From Labilibaculum euxinicum (GTDB lineage: Bacteria; Bacteroidota; Bacteroidia; Bacteroidales; Marinifilaceae), in NCBI RefSeq assembly GCF_009795715.1, contig NZ_WTCR01000006.1, positions 186,001 to 250,000 of the forward strand: a stretch of 64,000 bases of DNA, in the 5' to 3' direction. The notes below the pieces were generated by a model. It ran no database searches. It had not been told where the DNA came from and saw nothing but the letters and a program-made list of their open reading frames with translations. The position numbers and the translations under genes were made by a program. Positions 1 through 64,000 of this stretch are shown here, piece by piece; positions within the stretch are counted from its first letter, which is position 1, and each line of letters starts with the position of its first letter.

Positions 1-466
1 CATTATTCATGAATTGATCACCGGTTAGAATAGTTGCTTTTTTTGTCTGTAAATCGGTTAATTGGTGAACCGATTTATCGGCCAAAGAAATTAATTTCTC
101 ATTGGCAGCAAAACTTGCCGGCATTCCGGGAACTTGTCCTGTTTTATAACCAAAAACAGTGCAATCCATATCATGATGAATAACCTCTTCGGATATTACA
201 ATGTCTCCAACTTTTAAATCACCGGGAAAACCTCCCGCAGCACCTGTATTAATAATATAATCAGGTTTAAAGTTGTCGATGAGTAAAGTGGCTCCGATAG
301 CTGCATTTACTTTTCCAATTCCCGATTGAAGCAAAACAATTTCAACATTGTTTAAAGTACCCGTATAGAATACAAAAGAGCCCTTTTTCTGTTCTTTTCT
401 GTTGGACAATTGATTGCGAAGTTTAACTACTTCGACTTCCATTGCACCTATAATTCCAATTTTCAT
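1..466 (-). CDS. mtnN: 5'-methylthioadenosine/S-adenosylhomocysteine nucleosidase, N-terminal part (cut by window edge)
   Basis: Hydrolyses the glycosidic bond of MTA and SAH in the methionine salvage and methyl cycles; cytosolic. I translated the minus strand from the ATG at 464-466; 155 codons are visible and the 3' end lies outside the window. The protein opens with MKIGIIGAMEVEV, where Glu12 matches the catalytic/proton-relay Glu12 of the E. coli enzyme. It continues with a nucleoside-phosphorylase fold core: QSGIGKVNAA near residue 58 and NTGAAGG near residue 79. It ends at ILTGDQFM, the conserved loop before the substrate-binding region. The second catalytic Glu and the Asp are not in view. 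It is transcribed away from oxyR. Family assignment is firm; the choice between MTAN and a related nucleosidase rests on overall similarity. Confidence 0.9.
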   Translation of the reverse strand, partial: MKIGIIGAMEVEVVKLRNQLSNRKEQKKGSFVFYTGTLNNVEIVLLQSGIGKVNAAIGATLLIDNFKPDYIINTGAAGGFPGDLKVGDIVISEEVIHHDMDCTVFGYKTGQVPGMPASFAANEKLISLADKSVHQLTDLQTKKATILTGDQFMNN

Positions 467-686
467 TTTTTGTGTATCAAGTAGTAAGTATCAAGTACAG
501 AGTACAAAGATAATATTGCTGTTTTAAGTAAGTGGGCAAAGTTAAAAAACAATGCAGTTTTAAACGTATTAATCAGAATTTTATTGATCCGTTTTTCTCT
601 TATCCGAAGATAGAACTGTTGATCTGATAGTTTAGAGATTGATATTTTTAATTAACTTCATCATTCAAATAAGAAAAAGTTATTGA

Positions 687-1634
687 ATGACCTTAAAACA
701 ATTAAAATACGCTTTGGCCTTAGGCCGTTTGGGAAGTTACATCGGTGTTGCCAAATCTATGGGAGTATCGCAGCCGGCTGTTAGTTTGCAGATACAGGCC
801 TTAGAGGATGAGTTGGGTATTATTCTTTTCGATCGGTCGACCAAAAATGTGGAACCGACCTTAAATGGAATTGCTTTTTTGGAAAAAGCACAACTTTTGG
901 TGACAGAATCGAAGCAACTGGAAGATTTTGCCATTCAATTGTCTGAAGAAATTCAGGGAGAGGTTTGCCTGGGCGTTATTCCAACCTTATCACCATTTCT
1001 TGTGCCTTTGTTTATCGATGAGTTGAATAAAAAGTATCCCAGGATTAAAATAAGGATTCAGGAGGCAATTACCGAAGATATTTTGCGGGGAATTAAAACC
1101 GGAACTTTTCATGGTGGAATCATCTCAACACCAATTGAATTGAAAAGTAATTTGGATTTGGCTCCCTTATTTTACGAGCGATTTTATTTGTATGTGTCAG
1201 ATAAACATGAGTTGTTTGCTCAGGATAAAATAGACATTAGTAAATTGGATTTTTCGGATGTTTGGTTGCTAAGAGAAGGGAATTGCTTTATGGATCAGGT
1301 GACTAATATTTGCAGTATTCAATCGAATCAGAACGGAAATTTTGTTTATGAGAGCAATAATATAGATGCACTTCGAAGAATTGTTGAATACAAAGGAGGA
1401 ATTACTTTTTTGCCGGAACTTTCTACTTTGATGATTCCTTCGGAGCAGGAGGAAATGATAAAGGAGATTAAAGGGAGGAAGAAGGTGAGAGAGGTGACTA
1501 TGGTTTCATTAAAAACAGAAGTGAGACGAAATCTGTTAAATGTAATTAATCAGGTTATTAAAGATAGTGTTCCTTCGCAAATGCTTAGTGGAGAAGATAA
1601 GGAAATTGTAAAAACTAATTTTATAGAAAAATGA
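687..1634 (+). CDS. oxyR: LysR-type peroxide sensor OxyR
   Basis: LysR-family transcription factor of normal length (315 aa). Residues 1-60 form the winged helix-turn-helix (GVSQPAVSLQIQALEDELG). Residues 90-300 are the periplasmic-binding-like effector domain. The decisive feature is Cys200 and Cys209 in the context NCFMDQVTNIC, with the same spacing and neighbours as the redox pair Cys199/Cys208 of E. coli OxyR, which forms a disulphide on contact with H2O2. The predicted role is therefore activation of peroxide-defence genes. The stop codon overlaps the start of the next gene by four bases (ATGA), so the two are translationally coupled. I see no catalase or peroxiredoxin next to it in this window. 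Confidence 0.9.
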   Translation: MTLKQLKYALALGRLGSYIGVAKSMGVSQPAVSLQIQALEDELGIILFDRSTKNVEPTLNGIAFLEKAQLLVTESKQLEDFAIQLSEEIQGEVCLGVIPTLSPFLVPLFIDELNKKYPRIKIRIQEAITEDILRGIKTGTFHGGIISTPIELKSNLDLAPLFYERFYLYVSDKHELFAQDKIDISKLDFSDVWLLREGNCFMDQVTNICSIQSNQNGNFVYESNNIDALRRIVEYKGGITFLPELSTLMIPSEQEEMIKEIKGRKKVREVTMVSLKTEVRRNLLNVINQVIKDSVPSQMLSGEDKEIVKTNFIEK

Positions 1635-1948
1635 TTGCTAAAACTAACGGGACACCGTATTATGCTGTTATATTTTCATCAATAAAAACAACGGCTGATA
1701 ATGGCTATTCAGAAATGGCTGAATCTATGATGGAATTGGCCAAAAGACAAGCAGGATTTTTAGGTGTTGAATCAGCAAGGGAGGAGACTGGAATAACGGT
1801 TTCTTATTGGGAGAGTTTAGATGCAATTAAAAAATGGCAGGCACATCCCGCTCATCAAATTGCTCAGGAAAGAGGCAAAGAGAATTGGTACGAAAAATAT
1901 GCTGTTCGAATCTGTAAGGTGGAATCGGATTATTTTTTCGAGAAATAG
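1631..1948 (+). CDS. Antibiotic biosynthesis monooxygenase (ABM)-domain protein
   Basis: A 105-residue protein with the small ferredoxin-like ABM fold pattern: a beta strand (YYAVIFSS), a helix with MAESMMELAKRQAGFLGVESAR, then VSYWESLDAIKKWQAHPAHQIAQERG. This order is typical of HmoA/YgiN-type monooxygenases and heme-degrading relatives. It overlaps oxyR by four bases and is presumably made from the same mRNA, so a role in oxidative or quinone stress is plausible but inferred. Substrate cannot be read from the sequence. Proteins of this family usually work as dimers without a separate cofactor, or bind heme. Confidence 0.8.
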   Translation: MIAKTNGTPYYAVIFSSIKTTADNGYSEMAESMMELAKRQAGFLGVESAREETGITVSYWESLDAIKKWQAHPAHQIAQERGKENWYEKYAVRICKVESDYFFEK

Positions 1949-1970
1949 TGTTTCGGATTCATAAATGTAA

Positions 1971-1997
1971 CCCAAATCCCTAAAGGGGATTTAGGGG
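1971..1997. repeat. REP-like palindrome between convergent genes
   Basis: Inverted repeat with AAATCCC (1974-1980) and GGGATTT (1986-1992) around a five-base loop, extended by CCC on the left and GGGG on the right with one bulged base. C/G-rich palindromes of this CCCNAAATCCC type occur repeatedly between genes in Bacteroidota genomes (from general knowledge, not verified here). It sits between two convergent genes and may also terminate transcription. Confidence 0.5.
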
Positions 1998-2017
1998 TGA
2001 ATGCTGTAAAACGAGCC

Positions 2018-2260
2018 TTATTTCTTCGAAAACAAGCCTACTACCCAAATAAGAACAATAGCTCCTACTGTTGCAGATATAAGCAAACCAAAGAATCCAT
2101 TTAAATGTATCCCAAAAATACCAAAGATTGTACCTCCTATAAAAGAACCAATAACACCTAAAATCAGGTTGATTATCATGCCATAACCACGACCTTTTAA
2201 TAAAATGCTCGCAATCCATCCGGCTACAAGTCCAATTAGTAAAAAAATAAGATAGTTCAT
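2018..2260 (-). CDS. GlsB/YeaQ/YmgE-family stress-response membrane protein
   Basis: An 80-residue, very hydrophobic protein with three predicted membrane segments. Glycine-rich patterns GLVAGWIASILLKGRGYGMI, LILGVIGSFIGGTIFGIFG and LLISATVGAIVLIWVVGLF match the transglycosylase-associated protein family (GlsB/YeaQ/YmgE). The family is induced by envelope or general stress in several bacteria; its biochemical function is unknown. Full length for the family. It converges with the oxyR operon. Confidence 0.85.
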   Translation of the reverse strand: MNYLIFLLIGLVAGWIASILLKGRGYGMIINLILGVIGSFIGGTIFGIFGIHLNGFFGLLISATVGAIVLIWVVGLFSKK

Positions 2261-2425
2261 GTGTTGAGAATTAGTGCCTTATTAAATTACTAAAATTTCT
2301 TAAAACAAAAACAATCTTTTTATTATTGATTACTTGTCTTGCATTGCAATGGATTTTTGAATGGATAAGAATAATTATTAACTTCATTTTTGCAATGAAA
2401 ATGGAATATTCAAAGCTGAAATTTT

Positions 2426-4561
2426 ATGGAAAATATGATAGAAACAAAGAGTCGTCAAGATTTATTGGTGACTAAAACACCGATATTGAACCAAGGGAAT
2501 CCGGAAGAAAAAAGAAAAGAGATTCTCAACTATTTTAGAAAGACATGGGAATTGGATGAACTCCTATACGATTGCTTAAACGGACAAGAGGCATTTTTAC
2601 ACCGGGCTGATCCATTGCGCCATCCTCTGGCTTTTTATTTTGGACATACAGCCACCTTTTTCGTAAATAAATTGATATTGGCAGGAATCATCACCGATAG
2701 ATTAAATCCAAAATTTGAATCGATGTTTGCTGTGGGAGTGGACGAAATGTCGTGGGATGATTTGAATGACAAACATTACGAATGGCCAACGATGCAGGAA
2801 ACTCTGGCATATCGTAATGAAGCAAAGAAGATGATTGAGAAGCTGATTTTAGAGCTTCCGCTGAAAATTCCTATCAATTGGGAAAGTCAGTTTTGGGTAA
2901 TAATGATGGGAATAGAGCATCAGCGAATTCATATCGAAACATCATCGGTACTGATTCGTCAGTTGCCCATCCATTTGATAAAACCCAATTTGCTGTTTAA
3001 GATTTGTAAGGAATGGGGAAATGCTCCGGTCAATGAATTGTTAAAAGTGAAATCGGGAAAGGTAAGAATAGGAAAAGGCAAGGACAATGCTTTGTATGGC
3101 TGGGACAATGAGTTTGGAGAATTCCAGTCTAAAATTAAATCATTTCATGCATCTAAGTTTTTGGTTTCGAATGAGGAGTTTAAGGGTTTTGTTGACGATG
3201 ATGGATACAAAACAGAAAAATGGTGGACGGAAGAAGGCTGGGGCTGGGTGACTTATAAAAAATGTGAGCATCCTTTGTGGTGGCTGAAAGAAGGAAGTGT
3301 ATGGAAGTTTCGTACCATGCTCGAGATGATTGAAATGCCTTGGAATTGGCCTGTTGAGGTAAATTATCTGGAAGCAAAGGCTTTCTGTAACTGGAAATCT
3401 GCGAAGACAGGCAAAACTTTGCGCCTGCCAACCGAGGCAGAGTATTATCGCTTACGAGATTCATTAAAAATAGCAGATCAACCTGAATGGGAAACGGCTC
3501 CCGGGAATATTAATTTGGAGCATTACGCTTCATCCTGTCCTGTGGATAAATTTGAAACCGATGGTTTTTATGATGTAATTGGGAATGTTTGGCAATGGAC
3601 AGAGATGCCTATTTCAGGTTTGGATGGTTTTGAGATTCATCCGTTTTACGATGATTTTTCAACGCCAACTTTTGATGCCAAGCACAATCTGATTAAAGGT
3701 GGTTCCTGGATATCGACAGGAAATCTGGCCATTCGCGATTCCCGTTATGCTTTTCGGCGTCATTTTTTTCAACATGCTGGTTTTCGGTACATTGAATCAG
3801 ATCAGGAGGTGCTAATTGAAACAGATTACTATGAAACGGATGGTTTAGTATCGCAATATTGTGAATTCCAGTATGGAAAGGAATATTTTGGTGTGAAAGA
3901 TTATTCTAAAACTTGTCTTGCTTTTATCGAAGATCACTTAAAAAACCTGAAAAAAGGAAATGCATTGGATATAGGATGTGCAACGGGCAGAACGACTTTC
4001 GAGTTGGCAAAATATTTTGATAAGGTAACAGGTTTGGATTTTTCAGCTCGTTTCATTCGCATTGGAACTCAGTTGAAAGAAACTGGAAAACTAAAGTATA
4101 TCCGACAGGAAGAAGGGAAGCTAACAAGTTATCAGGAAATTAAATTAGATGATTGCGGTTTGGATTCTGTTCGTGATAAAGTTGAATTTTTTCAGGCAGA
4201 TGCCTGCAATTTAAAACCCATTTATACCGGATACGATTTGGTGTTTGCAGGCAATTTAATCGATAGACTGTACGATCCAATTCAATTTCTGCAAGAGATT
4301 CATTTGCGGATTAATGATGGTGGAATTTTGGTTATCACTTCGCCCTATACTTGGCTGGAAGAATTTACCGAGGCTGATAAATGGGTAGGAGGATACCGAA
4401 AAGATGGCGAACCTTTTACATCATTTGATGGTTTAAAGGACATTTTGAGGGAACATTTCGATTTGTTGGATGAGCCCAAGGATGTTCCTTTTGTAATTCG
4501 CGAAACGTCACGGAAATTTCAGCATACCATATCGCAGATGACGGTTTGGAGAAAGAAATAA
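2426..4561 (+). CDS. ovoA: Ovothiol synthase OvoA: 5-histidylcysteine sulfoxide synthase fused to 4-mercaptohistidine N1-methyltransferase
   Basis: Makes the sulfoxide conjugate of histidine and cysteine using O2 and a non-heme iron, then N-methylates the mercaptohistidine to give ovothiol, an antioxidant thiol. Three domains are visible in 711 aa: a DinB-like region (about 30-190) with the iron motif HQRIHIE (His165, His169, Glu171) and an upstream FGHT His74 as likely third ligand; an FGE-sulfatase-like region (about 205-460) with RLPTEAEYYRLR, GNVWQW and KGGSWISTGNLA; and a C-terminal SAM methyltransferase with LDIGCATGR near residues 513-522. The length and the presence of the methyltransferase distinguish OvoA from EgtB. 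The C-S lyase step needs another enzyme that is not in this window. The gene stands alone and ends at a strong hairpin. Confidence 0.93.
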   Translation: MENMIETKSRQDLLVTKTPILNQGNPEEKRKEILNYFRKTWELDELLYDCLNGQEAFLHRADPLRHPLAFYFGHTATFFVNKLILAGIITDRLNPKFESMFAVGVDEMSWDDLNDKHYEWPTMQETLAYRNEAKKMIEKLILELPLKIPINWESQFWVIMMGIEHQRIHIETSSVLIRQLPIHLIKPNLLFKICKEWGNAPVNELLKVKSGKVRIGKGKDNALYGWDNEFGEFQSKIKSFHASKFLVSNEEFKGFVDDDGYKTEKWWTEEGWGWVTYKKCEHPLWWLKEGSVWKFRTMLEMIEMPWNWPVEVNYLEAKAFCNWKSAKTGKTLRLPTEAEYYRLRDSLKIADQPEWETAPGNINLEHYASSCPVDKFETDGFYDVIGNVWQWTEMPISGLDGFEIHPFYDDFSTPTFDAKHNLIKGGSWISTGNLAIRDSRYAFRRHFFQHAGFRYIESDQEVLIETDYYETDGLVSQYCEFQYGKEYFGVKDYSKTCLAFIEDHLKNLKKGNALDIGCATGRTTFELAKYFDKVTGLDFSARFIRIGTQLKETGKLKYIRQEEGKLTSYQEIKLDDCGLDSVRDKVEFFQADACNLKPIYTGYDLVFAGNLIDRLYDPIQFLQEIHLRINDGGILVITSPYTWLEEFTEADKWVGGYRKDGEPFTSFDGLKDILREHFDLLDEPKDVPFVIRETSRKFQHTISQMTVWRKK

Positions 4562-4572
4562 TTCATGAAAAC

Positions 4573-4607
4573 AAAAGAACCGCATTACACAATTGCGGTT
4601 CTTTTTT
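4573..4607. terminator. Bidirectional intrinsic terminator
   Basis: Perfect 12-bp stem, AAAAGAACCGCA (4573-4584) with TGCGGTTCTTTT (4594-4605), followed by T residues on the plus side and flanked by A residues on the other, so it can serve both ovoA (plus) and the repeat protein gene (minus). Confidence 0.85.
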
Positions 4608-4618
4608 GTTAGTTTCGG

Positions 4619-5668
4619 TTAAAATTGGAATGAAACACCAGCATTAAAACCAATCCATACAAACAATTTGTTTTTACTGCTTGTATGATCGTAGATCGTG
4701 TGGGGAATGTCTATTGTTCCATATTGTTCACCAACTTTCTTATTGGTTATGTAAGCATTAAGGGTAGGGCCGGCAAAGAGGGAACATTGAGGAGTAAAGT
4801 GAAAATGAAAATTGGTTTGCAATGTGTTTAAAAGATTTAATTCACTCCAGTCGTTATCGTATACCAATTGGTTTGATGTTGCTTCAATGGATAACTTGTA
4901 TCTTTGACCAATGGGGAGTAAACTTCCAAATCCGGTGCCGTATTTAAAAAGATCTTTGCCCTTGTATCGATCAAATCCAACTGTAAATAGGGTATAGAAA
5001 TGCTCAACACCCATTTTGTAGTTTAAATTAGCGTGAATAACATCATTGGTAGAAATTTCAAGCGCATAATAACCTCCTTTTACAATAGAGAAAAGGCCTA
5101 TTGGTGTGCCGCTTTCAAGGCTGTCGACAAGATTAAAAACACCTATTTGACTTCCTTTTAGGATTTTTGCATAGTTGAAAGCTCCTATTTGCACACCATT
5201 TAATTTGTTTTTGGTGATGTTTGCCGTGGACAACTGAAACCCCTTGGCATTTTCTTTTGTGATATTGGCAACACCGGATATCATTACTCCATTTGAATTC
5301 CTGGAATTAATATTGCCTACACCAGAAAGCTGAAATCCTTTTGCATCATCAATTATCAAGTTAGCGACTCCGGCAATTATACAACCATCTGCTTTGTTTC
5401 TGATAACATTAGTAACTCCGGCAAGTTGAAATCCAGTTGTTTTTCCTTTGTTGTAATTCGCTAAGCCGCCAACTTCCATTTTATTTACACCACCATTAAT
5501 CCCTATCAGTAAGTTAAAGGAATAATCGTTGATGTAGTTGATTGAATTTGTTCCATTGGTTCCGATAGGAGAAACAAAACCGACTTGATATTTTGTGTGG
5601 TTTTGGGCAATAGCCGGGCTTACTAAGCTCAGTATCATGCATGCTAGTACAATTTTTACTTTTGTCAT
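4619..5668 (-). CDS. Secreted 16-residue-repeat outer-membrane-type protein (LA_2272-like surface repeats)
   Basis: A 349-aa protein with a signal peptide (MTKVKIVLACMILSLVSPAIAQ). Residues about 75-200 are seven to eight tandem repeats of about 16 residues of the form G-F-Q-L-S-G-V-x-N plus seven residues, for example GFQLAGVTNVIRNKAD and GVMISGVANITKENAK. Such repeats are seen in LA_2272-type surface proteins of unknown function. The C-terminal 150 residues alternate polar and hydrophobic positions and end in phenylalanine (GVSFQF), as in outer-membrane beta barrels. It shares both the repeats and the C-terminal pattern with the protein encoded just upstream and is probably the last gene of that operon. 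Function is unknown; a ligand-binding or surface role is inference. Confidence 0.7.
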   Translation of the reverse strand: MTKVKIVLACMILSLVSPAIAQNHTKYQVGFVSPIGTNGTNSINYINDYSFNLLIGINGGVNKMEVGGLANYNKGKTTGFQLAGVTNVIRNKADGCIIAGVANLIIDDAKGFQLSGVGNINSRNSNGVMISGVANITKENAKGFQLSTANITKNKLNGVQIGAFNYAKILKGSQIGVFNLVDSLESGTPIGLFSIVKGGYYALEISTNDVIHANLNYKMGVEHFYTLFTVGFDRYKGKDLFKYGTGFGSLLPIGQRYKLSIEATSNQLVYDNDWSELNLLNTLQTNFHFHFTPQCSLFAGPTLNAYITNKKVGEQYGTIDIPHTIYDHTSSKNKLFVWIGFNAGVSFQF

Positions 5669-5832
5669 TTCTATAAATTTGATTTTATGATCTTATAGAA
5701 GGAGGACAATTGTAGTGGGAGATACCCCTATTTACAATTTCAAAAAATTGATCCTGGGAAAGAAAATAAGAAGAATGCAGAAGTGCATCCATATTTTTTC
5801 ATGTTCTTTGTGTTGAATCAGATTATAAATAT

Positions 5833-7683
5833 TTAGAATCTAAGGCCGAATTGCCAGCCAAGCCAATATTGATTTTTAAGTGTTGCAACAGCTTTATCCA
5901 GATAATAATTTCCAAAATACATGGTGTTTTTACTGGAGAAATTAATTTTTGAAATCTGATTTTGTTCTTTATCCGGACTACAGAAATTGTAAGATGGACC
6001 AGTACTAAGGGTGATGTTTTTATTCAGTTTAATTGTAAGACCCAGCTGAGCCCGGTACAGATCACCGGCAAAAACATCGTAGTCTGAATCAGTGTTAAAA
6101 AGGGAAGAACCAGACACATCCAGATTGACTGAAAATTTACGGTTGGGATTGCTTGTACAGCCAATACCATAAGCCGCGTTAAGATATTTACCCGCTCCAA
6201 TTTTTAGAAAACTGTAAAGATTTTTGCCACCCGTTTTGTAGGCTGCATTAAAGTAGAACGACTCATCGGTTGAAAGTTCCCATTTGTGGTAGCCGTTTTT
6301 AATGATATTCACCAATCCAATCGGAAAACCATTTTCAATAGTATCGGCAAAATTGATGAGACCAATTTGTATGCCCCGCAATTTGTCGGTTTGATTGTAG
6401 ATCCCAGATATTTGCACCCCATTGGTTGTCCCTCTCACCATATTAATTGCCCCCGAAATTTGAAGACCATCTACCGAGTTTGCCTGATTGTAGACACCAC
6501 CAACCTGCAGATTAATTCGCTCACCACCATGCAGATTAATTCCTCCACTGATTTGTCCGTTCCAACCTCTGTAGGGGATGCTGTCCAATGATTTTGCCGC
6601 AGCAGAATTTATGGCTCCACTCATTTGAAGGCCTTTTATATCGCCTTTTACTCTGTTAATTACTCCAGCTAGTTGAACTCCATCCATGTTTCCCAGATTT
6701 GTATTGACAACACCGGAAGCCTGAACACCATGCACATCTTCACCCACTACGTTCGCAACGCCCGAAATTTGGACACCATTCATTTCCTGCCGGATGATAT
6801 TGGCTACGCTTCCAATTTCGAACCCCTCAATATTTGCCGAATATCCGGCGATAATATTCATAGATAATTTGTTTGTAACCAGTCCATTTGTTAATTGATT
6901 GGTTCCCCAAGAGGGAATAAATGATACCTGAACAAATCGTACTTCTTTCACATTGAGGTTGTTGGAAATATAGAGTGCTTTGTTCGTCACCATCAGGTTG
7001 ACAAAACCAATATCCTGTAACTCTTTATTGGTATAGGCCCAATTAATTGCTTTGGTTCTGGAATGTAAGTTTTGGGCAAAAGCAGGTTCTGTTTTAAAGA
7101 TGCTTTGTGCCTGCCATGGTTTAAGAATAATATTTAGCTGCTGTTTTTTACCAGCCTGAACATAGACAATGGTGTCTTTGTATCCTTTGCAGCTAAAGTT
7201 AATAGCAGAATTTTGATTGCCTTCTAAGTGCAACAGGTATTTTCCGTTAGGATTGGTAATGAATGAAGCTTGCCGATTCACCTCATAAACAATTGCATTT
7301 TCGAGTGGATTTCCGTTTGAATTTGTAATCACACCAGATAAAACCCACATTGTACTGCTCAAACCAGACTTATTTTTCGATTGTAAGATAACATGCGAGC
7401 CGATCACTTTATAGGTCAATCTTCCTTTAAAGAGCTCATCTAATATTTCTTCGAGAGACTGATGCTTACCCTTAATCGAAATCATTTTACTTGGGTCGAG
7501 TAACATTGCATCGTAAGAGAAGTTAAAGCCTCCTAGTTTCTCTAGAATAAACATAGTAGTTTCGGTACTTTGATTTGTAACTTCCAGATTAATCTTCTTT
7601 TCCAGAAAGTTTTGAGCCTGTATCTTCATGGTGCAGAGAATACAGGCTATTGTTATTAATAGAATCAGGGCAATTTTATTCAT
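5833..7683 (-). CDS. STN-domain signalling protein with carboxypeptidase-like domain and surface repeats (not a TonB receptor)
   Basis: A 616-aa protein starting with a signal peptide (MNKIALILLITIACILCTMKIQAQ). Residues about 30-105 are an STN domain (INLEVTNQ...FNFSYDAM...LEEILDELF...YKVIGSHVIL), the periplasmic module that TonB receptors use to contact FecR-type anti-sigma factors. Residues 112-190 are a CarboxypepD_reg-like beta-sandwich (GVITNSNGNPLENAIVYE). Residues about 285-455 are 16-residue repeats (GVQISGVANVVGEDVH, GLQISGAINMVRGTTN). The C terminus resembles a beta barrel and ends LGWQFGLRF. There is no TonB plug. The start overlaps the FecR gene by eight bases. It probably presents the signal to that anti-sigma factor, an architecture unlike the usual SusC-type receptor. 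Confidence 0.75.
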   Translation of the reverse strand: MNKIALILLITIACILCTMKIQAQNFLEKKINLEVTNQSTETTMFILEKLGGFNFSYDAMLLDPSKMISIKGKHQSLEEILDELFKGRLTYKVIGSHVILQSKNKSGLSSTMWVLSGVITNSNGNPLENAIVYEVNRQASFITNPNGKYLLHLEGNQNSAINFSCKGYKDTIVYVQAGKKQQLNIILKPWQAQSIFKTEPAFAQNLHSRTKAINWAYTNKELQDIGFVNLMVTNKALYISNNLNVKEVRFVQVSFIPSWGTNQLTNGLVTNKLSMNIIAGYSANIEGFEIGSVANIIRQEMNGVQISGVANVVGEDVHGVQASGVVNTNLGNMDGVQLAGVINRVKGDIKGLQMSGAINSAAAKSLDSIPYRGWNGQISGGINLHGGERINLQVGGVYNQANSVDGLQISGAINMVRGTTNGVQISGIYNQTDKLRGIQIGLINFADTIENGFPIGLVNIIKNGYHKWELSTDESFYFNAAYKTGGKNLYSFLKIGAGKYLNAAYGIGCTSNPNRKFSVNLDVSGSSLFNTDSDYDVFAGDLYRAQLGLTIKLNKNITLSTGPSYNFCSPDKEQNQISKINFSSKNTMYFGNYYLDKAVATLKNQYWLGWQFGLRF

Positions 7684-8701
7684 TCTTTTCCGGGTATGAT
7701 ATTATAAACGTGTTTTCTTTTCTGCTGTAAGTTAAGTTAAATGTCTTTGAGATAACTTTAATCACATTTTCAGCATTTTCATCAATGAATGAAGAAGAGT
7801 AGTACAGATTGTTTATTTCAGGATTGTCTGATTTTATAGTGATTTGATAACAGGATTCAAGTACTTTGAATACTTCTTTTAAGGGTTTGTTTCTGAAAGA
7901 CAATCTCTTATCAACCCAGAAAAAAGCCGAAGAATTGCTTGTCAATCTTATAATAGTATCTTGTTGGCTCGAAATTAAGCCTCCTTCGTTATTGGTTAAA
8001 ATCATGTGCAAGGTATCGGTTTGAGTTTTATTTGGGCGGAAGAGTTCTACTTTACCGGAATTCACATCCACAAGAATATCTCCGTTTTCTTTCATCTTCA
8101 CCTGAAAGCTTGTCCCCAATACCTTAACGCCGCCAATACCTGCATTAACAATAAATGGTCTGAGAGTGTCTCTTTTCACAGTAAAGAAAGCTTCACCTTG
8201 CAAATTTACAATGCGTTGCTTGGTTTTTGAGGTGTGGTAGCTAATGTGAGCGAACTTATTCAAATAAATTTTTGATCCATCAGGTAAACTATCCTGAATG
8301 GTAGATTGGCTGGTGTTGGTCAGTAAGAATTCTTCTGTTTGAGTATAATCATCGGAATACCAATTGAAAATACCAAAAAGAATAAGAATGAATGCCGCTG
8401 CAGAGCTGATTAAAGCAGTTCTAAATCGGGAAAACCGTTGAATAGACGGAGAGAGGTTTTTTTCATGCTGATCCAACCGGGAAGATAGCTTTGTCCACGC
8501 TGATTTTTTATTAACCGAAATTGGATGAGGATTTAATTTGCCGCTTTCCAGCCAAATTTGTTCCAATTGATCTAAATGTCTGCGGTTTTCGTCCTTTTCT
8601 TCCAGCCAACGAATAACCATGTTTTGCTCTTCCTTGTTGGTTTCACCCAAAAGGAATTTGGCAAGGAATGTATCATTAATATGTAGGTTATCGTTTTTCA
8701 T
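7676..8701 (-). CDS. FecR-family anti-sigma factor
   Basis: Inner-membrane anti-sigma factor. From the ATG at 8699-8701 the product is 341 aa (a TTG two codons upstream is also possible). The N-terminal cytoplasmic part (about 10-85) has the Trp- and Leu-rich pattern that holds the sigma factor (MVIRWLEEKDENRRHL...IW). One membrane segment follows near residues 92-112 (ALISSAAAFILILFGIFNW). The periplasmic FecR domain (about 125-220: EEFLLTNTSQSTIQDSLPDG, LQGEAFFTV, VLGTSFQVK) precedes a DUF4974-type tail (LSFRNKPLKEVFKVLE). It lies 85 bases after the sigma gene and overlaps the STN-protein gene, which fits a three-part cell-surface signalling relay. Confidence 0.88.
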   Translation of the reverse strand: MKNDNLHINDTFLAKFLLGETNKEEQNMVIRWLEEKDENRRHLDQLEQIWLESGKLNPHPISVNKKSAWTKLSSRLDQHEKNLSPSIQRFSRFRTALISSAAAFILILFGIFNWYSDDYTQTEEFLLTNTSQSTIQDSLPDGSKIYLNKFAHISYHTSKTKQRIVNLQGEAFFTVKRDTLRPFIVNAGIGGVKVLGTSFQVKMKENGDILVDVNSGKVELFRPNKTQTDTLHMILTNNEGGLISSQQDTIIRLTSNSSAFFWVDKRLSFRNKPLKEVFKVLESCYQITIKSDNPEINNLYYSSSFIDENAENVIKVISKTFNLTYSRKENTFIISYPEKNE

Positions 8702-8786
8702 GCACAATTAATTTCTCTTAATCGGGTATTGCTTTTATTTGGTGTATTGTTCTTTATAAGTATGACAATTGTAATTGTGTTTAACC

Positions 8787-9386
8787 CTATTCACCGTTAA
8801 AAAAATGATGGAAGAATAGAAGCAGCAACGGGAGATAGTCTGCCAATTCCTTTCGCAAAAATTGCAGGGCTTTTCCCATTTGATTTTCTACTGTTTTAAC
8901 AGATATCCCCAATTTATCAGCTATTTCTTTGTATTTGAATTGCTCATATCTGCTTAGAATAAATATTTTCCTTCGTTGTTCCGGTAACAGATCAATACTG
9001 CTTCTGATTTTAAGTTCCAATTCGGAAGCATTCATCGGATCATTTTCCAGACGTTCGGAATATTCGATTTCTTGTCGGTTATGTTCTTTGTATTTTTCCC
9101 GGATATTGATGTGTTTAATCAGATTTAGACTAGAGTTTCGAACGGCACGGTATAAATAGGATTCCATTGAACTTTCAATGTGAATATCGTGTCGGTGAAT
9201 CCATAGTTTGAAAAAAACTTCCTGAACAACTTCTTCGGATCCTTCTTCTTCTTTCAGAAAATTATAGGCATAAGAACACAAACGACTGTAATGGGCGTTA
9301 AACAAAGTTTCGAAATCTATTCTGTTAATACATTCCGATCGTATTGTTTCTTCTGTAGTCAATGTTAAGCTAGTTAAGAGCAACAA
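8787..9386 (-). CDS. ECF sigma-70 factor (Bacteroidota FecI-type)
   Basis: About 199 aa. Region 2 spans about residues 22-90 (FNAHYSRLCSYAYNFLKEEEGSEEVVQEVFFKLW) and region 4 about 115-175 (LLPEQRRKIFILSRYEQFKYKEIADKLGISVKTVENQM). The family recruits RNA polymerase to promoters controlled by the adjacent FecR protein. No ATG precedes region 2: the open frame allows TTG at 9384-9386 or 9360-9362, so the start is uncertain. The C-terminal tail LPLLLLFFHHFF is unusually hydrophobic. Likely targets are its own operon and perhaps the upstream TonB receptor; this is inference. Confidence 0.88.
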   Translation of the reverse strand: MLLLTSLTLTTEETIRSECINRIDFETLFNAHYSRLCSYAYNFLKEEEGSEEVVQEVFFKLWIHRHDIHIESSMESYLYRAVRNSSLNLIKHINIREKYKEHNRQEIEYSERLENDPMNASELELKIRSSIDLLPEQRRKIFILSRYEQFKYKEIADKLGISVKTVENQMGKALQFLRKELADYLPLLLLFFHHFFNGE

Positions 9387-9444
9387 AGGTAAATGTTTTT
9401 TTTATGATGTAAATTAATTAAAGCTCTGATATATAAATAGAATG

Positions 9445-9479
9445 CCACGCAAGGAACGTTTTTTGCGATTCTTGCGTGG
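9445..9479. terminator. Hairpin between TonB receptor and sigma gene
   Basis: Nine-base perfect arms CCACGCAAG (9445-9453) and CTTGCGTGG (9471-9479) with a 17-base loop. It follows the TonB receptor gene (minus strand) and precedes the sigma gene. There is no good T-run, so it may be an mRNA-stabilising structure rather than a complete terminator. Confidence 0.5.
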
Positions 9480-9511
9480 TGTTTATTTGTTTTAGTCTGT
9501 TTTATTTAGCC

Positions 9512-11872
9512 TTAGAAGTAAAGTATATACTGCAAACTAGGCAATAAAGACAGTTGTTCACCATCTTCTATTTTATGAGTTGCTTCATTATATCTTTCCA
9601 ATATTTTGGCCTTATTATTACTTGCATTTTTAATATCAAATTTGAATTCATGCTGGGTTTTTTTGCGGTTTAGTTTGTAGGAGAACGAAACATCCAGAAT
9701 AAAAAGATCATCTCCTTGTTTGCTGAATTCACTATTGGCGAGATATACCGTTTCTCCAGCCTTCTGGCTTTTCATCAAATCTACAGGTGTATAATATTGT
9801 CCTCCTCTGAATGTTATTTTTCCATTTAAACCAATTCTGTTCTGATCATTTTGTCCAACTTTATACTCTTTTCCAATAAGCAGATTGGTCGCATAATTTC
9901 CATTGTATCTTGAATTGCGTTCAATACCATCTAAGGCTGTAAATTTTGATTCGTATAAAGATCCGGTAAGCAAATAGTAAAAATTGTTATGGAAGAATCG
10001 TTCCAGACTTAACTCCAAACCGTAGTTTTTACCAGTACCTTCGTTTACAAAATCAAAATTGGCCAAACCCTCTTTTATATCCTGAAGTACTATTTTACTG
10101 TTTGGGTCGTTTTCAACAGCTACGTCATATAAATCCTGATAATAGGCCTCTGCTTTTAAATGCAGGTTGTAGTTCAGCTGATTGTTATAGCCAAGTACAT
10201 AGTGTATGGCTTTGCTCATTTTTAAATTTTTGTTTGGCGTGTAGGTATTGTTTTCATTATCATGCAATTGAACGAAATAGGTGGACAGACTCTCTGTTTT
10301 GCTATGCATACCAAAGCCAAAGGAAAATGATTGGTTGGATAAAAACTGATACTTCAATCCAACTCTTGGTTCAATGGTGTAATCATTATTCAATTTAAAA
10401 TAACTTGCATGCACTCCGCTTACTACAGTGAAGTCTGATGTAATTCTGTATTTCCAGTTCACAAAGGATTGGAATAAATGAGACTTACCTTCGGAATTTA
10501 CATCTGTTGTAAATGCTCCGGTATTTTTAAAGTCGTTAACACTCTTGATGTCAAAACCCAAACGGGTGTATTCAATTCCGGCCTTTACACTGTTTTTAGC
10601 ATTTAGTTTTGTGTTGAATGTGCTGACATATTTAAAGTAATTGTGTTGATATTTTTCATTTAAGGCAACAAACATAGTATTGTCATCACCTAAGATTCTT
10701 GATTCATTTTGAGTATTGGTTGCTGAGTAGGCTAAAGTGTTTTTCAGGTACGATTTTTTACCAATGGGCAAAAGGTTTGATATTCCAATTACAGTAAGAT
10801 CTGAATTGACATTGTATTCCCCAAGAGTAATCGTTTCCTCATCATTCTCTTCCTTAGCCAGGATGTTGCTTTTTCCCAAAAGACCAAATAGAGTGAATTT
10901 ACCAGCTTTTTGGGTAGGGAGTACAATTTTAAACGATCCATCCTGATATTTGGGAACACCATCGAAATCTACCAATCCGATATTATCCAACAGTTCAAGT
11001 GAAGAATAGCGATAGTTGGCTAAATAAGAGCCGGAGTAATTCTTTTTTAGAGGACCTTCAACAGTAAAATCGATACCATAAGTGCTAAATCCAAAGGCCT
11101 GTTCGTGTTTGGCGTTATTACCCGAACGTAAATTAATATCGAATATTCCGGAATAGGCATTTCCGTATTCTGCAGTGAAGGCACCCGTGAAGAAATCGGA
11201 ATTGCTCAGCATGCTGCTGTTTAGAGCATTAATTGCACCTCCGGTTGATCCTTCGTCGGCAAAATGATTTGGATTTGGTATTTCTATTCCTTCCATTCGC
11301 CATTGAATTCCCTTGGGAGAGTTGCCTCGTACAATAATTTCATTTGAGCCCTCACCGTCGCCCGAAACACCGGCATAACCTGATACCATACGGGCAGGGT
11401 CGTTCAAAGATCCCGAATACCTGCTGGTTTCTTCAACGGTGAAAGCCTGACCACTTACAGTAGCCATTTTATTCAAAGTTTCGTGTTTGGCTGTTTTCGG
11501 ATGAACTGTTACCTCTTCGATATGTATAAGCGATTCGATTAATTCAATTTTCAGAACAACTTCTTTAGCTGAACCTATTTCAATATTTGCGATGGTTTTT
11601 GCTTCGTAGCCTAAACAGCTAATGTGTATGGAAATTCGGCCAATAGGGACCTGCTTTAAAATGAAATTGCCATCCATGTCACTCGCCGTTCCCTTAAATG
11701 GATCGGAATTTAGAATCACAATATTAGCTCCAATAAGTCCTTGTTTGGTTTCATGATCGATGATGGTTCCCCGAATGGTTTGGGAGTACAGTTTACTATT
11801 TGATTGTGCTTTGGATTCCTGATTCCATGGAAGAATCAACAGTAACATTAACAGGTAATTTCTTACTTTCAT
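9512..11872 (-). CDS. TonB-dependent outer-membrane receptor with carboxypeptidase-like N-terminal domain
   Basis: A 786-aa outer-membrane protein with a signal peptide ending in SKAQ. Residues about 30-120 form a CarboxypepD_reg-like domain (IRGTIIDHETKQGLIGANIVI...TASDMDGNFILKQVPIG). A plug region follows (about 135-245: EETSRYSGSLNDPARMVSGYAGVSGDGEGSNEIIVRGNSPKGIQWRMEG split over that stretch), then a long beta barrel ending LQYILYF. It lacks both an STN domain and a SusD partner, so it is not a classical SusC glycan importer. The conserved GxSPKGIQWRMEGIEIPNPNHF-like plug is shared with receptors often found beside ECF sigma/FecR pairs. Substrate is unknown. It is separated from the sigma gene by a hairpin. 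Confidence 0.85.
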   Translation of the reverse strand: MKVRNYLLMLLLILPWNQESKAQSNSKLYSQTIRGTIIDHETKQGLIGANIVILNSDPFKGTASDMDGNFILKQVPIGRISIHISCLGYEAKTIANIEIGSAKEVVLKIELIESLIHIEEVTVHPKTAKHETLNKMATVSGQAFTVEETSRYSGSLNDPARMVSGYAGVSGDGEGSNEIIVRGNSPKGIQWRMEGIEIPNPNHFADEGSTGGAINALNSSMLSNSDFFTGAFTAEYGNAYSGIFDINLRSGNNAKHEQAFGFSTYGIDFTVEGPLKKNYSGSYLANYRYSSLELLDNIGLVDFDGVPKYQDGSFKIVLPTQKAGKFTLFGLLGKSNILAKEENDEETITLGEYNVNSDLTVIGISNLLPIGKKSYLKNTLAYSATNTQNESRILGDDNTMFVALNEKYQHNYFKYVSTFNTKLNAKNSVKAGIEYTRLGFDIKSVNDFKNTGAFTTDVNSEGKSHLFQSFVNWKYRITSDFTVVSGVHASYFKLNNDYTIEPRVGLKYQFLSNQSFSFGFGMHSKTESLSTYFVQLHDNENNTYTPNKNLKMSKAIHYVLGYNNQLNYNLHLKAEAYYQDLYDVAVENDPNSKIVLQDIKEGLANFDFVNEGTGKNYGLELSLERFFHNNFYYLLTGSLYESKFTALDGIERNSRYNGNYATNLLIGKEYKVGQNDQNRIGLNGKITFRGGQYYTPVDLMKSQKAGETVYLANSEFSKQGDDLFILDVSFSYKLNRKKTQHEFKFDIKNASNNKAKILERYNEATHKIEDGEQLSLLPSLQYILYF

Positions 11873-12160
11873 GATTTTTATTTCGCATTATTATTCTTAA
11901 AATCATCAGGAAGACAATTGAAGAAAGAAATACCCCTACTGCGAAACGGAAAAAATGATTTTAATGACACCCTTCTTTTTTTTATTGGTAATGTAGCCAC
12001 GGTTTAATAGAATAAGATAAAGTAGTCTTTTTATGTTATAAAGTAGGTTTAAATTTTTCGATATAAATGTTTTGTTAGCTAGTTTCTGTTTTGTAGATTC
12101 GGGAATTGAAACAGGTAAAAGATCTATTTCAGATAAATACGAAACGAAAATTACAATTTT

Positions 12161-12520
12161 ATGAATTTAAAATTTTACCAGCAAAAAGGATTTAAAGCAA
12201 CACTTTGTGCTGCCATTATTCTTATTGCAATACCTATTGTGACCGATGTATACAAAGAGTCTTTCGTATCAGAAACCGGGCATTTTAAAATAATGGGTGG
12301 TTTAAGTATTATTCTGGCCATTGGCTTGCTTGCAAAATGGAAATTTGTTCGGCACATTGCAGGAATTCTAACAGGATTTATTTTGTTTGCCACAATATTC
12401 ATGGCTTTTGCAATGGGCCTGAATTACGCTATGGCATATACAGCATTATTCATCACACTGATTGTACTTTTGGTTTTGCTGAACTCAAAATCGGTTACTG
12501 TTTATATGAATTCAAAGTAA
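12161..12520 (+). CDS. Small four-TM membrane protein, unknown function
   Basis: A 119-residue protein with four hydrophobic segments: ATLCAAIILIAIPIVTDVY, IMGGLSIILAIGLLAKW, HIAGILTGFILFATIFMAFAMG and MAYTALFITLIVLLVLLN. No enzyme motif or family was recognised. It is followed at 50 bases by another small membrane protein on the same strand and may be co-transcribed with it. The coding call rests on the clean hydrophobic periodicity and the normal start codon. Function unknown. Confidence 0.6.
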   Translation: MNLKFYQQKGFKATLCAAIILIAIPIVTDVYKESFVSETGHFKIMGGLSIILAIGLLAKWKFVRHIAGILTGFILFATIFMAFAMGLNYAMAYTALFITLIVLLVLLNSKSVTVYMNSK

Positions 12521-12569
12521 GTTTTATCTAAGAAATAGTATCTATCAAAAAGAAAAATCTTAAACCAAT

Positions 12570-13085
12570 ATGAATAAAACAAAACAAAACTTTCAGCAGT
12601 ACCAACGCAGCAGTATCCTTATTCATGCTGCCTTATTAACTGGTCAGGTGTTTTTCGCATCCTTTGCCGTTTTTATCAATCAAACACAAGGAGCAGTTGT
12701 GGCCGGCGATGAAGTGCTGCGCACTATGTTCATGATTATGATACCCTTGTTTTTTCTTGTGACCTACAGTGTTGGCAACTTAGTTTCAAACAAAAAATTA
12801 AAGCTGGCAAAAGAGGAGACTGAATTAAAAACTAAAATGGAATCTTATCGGGCAATCAACATTATCAAATATGCGATGCTCGAAGGAATGGCTTTCTTCG
12901 CCATTATTACCTATTTACTCACCGGCGAATTGCTTTTGCTGGGTTTTGCCGTTATGATTATGCTGCTGTTCGCAACTTATTACCCAACTAAAGAGAAATT
13001 GATGCGGGAATTGGAATTAAATCGCGCAGAGCAAGCCATATTAGATGATCCTGCTGCAATTGTTGCTGAGGTAGTTCAGCGTTAA
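12570..13085 (+). CDS. Four-TM membrane protein, unknown function
   Basis: A 171-residue protein with four predicted membrane helices arranged in two pairs: ILIHAALLTGQVFFASFAVFI, TMFMIMIPLFFLVTYSVGNLV, IKYAMLEGMAFFAIITYLLTG and LLLLGFAVMIMLLFATYYPT. A charged loop (KLKLAKEETELKTKMESYRA) separates the pairs and a charged tail ends the protein. Similar uncharacterised proteins are common in Bacteroidota as far as I can tell, but I do not recognise a named family. The codon use looks like that of its neighbours. Confidence 0.6.
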   Translation: MNKTKQNFQQYQRSSILIHAALLTGQVFFASFAVFINQTQGAVVAGDEVLRTMFMIMIPLFFLVTYSVGNLVSNKKLKLAKEETELKTKMESYRAINIIKYAMLEGMAFFAIITYLLTGELLLLGFAVMIMLLFATYYPTKEKLMRELELNRAEQAILDDPAAIVAEVVQR

Positions 13086-13224
13086 AACCTCAAGCATATC
13101 TTTGAAATGGAATAGGTTTTCTCAGTTGGGTAATAATTACAGTAAATTTTAGAAAAAAAGATATTCGAAAAATGTAACTAATAGTTATGCTTGCCAACTA
13201 ACTATATGTACACAAACTATAAAT

Positions 13225-13740
13225 ATGGTGAATAAGGAAAATAAGTTTAATGATATTGTCACGGATAATGGCGAAAGAATTAGGCGGATTTGCAGCTATT
13301 ACAGTCCCAATCACGAGGATAGGAAAGATATGTATCAGGATATTTTGGTTAATATCTGGAAAAGCCTTGATTCTTTTAGGGGTGACGCTTCAATCAACAC
13401 TTGGATCTATCGGATTGCAGTAAATACTTCTTTGGGTTTTACCGGAAAAGCATTCAAACAAATGCAGATGATTGTAGATGTCGATACTGAAAATCTTTCT
13501 CTTCTGTTTGATGAAGGCACAAAGGAAAAGCTCGAGCAGGAAGCTCAGTTGAATCAACTGCAAATTGAGCTAAATCAAATGTCGGTAATCGATAAATCAC
13601 TGATGTCGCTCATGCTCGAAGGTCTTTCGATGCGGGAAATTGCTGATGTTATTGGCATTACCGAGCCCAATGTAAAAGTGAAGATTCATAGAATTAAAGA
13701 GCAGTTAAAATCTAAATTATCAGGAGGCAAGCATGAATAA
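13225..13740 (+). CDS. ECF RNA polymerase sigma factor
   Basis: A 171-residue sigma factor. Region 2 is at about 20-75 (YSPNHEDRKDMYQDILVNIWKSLDSFRG, NTWIYRIAVNTSL) and region 4 at about 110-165 (MSVIDKSLMSLMLEGLSMREIADVIGITEPNVKVKIHRIKEQL). It differs from the FecI-type sigma at 8787 and is not next to a FecR gene. Its last eight bases overlap the start of a membrane protein gene, which is where an anti-sigma factor would be expected. Target promoters are unknown. Confidence 0.88.
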   Translation: MVNKENKFNDIVTDNGERIRRICSYYSPNHEDRKDMYQDILVNIWKSLDSFRGDASINTWIYRIAVNTSLGFTGKAFKQMQMIVDVDTENLSLLFDEGTKEKLEQEAQLNQLQIELNQMSVIDKSLMSLMLEGLSMREIADVIGITEPNVKVKIHRIKEQLKSKLSGGKHE

Positions 13741-14398
13741 CAGTAAGATTTCACAGGATACAAACGGTATGGGATCGTTTATCGATAAATTAAAAAGGGA
13801 AGATAATAATCTTCAGAAAATCTTTAAGATTTTAAAAATAACATACATCGTTCTTTTGATTATTTACATTCCAATCTTCTATTTTGAAATAGAAAAGGGA
13901 GGACTTTTTCAAGTTGTTAAGGTCGTATTTATTGCCTTGGGTTTCTCTACATTTTTGTTTGTTTTTGCCTATGCGCAAAAGAAGATAAAAAAAATATCGT
14001 ACGCCGAACCAACTTTGATCTTATTAAAGAAAACAGAAAAAAGATATAGACCATTCCATCTCTTGGATTTAGCTAGTATTCCCGCATTTATTTTCTTAGT
14101 CATAGGTCTAGGTCTTAGCAAAAAAACATTTTTAGCAACTAAGGAGTTCTTTAGTTCAGATCTAAATTTGTGTGCTTATTTGATAGAAGCAAGGCAGTTT
14201 CTGTTTAGTGGAGAGCATTGGTTTAAAATGCTTGCTAAAACTGTAAATGAATTTCCAATGATAATTGTATTTATGGTAACAGGAATGTTAATATTTATAT
14301 TTGTAATATCGTTTTTAGCTGGGTATCTCCTTTGGGTATCAAAGTATAAGCCTATTCGTGATAATGCTCTCGAGCTTATAAAAGAAATAGAAAACTAA
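13733..14398 (+). CDS. Four-TM membrane protein coupled to ECF sigma; candidate anti-sigma factor
   Basis: A 221-residue protein. A short charged N terminus (SFIDKLKREDNNLQKIFKILK) precedes four hydrophobic segments: TYIVLLIIYIPIFYF, VVKVVFIALGFSTFLFVFAYA, LLDLASIPAFIFLVIGLGL and MIIVFMVTGMLIFIFVISFLAGYLLW. There is no zinc-binding anti-sigma motif and no FecR domain. The eight-base overlap with the sigma gene implies coordinated translation, so a role in holding or sensing for that sigma factor is a reasonable but unproven guess. The N-terminal 35 residues are the only substantial cytoplasmic piece that could hold the sigma. Confidence 0.65.
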   Translation: MNNSKISQDTNGMGSFIDKLKREDNNLQKIFKILKITYIVLLIIYIPIFYFEIEKGGLFQVVKVVFIALGFSTFLFVFAYAQKKIKKISYAEPTLILLKKTEKRYRPFHLLDLASIPAFIFLVIGLGLSKKTFLATKEFFSSDLNLCAYLIEARQFLFSGEHWFKMLAKTVNEFPMIIVFMVTGMLIFIFVISFLAGYLLWVSKYKPIRDNALELIKEIEN

Positions 14399-14417
14399 CA
14401 GCATATCGAATAGCACC

Positions 14418-14451
14418 AAACCATCTTGTATGTTCTTGTAAGATGGTTTTT
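14418..14451 (+). terminator. Intrinsic terminator after the sigma operon
   Basis: Ten-base arms AAACCATCTT (14418-14427) and AAGATGGTTT (14440-14449), then T residues. It lies 20 bases after the membrane protein stop codon; the T-run overlaps the 3' edge of the convergent small gene. Confidence 0.8.
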
Positions 14452-14765
14452 CATTGCCGGATTAGTGTCATTTTCCCAAAAACATTCGAAACCACCAAAA
14501 GGGGACCATTTTCCGATTCAAGTGTAAATTCACTGGTAAACAAATTACTCTGATACCGCAGTAGATTGCAATTTTTCAGGTACTCAGCGTTATGATATAA
14601 TTTTACAAATTGATGGGAATCTTTGCGTCCGGTCTTGTCTCCCGAAATGTATTTCATCGTTATTGAATGATCCGAATCCGACCAGGAAAAAGAGCAGATA
14701 TCATTTGTTTCTGTATTTCGCCAATCACCATTCATTATAATGTTCATCATTTCTGTTGAGTTCAT
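14451..14765 (-). CDS. Hypothetical protein, 104 aa
   Basis: No family recognised. The product is soluble, with no signal peptide or membrane segment, and of mixed alpha/beta character. It opens MNSTEMMNIIMNGDWRNTETNDICSF... and has alternating hydrophobic strands in its second half (NLFTSEFTLES, GPLLVVSNVFGKMTLI), which could form a small beta-sandwich or barrel. It converges with the sigma operon and shares its terminator region. Real expression is plausible from the codon pattern but not certain. Confidence 0.5.
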   Translation of the reverse strand: MNSTEMMNIIMNGDWRNTETNDICSFSWSDSDHSITMKYISGDKTGRKDSHQFVKLYHNAEYLKNCNLLRYQSNLFTSEFTLESENGPLLVVSNVFGKMTLIRQ

Positions 14766-14862
14766 AGCTGTTTGTTTTAAGATTTTGGGTTACTAAAAGT
14801 TACGAAATCTTCAGGGATTTACATCAAAACATTTTTTAGCACGAATGAGGAAAGTTGAATAG

Positions 14863-14896
14863 TGAAAAAAAAAGCGCAACTCAAATTGCGCCTTTT
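14863..14896 (-). terminator. Intrinsic terminator of the flavoprotein gene
   Basis: On the minus strand, GCGCAA and TTGCGC arms (14886-14891 and 14874-14879) followed by a run of ten T residues (14864-14873 on the plus strand as A). Confidence 0.8.
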
Positions 14897-14900
14897 TCTA

Positions 14901-16388
14901 TTAATTTTCCGGTTTCCAACTCTCCAATTTTATTAAATCGGGAAAGGCTTTGGGTTTATAGATTGATTTTCCTTCAAAAACCCGCAAACACTCCTGAATT
15001 CCCTCACTAATACTTGGGTGTGGATGAACGTTTTGCCGAATGTCTTTCAAAGTTCCTTTTTGTGTAATCTGGTATGCAATGGATGTGATTAGGGTAGAAG
15101 CCTGCGGCCCAGCAGCACGCATACCCAATATTCGATCCTTACCATCATCGCTTACAATAATTTTCACAAATCCATCGGTAGCGCGCATGGCAATCGCACG
15201 GTTTACCAATGAGTTTGAATAGGTTGCAACTTTGTACGAAATACCACATTTTCGGCAGGCTTTCTCATTCAAACCGACAGCCGCAACTTCAGGTTTAAAG
15301 AACATTAAGGTCGACATATTTGAGTAGTCCAACGGATATTCTGAATTGCCATACAAAGCTTCAACAATATATCTGCCCTGCAGCTCGGCAACCGAATACA
15401 ATTGTGCATGCCCCGATACATCACCTGCAGCAAAAATGTTGCACGATTGAAAATTGTCTGTGGCACAAACTTCATTAATATCAAGATAACCACGATTTGT
15501 AGTGTTGATTCCAACATTTTCCAGTCCAATATTATTCAGGTTCGGCATTCTTCCAATAGCTACAATAGCCACATCTACCTCTATTACAGTCGAATGTCCA
15601 TCTTGATAATCCAGTACAACTTCTAAAAAATCCGGACGTTTTCGAATCGTTCTTAAGTTGGCTGTATGGTGTATAATTACACCATTGCTTTCTAAATTTT
15701 TCCCAACAAAACTACTCAAATCATCATCTTCATAAGGAATTACCTTATGCTGTCGGTCCAATAAGTGAACTTCCGTCTGGTTGTAATTGGAAAAAATAGT
15801 GGCATATTCACAACCAATAATTCCCGAGCCAATAATAATCATTCGTTCCGGAAATTCTTTTAAATCCATTATGCCTTCCGAGTCAATAATTCGCTCATTA
15901 TCAATCTCAACATCTGGCATTGGTCTGGGGCGGGAACCTGTCGCAATAATAAAATTATCGCCTTTAATCTGCTCTATTTTGTCATTGGAAATTACCTCAA
16001 CCGTATGTGAATCTATAAATTTTCCCCAGCCGTATTTTAAGGTAATATTTCCGTAAGTCTCCGAAGGTTTCGAGTAAGTCTCAATTTGCGACAGCATTTG
16101 CAGCTGTTTTTGCTTCGCAGCCTGTATAATGGTTTGCTGAACCTTTTTGTAGTCAACATTTAAACCCGATGCACGATAACCTCTCATTACCGACGACGCT
16201 ATTGAAAAATCTCTCGATAATTCCCACATTGCCTTTGAAGTTAAAGCACCATTCATAATACCGGCACCTCCTAAATGACTTGCCTCGATGATACAAACCG
16301 ATTTTTTAAAATCGATGGCACGCATTGCTGCCGAGAAACCTGCCGGTCCACTTCCCAAGACAACAAGGTCGTATTTTTCTATATCCAT
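14901..16388 (-). CDS. Dihydrolipoyl-dehydrogenase-like FAD/NAD(P) oxidoreductase lacking the redox disulphide
   Basis: A 495-aa class I pyridine-nucleotide:disulphide oxidoreductase fold. It has an N-terminal FAD motif (VVLGSGPAGFSAAMRA, residues 9-24), an NAD(P) motif near 185-200 (MIIIGSGIIGCEYATIFS), a second FAD motif (NIFAAGDVSGHAQL near 330) and a dimerisation domain with HPHPSISEGI, matching the His-Glu pair of lipoamide dehydrogenase. The redox-active CxxxxC is absent: residues 40-52 read GGAGIMNGALTSK, so the two cysteines are Gly43 and Ala48. It therefore cannot do thiol-disulphide chemistry in the standard way. The soluble transhydrogenase SthA is a known relative without these cysteines, so a nicotinamide transhydrogenase or quinone/other electron acceptor role is possible. 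No 2-oxo-acid dehydrogenase genes are nearby. Confidence 0.82.
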   Translation of the reverse strand: MDIEKYDLVVLGSGPAGFSAAMRAIDFKKSVCIIEASHLGGAGIMNGALTSKAMWELSRDFSIASSVMRGYRASGLNVDYKKVQQTIIQAAKQKQLQMLSQIETYSKPSETYGNITLKYGWGKFIDSHTVEVISNDKIEQIKGDNFIIATGSRPRPMPDVEIDNERIIDSEGIMDLKEFPERMIIIGSGIIGCEYATIFSNYNQTEVHLLDRQHKVIPYEDDDLSSFVGKNLESNGVIIHHTANLRTIRKRPDFLEVVLDYQDGHSTVIEVDVAIVAIGRMPNLNNIGLENVGINTTNRGYLDINEVCATDNFQSCNIFAAGDVSGHAQLYSVAELQGRYIVEALYGNSEYPLDYSNMSTLMFFKPEVAAVGLNEKACRKCGISYKVATYSNSLVNRAIAMRATDGFVKIIVSDDGKDRILGMRAAGPQASTLITSIAYQITQKGTLKDIRQNVHPHPSISEGIQECLRVFEGKSIYKPKAFPDLIKLESWKPEN

Positions 16389-16773
16389 AAAAACTATTAT
16401 TTATTGTTCTAATTCGCTGAATTGCAGGCGTGTTATGCTTAGGTAAAATATATTCGTAAAAGGAAGAATTACAGCCATTTTTGTGCTTCCCGCGAAATCA
16501 GGTAGAAAGATATAAATAAAAGTGCAAACCCATAAACTTTTATATGTTTTACGGATGAAAAAGTCTTTTTCTTTTGTTTGGGTGTGTCCCTTCGGGGCGG
16601 GCTATTCGCTAAATCTTTTTTTCGTTCCTCAAAAAAGGATACCGCTGCTATCCCTCACACAATCCTGTTTGTTTAGAGTCACAAGTAACAAAAATTCAAG
16701 TGTAAAGGAATAAATTTTTAAGGTAAAAAGTATTCAAATAACATATAATAATCCTTTAATTTTTAAGGAGTTG
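16389..16773. other. 385-base intergenic region with one structured element
   Basis: Between two minus-strand genes. The only clear content is the hairpin-rich element at 16579-16666, described separately. A 63-codon open frame starting at 16522 runs through that element and looks spurious. Confidence 0.6.
16579..16666. repeat. Hairpin-rich intergenic element, possible dispersed repeat or RNA
   Basis: A G/C-richer island in AT-rich spacer. It contains CCC-TTC-GGG (16588-16596), a T-run/A-run stem ATCTTTTTT with AAAAAAGGAT around CGTTCCTC (about 16613-16640), GGATA-CCGCTGC-TATCC (16637-16653), and outer GTGTG (16582-16586) against CACAC (16656-16660). The sequence resembles an element I recall from many Bacteroidota spacers (CGGGCTATCCGCT... 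GATACCGCTGCTATCCC), commonly mis-annotated as a small protein. Its function is unknown. That it is dispersed cannot be checked inside one window. Confidence 0.5.
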
Positions 16774-17433
16774 TTAGTAATTCAATTCTCCATTTTTCAA
16801 CTTCTGATAAGTATGTTTATACAAAATTTTGTGCAGTAAAAGTCCTTCCTGTAAGTTTTCGTCACTCATCTCGTTTTCATACTCAATAAAATTTGCTGTT
16901 TCAAGTAAGTATGCATCATCTCTAAGGTTTTGGTATTCCTGTTCAATTAAATGTATGTCAGCAAATATAAGATAGGGCAGACGACTTAATACTGCCTTTC
17001 TCTGATCGTTATATTCATCCAAATCCTTGGCTTTGCTATCCGCAAAATAGAATTCCTGCAAACTATCAACAAACGAATCATCACAACTTTTCATCAGAAT
17101 AACACGATCTTTTCTTAATCGGAAAAGTTCTGCCGGATCTTCTTCAGGAGCTAAATTTTCTTCTTTTTCAATTCCTCTGGTAATAAACAGATAGGAGAGA
17201 TGAGCCAGTCCAATATTTTGTTCTTCATCGTCAATCAAATCAAAATGAAGCATCATTATAATTGCCTTTCCCAATTGGGAAATGGCAGTATCATCCCAAA
17301 GTAAGAAAGGATCTTTTTTAAGAATCAAATAAATGGCATTCAAGTCTTTATTACAAGCCCTTATTTTTCCGTTTTGCCCTTTCTCAATAGCTTGTAATAT
17401 TAGCTTTCGAAGCTGTTCTTCTGAAGATGTCAT
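16774..17433 (-). CDS. Hypothetical acidic helical protein, 219 aa
   Basis: Soluble, strongly acidic and mostly helical, with no signal peptide, membrane segment or metal motif. Recognisable stretches include EEQLRKLILQAIEKGQNGKIRACNKDLNAIYLILKKDP and a C-terminal SDENLQEGLLLHKILYKHTYQKLKNGEL. No family recognised. It lies downstream of pyrI but is separated from it by the pyr terminator and 80 bases, so it is probably transcribed on its own. Function unknown. Confidence 0.65.
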   Translation of the reverse strand: MTSSEEQLRKLILQAIEKGQNGKIRACNKDLNAIYLILKKDPFLLWDDTAISQLGKAIIMMLHFDLIDDEEQNIGLAHLSYLFITRGIEKEENLAPEEDPAELFRLRKDRVILMKSCDDSFVDSLQEFYFADSKAKDLDEYNDQRKAVLSRLPYLIFADIHLIEQEYQNLRDDAYLLETANFIEYENEMSDENLQEGLLLHKILYKHTYQKLKNGELNY

Positions 17434-17514
17434 GTTATGGGATATTTATTTTTTAGAGGATATAAAGGTAGCAATTATCCTTTTATCTATAGGGGATGAA
17501 TATTTATTCTACAA

Positions 17515-17542
17515 AAAAAGAAGCCCAAACGGACTTCTTTTT
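17515..17542 (-). terminator. Intrinsic terminator of the pyrBI operon
   Basis: Minus-strand hairpin AAAAAGAAGTCC / GGGCTTCTTTTT with a four-base loop and following T residues; 24 bases after the pyrI stop codon. Confidence 0.85.
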
Positions 17543-17566
17543 ATATGAGGGACAATGAAATGCAAA

Positions 17567-18025
17567 TTATACAATTTCTATGTTTTTGTGATCTGTTATT
17601 TTCTCACAATAGTGGCATTTCAGGGTAATAGGAGAATTATTTATCACTTTAAAGCGAGTGGTCACAGCTTCTACATTTGTAATGCATTTTGGATTCATAC
17701 ATTTAGCAATACCAATAACTTTTTCAGGCGATTCTACAATTTTCTTTTCTGCAACTTTGTAATCACGAATGATATTTAGTTTTGCATGCGGAGCAATTAG
17801 TGAGATTTTATTGATTTCTTCATCTTCAAAAAACTTGTCGGAAATTTTGATGATGGCTTTCTTTCCCAATAGTTTACTTTCCAAATTGTTTCCAAAAGTC
17901 ACTGAATTTTTACTTTTGTCCAATCCTAAAATTGTAATTACCTGAAAAAGATATTCAGCAGGAATGTGATCGATAACAGTTCCGTTTTCAATAGCGCTTA
18001 CTTGCAATTCTTTCTTTGTGTTCAT
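17567..18025 (-). CDS. pyrI: Aspartate carbamoyltransferase regulatory subunit
   Basis: A 152-residue regulatory chain that binds nucleotide effectors and joins catalytic trimers into the allosteric holoenzyme of pyrimidine synthesis. The N-terminal allosteric domain is at about 5-95 (VSAIENGTVIDHIPAEYLFQVITILGL). The C-terminal zinc domain has four cysteines at 109, 114, 137 and 140 (CMNPKC and CHYC), the same positions as in E. coli PyrI. It follows pyrB by 32 bases on the same strand and ends at a terminator. Full length, no anomalies. Confidence 0.96.
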   Translation of the reverse strand: MNTKKELQVSAIENGTVIDHIPAEYLFQVITILGLDKSKNSVTFGNNLESKLLGKKAIIKISDKFFEDEEINKISLIAPHAKLNIIRDYKVAEKKIVESPEKVIGIAKCMNPKCITNVEAVTTRFKVINNSPITLKCHYCEKITDHKNIEIV

Positions 18026-18057
18026 ATGATGATGTGCTTTTATTCGTGAGTATGAAT

Positions 18058-18963
18058 TTATAGATTAAGAGCTTTTGCGATGATTGCTTGTCGGGCATAA
18101 ACACCATTTAAAGCTTGTTCAAAATAGTAGGCTTTTGGATTGGTGTCAACATCCACAGCTATTTCATTTACTCTTGGAAGCGGGTGAAGAATTCTCATGT
18201 TATCCTTCGTGTTGCTAAGCATATCATTCTTAAGGATGTACACATTCTTTACTTTTTCATATTCCAAAGGATCCGCAAAACGTTCTTTTTGAACACGGGT
18301 CATATACAAAATATCAGCATCGTTAATAATATCATTAAATTCGGTATGTTCGAAATATTTGATATTATTTTTTTCCATGAAAATTTTGTACCCGCGTGGA
18401 ATTTCCAATTCGGGAGGAGCAATAAAATGGAAGGTAGGATTGAAGTGAGAAAGTGCCATTAACAGAGAATGAACAGTACGACCGTATTTAAGGTCACCAA
18501 CCATAAAAATATTCAGGTTTTCAAGTGTTCCCTGTGTTTTCATGATGGAATAAAGATCGAGCATTGTTTGAGTTGGATGCTGGTTGGCACCATCGCCGGC
18601 GTTAATTATCGGAACATCAGATACTTCTGAAGCATAGCGTGCAGAACCTTCAATTGGGTGACGCATAACAATCAGGTCGCAATAGTTACTCACCATTTTA
18701 GTGGTATCCTTTAAAGTTTCCCCTTTAGTAACGCTTGATGACGAAGAATCGGTGAATCCAACAATTCTTCCACCCATGCGATTAATTGCAGTTTCGAAGC
18801 TTAAGCGAGTGCGGGTTGATGGCTCAAAAAACAATGAAGCAACAACTTTTCCCTCTAATAAGCTGCAGTTAGGATTTTTTTCGAACTCAGCAGCTCTTGC
18901 TAATACTTCCAGAATTTCTTCTTTTGTGTAGTCGTCGATCGATACTAAACTTTTGTTATCCAT
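18058..18963 (-). CDS. pyrB: Aspartate carbamoyltransferase catalytic subunit
   Basis: A 301-residue catalytic chain condensing aspartate and carbamoyl phosphate to carbamoyl aspartate, the first committed step of pyrimidine synthesis. The carbamoyl-phosphate loop [13 protein letters not shown] is at about 45-57, with HPTQTMLDL (about 132) and the aspartate-binding HPLPRVNEI near 265. It is followed by pyrI. The start codon lies three bases after the stop of an 84-codon leader reading frame whose 3' end runs through a strong terminator hairpin. This arrangement implies transcription attenuation (see the leader and terminator entries). Confidence 0.97.
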
Positions 18964-18966
18964 TGA

Positions 18967-19221
18967 TTAAAAATTAAGTGTGTTTATAATATGATTGTTT
19001 TTTTTGCACAAAAAAAAACCAACAATTACTAAAATTGATAGTAATGTTGGGTTTTTTGATAAATATTCTTGAAAAGGATTATCCAAATAGCCAAATCGGG
19101 AATTAATCCTCAAATCGTGTTTGCTTCGAAATAAATAATGGAAAATGTGTAAGAAGGAGTAAAGGTCTTTACTTCTTTTGGTATTATTTGCAGTTCCAGA
19201 TTGAATTAGTTGTATCTCCAT
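18967..19221 (-). CDS. Candidate pyrB leader peptide (pyrL-like attenuation ORF)
   Basis: An 84-codon open frame starting ATG at 19219-19221 and ending TAA three bases before the pyrB ATG. It begins within a few bases of the expected transcription start of the promoter at 19231-19263. The peptide (MEIQLIQSGTANNTKRSKDL...) resembles no protein family. Its reading frame passes through a U-rich region (residues KDLYSFLHIFHYLF) and then through the terminator hairpin at 19009-19054. In E. coli pyrBI, ribosomes translating the pyrL leader close behind a polymerase stalled for UTP disrupt such a hairpin. The same logic fits here. That it is translated is inference; it is longer than the E. coli leader (44 codons). 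Confidence 0.6.
   Translation of the reverse strand: MEIQLIQSGTANNTKRSKDLYSFLHIFHYLFRSKHDLRINSRFGYLDNPFQEYLSKNPTLLSILVIVGFFLCKKNNHIINTLNF
19009..19054 (-). terminator. Attenuator hairpin upstream of pyrB
   Basis: On the minus strand, arms AACCCAACATTACTA and TAGTAATTGTTGGTT (two single-base bulges) around a seven-base loop, followed by eight to nine T residues. It ends about 45 bases before pyrB and lies inside the leader reading frame, so premature termination would be sensitive to leader translation. Confidence 0.85.
19151..19178 (-). promoter_or_regulatory. Putative pause hairpin in the pyr leader RNA
   Basis: Minus-strand RNA AAAAGAAGTAAAG / CTTTACTCCTTCTT forms a long stem with a small bulge, and is followed by a U-rich stretch (ACACATTTTCCATTATTTATTTC). 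In enterobacterial pyrBI a similar hairpin plus U-run causes UTP-sensitive pausing. Functional assignment is by analogy. Confidence 0.6.
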
Positions 19222-19230
19222 TCTAGATTA

Positions 19231-19263
19231 CAAATATAGGCATAAATTATTCTGAAAATCAAA
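19231..19263 (-). promoter_or_regulatory. Bacteroidota-type promoter of the pyr leader-pyrBI operon
   Basis: On the minus strand, a -33 box TTTG (19260-19263) and a -7 box TATATTTG (19231-19238, consensus TAnnTTTG) with a 21-base spacer. Transcription should start just before the leader ATG at 19221, leaving almost no 5' untranslated region. Confidence 0.7.
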
Positions 19264-19349
19264 TCAGAAATCGATTAATTATTAACATTTTTTTTGATCG
19301 AAAAATAAGCAGGGAAATGCGTTTGCATAGAATGTTGATATCGAATTAA

Positions 19350-19961
19350 CTAAATGGTTTTGACGAATTCTGTTTTCACACTATCAATTTTAGAAAATTT
19401 TTCGATGATCTTATCGACCTCGCTTTGGCGGATACTTAAAGTGATTCGGCAGGTTAGGTTGAAATCCTGCCCCAACTGTTCCGGTTGATCTTCTTTAATA
19501 ATTTTCATTACATCATTCATAACCAGATAATCGAAATTAACATCGTAAATATCATTTACAGTCTTTTCAATAATTTCGGTATTGGCAATTGCATCGGCAG
19601 CAGCTGTTTTGTAAGCATGTATTAAACCACTTACGCCTAGTTTAGTTCCGCCAAAGTAACGAATAACTACGATGAGTATGTTGGTAATATCATTCGAGAG
19701 TATTTGTCCCAAAATGGGTTTCCCTGCTGTAGATGAAGGTTCGCCATCATCATTCGCCCTGTATTCAGATTTATCAGCGCCAAGCATATATGCATAGCAA
19801 TGATGGCGGGCATCGTAGTATTCTTTTTTTAGATTGGCTATATACTCTTTAATCTCCTCTTCGTTGGTTACAGGGTAAGCATATGCAATGAATTTACTTC
19901 CCTTTTCTTTGTATAGTCCTTCGGATGCCGGATTGATTGTTTTGTAAGTATCGCTGCTCAT
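19350..19961 (-). CDS. yigZ: YigZ/IMPACT-family protein (UPF0029)
   Basis: A 203-residue protein of the YigZ/IMPACT family. The N-terminal domain carries the signature KGSKFIAYAYPV... (about 19-30), ARHHCYAYML (about 51-60), RANDDGEPSSTAGKPIL (about 68-84) and IVVIRYFGGTKLGVSGL (about 96-112). The C-terminal ferredoxin-like domain is at about 135-200. Yeast and mammalian relatives act on Gcn1/translation control; the bacterial role is not settled. Full length. It is followed upstream by an EamA transporter gene 26 bases away on the same strand. Confidence 0.92.
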   Translation of the reverse strand: MSSDTYKTINPASEGLYKEKGSKFIAYAYPVTNEEEIKEYIANLKKEYYDARHHCYAYMLGADKSEYRANDDGEPSSTAGKPILGQILSNDITNILIVVIRYFGGTKLGVSGLIHAYKTAAADAIANTEIIEKTVNDIYDVNFDYLVMNDVMKIIKEDQPEQLGQDFNLTCRITLSIRQSEVDKIIEKFSKIDSVKTEFVKTI

Positions 19962-19986
19962 TTTTTACTCAAAAATACTTGTTGAA

Positions 19987-20847
19987 TTAATTTGTTAGGA
20001 TAAAAATAGCAATAAATGCCAGCAGTATTCCCAATATATTTACTTTGTTCAGTTTTTCTCTGAAAATACTCAAGCCAATAATTACAGAACAAGCTACAAT
20101 ACCTATATTTACAATACTGAAAACCACTGAGCTATCGAATCCTGAATTGTTTAATGAAGCAATCAGGAAATAAAGAGAGCCAAAATTCACAAGCCCTAAA
20201 ATACTCCCGCCAATTAATACTTTAGGCTGAAACAGGTCACGCAATTTATCTTTTCGGATAAGCAAAGTAATCACCCCTGCAACACTTGCAATCGCAAAAA
20301 GCAGTGTCGAAAACTCTTCTGTTCCACCAGAATTTAAGTATTCCTGTTGTGCATATTTAACTAGTGAATCAACAGTTCCGGCTCCAAAAAAAAGAAGTAT
20401 TGGCAACCAAATATATCTTCGGTTTATCTTATCTCCTTGTTCTTTATAAATACTGAATAATACTGCACTAACTGCAATTATTATCCCAAAAATCTTTTTG
20501 CCGGTTATGATTTCCTGATAGTACATGATGGAAAAAAGAAGGGGGAGAACAAAGGACATTTTACTAGCTAGTGTAGTTACTGATATACCTGCTTTTTGCG
20601 TAGATCGGCCAATGATAAAGAATACGATGATAAAAAGAATACCAATTAATATGGATATGCTGAACCAATCTTGTAGAATAATTTTACTGAAATTGAATGT
20701 GGTATTTGTTAGGAAATATCCGCATAAAGAGGCAATTAGGTAGTTGATGATAATGGCGGGAAGAATATCAATTTTGAATTTTTCCAGATATTTAAAGGTG
20801 ATAAATATTCCTGTGGAAGTAAGAATTGCAAATAATAGATTGAGCAT
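19987..20847 (-). CDS. EamA/DMT-superfamily permease
   Basis: A 286-residue integral membrane protein with about ten hydrophobic segments arranged as two EamA repeats of five. The first repeat starts MLNLLFAILTSTGIFITFKYLE and the second is near 150-280 (WLPILLFFGAGTVDSLVKYA through VNILGILLAFIAIFILTN). The pattern fits a drug/metabolite transporter or nucleotide-sugar-type permease; substrate unknown. The typical VVxxxSIFREKLN-like end of helix nine (IIGLSIFREKLNKVNILGILL) is present. Adjacent to yigZ on the same strand. Confidence 0.85.
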   Translation of the reverse strand: MLNLLFAILTSTGIFITFKYLEKFKIDILPAIIINYLIASLCGYFLTNTTFNFSKIILQDWFSISILIGILFIIVFFIIGRSTQKAGISVTTLASKMSFVLPLLFSIMYYQEIITGKKIFGIIIAVSAVLFSIYKEQGDKINRRYIWLPILLFFGAGTVDSLVKYAQQEYLNSGGTEEFSTLLFAIASVAGVITLLIRKDKLRDLFQPKVLIGGSILGLVNFGSLYFLIASLNNSGFDSSVVFSIVNIGIVACSVIIGLSIFREKLNKVNILGILLAFIAIFILTN

Positions 20848-20896
20848 AGACTTAATTTTTGCGCAAAGTAATGAAAAATACCTTACCTAAAATTAG

Positions 20897-20925
20897 AAAA
20901 GCAGATTCAAAATGAATCTGCTTTT
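20897..20925 (-). terminator. Intrinsic terminator of dnaA
   Basis: Perfect 13-bp stem AAAAGCAGATTCA / TGAATCTGCTTTT with a three-base loop, followed on the minus strand by a T-rich stretch; 30 bases after the dnaA stop. Confidence 0.85.
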
Positions 20926-20955
20926 AGGGTAGTAATATAATAATTAGTAATAAAA

Positions 20956-22386
20956 TTACATTTTTAATTTCTTGTCAATTTCGTCAATTTGAGTTTTGAA
21001 ACCTCTGTCAGTATCAATCAAATTGTTTACTGTTTTGCAGGCATGTAACACTGTAGCATGATCTTTTTTCCCAATTTGAGAGCCAATGGAAGCCAAAGAA
21101 GCTTTTGTTAGTGTTTTCGAGAAGTACATTGCTATTTGTCTGGCCTGTACAATTTCTCTTTTTCTTGTTTTTACCTGCAATACATCAATTGGCAATGAAA
21201 AATGGTCACACACTACTTTTTGAATGTAGTCAATGGAAAGCTCGCGCTTGGTATTTTTCACCAACCTGTCAATAATAGTAATGGCTAGTTCAAGATTAAG
21301 CTCTTTTTTATTTAAGGTAGACTGAGCTAATAACGAAATTAATGCTCCTTCCAGTTCTCTAACATTATTGGTTACATGACTTGCAATGTATTCAATCACT
21401 TCGTTATCAAGTACAATACCATCTTTATATGCTTTCTGATGTAAAATTCGAACTCTGGTTTCGTAATCAGGATTCTGAAGATCTGCCGAAAGTCCCCATT
21501 TAAATCTGGAAAGCAAACGATTCTCCATTCCCTTCAGCTCAATAGGAGCTTTATCAGAAGTAAGAATTAACTGCTTGCCCGATTGATGAAGGTGATTAAA
21601 TATATGGAAAAATGTATTTTGCGTTTTTTCTTTCCCTGCTAACTCCTGAATATCATCTATAATTAAAACATCAATCATTTGATAAAAATGAAGAAAGTCA
21701 TTCTTATTATTATTTCTGATTGCTTCAGTAAATTGTGTCTGGAATTTGTTTGCACTTACATACAATACTGTTTTATCCTGATACAATTCTTTTGTTTTTA
21801 TTCCGATTGCCTGAGCAAGGTGGGTTTTTCCTAAACCGGAATCACCATACAATACCAACGGATTAAAAGCTGTACCTCCTGGATTTTCAGAAACAGCCAC
21901 ACCTGCTGATCTTGCCAGTCTATTGCAATCTCCTTCAATAAAGTTTGCAAATGAATAGTCCGGATTCAATTGCGAGTCGATATGTAATTTTTTAATTCCA
22001 GGAATAACAAACGGATTTCGAATGGTTAGTTCTTCCTTATCAGAAGGCATACTAACCGGACGATTTTTTGTGTTTGAGCCATTATTCCCGGGAACTACAA
22101 CAGAAAAAGGTTTAGAATTTGCAATGTGATTATTTTCCATCACAACATTATATTCTAATTTAGCACTGTTGCCAATTTCTTTTCGCAGTGTTTTTCTTAG
22201 AATATCAATGTATTGCTCCTCCAAATATTCGTAGAAAAAATGGCTTGGTACTTGCAATGTCAGGATCTGGTTCTCCAAGTTTAATGGTACGATTGGTTCG
22301 AACCATGTTTTGTAACTTATTGGGGGCACGTTGTCCTTTATTACAGCCAAGCAATTATTCCAAACCTGGAGGTGATGATTATTCAT
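20956..22386 (-). CDS. dnaA: Chromosomal replication initiator DnaA
   Basis: A 476-residue initiator that binds DnaA boxes and opens oriC. Domain I is at about 1-85 (VWNNCLAVIKDNVPPISYKTWFEPIVPL). The AAA+ domain III holds Walker A GDSGLGKTHLAQAIG (about 183-197) and Walker B VLIIDDIQEL (about 247-256). The C-terminal DNA-binding domain IV ends with KKDHATVLHACKTVNNL (about 440-456), the box-recognition signature. Normal length. The 389 bases upstream are AT-rich but hold no recognisable DnaA box cluster, so proximity to an origin is not shown. Confidence 0.97.
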   Translation of the reverse strand: MNNHHLQVWNNCLAVIKDNVPPISYKTWFEPIVPLNLENQILTLQVPSHFFYEYLEEQYIDILRKTLRKEIGNSAKLEYNVVMENNHIANSKPFSVVVPGNNGSNTKNRPVSMPSDKEELTIRNPFVIPGIKKLHIDSQLNPDYSFANFIEGDCNRLARSAGVAVSENPGGTAFNPLVLYGDSGLGKTHLAQAIGIKTKELYQDKTVLYVSANKFQTQFTEAIRNNNKNDFLHFYQMIDVLIIDDIQELAGKEKTQNTFFHIFNHLHQSGKQLILTSDKAPIELKGMENRLLSRFKWGLSADLQNPDYETRVRILHQKAYKDGIVLDNEVIEYIASHVTNNVRELEGALISLLAQSTLNKKELNLELAITIIDRLVKNTKRELSIDYIQKVVCDHFSLPIDVLQVKTRKREIVQARQIAMYFSKTLTKASLASIGSQIGKKDHATVLHACKTVNNLIDTDRGFKTQIDEIDKKLKM

Positions 22387-22775
22387 TTCTGTGTCAGTGT
22401 TTTAAAAATGTAGGGTGTGCTAAATTTTGCTTATGCAAGATTGTCAAAAAAAAAATGAAAAAAAAATTATTTAGCTATTGACTTTTTAAAAACATTTATT
22501 ACTCTATATAAAACAAGGGATACAGAATCGTAAAAAAAAAGAAATTATTTAAATTACAGTTAGTCAGCATGTTAAGCTTTGATTTTGTTTAACTTTCTGG
22601 TTGTTAGTCATTTCCGAATACGATACTTTAAGGTCTTTATTATACAATCTATAATCAATCCATTGTAAACATAACCGATCGCGTGTTAAATAAGCTATTA
22701 AACTGATCTTACAAGGTAGGGCTTCAGTTGTTTAAGACGTTTTGATTTACTATAATTTCAACCTTTAAATATAAA
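22387..22775. other. 389-base AT-rich region upstream of dnaA
   Basis: Contains poly-A tracts near 22446-22470 and 22535-22545. I looked for TTATCCACA-type DnaA boxes and for a TAnnTTTG promoter on the minus strand and found neither. No gene or RNA recognised. Confidence 0.5.
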
Positions 22776-24005
22776 TCAATTCTCAGGGCTTATCTTAATT
22801 ACAAAGGCATCTGGAAAATCATCACGAATTTTTTTAAGTTGTCGGATAATATCCTTATAGTTTTGTGTTTCCCCAATTGTATATTTATACTTTCCGTTAA
22901 AATAGATTTCTTCAATCTTTCTGTGTCCTTTAAATACTGTGTCATCCAAAGGTATTTGAGAGGCAGAAGACATAATCTGAACCTTATAGTAAACGTGATT
23001 CTCTTTGTCTTTTTTCTTTTGAGATTTTTCAGAATCCATATAAACGGTTTTTCCAGTATCAAATAATGAAAAGTGCATATATTTTTTAGGATTGTTTTTT
23101 ACATCAATCAGTAAATTGGTTAGACCGTTTGAAGCAGCTTCCAGATTTGTGTATAAAGTATCGTTATTAATTAATAAGCCCATAGAACCTTTTCCTGAAT
23201 TTATTTTTTCAAGAATTTCATTGGTTTGTTTAAGGGTTGCTTTTGCATTATTTATGGTTTGAGCAATATCTGTAGCCGATAAGGAATCACTAATATTTGA
23301 AAAATTAGATAGAATTGTAGATACGTTTTTATTGTTGTCTTTTAAATTTCCTGTTATTGAATCTACATTTGCGAAAATATTTTCAAAATGACTTTTTTGT
23401 CCTGTCATTATAGTGTCAAGTGTTCCCGACGCATTTTCAAGTTTTTTAAAGGTTTGTTCGATACTACCAAAGCTTTTTCTTAAATTTTCACGTGTATTCT
23501 CATTAAATATATACTGTATTACTGTAAGCACCGAATCAACACCAGACATTAATTTTTCGGCCTTTTTCTTCAGCGGCAACATCTGCATGCTCACCTGTTC
23601 TTTTAAATCACCTTCAATACTTCCTTTAATTGTATCGCCTGTTTGAAGCAGAGTTTTCCCTTTGCCGGGTATAATTTTAATCTCCTTTGTGCCCATGATG
23701 TCTGCACTCTCAATACGAGCAACCGAATTAGCTGGAAGTTTAAATTGATTAGAGATGGCAAATTCAACCAGAAGATGATCTGCTGATGCGCTGCTAAATT
23801 TGATGGATTTAATTTGGCCTACTTTATAGCCCTTTAGTGTAACTGAGCTTGATTTTTTTAGCCCATCAACCCTTTCGTATCTTGCATAAAAAACTTGTTC
23901 GCTGGAAAATACATTAAATCCTTTCAGAAAGTTTACACCCCAAATTAAAATTACAATGGCTCCAATAACAACAAGTCCTATTTTTGCGTCTTTTGAAAAT
24001 TTCAT
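22776..24005 (-). CDS. MCE/MlaD-family lipid-transport protein with SPOR-like C-terminal domain
   Basis: A 409-residue protein with one N-terminal membrane anchor (IGLVVIGAIVILIWGVNFLKG) and an MCE domain at about 35-115 (FYARYERVDGLKKSSSVTLKGYKVGQIKSIKF). Such proteins hold phospholipid between the membranes for Mla-type ABC transport. Residues about 130-300 are helical and coiled-coil-prone. Residues about 335-405 (YYKVQIMSSASQIPLDD...KYKYTIGETQNYKDIIRQLKKIRDDFPDAFVIKI) resemble the C-terminal domain of the amidase encoded just upstream, and look SPOR-like. No MlaE or MlaF gene is adjacent in this window. Confidence 0.88.
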   Translation of the reverse strand: MKFSKDAKIGLVVIGAIVILIWGVNFLKGFNVFSSEQVFYARYERVDGLKKSSSVTLKGYKVGQIKSIKFSSASADHLLVEFAISNQFKLPANSVARIESADIMGTKEIKIIPGKGKTLLQTGDTIKGSIEGDLKEQVSMQMLPLKKKAEKLMSGVDSVLTVIQYIFNENTRENLRKSFGSIEQTFKKLENASGTLDTIMTGQKSHFENIFANVDSITGNLKDNNKNVSTILSNFSNISDSLSATDIAQTINNAKATLKQTNEILEKINSGKGSMGLLINNDTLYTNLEAASNGLTNLLIDVKNNPKKYMHFSLFDTGKTVYMDSEKSQKKKDKENHVYYKVQIMSSASQIPLDDTVFKGHRKIEEIYFNGKYKYTIGETQNYKDIIRQLKKIRDDFPDAFVIKISPEN

Positions 24006-24036
24006 AATTCGGTATTTTAATTTCAGATTGAGTGGT

Positions 24037-24045
24037 TGTGGATAA
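24037..24045 (-). other. Single perfect DnaA-box sequence
   Basis: TTATCCACA on the minus strand (TGTGGATAA on plus) between the amidase and MCE genes. It is isolated, with no partner boxes nearby, so it may be chance. Confidence 0.35.
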
Positions 24046-24063
24046 TTTTAATGGTAAAACTAC

Positions 24064-25242
24064 TTATGTTTTTTGAAGTTTTTTTGCTTTTGACAGGGAA
24101 ATACGTTCTCCATTGTAAAATACAACCACAAAACAGTCATTAATTACTTTTCTAATTTCCTTTTGGAGGATAACAATCTCTTTGTATTTGTCAGTGGAGC
24201 CAACGGTATATTTATAAACTCCATCGCTCATACGCTCTTTAATATTCTCAAGCTGATTGAAAGCTGCAGAATTTAATGGTATTTGTTTCGTAGAAGATTT
24301 TATCTGAATGCAATATTCGAGTTGCGGATTTGTTTCCGGTTCATTAATTACAGACGTTGCTATAGTTGTATCAATACGAACCAATTCTTCTTTCCTTTCC
24401 AAAACTACGCTCGATTCTTCAACTTTAGTTTTGTAATCGCGAAAAGCCCTGAAAATTGCACTGGCAAGATAATCCTGATTTTCAGAATGCTTCAGGTAAT
24501 TGGCTTCGGTAGGATTCGAGACAAAACCAACTTCCACTAGTATAGATGGCATACTAACTTGCTTCAGAACCCAGAATCCGGCTTCACGAACACCTCTCGA
24601 GTGACGACCCACTCTTGTTTTAAATTGAAATTCGGTGAATTCTGCCAAATTAATACTGTTTTCCCTATTCATACCTTGTAATAGATTAAAGATGATATAG
24701 GAGGCCGGATTTTTTGGGTCGAATCCCTCATATTTTGTACTGTAATCATCTTCGTAGAGCATAACAGAATTTTCTTTCATCGCAACTTCTAAATTTTCTT
24801 TGGTTTTATGCAATCCTAATGTATAGGTTTCTGTGCCGCTAATGGAATGATTATCATTTGCATTTGCATGAATAGATATGAATAAATCTGCTTTGTTTTG
24901 GTTTGCAATTTCCGATCTTCTATTTAATGGAATAAAAACATCAGTTTTTCGCGTATAAATTACATTAACATTAGGGAAGTATTTTTCTATATAAGTGCCT
25001 AATTTAAGTGCGATACTTAGAACAACGTCCTTTTCGTTAATGATTTTGCTTATTGCACCAGGGTCTTTCCCCCCATGGCCAGCATCAATTACTACAGTAT
25101 TGATCTTGGAATGACTGCTTTGCGACATTCCAACAAAAGGTTGTAGAACAATGGCGCATAGCAGTAATAAAACGACTGATGATCTTGTAATTAGACCACG
25201 ATATATATATTCTGGAATAATGTTCATTAGAAAAATCTTCAT
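24064..25242 (-). CDS. N-acetylmuramoyl-L-alanine amidase (Amidase_3) with SPOR-like tail
   Basis: A 392-residue exported zinc amidase that cuts the amide between muramic acid and the peptide stem. The N-terminal signal is at about 18-40 (SSVVLLLLCAIVLQPFVGMSQ). The Amidase_3 domain (about 48-270) has VVIDAGHGGKDPGA (zinc His), the NRRSEIANQNKADLFISIHANAN zinc site and LVEVGFVSNPTEANYL (catalytic Glu). The tail (about 310-375: YCIQIKSSTKQIPLNS...YKYTVGSTDKYKEIVILQKEIRK) parallels the MCE protein's C terminus. Likely role: cell separation or wall turnover. It is divergent from lptD. Confidence 0.92.
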   Translation of the reverse strand: MKIFLMNIIPEYIYRGLITRSSVVLLLLCAIVLQPFVGMSQSSHSKINTVVIDAGHGGKDPGAISKIINEKDVVLSIALKLGTYIEKYFPNVNVIYTRKTDVFIPLNRRSEIANQNKADLFISIHANANDNHSISGTETYTLGLHKTKENLEVAMKENSVMLYEDDYSTKYEGFDPKNPASYIIFNLLQGMNRENSINLAEFTEFQFKTRVGRHSRGVREAGFWVLKQVSMPSILVEVGFVSNPTEANYLKHSENQDYLASAIFRAFRDYKTKVEESSVVLERKEELVRIDTTIATSVINEPETNPQLEYCIQIKSSTKQIPLNSAAFNQLENIKERMSDGVYKYTVGSTDKYKEIVILQKEIRKVINDCFVVVFYNGERISLSKAKKLQKT

Positions 25243-25400
25243 AAAAGAACTTAAAAAATGTTTTTGAAGTTCGTTTCGATTAGGGAATATAGCACTTTTA
25301 TTTGTATTTTTGGCGTCCTAAGAAAGCGTGACTGTTAAATTTGGTCAAACGGACTTGGCGCCATTTAATTCGATTATTCTACAAAAATAACAGATAAAAA

Positions 25401-28028
25401 TTGCAATTGAAATTACTACAAAGGGTTTTTATTATTTTCATTGGAATAGTATTTCCATTGAGCAGCTTCGGGTTTGTTAATCTGACTAATGATTATGGTA
25501 ATTATCAACCGGTTACAAAGTGGAATACTGAGGCTGTTTCACATTTATTGGAATATAAAATATCTGAAAAAGATACTTTGTTAAAAGTTTCGTCGGATAC
25601 TTTAGTGTCTGATTCTGTTAAAAAGGAGAAAAAAGCTTTTTTTGAAGCAACTATCGAATACAATTCTGATGATACAATTGTTTTTTCCCTTACCGGACAA
25701 AAGGTGTTTTTAACTAAGAATGCTTTTGTAAAATATGGTGAGATTGAGTTAAGAGCATACTACATCGAGCTTGACCTGGAAAAGAAAGAAGCTTTTGCTT
25801 ACGGGATAAAAGATTCAACCGGAACATTTATCGATACTCCTGAGTTTAAAGATGGTGCTGAAGAATTTACATGTAAGGAGCTTAAATACAATTTTGACAC
25901 AGGCAAGGGGTTGGTGAATGAAATTATTACCGAGCAGGAAGGTGGATTCGTTCATTCTGAAATTACCAAGCGTATTGATGACAAAACTTTTTATCTTAGA
26001 AATGGAAAATATACGACCTGTGATCATCCTCATCCGCATTTTTATGTGAAAATGACAAAAGCTAAGATGATTAAGGATGATAAAATTGTTTCAGGGCCTC
26101 TTTATCTGGTGTTGGAAGATGTGCCTTTGCCTATCGGTTTGCCTTTTGCTATGTTTCCTTTTAGTTCTTCCTATTCATCAGGAATTATTGTTCCTAGTTA
26201 TGGAGAAGAGCAGCGAAGAGGATTCAATCTTCGCGGAGGAGGTTATTATTGGGCGATTAATGAATATCTGGATTTGGCAGTGACTGGTGATATTTTCGCC
26301 AACGGATCGTGGGGTGGATATATGGAATCGAGTTATAAAAAGAGATACCGGTTCAATGGCCGGGTTGCTGCAGAATATCATTCCAATACTTATGGTGATA
26401 AGGGGTTGGCCGATTTTTCGGAGTCGACCGATTTCGCGATTCGTTGGAATCATACTCAAGATGCGAAGGCCAATCCGTATCGAACATTTTCTGCTTCGGT
26501 TAACTTTTCTACCAGTAATAATGATAGAAACAACTCACAATCAATACAGAAAATTACAAATAACCAGAAGCAATCAAGTATTTCATACAGTAAAAAATGG
26601 GCAGACAGTCCGTTTAGTTTGAATGCCAGTTTTCGTCACTCTCAGAATAGCAGAGATACTTCTATTTCACTTACCTTGCCCAGTATGTCATTAAATATGA
26701 CACAAATTTACCCGTTTCGGGTAAAAGGGAAAAGTACCAATTTGAAATGGTATGATAAGGTGGGAGTGAGCTATTCTTCAAAATTGGAAAATAGAATCAA
26801 TACGAAGGAAAAAAAACTGATGAGTTCTTCATTGGTTAAAGATTGGCAAAATGGTTATCAACATAGTATTCCAATTAGTACGAACTTTAAATTAACGAAA
26901 GATCTTACTCTTTCGCCAACATTAAATTATCAAGGTGTTTTGTATTCTAAATCGGTCAAGAAAAGCTGGGATGCCACCTTAAAGGATGGAGAAGGTGGTG
27001 TTCGAACGGATACGATTCAGGGTTTTAAATATGCACACAATTATTCAACCAGTGCCTCGCTTTCCTTAAGTCCGAAAATTTATGGAATGTATACGTTTAA
27101 GGAAAGCTCAAAATTAGCAGCTATCAGACACGTAATGACTCCAAGTATTAGTGTGAGTTATACGCCTGAAATTGGTATTCCCAGAAGTAAATATTACAAA
27201 ACTTACCGAAACGAAGCTACTGATAAAGATGTTGAATATTCAATATTTGAGGGGAGTGTGTATGGAACTCCAACAGGAGCACAGGAATCGGGAAGTATTA
27301 GTTTTGGTTTGGATAATAATGTTGAGGCAAAAATGCGTACGGCAAATGATTCAACCGGAACAGAAGAATTTAAAAAGGTAAAGATTATTGAGAGCTTGAA
27401 ATTTTCTACCTCATATAATATGTTTGCAGATTCATTGAACTGGTCTTACATTCAAATGTCGGGAAGAACCAAGCTTTTTAATCAAAAATTGGATTTAAGT
27501 GTACGTTCAACCGTCGATCCGTATAAACTTAATGCAAATAATATTAGAATTAATGAGTTTGGCCCACGATTAACCAATGCTTCTATCGATTTGGGCTTTA
27601 GATTGTCGTCAAAAGACCTGAAGGGAGATAGTGGGAAGGACAAAAAAGATGATAAGTCTGCTGAACCTTGGAGAGATACCCGATATGTTGATTTTGATAT
27701 TCCCTGGTCGTTCTCTATTGATTACGGTTGGACTTATTCGAAACCAACATCAAGAAGTACAGTTGGACAGAGAATGGGTGTGAATGGAAATTTTAGTTTA
27801 ACACCAAAGTGGAAGGTTAGTTTTTCATCTGGATATGATTTTACAGCAAAAGAAGTAACCTCTTCTCAATTCACGATTACCCGTGACCTGCACTGTTGGC
27901 AAATGTCTTTCAATACCATACCATTTGGGGCGTATCAATCCTATAACTTCCGAATTAATGTGGAATCTTCAATTTTGGCAGATTTAAAATACGAAAAGAA
28001 ACAGGCTTGGCAGGATGTGAATTTTTAA
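25401..28028 (+). CDS. lptD: LPS-assembly outer-membrane protein LptD
   Basis: An 875-residue outer-membrane translocon component that inserts LPS into the outer leaflet. A signal peptide (LLQRVFIIFIGIVFPLSSFGF) precedes an OstA-like beta-jellyroll (about 70-200: EYNSDDTIVFSLTGQKVFLTKNAFVKYGEIELRA read in two parts) with the CDHPHPHFYV motif near 208-217. The rest is a long beta barrel ending LKYEKKQAWQDVNF. The start is TTG at 25401: an in-frame stop lies six bases upstream and no ATG precedes the mature domain, so TTG is required to keep the signal peptide. It ends at a terminator. Confidence 0.9.
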   Translation: MQLKLLQRVFIIFIGIVFPLSSFGFVNLTNDYGNYQPVTKWNTEAVSHLLEYKISEKDTLLKVSSDTLVSDSVKKEKKAFFEATIEYNSDDTIVFSLTGQKVFLTKNAFVKYGEIELRAYYIELDLEKKEAFAYGIKDSTGTFIDTPEFKDGAEEFTCKELKYNFDTGKGLVNEIITEQEGGFVHSEITKRIDDKTFYLRNGKYTTCDHPHPHFYVKMTKAKMIKDDKIVSGPLYLVLEDVPLPIGLPFAMFPFSSSYSSGIIVPSYGEEQRRGFNLRGGGYYWAINEYLDLAVTGDIFANGSWGGYMESSYKKRYRFNGRVAAEYHSNTYGDKGLADFSESTDFAIRWNHTQDAKANPYRTFSASVNFSTSNNDRNNSQSIQKITNNQKQSSISYSKKWADSPFSLNASFRHSQNSRDTSISLTLPSMSLNMTQIYPFRVKGKSTNLKWYDKVGVSYSSKLENRINTKEKKLMSSSLVKDWQNGYQHSIPISTNFKLTKDLTLSPTLNYQGVLYSKSVKKSWDATLKDGEGGVRTDTIQGFKYAHNYSTSASLSLSPKIYGMYTFKESSKLAAIRHVMTPSISVSYTPEIGIPRSKYYKTYRNEATDKDVEYSIFEGSVYGTPTGAQESGSISFGLDNNVEAKMRTANDSTGTEEFKKVKIIESLKFSTSYNMFADSLNWSYIQMSGRTKLFNQKLDLSVRSTVDPYKLNANNIRINEFGPRLTNASIDLGFRLSSKDLKGDSGKDKKDDKSAEPWRDTRYVDFDIPWSFSIDYGWTYSKPTSRSTVGQRMGVNGNFSLTPKWKVSFSSGYDFTAKEVTSSQFTITRDLHCWQMSFNTIPFGAYQSYNFRINVESSILADLKYEKKQAWQDVNF

Positions 28029-28053
28029 CGCTAAAATTTATTAATATTATTAG

Positions 28054-28081
28054 ACCAGTATGTTTTCATGCTGGTTTTTTT
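28054..28081 (+). terminator. Intrinsic terminator after lptD
   Basis: Stem ACCAGTATG (28054-28062) with CATGCTGGT (28067-28075), one G-T pair, then seven T residues. It lies between convergent lptD and the amidotransferase gene. Confidence 0.85.
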
Positions 28082-28652
28082 ATGCCTGATTGAGAATCCA
28101 ATTTTTAAGAATCTCTTTGCCATACTGTGTCATGATGGATTCAGGATGAAACTGAACACCGCATAAATCGAATTTTTTGTGGCGGATGGCCATGATCACA
28201 TCCTGTTCGTCCCTTGCCGTAATACGAAGGCATTCAGGGAAATTATTTTTCGATAATGTCCAGGAATGATACCTGCCCGAATCGAACTGAGAAGGAATAT
28301 TCTTAAACAGAAGTTCGTTGTCGTCGGCAATTAATGTAGTTTTTGGAACACCGTGAACAATTTCTTTCAGATTGATTAATTCAGCACCAAAGTATTCGCC
28401 AATGTATTGCATACCCAGACAAACGCCAAGTATTGGTTTTGAATTGGCATATTGATCCAATATTTCACCCATTACTTTTACTTCTCTTGGTAGTCCGGGG
28501 CCGGGAGAAAAAATAAGTTTGTCGCATTTTGTTATTTGTTTCCAGTCTATATCATCATTTCGCATAACAATTACCTGTTCACAAAACTGCTCAACGATAT
28601 GAACCAAATTGTAGGTAAAAGAGTCGTAATTATCTATGATTACTATTCTCAT
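28080..28652 (-). CDS. pabA: Glutamine amidotransferase of anthranilate / aminodeoxychorismate synthase
   Basis: A 190-residue class I glutamine amidotransferase that feeds ammonia to chorismate-amination enzymes. The triad is visible: Cys78 in GVCLGMQ, His169 and Glu171 in FHPES. The oxyanion loop FSPGPGLPRE is at about 48-57. The protein begins MRIVIIDNYDSFTYNLVH, typical of PabA/TrpG. No trpE, trpD or pabB gene is adjacent, so tryptophan versus folate use cannot be decided; an unlinked copy often serves both. The symbol is therefore tentative. Confidence 0.87.
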   Translation of the reverse strand: MRIVIIDNYDSFTYNLVHIVEQFCEQVIVMRNDDIDWKQITKCDKLIFSPGPGLPREVKVMGEILDQYANSKPILGVCLGMQYIGEYFGAELINLKEIVHGVPKTTLIADDNELLFKNIPSQFDSGRYHSWTLSKNNFPECLRITARDEQDVIMAIRHKKFDLCGVQFHPESIMTQYGKEILKNWILNQA

Positions 28653-28722
28653 TTAAGCTTTTTATTTTAACTTTGATGTCGCAAAATAAGCGAATTTTTT
28701 ACAAACACTAAGAGTAAACAAA

Positions 28723-29100
28723 ATGAAAAAAACTATTAATTCAGAAAAGGCACCAAAAGCAATCGGACCATACAGCCAGGCTGTCGAAGCTAACGGAACA
28801 CTTTACATTTCAGGTCAGCTTCCTGTTGATGTTGCAACAGGAAAATTTGTAGAAGGCGGTGTTAAGGAGCAAACCGAACAGGTAATGAAAAATATCGGTT
28901 ATATTTTAGAAGAAGCAGGCTATACCTACAAGGATGTTGTTAAATCGACATGCTTATTGAGTGACATTTCTGGTTTTGCTGAAATGAATGCCGTTTATGG
29001 CGAATTTTACAAAGAAGAATGTCCTGCCCGTGCTGCTTTTGCAGTTAAGGATCTTCCTTTGGGAGCATTAATTGAAATAGAAACTATTGCGGTGAAATAA
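28723..29100 (+). CDS. ridA: RidA-family enamine/imine deaminase
   Basis: A 125-residue RidA protein that hydrolyses reactive 2-aminoacrylate and related imines formed by PLP enzymes; active as a cytosolic trimer. It has the family signatures IGPYSQAVEANGTLYISGQLP (read as IGPYSQA and LYISGQLP), VVKSTCLLSDI (about 72-82) and CPARAAFAV with the catalytic Arg103. Full length with a good ATG and a terminator 24 bases after its stop. A decayed second copy lies 2.8 kb downstream at 31848-32105. Confidence 0.95.
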   Translation: MKKTINSEKAPKAIGPYSQAVEANGTLYISGQLPVDVATGKFVEGGVKEQTEQVMKNIGYILEEAGYTYKDVVKSTCLLSDISGFAEMNAVYGEFYKEECPARAAFAVKDLPLGALIEIETIAVK

Positions 29101-29123
29101 ATTCATAGAAGAGTAAAATATGT

Positions 29124-29160
29124 AAAGGCTGCTAATCGTAGGATTGGCAGCCTTTTTTTT
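29124..29160 (+). terminator. Intrinsic terminator after ridA
   Basis: Fourteen-base stem AAAGGCTGCTAATC with GATTGGCAGCCTTT (one G-T pair), four-base loop, then eight to ten T residues. Confidence 0.9.
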
Positions 29161-29176
29161 GTCTGTTTATGGGGTG

Positions 29177-31546
29177 CTACTCATATCGTAAAGATTTAAC
29201 CGGATCTAATTTTGTTGCGTGGTAGGAATGGATAAATACAGTTGCTGTTACCACGATTCCGGCAATTAGGAAAGACAGAGCAAATATCCACCAATGAATT
29301 TCTGTTCGTGCCGAATAATCGCTTAACCATTCAGTCATGGTATAGAATGTTATTGGAATGGAGATGACCGAGGCTATTACTACATAAAGAATATTGATCC
29401 GTAAAAAGGAGAAAATGATAATCGTGTCGGAACATCCCAAAACCTTTTTTATACCGATTTCTTTAGTGCGGCTTTGAGCTATAAAAAGCGTTAATCCAAA
29501 CAGGCCGAAAGAGGCAATTAGCATCGTGAAAAAGGCAAATATGCTCACGATACTATATCTGCTTTTTTCTTCAGAATAAAATCCTTCAATAATTTCTTCA
29601 ACCGTTGAGTAGGAAAATGCCTGTTCGGGGGCAATTTTTCTCCACGATTTTTCAAGTTGAGGAATGAGTTTTTTTGCCGATCCATCTTTGTAATAAACTG
29701 CTATTTGTTTAAGATATTTCTCTGTTAAAGCGATTTTCAAAGGAGGAATGTCGGAGCGAAAAGAGTGAAGGTAAAAGTCGTTCACCACACCAACAATGGT
29801 CTGTTCTCCAATTTTTTTTCCGATAGGATCTTTTATTCCAAGAGCTTTCACTGCCACTTCATTTAGGATGCATGAATTTGCAAGATCACTTCCGTAATCA
29901 GTGGAGAAGTAACGGCCTTCAGTAAGGGAAATGCCCATGGTTTTTAGAAAACCAAAATCAATAAGCATTTGCTCTACTTCCACCTTTTTTTCCTGATCTT
30001 CATGATGAGCAAGCATCATTGCACTAAAGCTATACGTGGGAAGGCCACTTTAAGCTCCGGATGCCATAATCACATTAGGATTGGCTTGTATTTCGTTTAA
30101 GAATGGAGTGTAGTTTTCTCTGTCTTTGATATCTATTAGTAAGACATTCTTATTGTGAAAGCCGGGATTCTTTTCTAAAGAATATTGATATTGAGCCCGA
30201 ATAACCAGGGCACTAGCAACAAAGAAGCAAAAAATAACCAACTGAAATATGATTAGGCCTGACCGGACAAAGTTCTTCTTTTTGCCTGTCATATTCTTAT
30301 CTTTTAAAATATTCAAAATAGTTAGTTTTGATAATCCAACGGAAGTGTAAAGACCCGAAATAATTCCGATTAAAACAGTTAAGATGAAGTAGGATAAGAT
30401 GTAATATAAAATGTTCGCTTCGATAATGGGCAAATTGGTTTGAAAAAGTTCTTCGGCGTAGGGTAAGCCCAGAATCATAAATACAATTGCAAGTGGTAAT
30501 ACAATTATTGTGAGCACAATAGATTCTGTAAGAAGCTGATACTTTATCTGATTGTCTTTAGCGCCAAATGTTTTTCGGATGCCAATCTCTTTTGATCTGC
30601 CGGATGAAACGGCTGTTGAGAGGATGATGTAGTTGATCATGGCTATCAATACAATTAGTAGAGCAATGGCCGAAAATATTTTAATACTGTTCCAGTTTCC
30701 CTGTATGCTGTTGTTCATCACTTTTTCTGATCTCAAATAAACATCCGATAAATTTTGTAAAGAATAGTGATATGCAGGATTCTCGCCCATGTGCTTATTT
30801 TCAAGAATAGAGAACTGACTGTCAATCAGGGAGGTATTGCTTTCGGAAATCAAGCGCACCCATGTGTGCCAGCCATTTTGATCCCAATTTGTTTCAGCAT
30901 TAGTTGTTCCAAAGTGTTTATTCGCATATGTAATCGTAAATGAATTATTTATCAGGCATTCTGCTTTGAAGGTTGAGTTTTGGGGGATGTCTTCAAATAC
31001 GGCTGTTACTGTTAATACGTGTTCTTCTTTGTTGATACTTGCAGTAATTTCTTTCCCAATTGCATTTGTCCCCGAAAATAATTTTTCGGACAGGTTTCGT
31101 GATAGGCAAATCGCATTTTTATCTTCCAGCAATGCCTTCGTGGTATTGCCATTAATTAGAGGAAGTGTGAAAATGTTAAACACTTCGGAGCTACTCGCTA
31201 CTGCATTGTTTACTAGAATATCCTCTCCTTTGTACTGAATGGTAAAATCTCTAATGTTTTTGGTGTTAATTGCATGTTCTACCTGTGGAAATTCTTCCTT
31301 TAAAGTAGAAGCTAAAATAAAAGGAGTTCTGGTTAAAGTGCGGTCGAATGCATTGTAAAAGTTGAGAACTCTGTAAACTGATTTTCTGTTTTTGTGACAG
31401 TTGTTGTAGTTAAGTTCATTAATGACAAAAAGAATAATAATGAAGGAAGCAGCTAAGGCTATGGATAGTCCGAGGGTGTTAATTCCTGTGAACACATAAT
31501 TTTGTTTTAGGTTCCTAAGGGCTGATTTTATATAGTTTTTGAGCAT
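29177..31546 (-). pseudogene. MacB/FtsX-type ABC transporter permease interrupted by an in-frame stop
   Basis: One reading frame, about 789 codons, broken by a TAA at 30050-30052. The first part (498 aa) has the MacB-type N-terminal helix (YVFTGINTLGLSIALAASFIIILFVINEL split across it), a periplasmic core domain and an FtsX helix set (about 290-420: IKIFSAIALLIVLIAMINYIILSTAV, RSKEIGIRKTFGA). After the stop the same frame continues SGLPTYSFSA and then MMLAHHEDQEKK, a second periplasmic core and a second FtsX module (YSIVSIFAFFTMLIASFGLFGLTLF, RTKEIGIKKVLGC) ending DPVKSLRYE. No frameshift is needed. It is either a recent nonsense mutation (pseudogene), a sequencing error, or two separately translated halves. 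The cognate ATPase gene is not adjacent. Confidence 0.8.
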
Positions 31547-31847
31547 TAATGGTTAGGGTTTTGGGTTTTGTTTTCTTCGATCTATCAATATAATTATAAT
31601 ATTATGATTTTCCACTAAGGATTTAGTTGGTTTTTATTGTTAGTACTAAAAACTTTCTAAGTAACGTGGTATGAGTCAGTATTTGGTGTTTCGATGAAAT
31701 CTTACGACTCAATTAATTAGCTTGTTGTAAATAGCGAGTACTATGGCTAATTCAGATTTCTAGTTGGAATTTTATAATAAATTCAAATGATTCGTTAAGC
31801 AGTAATTTATATATACCCTTGTGGTTTTTACACAATGATAAGTATTG

Positions 31848-32105
31848 TAATTCTCTGTTAATGATGCTATTGTATGTAATTTTGTTGAAGAACAAACCGA
31901 ACAGATCATGAAAAACAATGGTTATATATTTGGAAGAGCTTATACTTTTAAAGGTGTTGTTAAATCAACCTGTTTCTTGTGTGAGATCTTTGTTTTTTCG
32001 GGGAAGTTTAGGCGGGCATATAATTTGTTTGAATCCAAACTGTTTTCAATTCATTGTGTGTGTTGTAAAGTATTGGTTTTGTGCATCGTTTCGCAATCCA
32101 TTGCG
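31848..32105 (+). pseudogene. Decayed second copy of ridA
   Basis: Aligns residue for residue with intact RidA from about Gln32 to Ala123. Examples are EEQTEQIMKNNGYIF against KEQTEQVMKNIGYIL, and YTFKGVVKSTCFLCEI against YTYKDVVKSTCLLSDI. The reading frame is held through most of the match, with a four-codon deletion after NFV and a two-codon deletion near the end. The N-terminal third is lost or unrecognisable, and an in-frame TAA stands near the start of the match. The catalytic Arg of CPARAAF is Ile here. It is an old, non-functional duplicate. A short open frame inside it (from 31908) should not be annotated as a gene. Confidence 0.8.
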
Positions 32106-32246
32106 AATTATTTAAAATTCATATGAATAGTATTGATGTGTTCTAGAATAGTATTAAATATCTGATATCTAAAACATAAATTCTGAGATTTGTATGACTA
32201 AAGGTCAAAGGGGCAGAAGCTCTTGGTTGATTGATACAGATAACAC

Positions 32247-32253
32247 AAGGAGG
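32247..32253 (+). promoter_or_regulatory. Strong Shine-Dalgarno sequence
   Basis: AAGGAGG five bases before the ATG at 32259. This is a perfect match to the 16S tail. None of the neighbouring Bacteroidota-style genes shows one, and the later genes of the same cluster do not either. Confidence 0.7.
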
Positions 32254-32258
32254 ATAAT

Positions 32259-33974
32259 ATGGATGTCTTTAAGCCTGTTTATACGGAGCAAAACGATTGT
32301 CAGGATTGTTACAAATGCATAAGGGAATGTAAATTGAAAGCCATTAAGGTGGTTAATAATTCAGCTCAGATTCTTCACGATGATTGTATTTACTGCGGAA
32401 CCTGTACCTTAATTTGCCCGGTAAATGCCAAGAAAGTTCGCAGCGATGTAAATAAAGTAAAGGGTTTATTGAAGCGCAATCAAAAAGTAATTGTTTCATT
32501 GGCACCATCATTTGTTACCGAATTTCCAAATTTGTCCGACGTGCAAATTGCAGCATCTTTAAAATCATTGGGATTTGCACATGTGTCTGAAACTGCATTG
32601 GGAGCTCAGGAGGTCTCAAAAAAAGTGTCTGAATTTATCGGAAAACAGGATAAAGGAATTTATATTTCTTCGGCATGTCCATCGGTTGTTGAGATGATCT
32701 GTAAACATTATCCAAAATATAAAAATTACATAACCCCGTTTTTATCACCACTTTTAACCCATTCCAAATACCTTAAAAACCGGTATGGAGATGATACTCA
32801 TGTTGTTTTTATTGGCCCTTGTATCGCAAAAAAAGCCGAGAGTGATCAGTTTCCTGAATTGTTGGATGCGGCACTCACATTTTCGGATTTAAGGAAATGG
32901 TTCGAAGAAGAAAATATCGATCCTTATTTATTTTCGGAGGACGAGAAAGAAGAGGTTTTTGTTCCGGGAAAAGCAGGAAGAGGCGTACTTTACCCAATAG
33001 ATGGAGGAATGATAATGGGCGTGAAGAACAATACCACCGCAACCGATGCTGTTTATATGACTTTCTCCGGAATTACCAACATTCAATCCGTTTTAGTTGA
33101 TCTGGATAAGTACAAGAAATCGAATGTGATGTTTTTGGAACTTTTGGCCTGCGATGGCGGTTGTGTTAATGGACCGGGAACCAGTAAGTCCTATTCAACT
33201 GCGATTAAACGTTTAGAGGTAATCAATAAGCTTGGTAAAGAGCAGGCTTATCAGTTGGAAACTGATTTTTCAATTGAAAGAACTTTTGATTCTATTCTCC
33301 CAATAGAGCGAAGAGAACATGCTGAGAGTAATATAAAAGAAGCACTAACCATGGTTGGGAAGTACTCCGATAAAGATGAAATTAATTGTGGCGGTTGTGG
33401 TTACAACAGCTGCAGGGAGTTTGCAGGAGCACTGCTTGAAGATCGGTCGGAGCCAAACATGTGTGTATCCTACATGCGAAAAATTGCGCATGATAAATCA
33501 TCAGCACTTTTGCGTAAAATTCCTTCGGGAGTTGTAATTGTCAACGAGCAATTGAAAATTATAGAGGCGAATCTTAGTTTTTCCAGAATGATGGGAGCCG
33601 AGATTGAACAATTGTATGAAACAGTTCCCGGTTTAGTGGATGCTGATTTGCATAAAATTGCTCCTTTTTACAAGTTGTTTTCATCGGCACTTTCAACGGG
33701 TGTTGATAATTTGGAGAAAGATATTCGTTTTGGTAACAAAATGTTTCACATTACACTTTTCAGTATTCATAAAAATAAAATAGTAGGAGCTATTCTTCGG
33801 GACATGTCGCAACCTTTTATTCAACGCGAAGAAGTGATATCGAGAGCAAAATCTGTAAACCAAAAAAATCTGGAAACAGTGCAGAAAATTGCTTACTTAC
33901 TTGGAGAGAATGCCTCGGAAACAGAGGAAATGCTGAACTCTATCGTCGAATTTTACAGTCTCTCACAAGATTAA
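32259..33974 (+). CDS. [FeFe]-hydrogenase-like sensory protein with ferredoxin, H-cluster, Fe-S and PAS domains (copy 1)
   Basis: A 571-aa cytosolic protein. Residues 10-65 are a two-cluster ferredoxin (Cys14, 17, 20, 24; then CIYCGTCTLICP). Residues about 75-350 are the [FeFe]-hydrogenase large-subunit domain. L1 reads SSACPS (Cys140, with the usual proton-transfer Cys replaced by Ala139), L2 GPCIAKKAE (Cys188) and L3 ELLACDGGCVNGPG (Cys298, Cys302). All four H-cluster ligand positions are kept. A further Fe-S motif follows (CGGCGYNSC, Cys377/380/385 plus Cys402), then a PAS domain (about 415-530: KIPSGVVIVNEQLKIIEANLSF). The Cys-to-Ala change and the PAS domain match putative sensory hydrogenases (HydS, group C). 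The partner phosphatase starts nine bases downstream. Likely role: sensing H2 or redox state; inference. Confidence 0.85.
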   Translation: MDVFKPVYTEQNDCQDCYKCIRECKLKAIKVVNNSAQILHDDCIYCGTCTLICPVNAKKVRSDVNKVKGLLKRNQKVIVSLAPSFVTEFPNLSDVQIAASLKSLGFAHVSETALGAQEVSKKVSEFIGKQDKGIYISSACPSVVEMICKHYPKYKNYITPFLSPLLTHSKYLKNRYGDDTHVVFIGPCIAKKAESDQFPELLDAALTFSDLRKWFEEENIDPYLFSEDEKEEVFVPGKAGRGVLYPIDGGMIMGVKNNTTATDAVYMTFSGITNIQSVLVDLDKYKKSNVMFLELLACDGGCVNGPGTSKSYSTAIKRLEVINKLGKEQAYQLETDFSIERTFDSILPIERREHAESNIKEALTMVGKYSDKDEINCGGCGYNSCREFAGALLEDRSEPNMCVSYMRKIAHDKSSALLRKIPSGVVIVNEQLKIIEANLSFSRMMGAEIEQLYETVPGLVDADLHKIAPFYKLFSSALSTGVDNLEKDIRFGNKMFHITLFSIHKNKIVGAILRDMSQPFIQREEVISRAKSVNQKNLETVQKIAYLLGENASETEEMLNSIVEFYSLSQD

Positions 33975-33983
33975 CAGTCATAT

Positions 33984-35168
33984 ATGTCATCCAATTTTTA
34001 CATAGAAGTAGAATGCCAGCAGAAGAACTTTAATGGTCAGTCCATTTGTGGTGATGTGTTTATGTCGCGGAAAATAAAAGAGGAGGGACGAACAGTTCTT
34101 GTTTTATCAGACGGATTAGGAAGTGGTGTTAAAGCGAATGTGCTGGGTACACTCACGGCATCGATGATTCTGAACTACATGAAGGTGAATAAGGATATTC
34201 GTAAAGCGGCCGAAGTAATTATGAAAACTCTTCCGGTTTGCAGCAAACGAAAAGCAAGTTATTCTACTTTTACCATTGTTGAAATTGAATGCGATGGTGA
34301 GACCCGGATTATTCGATATGATAGTCCTGAATGCCTTATTTTGCGTGGATTGGAAAGTTTTGTCCCCGATTGTGAAGAGTTAAGTCTTACGGGTGATCGC
34401 AATGAAGGAAAAGTACTGTATTCATATCGGTTTATGGCTCAGAAAGAAGACAGGATTGTATTCTGCTCCGATGGAGTTACCAATTCGGGAATGGGAAGTA
34501 CGCGATTGCCATTTGGCTGGGGCTTGGATAATCTGGATGCGTATGTAAAAGGATTGATTCGCAGACAGCCATTTATATCTGCCCGGCAATTGGGTGCTTC
34601 GGTTGTTGACCGGGCCTGTGCTAATTATGGAAATAAACCTAAAGATGATACTTCATGCGGGGTACTCTATTTTCGGGAACCACGAAATTTATTAATATGT
34701 ACGGGACCTCCCTACGAAAAATCGAAGGATGTGCAGTTGGCAAAACAAGTTGTGGAATTTGTGGGTAAGAAGGTGGTTTGCGGGGGCACAACAGCCGGGA
34801 TTATCTCTCGTGAAATTCAGGTTCCAATTGAGGTTGAATTAACAATTACTGATTCGGAATTGCCGCCAATATCACATATTAATGGTATTGATTTGGTTAC
34901 CGAGGGCATTTTAACTTTGGGCAAAGTATATCGCTTACTTAAAAATTACAAACAAAATTCATCATTGCGACAAGGTCCGGCGGATCTGCTGGTTCGGGTT
35001 TTATTGGAAAGTGATAAAATTTTTATTATCAATGGAACAAAGATAAATGTTGCGCATCAGGATCCTAATTTACCAATGGAATTAGAGATACGCAGAACCG
35101 TTGTAAAGAATATTGTTGCTCTACTGGAGGAAAAGTTTTTAAAAGAAGTAGATCTTAGTTATATTTAA
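33984..35168 (+). CDS. SpoIIE-family PP2C-type protein phosphatase (copy 1)
   Basis: A 394-aa protein. The N-terminal half is a SpoIIE/PPM phosphatase domain with metal-binding motifs ICGDVF (Asp24), LSDGLGSG (Asp43), FCSDGVTNSGMGS (about 165) and DDTSCGV (about 215). The C-terminal half (about 230-390: LLICTGPPYEKSKDVQLAK, VCGGTTAGIISREI, TDSELPPISHINGIDLVTEGILTLGKVYRLL read in parts) is conserved with the copy at 37429 but is of no domain I can name. It follows the hydrogenase-like sensor by nine bases. Predicted to dephosphorylate Ser/Thr on an unknown partner when the sensor signals. No anti-sigma-factor antagonist gene is visible nearby. Confidence 0.83.
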   Translation: MSSNFYIEVECQQKNFNGQSICGDVFMSRKIKEEGRTVLVLSDGLGSGVKANVLGTLTASMILNYMKVNKDIRKAAEVIMKTLPVCSKRKASYSTFTIVEIECDGETRIIRYDSPECLILRGLESFVPDCEELSLTGDRNEGKVLYSYRFMAQKEDRIVFCSDGVTNSGMGSTRLPFGWGLDNLDAYVKGLIRRQPFISARQLGASVVDRACANYGNKPKDDTSCGVLYFREPRNLLICTGPPYEKSKDVQLAKQVVEFVGKKVVCGGTTAGIISREIQVPIEVELTITDSELPPISHINGIDLVTEGILTLGKVYRLLKNYKQNSSLRQGPADLLVRVLLESDKIFIINGTKINVAHQDPNLPMELEIRRTVVKNIVALLEEKFLKEVDLSYI

Positions 35169-35294
35169 AATGAAATATAACCCATATTAAACATGGGGTA
35201 TTGTTGATTGAATTTCCATTTGGTGGGTAGTCTTGTTGGTGAATTGGAAGAAAGTAACAATCCTCATGAAACAGATCATAAAGACAATTACTAA

Positions 35295-35546
35295 ATGGCC
35301 GAAAAAATCGAAATTACCATTTGCTTGGGAAGTTCTTGTTTTTCAAGAGGTAACGGGAAATCTTTAAAAGCGATTAATACCTTTTTGGAAGAAAATAAAT
35401 TGAAAGACAAGGTGTTCTTTCATGGTGAATTGTGTACAGGAAATTGTGCCAAAGGACCTATTTTAAAAATTGGAGATGAACTGCACGAGGAAGTCGATCC
35501 GGATAGTGTCGTTGAAATATTAAACGGTGTTTTTGGGCTCGTTTAA
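35295..35546 (+). CDS. Thioredoxin-like [2Fe-2S] ferredoxin (NuoE/HydC C-terminal type)
   Basis: An 83-residue protein with the thioredoxin-fold [2Fe-2S] pattern of NuoE and hydrogenase gamma subunits: ICLGSSC (C-x4-C) and LCTGNC (C-x3-C, followed by AKGP). It stands alone as a small domain rather than as part of a larger subunit. It lies between the two sensor/phosphatase pairs and could pass electrons to or from their Fe-S clusters. There is a 126-base gap before it and 29 bases after it. Confidence 0.87.
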   Translation: MAEKIEITICLGSSCFSRGNGKSLKAINTFLEENKLKDKVFFHGELCTGNCAKGPILKIGDELHEEVDPDSVVEILNGVFGLV

Positions 35547-35575
35547 TTAAGTCTCTCAATCCTAAAAAACTCATT

Positions 35576-37429
35576 ATGCCATTAATTGTAACCAATAAGA
35601 ACAAGTGTAATCTTAGTTATACGTGTATTCGGGTTTGTCCTGCCAAAGCAATTAAAATAAAGGATGATTTTGCAAACATCATTAAAAGCAGATGTATTGG
35701 TTGTGGAAATTGTGTTACTGTTTGTGCTCAAAATGCGATAGAATATAGAAGTTCGGAAGATTTGGTTAAGCAATTGTTAGCTGATACCGAGCCTGTAGTT
35801 GCCATATGTGATCCAAGTATTTCAGGTGAGTTTGATGATATTCTGGACTTTCGGAATTTTGTTGGTATGATTAGGGCTTTGGGTTTTGATTACGTTGTTG
35901 AAGCTGCTTTTGGTGCAGATTTGGTGGCCTACCGCTACAAGGAACTGTTCGCAAATTTCCATGGGAAGTATTATATCTCAACAAAATGTCCGGCTCTGGT
36001 AAATAATATTGAGAATTTTCATCCCGGATTAGTTGATAATCTGGCCCCAATTGTACCGCCTGGTATTGCCATGGCAAAAGTGGTACGAAAAAAGTATGGC
36101 AAAAATGTTAAGATTGTTTCTTTATCGCCTTGCGTTGCCAGTAAAGATGATGTGAAAGCATTTAATGGAACTGACGGAAGTGTTCATGCAGTTTTAAGTT
36201 TTGCCGAATTAAGAAAGCTGTTTACAGAGTACGGAGTTTCGGAAAACTCAGTTGAATTCTCAGAGTTTGATCCTCCATTCGCTCGTTTAGGAGGTTTATT
36301 TCCAATTAGTCATGGTCTGTTTCAGGCTGCAGATATCGATATATCCATGCTGAATGGTGGGATTATTAGTACTGAGGGAAGAAACAATTTTTTGAGGTCG
36401 ATCAATGAGTTTAAAACTCAGCATGATCTGAACCAGCATCTTGATTTATTTTATTGCGAAGGTTGTATTATGGGACCTGGAACTTCGCCGGGAGGGCGAA
36501 AATTCTCTCGTCGGTCTCAAGTAATTCGTTACGTGCGCAAAAGGTTAAAAACTCTTGATGAGATTAAATGGCAGAAAGAAATTGATGAATACAGTGATCT
36601 TGATTTAACCCGGGGATTTAAATCGAAAGGAAGGGAGCTTCCTGTTCCTACAGAAGAAGAGATATTGGAAGTATTGGTGGAGATGGGAAAAGGAAAAATT
36701 GAAGACCAATTAGGTTGTGGTTCCTGTGGTTATGAGTCTTGCAGGGAGTTTGCGATTGCAAAATGTCAGGGGCTGGCCAATTATGAGATGTGTTCTTCCT
36801 TTACAATTAAAAATATGAACAGCTATATTAAAGAGCTGGGAAATACAAATGCGCAGTTAACTAAAACAAAAGCGGCATTAAAGGAATCGGAAAGAATTGC
36901 CAACGAAGAAAGAATTATAGCGCAGGAAGCTTCAGAAACGGTGTCGGCCATGTTACAGAAACTTCCTTCGGGAGTTGTAATTGTCGACGAAAGGCTGAAA
37001 GTAATTGAGTCGAATAAAACTTTCGTTGATTTATTGGGTGAAGAGACCCGAATGCTGAATGAAATTATTCCCGGATTAGTTGATGCAGATTTAACAAAAT
37101 TGATCAGTTTTCATAAATTCTTTTCCACAGTAATTTTGAATGGAGAGGATATCTTAAACAAGGATGTACATTTTGGAAACAGGTTGTTCAATGTTTCGGT
37201 TTTTACCATTAAAAAAAATAAGATTGTTGGTGGTATTATTCGCGATTTATACGCTCCTGAAGTAAGGAGAGAAGAGGTTATTGGCCGAGCAAGAGCGGTT
37301 ATTAAAGAGAATCTTCAAACAGTGCAGCAAATTGCCTTTTTATTGGGTGAGAGTGCTTCCAAAACGGAAAAATTACTAAGCTCGATCATTAAATCCCATG
37401 CTTCAGGGGAAGAAGGGAAAGGCGAATAA
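35576..37429 (+). CDS. [FeFe]-hydrogenase-like sensory protein, divergent copy 2 with altered metal loops
   Basis: A 617-aa protein with the same order as copy 1: ferredoxin (1-60), hydrogenase-like domain (about 70-340), Fe-S motif (CGSCGYESC from Cys381), a coiled-coil stretch (about 425-460) and PAS (about 460-575: KLPSGVVIVDERLKVIESNKTF). Several ligand loops differ. The first ferredoxin cluster reads CNLSYTCIRVC with Ser14 in place of the second Cys. L1 is STKCPA with Lys137 where the proton-transfer Cys belongs. L2 is SPCVASK (Cys186). L3 is FYCEGCIMGPG, in which the two cysteines (294, 297) are C-x2-C instead of C-x3-C. It is less likely than copy 1 to hold a standard H-cluster. The stop overlaps the next start (TAATG). 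Confidence 0.83.
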   Translation: MPLIVTNKNKCNLSYTCIRVCPAKAIKIKDDFANIIKSRCIGCGNCVTVCAQNAIEYRSSEDLVKQLLADTEPVVAICDPSISGEFDDILDFRNFVGMIRALGFDYVVEAAFGADLVAYRYKELFANFHGKYYISTKCPALVNNIENFHPGLVDNLAPIVPPGIAMAKVVRKKYGKNVKIVSLSPCVASKDDVKAFNGTDGSVHAVLSFAELRKLFTEYGVSENSVEFSEFDPPFARLGGLFPISHGLFQAADIDISMLNGGIISTEGRNNFLRSINEFKTQHDLNQHLDLFYCEGCIMGPGTSPGGRKFSRRSQVIRYVRKRLKTLDEIKWQKEIDEYSDLDLTRGFKSKGRELPVPTEEEILEVLVEMGKGKIEDQLGCGSCGYESCREFAIAKCQGLANYEMCSSFTIKNMNSYIKELGNTNAQLTKTKAALKESERIANEERIIAQEASETVSAMLQKLPSGVVIVDERLKVIESNKTFVDLLGEETRMLNEIIPGLVDADLTKLISFHKFFSTVILNGEDILNKDVHFGNRLFNVSVFTIKKNKIVGGIIRDLYAPEVRREEVIGRARAVIKENLQTVQQIAFLLGESASKTEKLLSSIIKSHASGEEGKGE

Positions 37430-38613
37430 TGGACGAGAAATTTCATATAGATATTGACTGTCAGCAACTCTTTCATCATGGTGAAATGATTTGCGGTGAT
37501 GTGTTTCTCTCGAAGAGAATTAAAGAGGAAAACAGGACAATTGCTGTGTTGAGTGATGGCATGGGAAGTGGAGTGAAGGCCAATGTGCTGGCAACATTGA
37601 CTGCATCAATGGCGATGAATTTTACAGCAGAACACAAAGATGTAAAAACCATTGCCGAAATTATCATGAACACGCTTCCTGTTTGCAGCGTTCGAAAAGT
37701 AAGCTATTCAACCTTCACCATAATTGATATTGAATTTGATGGAACAACACGTATCATTGAGTTTGATAATCCCTTGTGTGTGGTGATGCGTGGTTCTGAG
37801 GTTTTCGATCCGGGATGGAGGACAATTCTGCTTGACAGTGAAGAAAATCAAGGAAAAGAACTTAGAACCTGTGAATTTACTGCCCGAAAAGAAGACCGTA
37901 TTCTGTTTTGGTCCGATGGAATTATGCAGTCGGGAATGGGAAGCAGGGAATTGCCTTTTGGATGGGGACATGAAAGTGCTTTAAAATTTGTCACCAATAT
38001 TGTAAAATCGACCCCTTACATATCTGCCCGTAATTTGGGCATGCAGTTAGTGAAAAAAGCGGCCAGAAACGATCAGGATGAGCTAAAGGACGATACAAGT
38101 GCCGGTGTAATCTATTATCGGGAACCGCGTAAACTTTTAATTTGCACGGGTCCTCCTTACGAAAAGGATAAGGATGCTGAGCTGGCCATGAGAGTGTATC
38201 ATTTTAAAGGGAAAAAAATTATTTGCGGAGGAACAACGGCCGAAATTTTGGGTCGCGAATTAAATTTAAAATTTGCCGCCGGAATGAAAATTACGGATCC
38301 GGAACTTCCGCCGGCATCTTATATGGAAAGTATAAATTTGGTTACCGAAGGCATTTTAACGATTGGAAAAGTTGCCCGGATTCTTGGGGATTACAATAGT
38401 GATTATGATTTGGGAGACGGGCCTGCTGATCAGATAGTTCACTATCTTTTACAGAGTGATAAAATCTCAATTATTTCCGGAACAAGAATTAATTTTGCTC
38501 ATCAGGATCCCAGTTTACCTATTGAATTGGAGATCAGAAGAACAGTTGTAAAAAGAATAGTTAGTCTTCTTGAGGATAAATTTTTAAAAGATGTTACTCT
38601 AACCTTTATTTAG
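37429..38613 (+). CDS. SpoIIE-family PP2C-type protein phosphatase (copy 2)
   Basis: A 394-aa protein of exactly the same length as copy 1 and clearly a duplicate: ICGDVFLSKRIKEE, LSDGMGSGVKANVLATLTASM, FWSDGIMQSGMGS and DDTSAGVIYYREPRKLLICTGPP line up without gaps. The metal ligands (Asp in GDVF, DGMGSG, SDG, DD) are all kept. It is translationally coupled to sensor copy 2 by a one-base TAATG overlap, so each sensor has its own phosphatase. Substrate is unknown. Confidence 0.83.
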   Translation: MDEKFHIDIDCQQLFHHGEMICGDVFLSKRIKEENRTIAVLSDGMGSGVKANVLATLTASMAMNFTAEHKDVKTIAEIIMNTLPVCSVRKVSYSTFTIIDIEFDGTTRIIEFDNPLCVVMRGSEVFDPGWRTILLDSEENQGKELRTCEFTARKEDRILFWSDGIMQSGMGSRELPFGWGHESALKFVTNIVKSTPYISARNLGMQLVKKAARNDQDELKDDTSAGVIYYREPRKLLICTGPPYEKDKDAELAMRVYHFKGKKIICGGTTAEILGRELNLKFAAGMKITDPELPPASYMESINLVTEGILTIGKVARILGDYNSDYDLGDGPADQIVHYLLQSDKISIISGTRINFAHQDPSLPIELEIRRTVVKRIVSLLEDKFLKDVTLTFI

Positions 38614-38629
38614 CTCAGGTGTGTTCTGA

Positions 38630-39010
38630 TTAAATGTAAACAGAAAGTAAGTCTAATAATTTTTGACTTGGTATTGGTTTGGCAATATAATCATCACAAC
38701 CGGCGTTCAGACTCTTAACCCGGTCTTCGGACATTGCATATGCTGTTTGCGAAATTATTGGAATTTTTGGATTTTGTTTCTTGATGATTTTTGTTGCCTC
38801 AAAACCGTTCATGAGTGGCATTTGAATGTCCATTAATATTAAGTCAACCTTATTGCAGTTGAACATTTCAATAGCATCCTCCCCGTTTTTTGCCCAGAGA
38901 ACTTCAGCCCCTGTTTTTCGGATTACCTCTTCCAAAAAAAGAAAATTGGATTCTACATCTTCTGCAATAAGAATGGTTTTTGAGGACCAATTACGTTCGA
39001 TTAAATTCAT
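38630..39010 (-). CDS. Receiver-only response regulator (CheY-like)
   Basis: A 126-residue stand-alone receiver domain. It has the acidic pair in AEDVESN (about 17-18), the phospho-acceptor Asp in LILMDIQMPLMNGFEA (about 60), the switch Thr/Ala region SQTAYAMSEDR and the conserved Lys in IAKPIPSQ (about 112). No output domain is attached. It is convergent with the sensor/phosphatase cluster, 16 bases from its stop codon. Such proteins usually pass phosphate between a kinase and a distant partner; no kinase gene is adjacent. Confidence 0.88.
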   Translation of the reverse strand: MNLIERNWSSKTILIAEDVESNFLFLEEVIRKTGAEVLWAKNGEDAIEMFNCNKVDLILMDIQMPLMNGFEATKIIKKQNPKIPIISQTAYAMSEDRVKSLNAGCDDYIAKPIPSQKLLDLLSVYI

Positions 39011-39312
39011 GAGGTATAGTTTGGTGCGCTAAATTGGTTTTTGACTTAATTCAAATTTATATAAAATTATTAGCATTCAAAAGAAGATGCTCTATATAGA
39101 ATCCCTTTAAAAAGACAGTTGGTTAAATATTTATTTTGAATTACCAAAAAATGATATCAAGTGACTATCATATTTGTTTTCATACGATTTACTGTCGTGT
39201 TTGAAATAGATTTGGTGAAACAGATTAGGTCATACCGATTGTTTGTCGGTAATAGGTTGACATTTCTTTCTTAATTGCTATTTTTGATAATTATTGATTG
39301 AAATATACCTGC
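39011..39312. other. 302-base spacer upstream of the protease gene
   Basis: AT-rich, between divergent genes. No RNA gene, repeat or clear TAnnTTTG promoter recognised. Confidence 0.4.
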
Positions 39313-41400
39313 ATGATCTCTAAATTTATTCGATTCGGGCTATTTATTAGCTTAACTCTTTTTTGGGTTTCCTCCAAGGCTCAAATCTCTTATGGTGGTG
39401 AACCTTTATTTAAAAAAGGAAAGTTAAAGTCGGAATTGTCAACCATTTATTTGCCTCGTTTCGAGATGGCAACAATGAGTAAGGCATATGAACAGGTTGA
39501 AGGTAAAAGTTACCTGAAACATGCACAGTATGCTTATCAATATACAACAAGCTACAATGCTTTAAATTCAGGTAAATGGCAAGTTTTAAGCGATGGCAGA
39601 AGAGTCTGGCGGATATCCATTTCGTCGCCGGGAGCATATTCTTTAGGATTGATTTTTTCTAAATTTAGAATTCCGGCCGGCAGCCAGATGTTTGTGTACA
39701 ATAATCAATCGAACCGGATACTTGGAGCATACAATGAAAAAAACAATAAAGAATCGGGCAGGTTTTCGGTTGAACCTTTGCAGGGAGATGAAATAACTGT
39801 AGAATATATAGAACCTTTGCATCCTGATTTTATTGCGGATTTAGAAATTGGAAGTGTGCTGCATGACTATAAAAATATTTTTAATCAGCTGCAAGGAGCC
39901 GAATCCCGGCTAAAATCATCAGGAACCTGTAATGTAAATATTAATTGTGCGGAAGGAGATGAATGGCAGGTTGAAAAGCACTCAGTCTGCCATATTTTGT
40001 ATAGTGGTTACATTGCGTCGGGTGCCCTGATAAATAATACCGGCTATGATGGACGGCCTTTTTTACTGACAGCCCATCATGCTGTAAATAGTCAGGAAGA
40101 TGCAGATGTTGCCATTTTTGTTTTTAATTATGAAGCTGTAGATTGTGAATCCTCTGTTGGTTCAAAATCTCAATCTATTTCAGGATCGAGTTTGCTGGCT
40201 ACAACAAGCAGGTTGGATTTTACGCTTTTAGAACTTTCAGTAATACCGCCTGCGTCGTATTCTCCTTATTATGCTGGTTGGGATAGATCAGGCCGGGTAC
40301 CCATAAACACAACCTGCATTCATCACCCCAATGGAGACGTAAAAAAGATATCTGTGGATTTTGATTCTCCAATAACGGATTCGTATTCAGATACTAAATT
40401 TACATTTGATGTGAATACACATTGGTGTATTTTGGAGTGGGATATTGGTACTACAGAAGGTGGATCTTCCGGATCACCTTTATTTGATGAAAACCATCGC
40501 TTAATTGGAGATTTAACAGGAGGAGTGGCTGATTGTGAAGATCCAGTATACGATTACTTTGCAAAATTTTCAGAAAGTTGGGCCAATTATTCCGAGGCGA
40601 ATCAGCAATTGAAATTTTGGTTGGACCCATTGAATTTAGGTTTGGAAACACTTGATGGTGTTGATCCATACAAAGGACTAAGAGCCGTTATTACTGCTTC
40701 TCAGGATAGTATCTGTTATGAATCTCAGGTTACCTTTGCAGATGGTTCATTAGGTGAACCAGATGAATTTTATTGGAATTTTGGTGATGGAGCTACTCCT
40801 CAAACTTCAATAGGAAAAGGACCTCATGTTGTGAGTTACAGTAGCCCGGGTCGTAAACAAGTGAAATTAATCGTGCGAAAGAATGGTGTTACTGATAGTG
40901 TTGTTCGTTCTGTTTTGGCCATGGATGTTCCTGTGGCAAATTTTGATTATACGGTTGATTTGAATAAGGTTCAAATGACTAATACATCGGTTGAAGGGAT
41001 GACCTACAATTGGAATTTTGGTGACGGAGCAGTTTCAGAGGAGGAAAGTCCAAGTCATACTTATGCCGGAACAGGAAAATATACCATAAAACTTAGTGCT
41101 GAAAATTTGTGTGGTATAAATTCAACATCAAAAGAAATAACAACCACCTATAATGATTTATTAAAGATTTATCCAAATCCATCCGATGGTGCTTTTACGG
41201 TTGATTTAAGCCAAATAATTTACTTGCGAACCACTTGGACGGTATATGATACAAAAGGATCTCAAATTCGCTCAGGAGTTGTTTCCAGCTATGAAAGTAT
41301 GATTAATTTTAATCTGAATGGATTGTCTTCAGGAGTCTATATCTTAAACTTGAATATTGACGGTGTTGATTTGAAAAGAAAACTCCTGCTGACAAAGTAA
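39313..41400 (+). CDS. Secreted trypsin-like serine protease with PKD domains and T9SS sorting domain
   Basis: I start at the ATG at 39313 (695 aa) rather than an upstream TTG, because it opens directly into the signal peptide MISKFIRFGLFISLTLFWVSSKAQ. The protease domain (about 200-450) has His in FLLTAHHAVN, Asp in RLDFTLLEL and Ser in TEGGSSGSPLF, the pattern of Achromobacter lysyl-endopeptidase-like S1 enzymes. Two PKD-type domains follow (FYWNFGDGATPQ about 500, and YNWNFGDGAVSEEESPSHTY about 585). The last about 75 residues are a type A T9SS tail (IYPNPSDGAFTVDL ... GVYILNLNIDGVDLKRKLLLTK). Exported protein degradation is the likely role. Confidence 0.88.
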   Translation: MISKFIRFGLFISLTLFWVSSKAQISYGGEPLFKKGKLKSELSTIYLPRFEMATMSKAYEQVEGKSYLKHAQYAYQYTTSYNALNSGKWQVLSDGRRVWRISISSPGAYSLGLIFSKFRIPAGSQMFVYNNQSNRILGAYNEKNNKESGRFSVEPLQGDEITVEYIEPLHPDFIADLEIGSVLHDYKNIFNQLQGAESRLKSSGTCNVNINCAEGDEWQVEKHSVCHILYSGYIASGALINNTGYDGRPFLLTAHHAVNSQEDADVAIFVFNYEAVDCESSVGSKSQSISGSSLLATTSRLDFTLLELSVIPPASYSPYYAGWDRSGRVPINTTCIHHPNGDVKKISVDFDSPITDSYSDTKFTFDVNTHWCILEWDIGTTEGGSSGSPLFDENHRLIGDLTGGVADCEDPVYDYFAKFSESWANYSEANQQLKFWLDPLNLGLETLDGVDPYKGLRAVITASQDSICYESQVTFADGSLGEPDEFYWNFGDGATPQTSIGKGPHVVSYSSPGRKQVKLIVRKNGVTDSVVRSVLAMDVPVANFDYTVDLNKVQMTNTSVEGMTYNWNFGDGAVSEEESPSHTYAGTGKYTIKLSAENLCGINSTSKEITTTYNDLLKIYPNPSDGAFTVDLSQIIYLRTTWTVYDTKGSQIRSGVVSSYESMINFNLNGLSSGVYILNLNIDGVDLKRKLLLTK

Positions 41401-41407
41401 AAGATAG

Positions 41408-41439
41408 TCTCATTCTATTTTTTAAGCAATAGAATGAGA
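41408..41439. terminator. Hairpin between convergent protease and proC genes
   Basis: Perfect 11-bp stem TCTCATTCTAT (41408-41418) with ATAGAATGAGA (41429-41439) and a ten-base loop. No immediate T-run on the plus side; probably still limits read-through in both directions. Confidence 0.6.
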
Positions 41440-41449
41440 ACTAATGTTG

Positions 41450-42253
41450 TTATTTTTCAATTTTTTGAAAAGATGTTACAATTCCTTTGATTAATGCAGA
41501 CGAAAACCCTTGATGTTCCATCTCATTTAACCCTACAATTGTACAACCTTTTGGTGTAGTAACCTTGTCAATTTCCGATTCAGGATGATCATTATTAATT
41601 TGGAGCATTTCAGCAGCTCCTTTTACTGTTTGAGATACTATTTGTTTGGCAGTATTGGCATCAAAACCAATTTGAATTCCACCTTGAATCATTGCACGGA
41701 TAAAACGGAACACAAAAGCAATTCCACAAGCACCTAAAATGGTGGCCGCCTCCATTAGTTCTTCATTAATAATCAGGCTTTCTCCAACACAATCGAAAAC
41801 AGCTTTAATGTTTTTTGTTTCTTCCTGAGAAGCATTTTTGCTGCAAATACAGGTTGTTGATTCAGATATATTGGCTGCAATATTCGGCATAGCTCTAAAA
41901 ACCGGTATTTTATGATCCAGCATTTCTGAAATTTCTTCGGTTGTCAGTCCGGTTGCAAGAGAAACAAGTACATGTTTTCCTTCAATGATTTCGCTTTTAA
42001 TCTCGTTAATTATTTTACCAACATTATAAGGTTTTACGGCAACTAAAATAATATTGGAATTTCTAACAGCTTCACAGTTATCCGATGTAATTGCGGCTCC
42101 CTCTGTTGCTAAATCCGCTATTAAATCAGTATTTCTTCTTGTTGCGGTTACATGACCCGAGTTAAAAGTATCATTATTCAAAAGTCCTTTAACAATTGAT
42201 CGACCTAAATTACCACAACCAATAACGCAAATTTTTTGATCATTCATATTCAT
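41450..42253 (-). CDS. proC: Pyrroline-5-carboxylate reductase
   Basis: A 267-residue NAD(P)H-dependent reductase for the last step of proline synthesis. The Rossmann motif ICVIGCGNLGRSIVKGLL is at about 8-25, ILVAVKPYNV near 70, FRAMPNIAANI near 115 (proline-pathway signature) and the C-terminal dimerisation domain with TVKGAAEML and PKGCTIVGLNEME (about 235-250). Full length. No proA or proB gene nearby. Confidence 0.94.
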   Translation of the reverse strand: MNMNDQKICVIGCGNLGRSIVKGLLNNDTFNSGHVTATRRNTDLIADLATEGAAITSDNCEAVRNSNIILVAVKPYNVGKIINEIKSEIIEGKHVLVSLATGLTTEEISEMLDHKIPVFRAMPNIAANISESTTCICSKNASQEETKNIKAVFDCVGESLIINEELMEAATILGACGIAFVFRFIRAMIQGGIQIGFDANTAKQIVSQTVKGAAEMLQINNDHPESEIDKVTTPKGCTIVGLNEMEHQGFSSALIKGIVTSFQKIEK

Positions 42254-42535
42254 TCATATTTGTCTAATGCCACGATTTAACTATAAGTTAATTAAATCCA
42301 TATAAAACCGGGCTTAAAATATTTGTAAGAAAATAAGGAGGTGTGTATAATTTTTATTCGTGCATAAAAGTACAATTTTTTTTGAAATCAGAAGAATGAA
42401 AAATTTCATCTGATACTAATTCACTATACCAGTATATTACTGCAATAAGTTGCTTATTAATAGTTGATTATGTGTTTTTTTTGATGCTTTAAATTCAATA
42501 TCCTGTAGAGCCCTATTTTCTTTTTGGATATTTGT

Positions 42536-42565
42536 TTTGAATTTTAAAAATAAACCATATTTTTG
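42536..42565 (+). promoter_or_regulatory. Bacteroidota-type promoter of the LacI operon
   Basis: A -33 TTTG (42536-42539) and a -7 TATTTTTG (42558-42565, matching TAnnTTTG) with an 18-base spacer. The operators follow immediately, covering the expected start point. Confidence 0.65.
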
Positions 42566-42597
42566 CTAAAACGATTTAGTAAACCGATTTAGCAAAA
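42561..42597 (+). promoter_or_regulatory. Overlapping LacI-family operators
   Basis: Two 13-14-base sites with central CG: CTAAAACGATTTAG (42566-42579) and GTAAACCGATTTAG (42579-42592). The outer arms TTTTGCTAAA (42561-42570) and TTTAGCAAAA (42588-42597) form a perfect 10-base inverted repeat. Position just downstream of the -7 box predicts repression, probably by the LacI protein encoded 10 bases further on. Confidence 0.75.
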
Positions 42598-42607
42598 CCG
42601 AAAACCT

Positions 42608-43603
42608 TTGAAAAAGAAATCAATTAAAGATATTGCCCAGGATTTAGGAGTTTCAAAAACTACTGTCTCATTTGTTTTAAATAAAAAAGGAGATGAAAAG
42701 AACATCAGTAAAAAAACTCAAAAAGTAATATTGGATTACATCGAAGAGGTAGGCTATCAGCCGAATCAAATTGCGAAGAGTTTAAAGAATGGTACTACTA
42801 ATACTATTGGTTATCTGGTTCCTGATATTTCGAATCCATTTTATGCTAAAATCGGACGGATGATTGAAGATTTGCTTTGGGAAAAAGGATATCATTTACT
42901 AATTGGGAGTACCGATGAGAAAAAAGAGAAAGAGGAGTTATTGCTTAATATGTTTGTGAACAGGCAGGTTGATGGATTAATTATTGCGTCTTGTTTTATA
43001 AAAGGAGATGTTTTAAAATCTCTTTCCAGGCAAAATTTCCCAATGGTTTTTTTCGATCGGGAAGACCCTGAATTTTTAGCCAATTATATTTTGGTTGAAA
43101 ACAAAAATCCGATGAAGGAAGCCATTCAGAAAACAATAGATAAAGGAGCAAAAAAAATTGGTCTGTTGTCAATTACACCTGATGTTTATTCATTAAAACT
43201 GAGGATAGATGGGTACAAGCAGGCATTAACAGATAATGCTTTGGAATATGATGAAAATTTACTTCGAATTGTAGATTACAATCATATTAAAGAAAGTGCT
43301 CAAAAAGAATTGAAATACTTGATTGAAGCTGGGGTTGATGTAGTTGTTTTTACCAATAATCAGATTACTGCTACGGCTATTTGGTTAATGAATATGCATT
43401 ATCCTGAAAAGGTAAAAGAAATCACCTTTGTGAGTTTCGATAATCTGGACATTTTTGATTATTCGATGCCTAGAGTAATTTCTATTGCACAACCTATAAT
43501 GAGTATTGCCAGGCAATCTGTAGATATTCTGGAGGAAGTAATTAAAAACAAAGAAAGTAAGAATACAAGAATAGAATTGAAACCTAAATTAATAGAACGT
43601 TAA
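42608..43603 (+). CDS. LacI-family transcriptional repressor of the glycan operon
   Basis: A 331-residue regulator. The helix-turn-helix is at the N terminus (SIKDIAQDLGVSKTTVSFVLN) with the hinge helix near 50-60 (YQPNQIAKSLK). The sugar-binding domain (about 62-331) has IGYLVPDISNPFYAKIGRMIE and VFTNNQITATAIWLM. The start is TTG at 42608; no in-frame ATG exists before the DNA-binding domain, and operators lie directly upstream. It heads a run of lacI, sugar transporter, ROK kinase and GH125 with small gaps (15, 8 and 17 bases). The inducer is probably a mannose-type sugar; inference from context. Confidence 0.92.
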   Translation: MKKKSIKDIAQDLGVSKTTVSFVLNKKGDEKNISKKTQKVILDYIEEVGYQPNQIAKSLKNGTTNTIGYLVPDISNPFYAKIGRMIEDLLWEKGYHLLIGSTDEKKEKEELLLNMFVNRQVDGLIIASCFIKGDVLKSLSRQNFPMVFFDREDPEFLANYILVENKNPMKEAIQKTIDKGAKKIGLLSITPDVYSLKLRIDGYKQALTDNALEYDENLLRIVDYNHIKESAQKELKYLIEAGVDVVVFTNNQITATAIWLMNMHYPEKVKEITFVSFDNLDIFDYSMPRVISIAQPIMSIARQSVDILEEVIKNKESKNTRIELKPKLIER

Positions 43604-43618
43604 TAATAAGAGTCGACA

Positions 43619-44773
43619 ATGAAGAATAATTATCTAAAATCAGGGCCAATTTTTTTGGCATTCTTGTGCATGGGATTTGGTGATGTTGTAGGGCCGCTTA
43701 CAAGTCAGTTACAAAGCGAATATGAGTTGAGTAACGTTTTGGCTGGATTGGTAACCTTTATGGGGTTTATCATGTTTGGTTTGCTTTCCGTTCCAATGGG
43801 ATTGTATCAGGATAGAAAAGGAAAAAAACGAGTATTGCTTCTTGGTATGCTGGCAGCGCTAGTAGGTTTAGTCTTACCTATATTAGGCAATTTCTCATCA
43901 TTTGGATTGTTATTAGGATCATTATTGCTGTTAGGAACAGGTGCTACTTTGCTGCAGGTTGCAGGTAATCCAATTATGAGAGATGTATCACCTGAAGGAA
44001 AATATTCAAGAAATTTATCGTTCGGACAGTTTATTAAGGCAATCGGTTCTTTGTCGGGTGCTTTAATTCCATTGTTGGCTGCTAAGTATTGGGGATTGGA
44101 CTGGAAACTTTTGTTCCCAATTTATTCCGGTATTCTTTTAGTTGCAGCAATTTATTTATATGTTGTTACTATTGAAGAGAAAAAAGATGATTCAGCATCT
44201 CCTGCTTCATTTGGATCGGTACTTGCGTTGTTGAAAAATCCATATGTTTTCTTTATGGTTTTAGCCATTTTCTTATATGTTGGTTCAGAGGTAAGTATGA
44301 GTGCTAAGCTGCCAAACTATTTATCCGAAAAATTTAATTTTGACATTAAGGAACTAGGTTTGTGGGGAACCTTATTTTTCTTCATTGCTTTAATGACCGG
44401 TCGCTTTTTGGGAGGCGTAATTTTGAATTGGATGTCTCCTTCAAGATTTTTGAAAATTACAACTCTTTTATCTTTAATTGGGATTGCCGGACTTTATATT
44501 GCAACAAGTTCGATAATGGGATTTGCTGCAATATTTTTAATTGGATTGGGATTTGCTAATATTTTCCCATTGGTATTTTCAATAGCAATTGATGCAATGC
44601 CTGAGAGAAGTAACGAAATTTCAGGTTTGATGGTGACAGCTATTATTGGAGGTGCAATTGTACCTGTAATATTTGGAGCTGTAGCAGATGTTTTCTCACT
44701 TATGGGTGGTTTTGTTGTTACGCTGGTGTGTATTGGTTACATTTTTGGATTGTCGTTTTACAAAAGAAAGTAA
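43619..44773 (+). CDS. MFS sugar permease (FucP/GlcP-like)
   Basis: A 384-residue inner-membrane protein with 12 hydrophobic segments. The N-terminal half has FLAFLCMGFGDVVGPLTSQL and the loop GLYQDRKGKKRVLLLGML typical of MFS transporters. The second half has PNYLSEKFNFDIKELGLWGTLFFFIALMTGRFLGG read in parts. Patterns such as LQVAGNPIMRD match the FHS (fucose/glucose-galactose) group. It lies between the repressor and a sugar kinase, which suggests uptake of the free monosaccharide released by the locus, plausibly mannose. Confidence 0.88.
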   Translation: MKNNYLKSGPIFLAFLCMGFGDVVGPLTSQLQSEYELSNVLAGLVTFMGFIMFGLLSVPMGLYQDRKGKKRVLLLGMLAALVGLVLPILGNFSSFGLLLGSLLLLGTGATLLQVAGNPIMRDVSPEGKYSRNLSFGQFIKAIGSLSGALIPLLAAKYWGLDWKLLFPIYSGILLVAAIYLYVVTIEEKKDDSASPASFGSVLALLKNPYVFFMVLAIFLYVGSEVSMSAKLPNYLSEKFNFDIKELGLWGTLFFFIALMTGRFLGGVILNWMSPSRFLKITTLLSLIGIAGLYIATSSIMGFAAIFLIGLGFANIFPLVFSIAIDAMPERSNEISGLMVTAIIGGAIVPVIFGAVADVFSLMGGFVVTLVCIGYIFGLSFYKRK

Positions 44774-44781
44774 GAAAGCAT

Positions 44782-45882
44782 ATGAATATTTGGAATGATA
44801 AAAGAGTTGTGATGACTCTTGATGCAGGAGGAACAAATTTTGTTTTTTCGGCAATGAAAAGCGGAGAAGAAGTAGTTGAACCAATTCGTAAGCCGTCAAA
44901 TGCAGATCAACTTGATTTGTGTTTAAAAACAATTATTGACGGATTTCAGGAAGTTATGAATCTGCTTGCAGAGAAACCTGTTGCAATTAGTTTTGCATTT
45001 CCGGGACCTGCCGATTACAAAAATGGAATCATTGGTGATTTGCCAAATCTTCCTGCATTTAGAGGAGGCGTTGCCTTAGGACCAATGCTCGAAGAGAAAT
45101 TCTCAATACCGGTTTTTATTAATAATGACGGTGATTTATTTGCTTATGGCGAAGCCTTGGGAGGCGTATTGCCAGCTATCAATAAACGTTTGGAAGAAGA
45201 AAATAGTCCTAAGCGTTATCGAAATTTAATTGGCGTAACACTTGGTACCGGATTTGGAGGCGGATTAGTGCACAATAATGAATTATTTACTGGCGATAAT
45301 TCGATTGCAACTGAGGTTTGGTTAACCAGTTCAAGAGTTTTTCCTGATCGTTTTGCTGAAGAGGGAATAAGTACCCGGGCTATCCAAAGAACATTTCTGG
45401 AAAACGCAAAAGGTAAGTATTCAGATGAATTGATGCCAAAAGATGTTTATGATGTGGCAGTTGACAATAATCATCCAGATCAAAAAGCAGCTCTAAAGGC
45501 ATTTGAACTGTTTGGAACATGTTTAGGAGATAGTTTGGCTAATCTTTTAACCATTACCGATGGTATTGCTGTTATTGGTGGAGGTTTAACCGGCGCTCAT
45601 GATTTATATATGCCTGCAGCTTTGAAAGAGATGAATGGAAATTGCTTCACTGCAGGTGGAGAATCTCTTCCTCGTTTGGTACAAAAGATCTACAATATTG
45701 ATAACGATGAAGAATTTAAAGAATTTGCTTCAGATTGTTCAATAGATATACAAATACCAGGAACAGACAAAATGATTAAATATGATTCAAATCCTCGTTT
45801 AGCAGTTTGTTTCAGCAAGCTTGGAGCAAGTAAAGCGATTGCAATCGGAGCATACGCATTTGCATTGAAAAATTTGAAATAA
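44782..45882 (+). CDS. ROK-family sugar kinase
   Basis: A 366-residue kinase from the ATG at 44782 (nine bases after the transporter stop; an earlier in-frame ATG at 44728 would overlap it). It has an ATP phosphate loop MTLDAGGTNFVFSAM, a catalytic Asp in FINNDGDLFAYGEALGG, LIGVTLGTGFGGGLV (about 145-160) and a second phosphate site AVIGGGLTGAH. The cysteine zinc motif of many ROK kinases is not present. Expected to phosphorylate the hexose imported by the neighbouring transporter, for example mannose or glucose; specificity is inference. Confidence 0.88.
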   Translation: MNIWNDKRVVMTLDAGGTNFVFSAMKSGEEVVEPIRKPSNADQLDLCLKTIIDGFQEVMNLLAEKPVAISFAFPGPADYKNGIIGDLPNLPAFRGGVALGPMLEEKFSIPVFINNDGDLFAYGEALGGVLPAINKRLEEENSPKRYRNLIGVTLGTGFGGGLVHNNELFTGDNSIATEVWLTSSRVFPDRFAEEGISTRAIQRTFLENAKGKYSDELMPKDVYDVAVDNNHPDQKAALKAFELFGTCLGDSLANLLTITDGIAVIGGGLTGAHDLYMPAALKEMNGNCFTAGGESLPRLVQKIYNIDNDEEFKEFASDCSIDIQIPGTDKMIKYDSNPRLAVCFSKLGASKAIAIGAYAFALKNLK

Positions 45883-45899
45883 TAATTTTCATTGAAATC

Positions 45900-47327
45900 A
45901 TGGAGAGAAGAACTTTTTTAAGAAATTCAATTTTGTTTTCCGGAGGAATTGCACTGACAGGGCTTGGTGCAGTTGCATCCCCTAAAGGCTTAAGTTACGT
46001 TTCAAATCGACCAGCAAAAAACAAAAGGAATTTTGTTAGTTCTTCTGTCGATGAGATGATTGATCAAATAAAGGAGAAAATTTCTAATCCGGAATTGTCG
46101 TGGATGTTTGAAAATTGTTTTCCAAATACATTGGACACTACAGTTCAGTATTCTGAAGAATCAGGTAAACCAGATACTTTTGTAATTACGGGCGATATAA
46201 ATGCCATGTGGCTGCGGGATTCAACAGCTCAGGTATGGCCATATTTATCATTGGTTCCCGAAGATGAAAAATTAAAAAACTTGTTTAAAGGTTTAATCAA
46301 CCGACAAACAAAATGTGTTTTGATTGATCCATATGCAAATGCTTTTAATAAGGGAGATGAAGGGAGTCACTGGGAAAGTGATTATACAGAAATGAAAGCT
46401 GAGTTGCATGAACGAAAATGGGAAATAGATTCTCTTTGTTATACCATTCGTTTAGCGTATCACTATTGGAAAACTTCGGGTGATGACAGCTGTTTTGATG
46501 CGAAATGGGAAGAGGCTGCTGAATTAATTGTTAAAACATTTAAAGAGCAACAACGAAAAGAGGATAGAGGTCCGTATTCTTTTCAAAGAAAAACAAGAAA
46601 GCCTTATGACACATTACCGGATGGAGGCTATGGTAACCCTGTGAATCCTGTTGGATTAATTGTTTCTTCATTTCGACCATCTGATGATGCAACCCTTTTG
46701 CCGTTTTTGATTCCTTCTAATTATTTTGCTGTAGTTTCGTTAAAACAATTGGCTGAGATTGCAACTTATTTAGGTTTGCAAACTAAATTGGCTGAAGAGA
46801 CCTTGAAGCTTGCAAATGAAGTAGATGAAGCGCTTGCAAAGTATGCTGTTTCGGATCATTTAAATTATGGTAATATATTGGCATTTGAGGTTGATGGCTT
46901 TGGAAATAAGCTGTTTATGGATGATGCAAATATTCCAAGTTTGCTGTCTCTTCCTTATTTGGGAGCAATGGAAACGACTGATTCTCTTTATCAAAACACC
47001 CGAAAGTTTGTTTTGAGCGCAAATAATCCGTGGTTTTACAAAGGGAAATATGCGGAAGGAATCGGAGGTCCACATGTTGGTGCTGATATGATTTGGCCCA
47101 TGAGTATTGTGATGCGGGCGATGACTTCTGATGATGAACAGGAAATTATCAGCTGCATGCAAATGCTGATTAATACTCATGCAGAAACAGGGTTTATGCA
47201 TGAAACATTTCATAAAAATAATCCTGAAAATTTCACAAGATCATGGTTTGCCTGGGCAAATACATTATTTGGAGAATTAATAGTTAAGTTGTTTCATGAG
47301 AGACCTACTATTTTGGAAATTGTATAG
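45900..47327 (+). CDS. GH125 exo-alpha-1,6-mannosidase with Tat signal
   Basis: A 475-residue glycoside hydrolase of family GH125, metal-independent inverting exo-alpha-1,6-mannosidases. The core shows TGDINAMWLRDSTAQVWPYL (about 95-115), SHWESDYTEMKAELHERKWEIDSLCY read in parts (about 160-185) and EGIGGPHVGADMIWPMSI near 385, followed by HETFHKNNPENFTRSWFAWANT. The N terminus MERRTFLRNSILFSGGIALTG carries a twin-arginine signal, so the enzyme is probably folded before export to the periplasm. It ends the lacI operon. Together with the two GH92 enzymes downstream it indicates attack on mannan or N-glycan cores. Confidence 0.92.
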   Translation: MERRTFLRNSILFSGGIALTGLGAVASPKGLSYVSNRPAKNKRNFVSSSVDEMIDQIKEKISNPELSWMFENCFPNTLDTTVQYSEESGKPDTFVITGDINAMWLRDSTAQVWPYLSLVPEDEKLKNLFKGLINRQTKCVLIDPYANAFNKGDEGSHWESDYTEMKAELHERKWEIDSLCYTIRLAYHYWKTSGDDSCFDAKWEEAAELIVKTFKEQQRKEDRGPYSFQRKTRKPYDTLPDGGYGNPVNPVGLIVSSFRPSDDATLLPFLIPSNYFAVVSLKQLAEIATYLGLQTKLAEETLKLANEVDEALAKYAVSDHLNYGNILAFEVDGFGNKLFMDDANIPSLLSLPYLGAMETTDSLYQNTRKFVLSANNPWFYKGKYAEGIGGPHVGADMIWPMSIVMRAMTSDDEQEIISCMQMLINTHAETGFMHETFHKNNPENFTRSWFAWANTLFGELIVKLFHERPTILEIV

Positions 47328-47491
47328 GCTGAAATGTAATAAATAATGCTGTTTCATGATTAGTAGTTTGTAAAATGGAACAACATATAGTAAGATTTTG
47401 CAGTAGTAGTGTGCTGCCTTCGGATTGAGAAGCAAATTTGTTTCTCTTTCCGAACCTTTTTCATAAGAAGGATGAGATTTAGATTAGTTTA

Positions 47492-47517
47492 AAACCAGGT
47501 TCATACCTGGTTTTTTT
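47492..47517. terminator. Bidirectional intrinsic terminator
   Basis: Nine-base stem AAACCAGGT (47492-47500) with ACCTGGTTT (47505-47513), four-base loop, seven T residues on the plus side and A residues on the left. It separates GH125 (plus) from the convergent regulator gene (minus). Confidence 0.85.
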
Positions 47518-47522
47518 ATGGA

Positions 47523-50051
47523 TTAAACTGTTGTATTTTCTGAAACGATCTCTTTAAATGTGAATTGATATTTTTCATTGTATAATTTCACATAGAGCTT
47601 TATGTAGTTTTCATACGTCTCCATTGCCAAGCTATGTTTTCCTTGTATGGAAAGGAGATTGCATTTCACCCGAAGGGCGGTTTCATTCATCTGATCGAAT
47701 TCAAAAATAACATTTGAAATGGCCAGGCGTATGCTTGGTTCAAAATCGAATTTAGTTAATAATTCCTCCAGAGTACTTACAATTGTACCGGTTGTTTTGT
47801 CTTTAAAAGAATCCAGCCATTCAGGAATAATATCGCGAAGCAGGGTGCCTCTGTGTAATATCTGAATTATTTCCTCTATTTTATCATTATCCGAATTTGT
47901 TATTTGGGTACTAATACATTTTTGAATGTGTGCCAAATCGCAGAAAATGTTCTCTTCGAGTACCATCTTCCAATAATTATTGTCGAAAGTAATTTCAATT
48001 CCTTGAATATCTTCTAAGATGCCACGTAACTTTTTAATATTAACACCTCTGTTGTTTTTGGCCTTATCTTCCGGTTTATCCGGCCAAAGGAATTCTTGAA
48101 TTCTTCTTGATGAAATTCCTTTTCCATCTTCAAGAGAATACAATAATATCAAAAGGAACAATTCTTTTAGAGTAGGGCTAAAGCGGTAGGTGATATCTTT
48201 GTTTTTCTTATCAAAAACCTGAAATCCTCCAAACAACAGGATAGAGTTTACTTGTGGAATTTCAAAAGTCGGTAGTTTTTCCTGAAAGGTTAAAATGGAA
48301 TCATTTTCTAATTTTTCAATTTTTATTTTAGTTCTAATTTTTCTCCTCACAAAAAATATCAGGAACAAAAGTGTTGCGGCTAAAAAAACGTAGAATAATT
48401 TTATGGCGAACGGAAGTGAATCATTATTCATATTCAATTCTTTATCTGCTCCGGGTTCATAGCTTATCGAATACATAGATACCTCATATGTTTCAGCATC
48501 CGCATTCGTTTCCTGCGATGTAAGTGCAATCAATTTATTTTCACTTTCCCAATAATATAAATCAGCGAATGATTTAATGTCTACAAATTCGTAAGGTATA
48601 CTATCGCCAATAAAATATAGTTTTGGATCATTAATAAATCCTTTTGCTATTCGAAGGTGAGTACTGCTTTTTTGACAAGGAAATAGTAATGTATAAAAGG
48701 CACTGTCTTTTTCAGTTACTTTTAATGAATTTACGGGCAGGTATTGAAATTGATCATTTTGCTGTAGTTCCCATAATTTTTTTATTTCATTTGTTTTGAA
48801 ATCAATTCGATAAAGGTCGTAGTAAAATTCTTTTCCTAAAATTTGTTTTCCAAGAGGATTTCCCAGTCCTCCAAATAAATAAACAACATTACTGTTTTCA
48901 GCCGAAAATCCAAGAGAACTGCAATACCGAGGTTCGATTACATCTCCTTTAAGTTTGAGCTCAGTCCATACTTTGCTTTTTTCGTTGAATGATTTAATTG
49001 AATTGGAATAGGAATAGTAACCGTATCCGCACAAAGTAGTTATTTGGTGATTAATTGGATGAATCAGCTTGTTGTGATGCCACCACTTTGGCAGGTCATT
49101 AGTTACACTGTCGGCATGACTCCAGCTTTGATTGACTGAATTGTAAGTTGAAAGATCGTTTTGGTTTAAACTATACGAAACTAATTGATTGTTGCTGTCA
49201 ATAATAAGCTGTTGAGATTTTTCAAAAACAGGGTATCCGGAATTTTTATTGTTTGTAATTAAAGTGCCTGCTTTTAATGAGTAGGTGCTTGTAACACCAT
49301 TTTTAAGAACAAAATGAATTACTTCATTTTTTTTATCATATGCCATTGATGGCATTGTGGGAAACGATAATGTTTTAACTTTTGTCCACTGATTGTGGTA
49401 ATCAATTACCCAATCAGGATTGTAAATTTTCGCAGTTCTGCTCGATAAAATGTCTTTAAGTTCATTGTTGGCAACTTTTCGAAATGGCCATAAATGTTTT
49501 GGTGTTCCGTCAATATGAATGGCCAAATCTTTTACAGACATCGAGGGAACTTCATCAATAAAAAAGCCATACTTGTTTATGACACCTAACGATAAGGAAA
49601 ACTCGGAAGATTTGGGGAATTGAATTGAATTTTCAAAGTGATTTTCCCCAAGAGTTAAGGAAATCTCTCCATTTTCACTATCAATTTTAAGTTGGAATGG
49701 AATCCATCTGTTTCGAAGAAGGTTTAATGAATTAAAATTACAATGAAATTTAGTTTCTTTTTTATTGTGGATTACATATAAATCCGGTTCTCTATAGGTA
49801 ACCTGAATTAAGTTTTTACCATTTTCCTCCTTTAAAGATAGGATTTCCCCATAATGCGTTTCTGTTTCCCGTAAAGAAAGCATAAAAGCAATGGTGAAGC
49901 TTTTGGTATATGAAATATTATTCTTGTGTGTAATATCAATTCCAGTCCGATTCTCTTTCGAAACCTCGTTGGATTTAAAATAAATACCATGGTCAGCAAA
50001 AAGAGAAGGGGAAGATATAATTAAAGCAAATAATGTAAGTAGAAATTTCAT
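47523..50051 (-). CDS. Membrane-spanning one-component regulator: ConA-like and Kelch sensor, winged-helix/BTAD output
   Basis: An 842-aa protein. It has a signal peptide (MKFLLTLFALIISSPSLFA) and a ConA/LamG-like sandwich at about 25-200 (KSFTIAFMLSLRETETHYGEILSL read in parts). A Kelch-like propeller follows at about 210-540 (YLFGGLGNPLGKQI, CGYGYYSYSNSIKSFNEKSKVW read in parts), then one membrane helix at about 548-568 (LFYVFLAATLLFLIFF). The cytoplasmic part has an OmpR/SARP-type winged helix from about 604 (ILLFGGFQVFDKKNKDI, ISSRRIQEFLWPDK, NRGVNIKKLRGIL) and a BTAD-like helical repeat to the end. It is divergent from susC. By position and layout it should sense a glycan outside and switch on the susCD operon, replacing the usual hybrid two-component or SARP-free systems. 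Confidence 0.78.
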   Translation of the reverse strand: MKFLLTLFALIISSPSLFADHGIYFKSNEVSKENRTGIDITHKNNISYTKSFTIAFMLSLRETETHYGEILSLKEENGKNLIQVTYREPDLYVIHNKKETKFHCNFNSLNLLRNRWIPFQLKIDSENGEISLTLGENHFENSIQFPKSSEFSLSLGVINKYGFFIDEVPSMSVKDLAIHIDGTPKHLWPFRKVANNELKDILSSRTAKIYNPDWVIDYHNQWTKVKTLSFPTMPSMAYDKKNEVIHFVLKNGVTSTYSLKAGTLITNNKNSGYPVFEKSQQLIIDSNNQLVSYSLNQNDLSTYNSVNQSWSHADSVTNDLPKWWHHNKLIHPINHQITTLCGYGYYSYSNSIKSFNEKSKVWTELKLKGDVIEPRYCSSLGFSAENSNVVYLFGGLGNPLGKQILGKEFYYDLYRIDFKTNEIKKLWELQQNDQFQYLPVNSLKVTEKDSAFYTLLFPCQKSSTHLRIAKGFINDPKLYFIGDSIPYEFVDIKSFADLYYWESENKLIALTSQETNADAETYEVSMYSISYEPGADKELNMNNDSLPFAIKLFYVFLAATLLFLIFFVRRKIRTKIKIEKLENDSILTFQEKLPTFEIPQVNSILLFGGFQVFDKKNKDITYRFSPTLKELFLLILLYSLEDGKGISSRRIQEFLWPDKPEDKAKNNRGVNIKKLRGILEDIQGIEITFDNNYWKMVLEENIFCDLAHIQKCISTQITNSDNDKIEEIIQILHRGTLLRDIIPEWLDSFKDKTTGTIVSTLEELLTKFDFEPSIRLAISNVIFEFDQMNETALRVKCNLLSIQGKHSLAMETYENYIKLYVKLYNEKYQFTFKEIVSENTTV

Positions 50052-50499
50052 TATTATTTATGGCGTTTGTTAATTTCCAAATATATCGAAATATACCAAG
50101 ACTTTAAAGATAAAAGCCTAAAAAGACTAAGGTCATTGCACAAAACGGAAGAAGAATTTGTGAACTTATTTCAGCTTGATATCAATCAAATTAATTTATT
50201 CATTTCGATAATAGAAAAAACAGTAAATAGGTGGTGGAATTGTGATAGGTATAAGTTGTTTCTAAAATCGACTTCATTCAATAGTTGGAACAAATAAGGA
50301 ATTGCTAAAAAACCTAATTAATTTTGCCCGGCGAGCCACTTTTAGTAAAGTTTTGTAAATCAGATGTAAAACAGTTGATTAATGATTTTATGTGCCTTGT
50401 TAATTCAATATTAATCGTGAATTAATACGTTTGCGCTAATATTGGTTGCAGAAAAAAACAACATTTTTTTTGTTCATTGTATAATTAATAATTCTAACT
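50052..50499. other. 448-base divergent spacer of the sus-like operon
   Basis: Between the regulator (minus) and susC (plus). A TACGTTTG -7-type box at 50427-50434 could start the susC transcript; no -33 box at the right spacing was found, consistent with an activator being needed. A 76-codon frame beginning with TTG at 50067 has no family resemblance and is not called as a gene. Confidence 0.5.
50427..50434 (+). promoter_or_regulatory. Possible -7 promoter box for susC
   Basis: TACGTTTG fits the Bacteroidota TAnnTTTG consensus and lies 66 bases before the susC ATG. The matching -33 box is weak or missing. Confidence 0.45.
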
Positions 50500-53400
50500 A
50501 TGAAGAAATGCTATTTACGAAATCTTCATTCAAGCCTGGCTAACCCATTAGGACTTGGAAGTAAGATTGGGATTTTTGCTTTGCTTTGTGCGATGATGGT
50601 TCTTCCATTTTCGGCAAATGCAAACGTTAACACATTAACTAATGACAATTTATCTGTTTCTGCAACACAGCAAGTTGTTACAGGTGCTGTTACTGAAGAC
50701 TCAGGGATGTCACTTCCTGGAGTATCAGTTGTTGTTAAAGGTACTACAATTGGAACAGTAACTGATATCGATGGAAAATTCGAGATCACAGTTCCTGAAT
50801 CAACCAGTATTCTGGTTTTTAGTTTTGTTGGTATGCAAACACAGGAAATTACAGTTGGTTCTCAATCTGTAATTAATGTTGTGATGACTGTGAATGCATT
50901 AGAAGTGGCAGAAGTTGTAGTAACAGCTTTAGGTATTAAAAGAGAAAAGAAGGCTCTTGGTTATTCTGTTCAGGATATTAAATCTGATGAAATAACACAA
51001 GGAGCTGATGCTAATTTAGCAAGTGCTTTGGAAGGAAAAATTGCAGGAGTTCAGATTAATCAGTCTGGTGGTGGTGTTGGAGGTAGTTCAAGAATTGAAA
51101 TTCGTGGTGCTAGTTCCCTTACAGGTAACAATGCTCCGCTTTGGGTTGTTGATGGAGTTCCTTTTAATGATTCCAGAGAAGGCGAAGATGCCGGAGTTTT
51201 TGGTGGTGTTGATAAATCAGGTGCAGCTTTTGATATTAATCCAGATGATATAGAATCTGTTTCTGTATTGAAAGGACCAAATGCAGCAGCTCTTTATGGC
51301 TCTCGTGCCGGTAATGGTGTTATTTTGGTGACAACCAAAAAAGGGAAGAAAAATGCAGGTCTGGGAATTGCCTATTCTGGAAGTGTAACTATTTCCGAGG
51401 CAGCTTACTTTCTTGATATGCAGGATAAATTTGGTCAGGGAACCGAAGGTGTTTACGATAAAAACGGAACTTCTTCGTGGGGGCCGGAAATGAAGGGACA
51501 AATGCTTGAATCCTGGACTGGAGAAATGATTCCTTATGAGGCTCAAACTAATCGGATAGAAGATTTTACCAGAACAGGTGTGAGTCAAAAACACAACCTT
51601 TCATTTACAGGTGGAAACGAAGATGGATCCTATCGTGCATCAATGGGGAAAGATATTTCCAATGGAATTTATGATGGACACAAGGTAGAAAAAATGAATT
51701 TTGATTTAAGAGCTGACTACAATATTAATCCATGGTTAAATATTGACACAAAAGTGTCCTATATGAATACCAAAGGTAAGGAAAGACCTGAGATGGGATT
51801 CTATAGTTATATGTCATATTTTAATCAAATGCCTATGAATATCCGAACTCAGGATTTAAAACCTGGATATGATATGGTAGGAGGTAACCATGTTGAGAAG
51901 TTGTATACAACTTCGAATGCAAGTTTTCGTAATCCATATTTCTTGCAAGATCAGCAAAGTTATCAGGATGAGAGGTACCGTACTTTTGGATATTTTGCAG
52001 CCAATATGAAATTGACTTCTGATCTAAAACTTAGATTAAAGTACGGTTTGGATTACTATCGTGAAGATGCTCAATCTATGTATAAATATGCTGATAATGT
52101 ATATAGTAATCACCCTGATTACAATACGATGGAGCGATTTTTTAAAGAAGAGAATTATGAGTTTTTGTTGAGTTACAATAAAGATTTAAGTGAAGATTTT
52201 GCTGTTAGTTTAAATGTAGGTGGTAATAAAATGTATACTACTACAGAGAATTTATCAAGCAAGTCGGGCAAGTTGCCTTCTGAAGGAAACTATTTTTTAG
52301 GATATGGTACCAACATTTCTTCAAGTGAGTCAATTTCCGAAGAAGAAGTTCAGTCTATTTACGGATTTGGTCAGGTAGCCTATAAAAATATGTTATTTCT
52401 TGATTTTACAGCACGTAACGATTGGTCGTCAACACTTCCAGATGATAACAACTCTTATTTTTATCCATCGGTTAGTTTAAGTGGAGTTTTATCTGAAATG
52501 GTTGAGATGCCAAGTTGGATTACATACGCTAAATTAAGAGGTTCATGGGCTCAGGTTGGGAAAGCGACAGATCCATACAAGACTAGTATGTTGTATAAAA
52601 TTGAAACGGGTAATTTTAATTTACTAAAAGGTTCAGTGCCGAGTATTTTAGTTAATCCAGATTTAAAACCTGAAATTTCGTCTTCTACAGAATTTGGTTT
52701 TGATGTAAGAATGTTTAATAATCGCATTGGAATTGATTTCACCCTGTATGATGAAAATACTCAAAATCAGATTATGCCGGTTGATATGGATCAAAGTGCT
52801 GGTTATCAGCAGAAATTGATTAATGCTGGTAAAATCTCAAACAAAGGAGTTGAAATCATGTTGTCAACCACTCCAATTAAGACCAAGGATTTCACTTTGG
52901 ATCTAAACTTCAATTTTGCTGCTAATACCACAAAAGTAAAAGAGCTTGATGCTGATCTAAAAGAATACAAATTTGGGGATATTAATGGAAGCCCAATGGT
53001 TGTTGGTATTGAGGGAGAAAAACTGGGTGATATTAAAGGGTATAAATATCGCAGAAATGATGCTGGTGCAATATTAGTAGACTCGGAAGGACTGCCAATG
53101 AGAACAGAACAGCTTGAGGTGATTGGAAATTTACAAGCAGACTGGACAGGATCTATTGGTTTAAAGGCTGATTATAAAGGATTGTATGTGTCTGCGCTAC
53201 TTTCCATTCAGCAAGGAGGCGATATCGTTTCGATTACCGAAAAAGGAGCTGTTGGAGCAGGTACTGCAAAAAGAACAGCTGAAAATAATAGGAATCCTTA
53301 TACAGTTGATGGACTAACAGAGGGTGGAGCAGTAAATTTAACATCTGCAACAGCAGAAAGATATTGGGGTCGAATTTCCAGTATCGATGAAGAGTTTGTG

Positions 53401-53664
53401 TATGACGCATCCTATATGAAACTAAAAGAAGTGGCTGTTGGTTATTCAATACCTCAAAGTTTCTTGAGTAAAATTGGTAAGAATCCGATTAAAACCGCAA
53501 GAATTTCAATAGTGGGACGAAACTTGTTCTATTTCTATAAAGACACACCTGGGACTGCTCCTGATGCAAGTGCTTACAGCTCTAGATTTGAGGCTTCGGC
53601 ATTTGATTTTTCTCCGGTTCCAGCGACCAGAACATATGGTTTCTCACTTAATTTGGGATTCTAA
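50500..53664 (+). CDS. SusC/RagA-family TonB-linked outer-membrane glycan transporter
   Basis: A 1054-aa protein. A long signal region (about 1-42, IGIFALLCAMMVLPFSANA) precedes a CarboxypepD_reg-like domain (about 60-140: VTGAVTEDSGMSLPGVSVVVKG read in parts, DGKFEITVP). The SusC plug signature follows (EVVVTALGIKREKKALGYSVQ read in parts, LASALEGKIAGVQI, RGASSLTGNNAPLWVVDGVPF read in parts, KGPNAAALYGSRAGNGVILVTTKKGKK read in parts). A 22-strand-type barrel ends the protein at TYGFSLNLGF. It forms a transporter with the SusD protein encoded next. The adjacent GH92 genes imply imported alpha-manno-oligosaccharides. Confidence 0.95.
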   Translation: MKKCYLRNLHSSLANPLGLGSKIGIFALLCAMMVLPFSANANVNTLTNDNLSVSATQQVVTGAVTEDSGMSLPGVSVVVKGTTIGTVTDIDGKFEITVPESTSILVFSFVGMQTQEITVGSQSVINVVMTVNALEVAEVVVTALGIKREKKALGYSVQDIKSDEITQGADANLASALEGKIAGVQINQSGGGVGGSSRIEIRGASSLTGNNAPLWVVDGVPFNDSREGEDAGVFGGVDKSGAAFDINPDDIESVSVLKGPNAAALYGSRAGNGVILVTTKKGKKNAGLGIAYSGSVTISEAAYFLDMQDKFGQGTEGVYDKNGTSSWGPEMKGQMLESWTGEMIPYEAQTNRIEDFTRTGVSQKHNLSFTGGNEDGSYRASMGKDISNGIYDGHKVEKMNFDLRADYNINPWLNIDTKVSYMNTKGKERPEMGFYSYMSYFNQMPMNIRTQDLKPGYDMVGGNHVEKLYTTSNASFRNPYFLQDQQSYQDERYRTFGYFAANMKLTSDLKLRLKYGLDYYREDAQSMYKYADNVYSNHPDYNTMERFFKEENYEFLLSYNKDLSEDFAVSLNVGGNKMYTTTENLSSKSGKLPSEGNYFLGYGTNISSSESISEEEVQSIYGFGQVAYKNMLFLDFTARNDWSSTLPDDNNSYFYPSVSLSGVLSEMVEMPSWITYAKLRGSWAQVGKATDPYKTSMLYKIETGNFNLLKGSVPSILVNPDLKPEISSSTEFGFDVRMFNNRIGIDFTLYDENTQNQIMPVDMDQSAGYQQKLINAGKISNKGVEIMLSTTPIKTKDFTLDLNFNFAANTTKVKELDADLKEYKFGDINGSPMVVGIEGEKLGDIKGYKYRRNDAGAILVDSEGLPMRTEQLEVIGNLQADWTGSIGLKADYKGLYVSALLSIQQGGDIVSITEKGAVGAGTAKRTAENNRNPYTVDGLTEGGAVNLTSATAERYWGRISSIDEEFVYDASYMKLKEVAVGYSIPQSFLSKIGKNPIKTARISIVGRNLFYFYKDTPGTAPDASAYSSRFEASAFDFSPVPATRTYGFSLNLGF

Positions 53665-53776
53665 GAGTTATAAGTATTAATGATCATGAATCGAACTAAT
53701 GAAAATACCTTGATAGGACAGAAGTGTTATTCAAATTACGAGATTCATGTGCCTGTTGAAAATTAAAAATATACAG

Positions 53777-55336
53777 ATGAAAAGAATATATAATTCATTA
53801 CTATTATTAGGCTTGATATTCATCGGTTTTGGTTGCACCGATGATTTTGAGGAGATGAATACGCCCAAAGATTCCGTAACGGAAGTAGAACCTCGATTTT
53901 TCTTTTCGGATATGGTTCAGGGAGTTTTTGCAAACTACCAGAGAAACGTTAATTTATATCCTGACTTTTATGCGCAATACTGGGCATCTACAGGTGCTTG
54001 GGCTGTGTCTGATCGATATGAATACAAAGATGATTGGATTGGAAATCAATGGAAAGAACATTATACTCAATTTAATTTGGAGTCGAATACTGTTGATGCA
54101 CAATTTGGCGATAAACCTGCCTATAATGATCAGATTGCCATTAAAAATATTTGGATGGTGTATTGGTGGTCGCGTATGACTGATACTTATGGAGACATTC
54201 CATATTTTGGTGTTAGTAATGCCGAAACTAACGCATACGACTCTCAGGAGGCTATTTACGATGATTTGTTTCTTAAACTTGATGAGGCAATTAAGAGCAT
54301 TAAAAATGATGAAACACAAGCACTTTATGGCGAATACGATTTAGTTTATAAGGGAGATGTGGCAAAATGGATACGTTTTGGTAACTCGCTTCGCTTAAGA
54401 CTTGCAATGCGTATTTCAAATATTGCTCCAGCTAAAGCACAGGCTGAGGCTCAAGCAGCGATTGCCGGTGGAGTGATGACAAGCAATGATGATATTGCAC
54501 ACGTTCCGATGTGGAGCAATGGATGGTATGATTATCTTCATCAGATGGCATGGTATTGGGATAATATTCGTGTAGCTAAAACATTTACTAATTATTTATA
54601 TGGTCAGTCAAGTGTTGGAGAAGATCCTAGAGCACCACGTTGGTTGTCTTATAAAGTAGACGGAAAACCGTTAACTAAAGAAGCAGCTGGAAAAGCAACT
54701 TATGAAGGCTTGGAGAATGGCTTAGATGCAAGTATGCCATCATCATCGGCTGAAGTAACAGGTAAAGCGACTATTCGTTTGGAAAATGGATTCGTGGAAT
54801 TCTCAGGTGATGGAGATAAAAATGCAATGTTTTGTCCGGTAATGTATTATTCGGAGGTTCTATTTCTTCAGGCTGAAGCAGCTCTTCGTGGGTGGACTTC
54901 TGGCAATGCGAATGCATTATACAAACAAGCTGTTGAAGCATCAATGGATTTTGTTGGAGTGAATGCAGTTGATGGTGATGCTTATGTTGCCGGATTAAAT
55001 GATTTAACGGGAAGTAATGAAGCTCAGTTGAAGCAAATTATTACTCAGAAATGGATTGCAAACTTTCCAAATGGAATTGAATCCTGGGCTGATTTTAGAA
55101 GAACAGATTATCCTGACTTAACCCTGCCTTACGATGGAGTAAGTGGAAACGCTTCTGTAGCTGCCGATACTTATGTGAAGCGAGTTCGTTACCCTGATAA
55201 TCAACACAATTTAAATGAAGTTTCAATGCCATCGGCATTAAATACGATCGAAACAGACCGTATGGATATCAAACTTTGGTGGGATGTTGAAAATACAAAA
55301 GCCAAATCAGGTGGATTAATGAACAGTAATTTTTAG
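53777..55336 (+). CDS. SusD/RagB-family glycan-binding lipoprotein
   Basis: From the ATG at 53777 the product (519 aa) opens with MKRIYNSLLLLGLIFIGFGCTDD, a lipoprotein signal with the lipobox Cys at residue 20. An earlier in-frame start would add ten unneeded residues. The sequence DMVQGVFANYQRNVNLYPDFYAQYW and later RFGNSLRLRLAMRISN and EVLFLQAEAALRGW match the SusD-like superfamily 2 group. It sits on the cell surface as a lid for SusC. A hairpin follows the gene, which may lower expression of the downstream enzymes. Confidence 0.92.
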   Translation: MKRIYNSLLLLGLIFIGFGCTDDFEEMNTPKDSVTEVEPRFFFSDMVQGVFANYQRNVNLYPDFYAQYWASTGAWAVSDRYEYKDDWIGNQWKEHYTQFNLESNTVDAQFGDKPAYNDQIAIKNIWMVYWWSRMTDTYGDIPYFGVSNAETNAYDSQEAIYDDLFLKLDEAIKSIKNDETQALYGEYDLVYKGDVAKWIRFGNSLRLRLAMRISNIAPAKAQAEAQAAIAGGVMTSNDDIAHVPMWSNGWYDYLHQMAWYWDNIRVAKTFTNYLYGQSSVGEDPRAPRWLSYKVDGKPLTKEAAGKATYEGLENGLDASMPSSSAEVTGKATIRLENGFVEFSGDGDKNAMFCPVMYYSEVLFLQAEAALRGWTSGNANALYKQAVEASMDFVGVNAVDGDAYVAGLNDLTGSNEAQLKQIITQKWIANFPNGIESWADFRRTDYPDLTLPYDGVSGNASVAADTYVKRVRYPDNQHNLNEVSMPSALNTIETDRMDIKLWWDVENTKAKSGGLMNSNF

Positions 55337-55355
55337 AAAAAAAATATTTTGAATG

Positions 55356-55379
55356 GAGCTGCTCTTATGGGGGCAGCTC
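55356..55379 (+). terminator. Weak hairpin after susD
   Basis: Seven-base arms GAGCTGC (55356-55362) and GCAGCTC (55373-55379) without a T-run. It probably acts as a partial terminator or mRNA-end stabiliser between susCD and the enzyme genes. Confidence 0.5.
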
Positions 55380-55631
55380 TATTATTCCTGCTTAAAATAA
55401 GTAGTTAAATAGCAATTAGTGATAAATTTCGTACATGTGTGAACTGTTATTTTGGTTTGCATTAGAAATTATACAAATATTGTTTCCCGTTATAGGGTTT
55501 GCTTCCGCCTCCATAAAAGGGAAGGATTTTTTTCCAGCCTTTTCGAAAAAAGGTGTACTAAAATTGAAGATTAAACAGCCTTGAGCTACAACATATATCA
55601 GCAGATTATAAAACTTAAGAACAAAAATCAG

Positions 55632-57911
55632 ATGCTATACCAAAATTCTCTTAAATCATTAATTTTGCTTTCTTTGGCAATTACTACTTTATTTTCCTGT
55701 AGTAACAGAGAGCAAAAAGATACCGAAGGTAACTACATTCAATTTGTTGATCCTTTAATTGGATCGGCAGGACATGGACATGTTTTTGTAGGTGCGAGTG
55801 TACCTTTTGGAGCCATTCAGGCTGGCCCGAGCAATTTCCATAAAGGCTGGGATTGGTGTTCTTCGTATCATTACTCAGATAGCATCGTCAAAGGTTTTTC
55901 TCATTTGCATTTAAGTGGAACAGGCTGTGCCGATTTAGGCGATTTTTTAATTATGCCTGCTGTAGGTGATGTGAAAATGAATCCTGGGTCACAGGAACAT
56001 CCGGAAAATGGTTATGCTTCCTATTACAGTCATAAAACCGAGAGGGTTGAGCCTGGCTACTATAAAGTGCATTTGGATACCTATGATATAGATATTGAAA
56101 TGACCACAAGTGAACGTGTAGCTCTTCATAAAATAACATTCCCAAAATCAGATCAGTCAAAAATAATTCTTGATTTGCAGGAGGGAAACGGTGATAACGC
56201 TACCGAAACATTTTTTCATAAAGTAAATGATACAATTGTAGCCGGTTATCGTTTTTCAACCGGATGGGCTGAAGATCAAAGAGAATATTTTGCAATGGTT
56301 CTGTCTAAGCCGATTAAAGATATTGAAGTCTATAATGGCGACAAATTAGTGGAGGGAGATGCAGCAAAGGGACTTGCAGTAAAAGCTTGCCTGGAATTTG
56401 AGACAGAAGCTTCAGAAGAAGTGCAGGTTAAGTTTGGGATGTCTCCTGTTAGCATGGAAAATGCATTGGCGAATATTAAGGCTGAAATGAAATCATGGGA
56501 TTTTCAACAAATTCTTTCTGAGAATCAACAAAAGTGGAATAAAGAGCTGTCTAAAATTGAGATCGTAACCAATGATCTTAAAAAGAAGAAAGTATTCTAC
56601 TCAGCAATGTATCACACATTAATTGCTCCCAACTTATTTAATGATAACAATGGAGATTACAGAGGTGTTGATAAAAAAGTATACCAAAATGTTGATTTTA
56701 CAAATTACACCTTATTTTCTTTATGGGATACTTACCGTACAGCGCATCCTTTATATACTTTGACACAACAGGAACGTGTTCCGGATATGATTAATTCAAT
56801 GCTGACAATTTATCAGCAGCAAGGGAAATTACCGGTTTGGCATTTAAGGGGAAACGAAACCAATACAATGGTTGGATACAGTGCAGTTCCGGTTGTAGTA
56901 GATGCTTGCTTGAAAGGATTTGAAGGGATAGATTACGAATTAGCTTACGAAGCGGTAAAAGCAACGGCTATGGGCGATTTTGAGCCTGGCGTTAAAGAGT
57001 TACAGGAATATGGTTTCATTCCGTGTGATATGATGCATGAATCGGTGGCAAGTGCCATGGAATATGCGATTAGTGATTGGGCAATCAGCAAACTAGCTGA
57101 AAAATTGGGTAAAACTGATGATGTAAAATATTTTGAGGAGAGAGCTAAAGCATATACCAAATATTTCGATCCGAAAGATCGGTTTATGAAAGGAAAAATG
57201 AAAGATGGCTCCTGGAGAACACCTTTCAATCCTTACTCAGCACAGCATCGTGTAAACGATTATTGTGAAGGCAACGCATGGCAATATCTATGGTTGGTAC
57301 CACAAGATCCGGAAGGATTAATTGCTCTTTTGGGAGGCGAAAAGCCATTTCTGAATAAGTTGGACAGTCTATTCTCAATTTCTTCGGAATTGGAAGAAGG
57401 AGCGTCGTCGGATATTTCTGGTTTAATTGGTCAATATGCACATGGAAACGAGCCAAGTCATCACATCACTTATTTGTATGCATATGCCGGCGAGCAATTC
57501 AAAACGGCTGACAAGGTTCGTTACATCATGAATGAATTGTACACCGATCAACCTGATGGTTTGTGCGGGAATGAAGATTGTGGACAGATGTCGGCTTGGT
57601 ATGTAATGTCTTCCATGGGATTCTATCCTGTTAATCCAAGCAATGGTGCTTATGTATTTGGCAGTCCTTTGTTTTATGAAGCAAGCATTAATCTTCCAGC
57701 AAATAAGAAGTTTACCATTAAAGCAAACAACAACAGTGATGATAATATTTACATTCAGTCTGCGACTTTAAACGGATTGGAGTATACAAAATCATTCATC
57801 ACACACAAAGATATTTTAAAAGGAGGAGAGCTGACATTCGAAATGGGAGCAAGGCCAAATCCAAATTTTGGAAAATCAATTCAAGATCGACCTAAATCAA
57901 TTGTTTACTAG
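55632..57911 (+). CDS. GH92 alpha-mannosidase, lipoprotein (copy 1)
   Basis: A 759-aa calcium-dependent inverting exo-alpha-mannosidase of family GH92. I start at the ATG at 55632, which gives the lipoprotein signal MLYQNSLKSLILLSLAITTLFSC. Family blocks are present: DPLIGSAGHGHVFVGASVPFGA read in parts (N terminus), SGTGCADLGDF, SLWDTYRTAHPLYTL, HESVASAMEYAISDW with the general-acid region, YCEGNAWQYLW, YAHGNEPSHHITYLY and NEDCGQMSAWYVMSSMGFYPVNP. It is likely an outer-membrane or periplasmic enzyme. Linkage preference (alpha-1,2, 1,3 or 1,4) cannot be settled from the sequence alone; the GNEPSHH block differs from copy 2. Confidence 0.94.
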   Translation: MLYQNSLKSLILLSLAITTLFSCSNREQKDTEGNYIQFVDPLIGSAGHGHVFVGASVPFGAIQAGPSNFHKGWDWCSSYHYSDSIVKGFSHLHLSGTGCADLGDFLIMPAVGDVKMNPGSQEHPENGYASYYSHKTERVEPGYYKVHLDTYDIDIEMTTSERVALHKITFPKSDQSKIILDLQEGNGDNATETFFHKVNDTIVAGYRFSTGWAEDQREYFAMVLSKPIKDIEVYNGDKLVEGDAAKGLAVKACLEFETEASEEVQVKFGMSPVSMENALANIKAEMKSWDFQQILSENQQKWNKELSKIEIVTNDLKKKKVFYSAMYHTLIAPNLFNDNNGDYRGVDKKVYQNVDFTNYTLFSLWDTYRTAHPLYTLTQQERVPDMINSMLTIYQQQGKLPVWHLRGNETNTMVGYSAVPVVVDACLKGFEGIDYELAYEAVKATAMGDFEPGVKELQEYGFIPCDMMHESVASAMEYAISDWAISKLAEKLGKTDDVKYFEERAKAYTKYFDPKDRFMKGKMKDGSWRTPFNPYSAQHRVNDYCEGNAWQYLWLVPQDPEGLIALLGGEKPFLNKLDSLFSISSELEEGASSDISGLIGQYAHGNEPSHHITYLYAYAGEQFKTADKVRYIMNELYTDQPDGLCGNEDCGQMSAWYVMSSMGFYPVNPSNGAYVFGSPLFYEASINLPANKKFTIKANNNSDDNIYIQSATLNGLEYTKSFITHKDILKGGELTFEMGARPNPNFGKSIQDRPKSIVY

Positions 57912-57918
57912 TACTAAG

Positions 57919-60210
57919 ATGAAGAAAGCAAACGTATTACTATTGTTATTTATTGTGGTTTTAGCTGCATGTGGAGGAGAAAAGGAAATCAGTAAGGAGC
58001 AGAATTTGGTTGATTTTGTAAATCCATTAATGGGAACCGATTCCGACTATTCTTTGTCAAATGGAAATACATATCCGGCTGTTGCATTGCCGTGGGGAAT
58101 GAATTTTTGGACACCACAAACCGGTGAAATGGGAAATGGCTGGTGTTATGCCTATGATGCAAAAAAAATCAGAGGAATAAAACAAACCCATCAACCAAGT
58201 CCGTGGATAAACGACTACGCTGCATTTTCATTAATGGCCGTTACCGGTGATTTAAAATTTAAAGAGGATGAAAGAGCATCTTGGTTTTCACATAAAGCTG
58301 AAGTGTCGAAACCAAACTACTATAAAGTTTATCTGGCGGATTATGATGTTACCGCTGAAATAACGCCTACAGAACGAGCGGCTGTTTTTCGCTTTACGTT
58401 TCCGGAAAATGAGTCATCTTATATTTTGTTGGACGCATTTTTTAAAGGATCTGAAGTGACAATTCTTCCGAAAGAAAGAAAAATAATCGGTTACTGCAGA
58501 AATAACAGCGGTGGTGTTCCTGATAACTTCCACAACTACTTTGTTGCCGAATTCGATAAAGAATTTGAGGTAACACATACTTGGCATGGAGACAAATTAA
58601 CTGAAAATTCACTGAAAGCAAGCGGAGAGCATGTTGGTGCTGTTATTGGATTTAAAACTCAAAAAGGAGAGGAAGTTCATGTGAAAGTGGCTTCATCTTT
58701 TGTAAGTCCTGAACAGGCACAATTGAATTTGGACCGGGAAATTGGAACTAAAAATTTTAATAAGGTATTAACCGACGCTGAATCGGCATGGGAAAAGGAG
58801 CTTTCCCGAATTAAAGTGGAAGGTGGAACCGATGATCAATTAAAGACATTTTATTCATGCTTGTACAGGGTACTATTATTCCCCCGCAAGTTTCATGAAA
58901 TTAACGATAATAATGAAGTAATTCATTACAGCCCTTACAATGGTAAGGTACTGCCCGGCTATATGTTTACAGATAATGGCTTTTGGGATACATTCCGGGC
59001 AGTCTTTCCATTTTTCACACTAATGTATCCTGATATTAACGCTCAGATTATGGAAGGATTGGCCAACACTTACAAAGAGAGTGGTTGGTTGCCCGAGTGG
59101 GCGAGTCCTGGTCACAGAGGATGCATGATTGGTTCGAATTCGGCTTCTTTAATAGCAGATTCTTACCTAAAAGGAATTCGCGGATATGATATTGAAACAT
59201 TGTACGAAGCAATTCTTAAAAATACTAAGGGCTGCAACAAAGAGATTACATCTGTAGGTCGTTATGGAGCAGATTATTACAACGAGTTGGGTTATGTTCC
59301 TTACGATGTGAATATCAACGAGAATGCAGCCAGAACATTAGAGTATGCTTACGATGATTTCTGTGTTTGGAAGCTTGCGAAAGAATTGGGTCGTCCGCAG
59401 GAAGAAATTGATTTGTTTGCCAAAAGAGCTCAGAATTATAAGAATGTATTCGATAACGAATCTGGCTTGATGAGAGGAAAAAATGAGGATGGTTCTTTTC
59501 AGGCTCCTTTTAATCCATTAAAATGGGGCGATGCCTTTACTGAAGGAAACAGTTTGCATTACACTTGGTCGGTATTTCAGGATGTGAATGGCTTAATTGA
59601 TTTGATGGGGGGAAAGGAAAAGTTTATTTCTACTTTGGATGGTGTTTTTGAGATGCCTCCTAAATTTGATGATTCATATTATGGTGGCGTAATTCACGAG
59701 ATTCGTGAAATGCAGATTGCAAACATGGGGAATTATGCACATGGTAATCAGCCCATTCAACACATGATCTACTTGTACAATTTCGCTGGACAGCCATGGA
59801 AAGCGCAGGCAAGAGTTCGTGAGGTAATGGATAAGCTCTACACTCCGCAGGCCGACGGTTATTGTGGGGATGAGGATAACGGACAAACTTCTGCCTGGTA
59901 CGTGTTTAGTTCAATGGGCTTTTATCCCGTGTGTCCCGGAACCGATGAGTATGTTTTTGGTGCTCCGCTTTTCGATAAAATTACTTTGAGCCTCGAAAAT
60001 GGAAAAACGTTTACAATTTCAAGTACTGATAATTCATCAGATCATGTTTTTGTGGATGACATCAAGTTAAACGGAAAGTCTTATGGAGCAAATTTCATTA
60101 AACACAACGATATTTTAAACGGGGGAAATCTTGAATTTAATATGTCGGCACAACCAAATAAGGTGAGAGGAACTACTAAAGAAAGTTTTCCATATTCTAT
60201 GAGTAAATAA
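57919..60210 (+). CDS. GH92 alpha-mannosidase, lipoprotein (copy 2)
   Basis: A 763-aa GH92 enzyme from the ATG at 57919, seven bases after copy 1 ends. It has a lipoprotein signal MKKANVLLLLFIVVLAAC. The blocks NPLMGTDSDYSLSNGNTYPAVALPWG read in parts, SPWINDYAAFSLMAVTGD, DNGFWDTFRAVFPFFTLMYP, NENAARTLEYAYDDF, TEGNSLHYTW, YAHGNQPIQHMIYLYN and DEDNGQTSAWYVFSSMGFYPV are all GH92 signatures. It differs from copy 1 in the substrate-facing loops (NENAART against HESVASA, GNQPIQH against GNEPSHH), so the pair probably cleaves different mannosidic linkages. Confidence 0.94.
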   Translation: MKKANVLLLLFIVVLAACGGEKEISKEQNLVDFVNPLMGTDSDYSLSNGNTYPAVALPWGMNFWTPQTGEMGNGWCYAYDAKKIRGIKQTHQPSPWINDYAAFSLMAVTGDLKFKEDERASWFSHKAEVSKPNYYKVYLADYDVTAEITPTERAAVFRFTFPENESSYILLDAFFKGSEVTILPKERKIIGYCRNNSGGVPDNFHNYFVAEFDKEFEVTHTWHGDKLTENSLKASGEHVGAVIGFKTQKGEEVHVKVASSFVSPEQAQLNLDREIGTKNFNKVLTDAESAWEKELSRIKVEGGTDDQLKTFYSCLYRVLLFPRKFHEINDNNEVIHYSPYNGKVLPGYMFTDNGFWDTFRAVFPFFTLMYPDINAQIMEGLANTYKESGWLPEWASPGHRGCMIGSNSASLIADSYLKGIRGYDIETLYEAILKNTKGCNKEITSVGRYGADYYNELGYVPYDVNINENAARTLEYAYDDFCVWKLAKELGRPQEEIDLFAKRAQNYKNVFDNESGLMRGKNEDGSFQAPFNPLKWGDAFTEGNSLHYTWSVFQDVNGLIDLMGGKEKFISTLDGVFEMPPKFDDSYYGGVIHEIREMQIANMGNYAHGNQPIQHMIYLYNFAGQPWKAQARVREVMDKLYTPQADGYCGDEDNGQTSAWYVFSSMGFYPVCPGTDEYVFGAPLFDKITLSLENGKTFTISSTDNSSDHVFVDDIKLNGKSYGANFIKHNDILNGGNLEFNMSAQPNKVRGTTKESFPYSMSK

Positions 60211-60243
60211 GAAAGAATGATATTAGCATATCAAATATAACGG

Positions 60244-60273
60244 AAGGCTTGCAAACATGAGTTTGTAGGCCTT
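60244..60273 (+). terminator. Hairpin after the second GH92 gene
   Basis: Thirteen-base stem (60244-60256 with 60261-60273, two wobble pairs) and loop ATGA, followed by only three T residues. Possible partial terminator ahead of the GH65 gene. Confidence 0.6.
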
Positions 60274-60313
60274 TGTTGTATGAAATTGATGAATCAATCT
60301 AAAAGTAAGTGAT

Positions 60314-62347
60314 ATGATACGAGTTAGGGCACAATTGTTACTGTTATCTTTTCTTTTTGGATTTTTTGGAAATTGCTTATTTGCACAGGAGAATCCAGCT
60401 TGGATGATTGAAGCAAATGATTATACCAATTATACAGGAATATCAGTTGCAAATGGACGAATAGGAATTCTTCCTTCAGCCGAGCCAGGAAAAACCAAAT
60501 CGATTATTCTGAACAATGTTTACGATAAGGAATCGAAATTTGGTGTTAGTAAAGTGTTGTTGGGAATTAATTTTGCAAATATTGAAATAGTTGTCAATCA
60601 AGACACGCTTTCTACTGCAAATTGTTCCAATTGGAAACAAGTGCTGAATATGAAATCTGCTTCGTTCGCAACATCATGTCAGTTTAAAGAATATGCCGAG
60701 ATATCTTTTACGCTTTATGCATTAAGAGGAATGCCTTATTCCGGATTGGTAGACGTGAAAATAAAATCCCTGCAAAAGGAATTAGAATTTAAGGTGAATG
60801 GACAAATTGTTTGTCCAAGTGAATATAAAGATGTGACTTCTGATTTTAGGATTTTACAAGATTTGGATGCACGAATGCCAATATTGCAGACTGTAGCAAA
60901 GAGTCCGTTTGGGAAACACGATTTGGCAACCAGTGCAGCATTTATATTTGAAGGCGAAACACCCGATTTAAAGCACAATTTGAAAGATCCTTTTACCAAT
61001 GAACTGGGCTTTTCTAAATCTTTGAAAAAAGAGGAAGAATATAAATTTGCCTGGTGTGGATCGGTTTGTACATCGCAGAATTTTACAGATCCGAAAAGTG
61101 AATCGGAACGAATGGTTATTTTTCAGCTACTGGGAAATAAACAAGCTGTGATTAATCGTCATAAAGAACTTTGGTCTGAATTGTGGAAAGGTGATGTTGA
61201 AATTGAAGGAGATCCGGAGTCTCAGCAAGATATCCGTTTGGCATTGTTTCATTTGTATTCTTTTGCCAGAGATGACTCTAATTTGAGCATTGCTCCAATG
61301 GGTTTATCATCTCAAGGCTATAACGGACATGTATTCTGGGATACTGAAATATGGATGTTTCCACCTCTTTTGGTTTTCAATCAGAAAATTGCAAAATCTT
61401 TACTGAATTACAGATTTGACAGACTGGAAATGGCAAAGAAGAAGGCTCAGAATTATGGCTATACAGGTGCCATGTTTCCATGGGAATCGGATGATACAGG
61501 TGAAGAGGCGACGCCAACCTGGGCTTTGACGGGAACCTTCGAGCATCATATTACAGCAGATATTGCTATCGCTTTTTGGAATTATTTCAGAACTACAGGA
61601 GATAAGGAGTGGTTGAGAGAGATTGGATTTCCGGTACTGAAAGAAGTTGCTGATTTTTGGGTAAGTCGTTCTGTTCAGAATCATGATGGTAGTTATTCCA
61701 TTAACAATGTAGTTGGTGCGAATGAATTCTATCATCATGCCAATGATAATGCCTTTACCAATGGATCGGCGAAAACCGCTTTGCAATTTGCTGTTGAGGC
61801 GGGAGAAATTCTCAAAAAAGAAGGCAATCCTCGTTGGGATAATGTCGCCAAAGGATTAAAGTTTCATTATTTTGAGGATGGTGTGACCAAAGAGAATTCG
61901 GAATACAATGGGGAGATTATTAAACAGGCAGATGTTAACTTATTGGCCTATCCTTTTGCAATTGTTACTAAACCCGAAGAAATAAGAAGAGATTTGGAAT
62001 ACTATGAGTCTAAGATTGCTCCGGAAGGTCCGGCAATGTCTTATTCTGTTTTAGGCGTATTGTATGCACGATTGGGTGAGCCGGAAAAAGCATTTGAACT
62101 TTTCAAGAAAGCTTATGTGCCCAATAAACGACCGCCATTTGGAGCACTTTCCGAATCTGCTTATAGTAATAATCCGTATTTCGCGACAGGAGCTGGCGGT
62201 ATGCTGCAAACAGTTCTTTTCGGATTTGGAGGATTACATTTTACAGAGAATGGAATAGAACAAGAAAATCCGTGTTTGCCAAAACAATGGAGGAAATTAA
62301 CCATAAAGGGTGTAGGCCCCGAATTAAAAACTTATGTGATTGAGTAA
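60314..62347 (+). CDS. Secreted GH65-family glycoside hydrolase (alpha-glucosidase type)
   Basis: A 677-aa protein with a signal peptide (LLLLSFLFGFFGNCLFAQ). The (alpha/alpha)6-barrel blocks are typical of GH65: GYNGHVFWDTEIWMFPPLLVF read in parts (about 335-355), GAMFPWESDDTGEEATP and NNVVGANEFYHHANDNAFTN (read in parts), in which Glu471 is in the position of the general acid. The family includes cytosolic phosphorylases and exported hydrolases such as acid trehalase and flavobacterial kojibiose hydrolase. The signal peptide favours a hydrolase. In a mannosidase locus an alpha-1,2- or other alpha-glucosidase acting on glucose caps is the most interesting guess; not proven. The next gene begins two bases after its stop. 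Confidence 0.85.
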   Translation: MIRVRAQLLLLSFLFGFFGNCLFAQENPAWMIEANDYTNYTGISVANGRIGILPSAEPGKTKSIILNNVYDKESKFGVSKVLLGINFANIEIVVNQDTLSTANCSNWKQVLNMKSASFATSCQFKEYAEISFTLYALRGMPYSGLVDVKIKSLQKELEFKVNGQIVCPSEYKDVTSDFRILQDLDARMPILQTVAKSPFGKHDLATSAAFIFEGETPDLKHNLKDPFTNELGFSKSLKKEEEYKFAWCGSVCTSQNFTDPKSESERMVIFQLLGNKQAVINRHKELWSELWKGDVEIEGDPESQQDIRLALFHLYSFARDDSNLSIAPMGLSSQGYNGHVFWDTEIWMFPPLLVFNQKIAKSLLNYRFDRLEMAKKKAQNYGYTGAMFPWESDDTGEEATPTWALTGTFEHHITADIAIAFWNYFRTTGDKEWLREIGFPVLKEVADFWVSRSVQNHDGSYSINNVVGANEFYHHANDNAFTNGSAKTALQFAVEAGEILKKEGNPRWDNVAKGLKFHYFEDGVTKENSEYNGEIIKQADVNLLAYPFAIVTKPEEIRRDLEYYESKIAPEGPAMSYSVLGVLYARLGEPEKAFELFKKAYVPNKRPPFGALSESAYSNNPYFATGAGGMLQTVLFGFGGLHFTENGIEQENPCLPKQWRKLTIKGVGPELKTYVIE

Positions 62348-62349
62348 TT

Positions 62350-64000
62350 ATGAATAAAATGACAATTGTAGTATTGCTGTCAGTCTTGCTGTTTTCTGCA
62401 TGCGAATCGAGTAAAAGCGTTGACTTGTTATCACCCAATGGTGAAATTGCTTTTGACCTGAAAGTGAATGAGAATGGACAGGCGTTTTATAAGCTTCAAA
62501 CCAATAAAAATCAAATATTCTCTGATTCAAGATTAGGGATGGAATTGCGGGAAGATTCTTTGTTTACCGATGGCTTGCGAATTATTAATGTAGTAAGAAA
62601 TGAAAAGAATGAGAATTGGAAACCAGTTTGGGGACCAAATGATAGCATACTCGAAAAGTACAATGAGCTAATAGTTTCCTTAAAAAATCATGCAAATAAT
62701 GATTTGAAGTTATATGTGCGTTTGTTCGATGATGGATTGGGTTTCAGATATGAAATCCCTCAGCAAAATGGCATCGATAGTATTAACATTACTAAGGAAT
62801 TAACAGAATTTAATTTTGCTAAAAATGGAACAGCATGGTCTATTCCTGCAAATTTTGATTCTTATGAAATGCTTTATAGAACTACCCAATTAAGCGAAGT
62901 ACCAGATGCGAATACACCAATTACGGTAAAAATGGAATCGGGTTATTACGTGAGTATTCATGAGGCAAACCTGACGAATTATGCAGGAATGACTTTGAAG
63001 AATACGGGTAGCACTAATTTTCAAGCGAATTTGGTTCCTTGGCCCGATGGAGTGAAAGTAAAAGCAAAAGGTTCATTACTGTCTCCATGGAGAACAGTAA
63101 TGCTATGCAAAAATGCGGCAGGCTTAGTTGAATCGAATTTAATTCAGAATTTGAATGAGCCTTGTGCAATTCCAGATACGAAATGGATTCAACCCATGAA
63201 ATATGTTGGTATTTGGTGGGGAATGCACTTGGGGGTTGAAACCTGGACTCCTGGACCAAAACATGGTGCGACTACTGATAATATGAAAAAATACATTGAT
63301 TTTGCTGCTGATAACAATATTCAGGCAGTTTTGGCCGAAGGTTGGAACACAGGCTGGGAAAATTGGGGGAAACCAAAGGCATTCGATCAGGTAACATCTT
63401 ATCCCGATTTCGATTTTGATGAAATTGTGAGCTATGCAAAGTCAAAAGGCGTTGAACTGATAGGACATCACGAAACAGGCGGAGATTATATCTTTTATGA
63501 AGAAAGTATGGATAAAGCCTTTTCAAAATTGCATGATAATGGCATTAGGGTAGTGAAAACAGGATATGCCGGACCAATTCCTAACGGTCAGTTTCATCAC
63601 GGACAAAAAATGGTACAACATTATCGAAAAGTAGTGGAAACTGCGGCCAAATATCATTTGATGGTGGATGCACATGAACCAATAAAAGCGACAGGAATCA
63701 GCCGTACTTATCCAAACATGATGACACGCGAAGGAGTTAGAGGAATGGAGTGGAACGGGTGGAGTGAAGGAAATCCGCCGGAGCATCATGTGATTTTGCC
63801 ATTTACCCGTTGTTTGGGAGGACCAATTGATTACACGCCTGGAACTTTTGATATTTTGTACAAAAACCGAAAGGATTACATTAAATGGAACAGCAACGAC
63901 AAAGGCAATAGCCGGGTAAATACCACCTTAGCGAAGCAATTGGCTTTGTGGGTTTGTTTGTACAGTCCTTTGCAAATGGCTTCTGATATGATCAGTAATT
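62350..64000 (+). CDS. GH97 glycoside hydrolase, lipoprotein (3' end cut by window edge)
   Basis: The first 550 residues are visible, starting at the ATG at 62350. A lipoprotein signal (MTIVVLLSVLLFSAC) precedes the GH97 N-terminal beta-sandwich (about 25-270: SPNGEIAFDLKVNENGQ, DDGLGFRYEIP) and the TIM barrel (from about 285: YVGIWWGMHLGVETWTPG, LAEGWNTGWENW). The conserved MVDAHEPIKATG (Glu443) and EGNPPEHHVILPFTR (Glu478) match the two base glutamates of the inverting SusB-type alpha-glucosidases rather than the retaining alpha-galactosidase type. It overlaps no gene and is tightly linked to GH65. Its end lies outside the window. Confidence 0.9.
   Translation, partial: MNKMTIVVLLSVLLFSACESSKSVDLLSPNGEIAFDLKVNENGQAFYKLQTNKNQIFSDSRLGMELREDSLFTDGLRIINVVRNEKNENWKPVWGPNDSILEKYNELIVSLKNHANNDLKLYVRLFDDGLGFRYEIPQQNGIDSINITKELTEFNFAKNGTAWSIPANFDSYEMLYRTTQLSEVPDANTPITVKMESGYYVSIHEANLTNYAGMTLKNTGSTNFQANLVPWPDGVKVKAKGSLLSPWRTVMLCKNAAGLVESNLIQNLNEPCAIPDTKWIQPMKYVGIWWGMHLGVETWTPGPKHGATTDNMKKYIDFAADNNIQAVLAEGWNTGWENWGKPKAFDQVTSYPDFDFDEIVSYAKSKGVELIGHHETGGDYIFYEESMDKAFSKLHDNGIRVVKTGYAGPIPNGQFHHGQKMVQHYRKVVETAAKYHLMVDAHEPIKATGISRTYPNMMTREGVRGMEWNGWSEGNPPEHHVILPFTRCLGGPIDYTPGTFDILYKNRKDYIKWNSNDKGNSRVNTTLAKQLALWVCLYSPLQMASDMISN

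Follow-up and report, generated by a model that had tools for sequence, protein, structure and literature searches.

The role of sensory [FeFe] proteins assigned by homology is still called putative. As far as its description is available here, the HydDB classification already includes an [FeFe] group C3, "phosphatase-linked (putative)", i.e., a putative sensory protein linked to a Ser/Thr phosphatase (PMC5037454). A putative sensory group C protein of Ruminococcus albus likewise combines an H-cluster subunit with a PAS domain and a putative Ser/Thr phosphatase subunit and was proposed to be an H2 sensor; in the excerpted account it is a single sensor, whose gene shares a transcript with those of an alcohol dehydrogenase and a ferredoxin-only hydrogenase (PMC6776011). 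According to extracts of two Thermoanaerobacterium studies, the hydrogenase of the hfsABCD operon is a suspected regulator owing to its PAS domain, and HfsD is assigned to group B (PMC5707799, PMC8924675). Degenerate H-domains in sensory proteins have a precedent in the accessible text on Hydrogenedentota group C1 proteins, where an H-domain is joined to a HATPase kinase-like domain and the H-cluster motifs are "hardly" findable (PMC11406978).

The window analyzed here, 64,000 nucleotides of Labilibaculum euxinicum DNA, differs from the single Ruminococcus sensor and from C3 as excerpted in holding two tandem sensor-phosphatase cassettes that are not separated or immediately flanked by any hydrogenase gene. 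Five co-directional ORFs on the + strand encode HydS1 (571 aa, 32259..33974), the phosphatase PP1 (394 aa, 33984..35168), a thioredoxin-like [2Fe-2S] protein (83 aa, 35295..35546), HydS2 (617 aa, 35576..37429), and the phosphatase PP2 (394 aa, 37429..38613), with gaps of 9, 126, and 29 bp followed by a 1-bp overlap. All were assigned from ORFs and Pfam, supplemented by alignment for both phosphatases, profile comparison for PP1, and alignment and the H-domain tree for both sensors. The 83-aa protein matches 2Fe-2S_thioredx (6e-10) and, by position, opens the HydS2 cassette, in which PP2, again by position, is the phosphatase paired with HydS2. A sequence-only reading had described this gene order, with a ferredoxin, an H-cluster domain, an extra Fe-S motif, and a PAS domain in both sensors, and these assignments are upheld. 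The two copies are unequal, as HydS1 and HydS2 share 35% identity and PP1 and PP2 58%. The tandem is no assembly artefact, because the identical five-gene order is conserved in 11 related genomes.

HydS1 consists of a 2x[4Fe-4S] ferredoxin domain, an [FeFe] H-domain, a Cx2Cx4Cx16C Fe-S motif, and a PAS domain; Pfam returns Fe_hyd_lg_C (1e-45), Fer4, and FeS PF04060, and places the PAS domain above the cut-off (22.6 vs 21.8 bits). In the alignment, the equivalents of the H-cluster ligands C300, C355, C499, and C503 are all Cys, and so is the equivalent of CpI-Lys358 present, a residue which we take to hold the [2Fe] site of the H-cluster; the motif numbering other than C299, M353, and M497 is likewise our assumption. 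The proton-transfer Cys is replaced by Ala (Ala139), as the sequence-only reading had recognized, and the same site in HydS2 is Lys. When only those HydS1-type sequences from the order that have a residue at the site are counted, C300 and C355 are conserved in 23/23 and Lys358 in 22/23. In the H-domain tree (88 of 136 proteins, including 6 of 54 HydA; like the other trees, built by a quick method from thinned sampling, with SH-aLRT support only), HydS1 falls in one group with 12 further proteins of its type from the order (99, starred branch) and sits among other phosphatase-linked HydS, with no known C3 sequence among its rows. It shares with HydDB C3 the Cys ligands, the C-terminal Cx2Cx4Cx16C motif and PAS domain, and the adjoining Ser/Thr phosphatase gene. 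HydS1-PP1 thus fits a putative group C3 sensory [FeFe] protein with its phosphatase. The earlier interpretation of both copies as sensory hydrogenases is supported for HydS1 and its SpoIIE phosphatase, but not for the second copy, in which residues that sensory [FeFe] proteins conserve are missing.

Judged from its residues, HydS2 is a putative pseudo-hydrogenase-type sensor, i.e., a hydrogenase look-alike in which key catalytic-pocket residues are lost. Pfam still matches Fe_hyd_lg_C (2e-33), Fer4, and FeS PF04060, the Cx2Cx4Cx16C motif is intact, and the C-terminus is PAS-like; the PAS domain scores under the cut-off (18.2 bits), and its assignment rests on 51% identity to the PAS region of HydS1. 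In the first ferredoxin cluster, Ser takes the place of one Cys. The pocket carries Lys at CpI-299, Ser at CpI-358, and Phe at CpI-497, and the L3 motif is shortened by one residue to CEGC, so that HydS2, unlike C3 as described in the available text (PMC5037454), has lost Lys358 and the full L3, on which the H-cluster depends. Near the site of that cluster, it retains four Cys as candidate ligands, namely C300, C355, and those of the CxxC motif. Across HydS2-type proteins, Lys358 is found in 1/69, C300 in 65/69, C355 in 63/69, and C503 in 65/70. Both L3 Cys occur in 48/69, and at least one ligand Cys is missing in 21/69. By parsimony, these losses amount to 9 changes on a tree built without the respective columns, 2 of which are forced by the starred branches alone; 3 of the 69 rows (L194, L195, and L199) are long branches, and L195 has no phosphatase gene immediately downstream. 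The four C-terminal Fe-S Cys are retained in 70, 70, 69, and 70 of 70 proteins, and certain pocket residues recur, namely Asn at 299 (44/69; Lys in the window) and Phe at 497 (55/70). A search of titles and abstract beginnings, mainly outside the subscription literature, returned no published description of this lineage.

The H-domains of the HydS2 type form a clade of their own (100, starred), separate from HydS1 and sister to histidine-kinase-fused sensory proteins (99, starred; three such rows in the tree). Among these relatives, histidine kinase motifs are present in 15/15 completed copies, Lys358 in 15/15, and a CCxGC L3 in 13/15; the count of L3 spacing scores CCxGC as CxxxC. The CxxC form of L3 is not peculiar to the window, as it is common to 11/11 kinase-fused relatives of another class, presumably Ignavibacteria (6 of the 11 rows share family code f17 with a genome that matches a named Ignavibacteriae contig). 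HydS2 itself lacks the kinase linkage of HydDB group C1 and, unlike the Hydrogenedentota C1 proteins as excerpted (PMC11406978), ends in a PAS region beside a separate phosphatase gene.

SpoIIE PF07228 is matched by both PP1 (3e-10) and PP2 (5e-11). PP1 comprises a SpoIIE/PP2C-type domain and a C-terminal domain of ~160 aa without a Pfam match above the cut-off. Profile comparison with SpoIIE and RsbX (3t91, 5ucg, and 3w40) places the common PP2C-type domain at residues ~4-230, with the Asp residues kept, whereas the additional C-terminal domain distinguishes the window phosphatases. D24, D43, D163, D221, and D222, presumably the PP2C metal ligands, are present in the alignment, and all five are found in 69/69 phosphatases adjoining HydS2, including 21/21 beside a Cys-lacking HydS2. 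In the phosphatase tree (80 of 165 sequences), PP1 is placed in the HydS2-type clade (98, starred). The PAS domain of HydS1 has a mean identity of 44.5% to the HydS2-type PAS of the order, vs 22.7% to the HydS1-type PAS of another class. At two loci, the partner of the phosphatase is a PAS-PAS protein that has no hydrogenase domain. Given the PAS identities, the separate H-domain clades, and these PAS-PAS loci, the PAS domain and the phosphatase act as a portable output module. An AU test, run with one in two of the HydS2 PAS and one in four of the loci among the best 80 contig-search matches, rejects a topology that unites the order's 24 HydS1-type PAS rows in one clade (p 1.4e-9), but tells little about PAS nesting because five of the 24 rows plainly sit with other phyla.

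Of 8 sampled congeners, 7 carry the tandem, as do 4 other genera in the family. It is absent from 100 regions read in 87 additional genomes of the order sample that encode the phosphatase; 6 of these regions have no HydS gene, and several stop at contig ends. In 60/71 HydS2 genomes, no HydS1-type gene lies in the regions read around the phosphatases; thus, HydS2 usually occurs without HydS1. A recent tandem duplication is ruled out by the different clades of the H-domains and the separate cassettes of relatives. The doubling had initially been taken to suggest two sensing ranges or a heteromeric device. The former is not supported, as two H-domain lineages are present and the tandem is a juxtaposition of two cassettes; the two proteins may nonetheless form heteromers. 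The H-domain of HydS2 is under strong purifying selection. Within the tandem operons, its median omega is 0.026 (21/66 pairs usable), vs 0.106 for HydS1 (15/66), while the ferredoxin part is less constrained in HydS2 (0.056) than in HydS1 (0.033); only pairs with 0.05<dS<1.5 were used, and these are non-independent and differ between segments. Together with the intact ORFs, the low omega rules out a decaying pseudogene. Relaxed constraint on the HydS2 H-domain relative to its PAS domain was not seen, the mean identities across the order being 51.5 and 51.7%.

Since HydS2 is a look-alike with lost pocket residues under strong selection, the pair probably reads two signals rather than H2 twice. 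In our preferred reading, though the odds on it are even, the locus is a two-channel unit, in which an H2 (or redox) sensor, HydS1, stands beside an H2-blind pseudo-hydrogenase, HydS2, each driving its own SpoIIE-type phosphatase. In the first channel, the H-cluster of HydS1 would report the H2 or redox state via the C-terminal [4Fe-4S] cluster and the PAS domain to PP1, presumably through physical contact between PAS domain and phosphatase. In the second, comprising the [2Fe-2S] protein, HydS2, and PP2, an H-domain of the histidine-kinase-fused lineage is joined to the PAS/phosphatase output; it has lost residues by which the [2Fe] part of the H-cluster is held and tuned, and would presumably be devoid of that site, although the four Cys kept in the window HydS2 might still bind a cubane or even an odd H-cluster. 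Its signal would most likely be an Fe-S redox state or the binding of a partner rather than H2; the weaker constraint on its ferredoxin part in tandem operons does not favor redox input by that route. PP1 and PP2 would both counteract a SpoIIAB-like Ser kinase whose gene lies elsewhere, perhaps on a DRTGG or STAS protein, and the phospho-state of such a shared target would then read both channels together. More tentatively, and with some doubt on our part, HydS2 may represent a clade-wide pseudo-hydrogenase that dropped the H-cluster and was re-wired from histidine kinase to PAS/SpoIIE-phosphatase, serving as an H2-blind reference channel; in one family, its placement next to a genuine H2 sensor would let the cell gauge H2 against the redox state of Fe-S clusters. 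An H-domain lineage strongly selected after ligand loss would demonstrate that signalling by this fold does not require H2 chemistry, and would caution against tallying such genes among the hydrogenases or H2 sensors of a metagenome. With an intact and a degenerate sensor in the same operon, both equipped with a phosphatase, the tandem would also offer a natural pair for controlled comparison.

Other explanations draw on the same residues. We consider it quite unlikely that both proteins are true H2 sensors that differ in redox range or affinity and signal through separate phosphatases. Four candidate ligand Cys are kept in the window HydS2, hydEFG is present in the genome, and changes at 299, 353, and 497 are tolerated in other sensory proteins; the same excerpted source, however, has sensory enzymes conserving ligand Cys and H-bonding residues (PMC10055695), whereas 68/69 HydS2 types lack Lys358, L3 is shortened, and 21/69 have lost a ligand Cys. 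The Cys losses, which leave the remainder of the protein and its phosphatase in place, also weigh against a [4Fe-4S] cluster at the H-site that senses another ligand (CO, NO, or O2), an unlikely reading to which the C300, C355, and C503 of most members and the recurrent residues at 299 and 497 would lend themselves.

HydS2 could instead have no input of its own and act as a regulatory partner, biasing HydS1-PP1 through a PAS-PAS heteromer. The similarity of the two PAS regions, the co-directional genes in an order kept by 11 relatives, and the HydS2-type descent of PP1 are consistent with this, but most HydS2 genomes have no HydS1-type gene nearby, and we hold it to be improbable. Scarcely credible is the view that both are catalytic hydrogenases. 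It has the [FeFe] hydrogenase domain matches in its favor, yet neither protein has the proton-transfer Cys, both have phosphatase partners, and the [FeFe] domain tree, a check proposed at the outset, clusters them with PAS- or kinase-linked proteins and not with HydA or monomeric enzymes. Moreover, separate HydABC-type sets and a group B monomeric enzyme (G000:C32) are encoded elsewhere in the genome.

Some relatives of the window carry the arrangement Fd-HydS1-PP-(Fd)-monomeric hydrogenase, which resembles hfsABCD, in part through what we take the hfsA and hfsC products to be. Unlike in that operon, the monomeric enzyme is here encoded away from the window, and no such gene lies beside HydS1. 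The genome-wide searches suggested by the sequence-only reading located hydE, hydF, and hydG outside the window, which rules out an absence of maturases, as well as SpoIIAB/RsbW-like kinases, also outside the window, and stand-alone STAS proteins. HydF is present in 79/88 phosphatase-bearing genomes, so maturation is usually available, a point against an H2-blind HydS2. A SpoIIAB-like kinase is found in 61/88 genomes with the phosphatase vs 16/159 without it (raw counts, not corrected for kinship), an association that may have arisen through shared ancestry or a shared H2 lifestyle.

The five genes of the locus lie on the plus strand: HydS1 (32259–33974), PP1 (33984–35168), Fd (35295–35546), HydS2 (35576–37429) and PP2 (37429–38613). 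ORF and domain searches bore out the order, strand and domains described in the sequence-only reading, namely two hydrogenase-like putative sensors (HydS), each followed by a SpoIIE-type phosphatase (PP), with a thioredoxin-like [2Fe-2S] protein (Fd) in between. The PAS domain ascribed to both copies was recovered in HydS1; that of HydS2 falls below the Pfam cut-off and is recognized by its likeness to the HydS1 PAS. Over their whole length, HydS1 and HydS2 share 35% identity, and PP1 and PP2 58%. The C-terminal ~160 aa of both phosphatases are conserved and have no Pfam match above cut-off; by profile, one solved structure alone touches this region (E 0.87). Directly upstream of hydS1, positions 31883–31997 appear by eye to be a decayed partial ridA copy (75% over 118 bp against 28860–28977), and a Flavo-1 RNA is found at 16591–16662 on the minus strand (44.8 bits).

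The assembly (5.06 Mb, 39 contigs, rated 100% complete) encodes HydE (355.8 bits), HydF (483.9 bits) and HydG (507.9 bits). Since all three maturases exceed their curated cut-offs, the genome-wide absence of hydEFG, which had been named as part of the evidence against a sensor, does not hold. Six [FeFe] H-domain proteins are present: HydS1, HydS2, two HydA subunits of HydABC-type sets, a group B type monomer above the NCBIfam cut-off (TIGR04105, 520 bits), and HydS3 (455 aa), which has the C-terminal Fe-S motif and lacks PAS.

The H-sites of the two copies differ (CpI numbering). HydS1 carries Ala299, Cys300, Gly353, Cys355, Lys358, Glu361, Leu497, Cys499 and Cys503, while HydS2 has Lys299, Cys300, Ser353, Cys355, Ser358, Asp361 and Phe497, followed by CEGC in place of CxxxC. 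This L3 CxxxC occurs in 80/80 HydS1-type proteins among the contig-scan matches listed; in the 69 HydS2-type proteins of the Bacteroidales sample (the order), L3 reads CxxC in 44, CxxxC in 4, and lacks one or both Cys in 21. Lys358 is found in 1/69 HydS2-type and 22/23 HydS1-type proteins of the order, in 11/11 kinase-type proteins of another class, and in 15/15 copies of HydS2', an H-domain fused to a histidine kinase (H-box and G2 motif in 15/15 completed copies). Cys355 is missing in 6/69 HydS2-type proteins, five of which also lack Cys503 and four Cys300. In a tree built without the ligand columns, ligand loss amounts to nine parsimony changes, two of which are forced by starred branches alone. 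One Cys of the first ferredoxin cluster is gone in 14/69, among them HydS2 of the window. Each Cys of the second cluster is kept in 69/69, and those of the C-terminal Fe-S motif in 70, 70, 69 and 70 of 70. The five phosphatase Asp are retained in 69/69 PPs beside HydS2, and in 21/21 beside Cys-lacking HydS2. Catalytic positions also vary in the HydA divergent from the HydS2 cassette (L111, L114, L116, L117, L120 and other loci): among 36 with a letter, position 358 is Lys in 21, Arg in 9, Ala in 4, Ser in 1 and Asn in 1, and position 299 is Cys in 18.

Among 66 pairs from 12 tandem operons, median omega of the H-domain is 0.026 for HydS2 (21 usable pairs, 0.05<dS<1.5) versus 0.106 for HydS1 (15 usable), and that of the phosphatase 0.018 for PP2 (20 usable) versus 0.053 for PP1 (11 usable); the values are descriptive, since pairs share branches. 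The degenerate H-domain is thus under tighter constraint than its intact counterpart. The ferredoxin part points in the opposite direction (HydS2 0.056, 49 usable; HydS1 0.033, 17 usable). For close pairs of ligand-lacking HydS2, omega over ferredoxin and H-domain is 0.038 (L116/L163) and 0.092 (L117/L157, measured at dS 1.99, near saturation).

HydS1-PP1 fits an already known type of putative sensor system. HydDB group C3 is entered as 'Phosphatase-linked (putative)' with the remark 'May sense H2 and regulate processes via serine/threonine phosphatases' (PMC5037454), and phosphatase-linked H2 sensing is likewise proposed for R. albus (PMC6776011). A partial precedent for H-domain degeneration is offered by group C1 proteins of Hydrogenedentota, whose H-cluster motifs could 'hardly' be found (PMC11406978). 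Judged by titles and abstract starts, no description of a phosphatase-linked degenerate H-domain was found among the papers listed by literature searches. What appears to be new is HydS2-PP2 and the tandem itself, a conserved putative pseudo-hydrogenase sensor beside a plausible true sensor.

Trees on thinned row sets suggest how HydS2 arose (SH-aLRT supports starred unless noted). In the H-domain tree (88 rows), HydS1 of the window falls within HydS1-type proteins of the order (99) and HydS2 inside a HydS2 clade (28 rows, 100) that is sister to HydS2' (3 rows; 99). In the PAS tree (88 rows), HydS2 PAS form one clade (99). Of the order's 24 HydS1-type PAS rows, 19 group with this clade, and a long branch (100) separates the remaining five, which group with rows from other phyla. 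The HydS1 PAS of the window adjoins HydS2 and PAS-PAS rows (89, unstarred). The phosphatase tree (80 rows) places PP1 of the window inside HydS2-type phosphatases (98), apart from other HydS1-type ones, which indicates that PP1 of this family is itself of HydS2-type descent. Together, the three trees argue that HydS2 combines an H-domain from kinase-linked relatives with a PAS/phosphatase output. Further evidence for PAS and phosphatase moving as a module comes from a PAS-PAS protein, lacking both Fe-S and hydrogenase domains, that replaces HydS before the phosphatase (L196:6548–7474, L197:5967–6893). Long proteins of another class (754–1348 aa; L065, L066, L067) have a deep-branching H-domain (100, branch 1.55).

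The PP2 query matched 88/247 genomes of the order (E up to 1e-15) and, at E up to 1e-40, 2/295 genomes of a class-wide sample, namely the window genome and one of its order. Genes neighbouring these order-level matches were typed in 100 regions drawn from every one of the 87 other genomes; six regions show no HydS gene. Two cassettes recur: Fd-HydS1-PP-(Fd)-monomeric hydrogenase, and Fd-HydS2-PP, often with a HydB-HydA-HydS2' set running divergently from it. With the window genome included, 23 genomes carry the HydS1 type, 71 the HydS2 type and 11 both; the two occur together in 0/100 regions from the 87 other genomes. Another order genome (L136) has a tandem of two HydS1-type/phosphatase units. 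Among 40 sampled relatives (16 regions examined), the exact HydS1-PP1-Fd-HydS2-PP2 order recurs in 11: 7/8 sampled congeners, the eighth being 63% complete, and four other genera of the family. All 11 share SACP, PCxAKK and ACxGGC in HydS1 and Ser358 with CEGC in HydS2. Among the other family members, G808 carries the two cassettes on different contigs (L335 and L336), four (G400, G802, G807, G810) yielded only the HydS1 type, and six gave no match.

A candidate for the partner Ser/Thr kinase sought genome-wide is the SpoIIAB-like protein of the HydS3 cluster (TIGR01925, E 2e-14, below its cut-off), where it lies alongside HydABC, two DRTGG genes and a PHP gene. With kinship ignored, this kinase occurs in 61/88 genomes with a PP match versus 16/159 without (Fisher p 6e-22), and among HydF-bearing genomes in 55/79 versus 13/71 (Fisher p 2e-10). 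All or some of the genes for DRTGG, kinase and HydS3 are found near PP cassettes at L099, L101, L107, L109, L167 and L197. A DLxS motif is invariant (7/7) in the kinase-adjoining DRTGG protein and is a candidate phospho-site. Stand-alone STAS proteins and an RsbW-type kinase are other candidate partners in the genome, which holds six SpoIIE domains at E up to 0.001.
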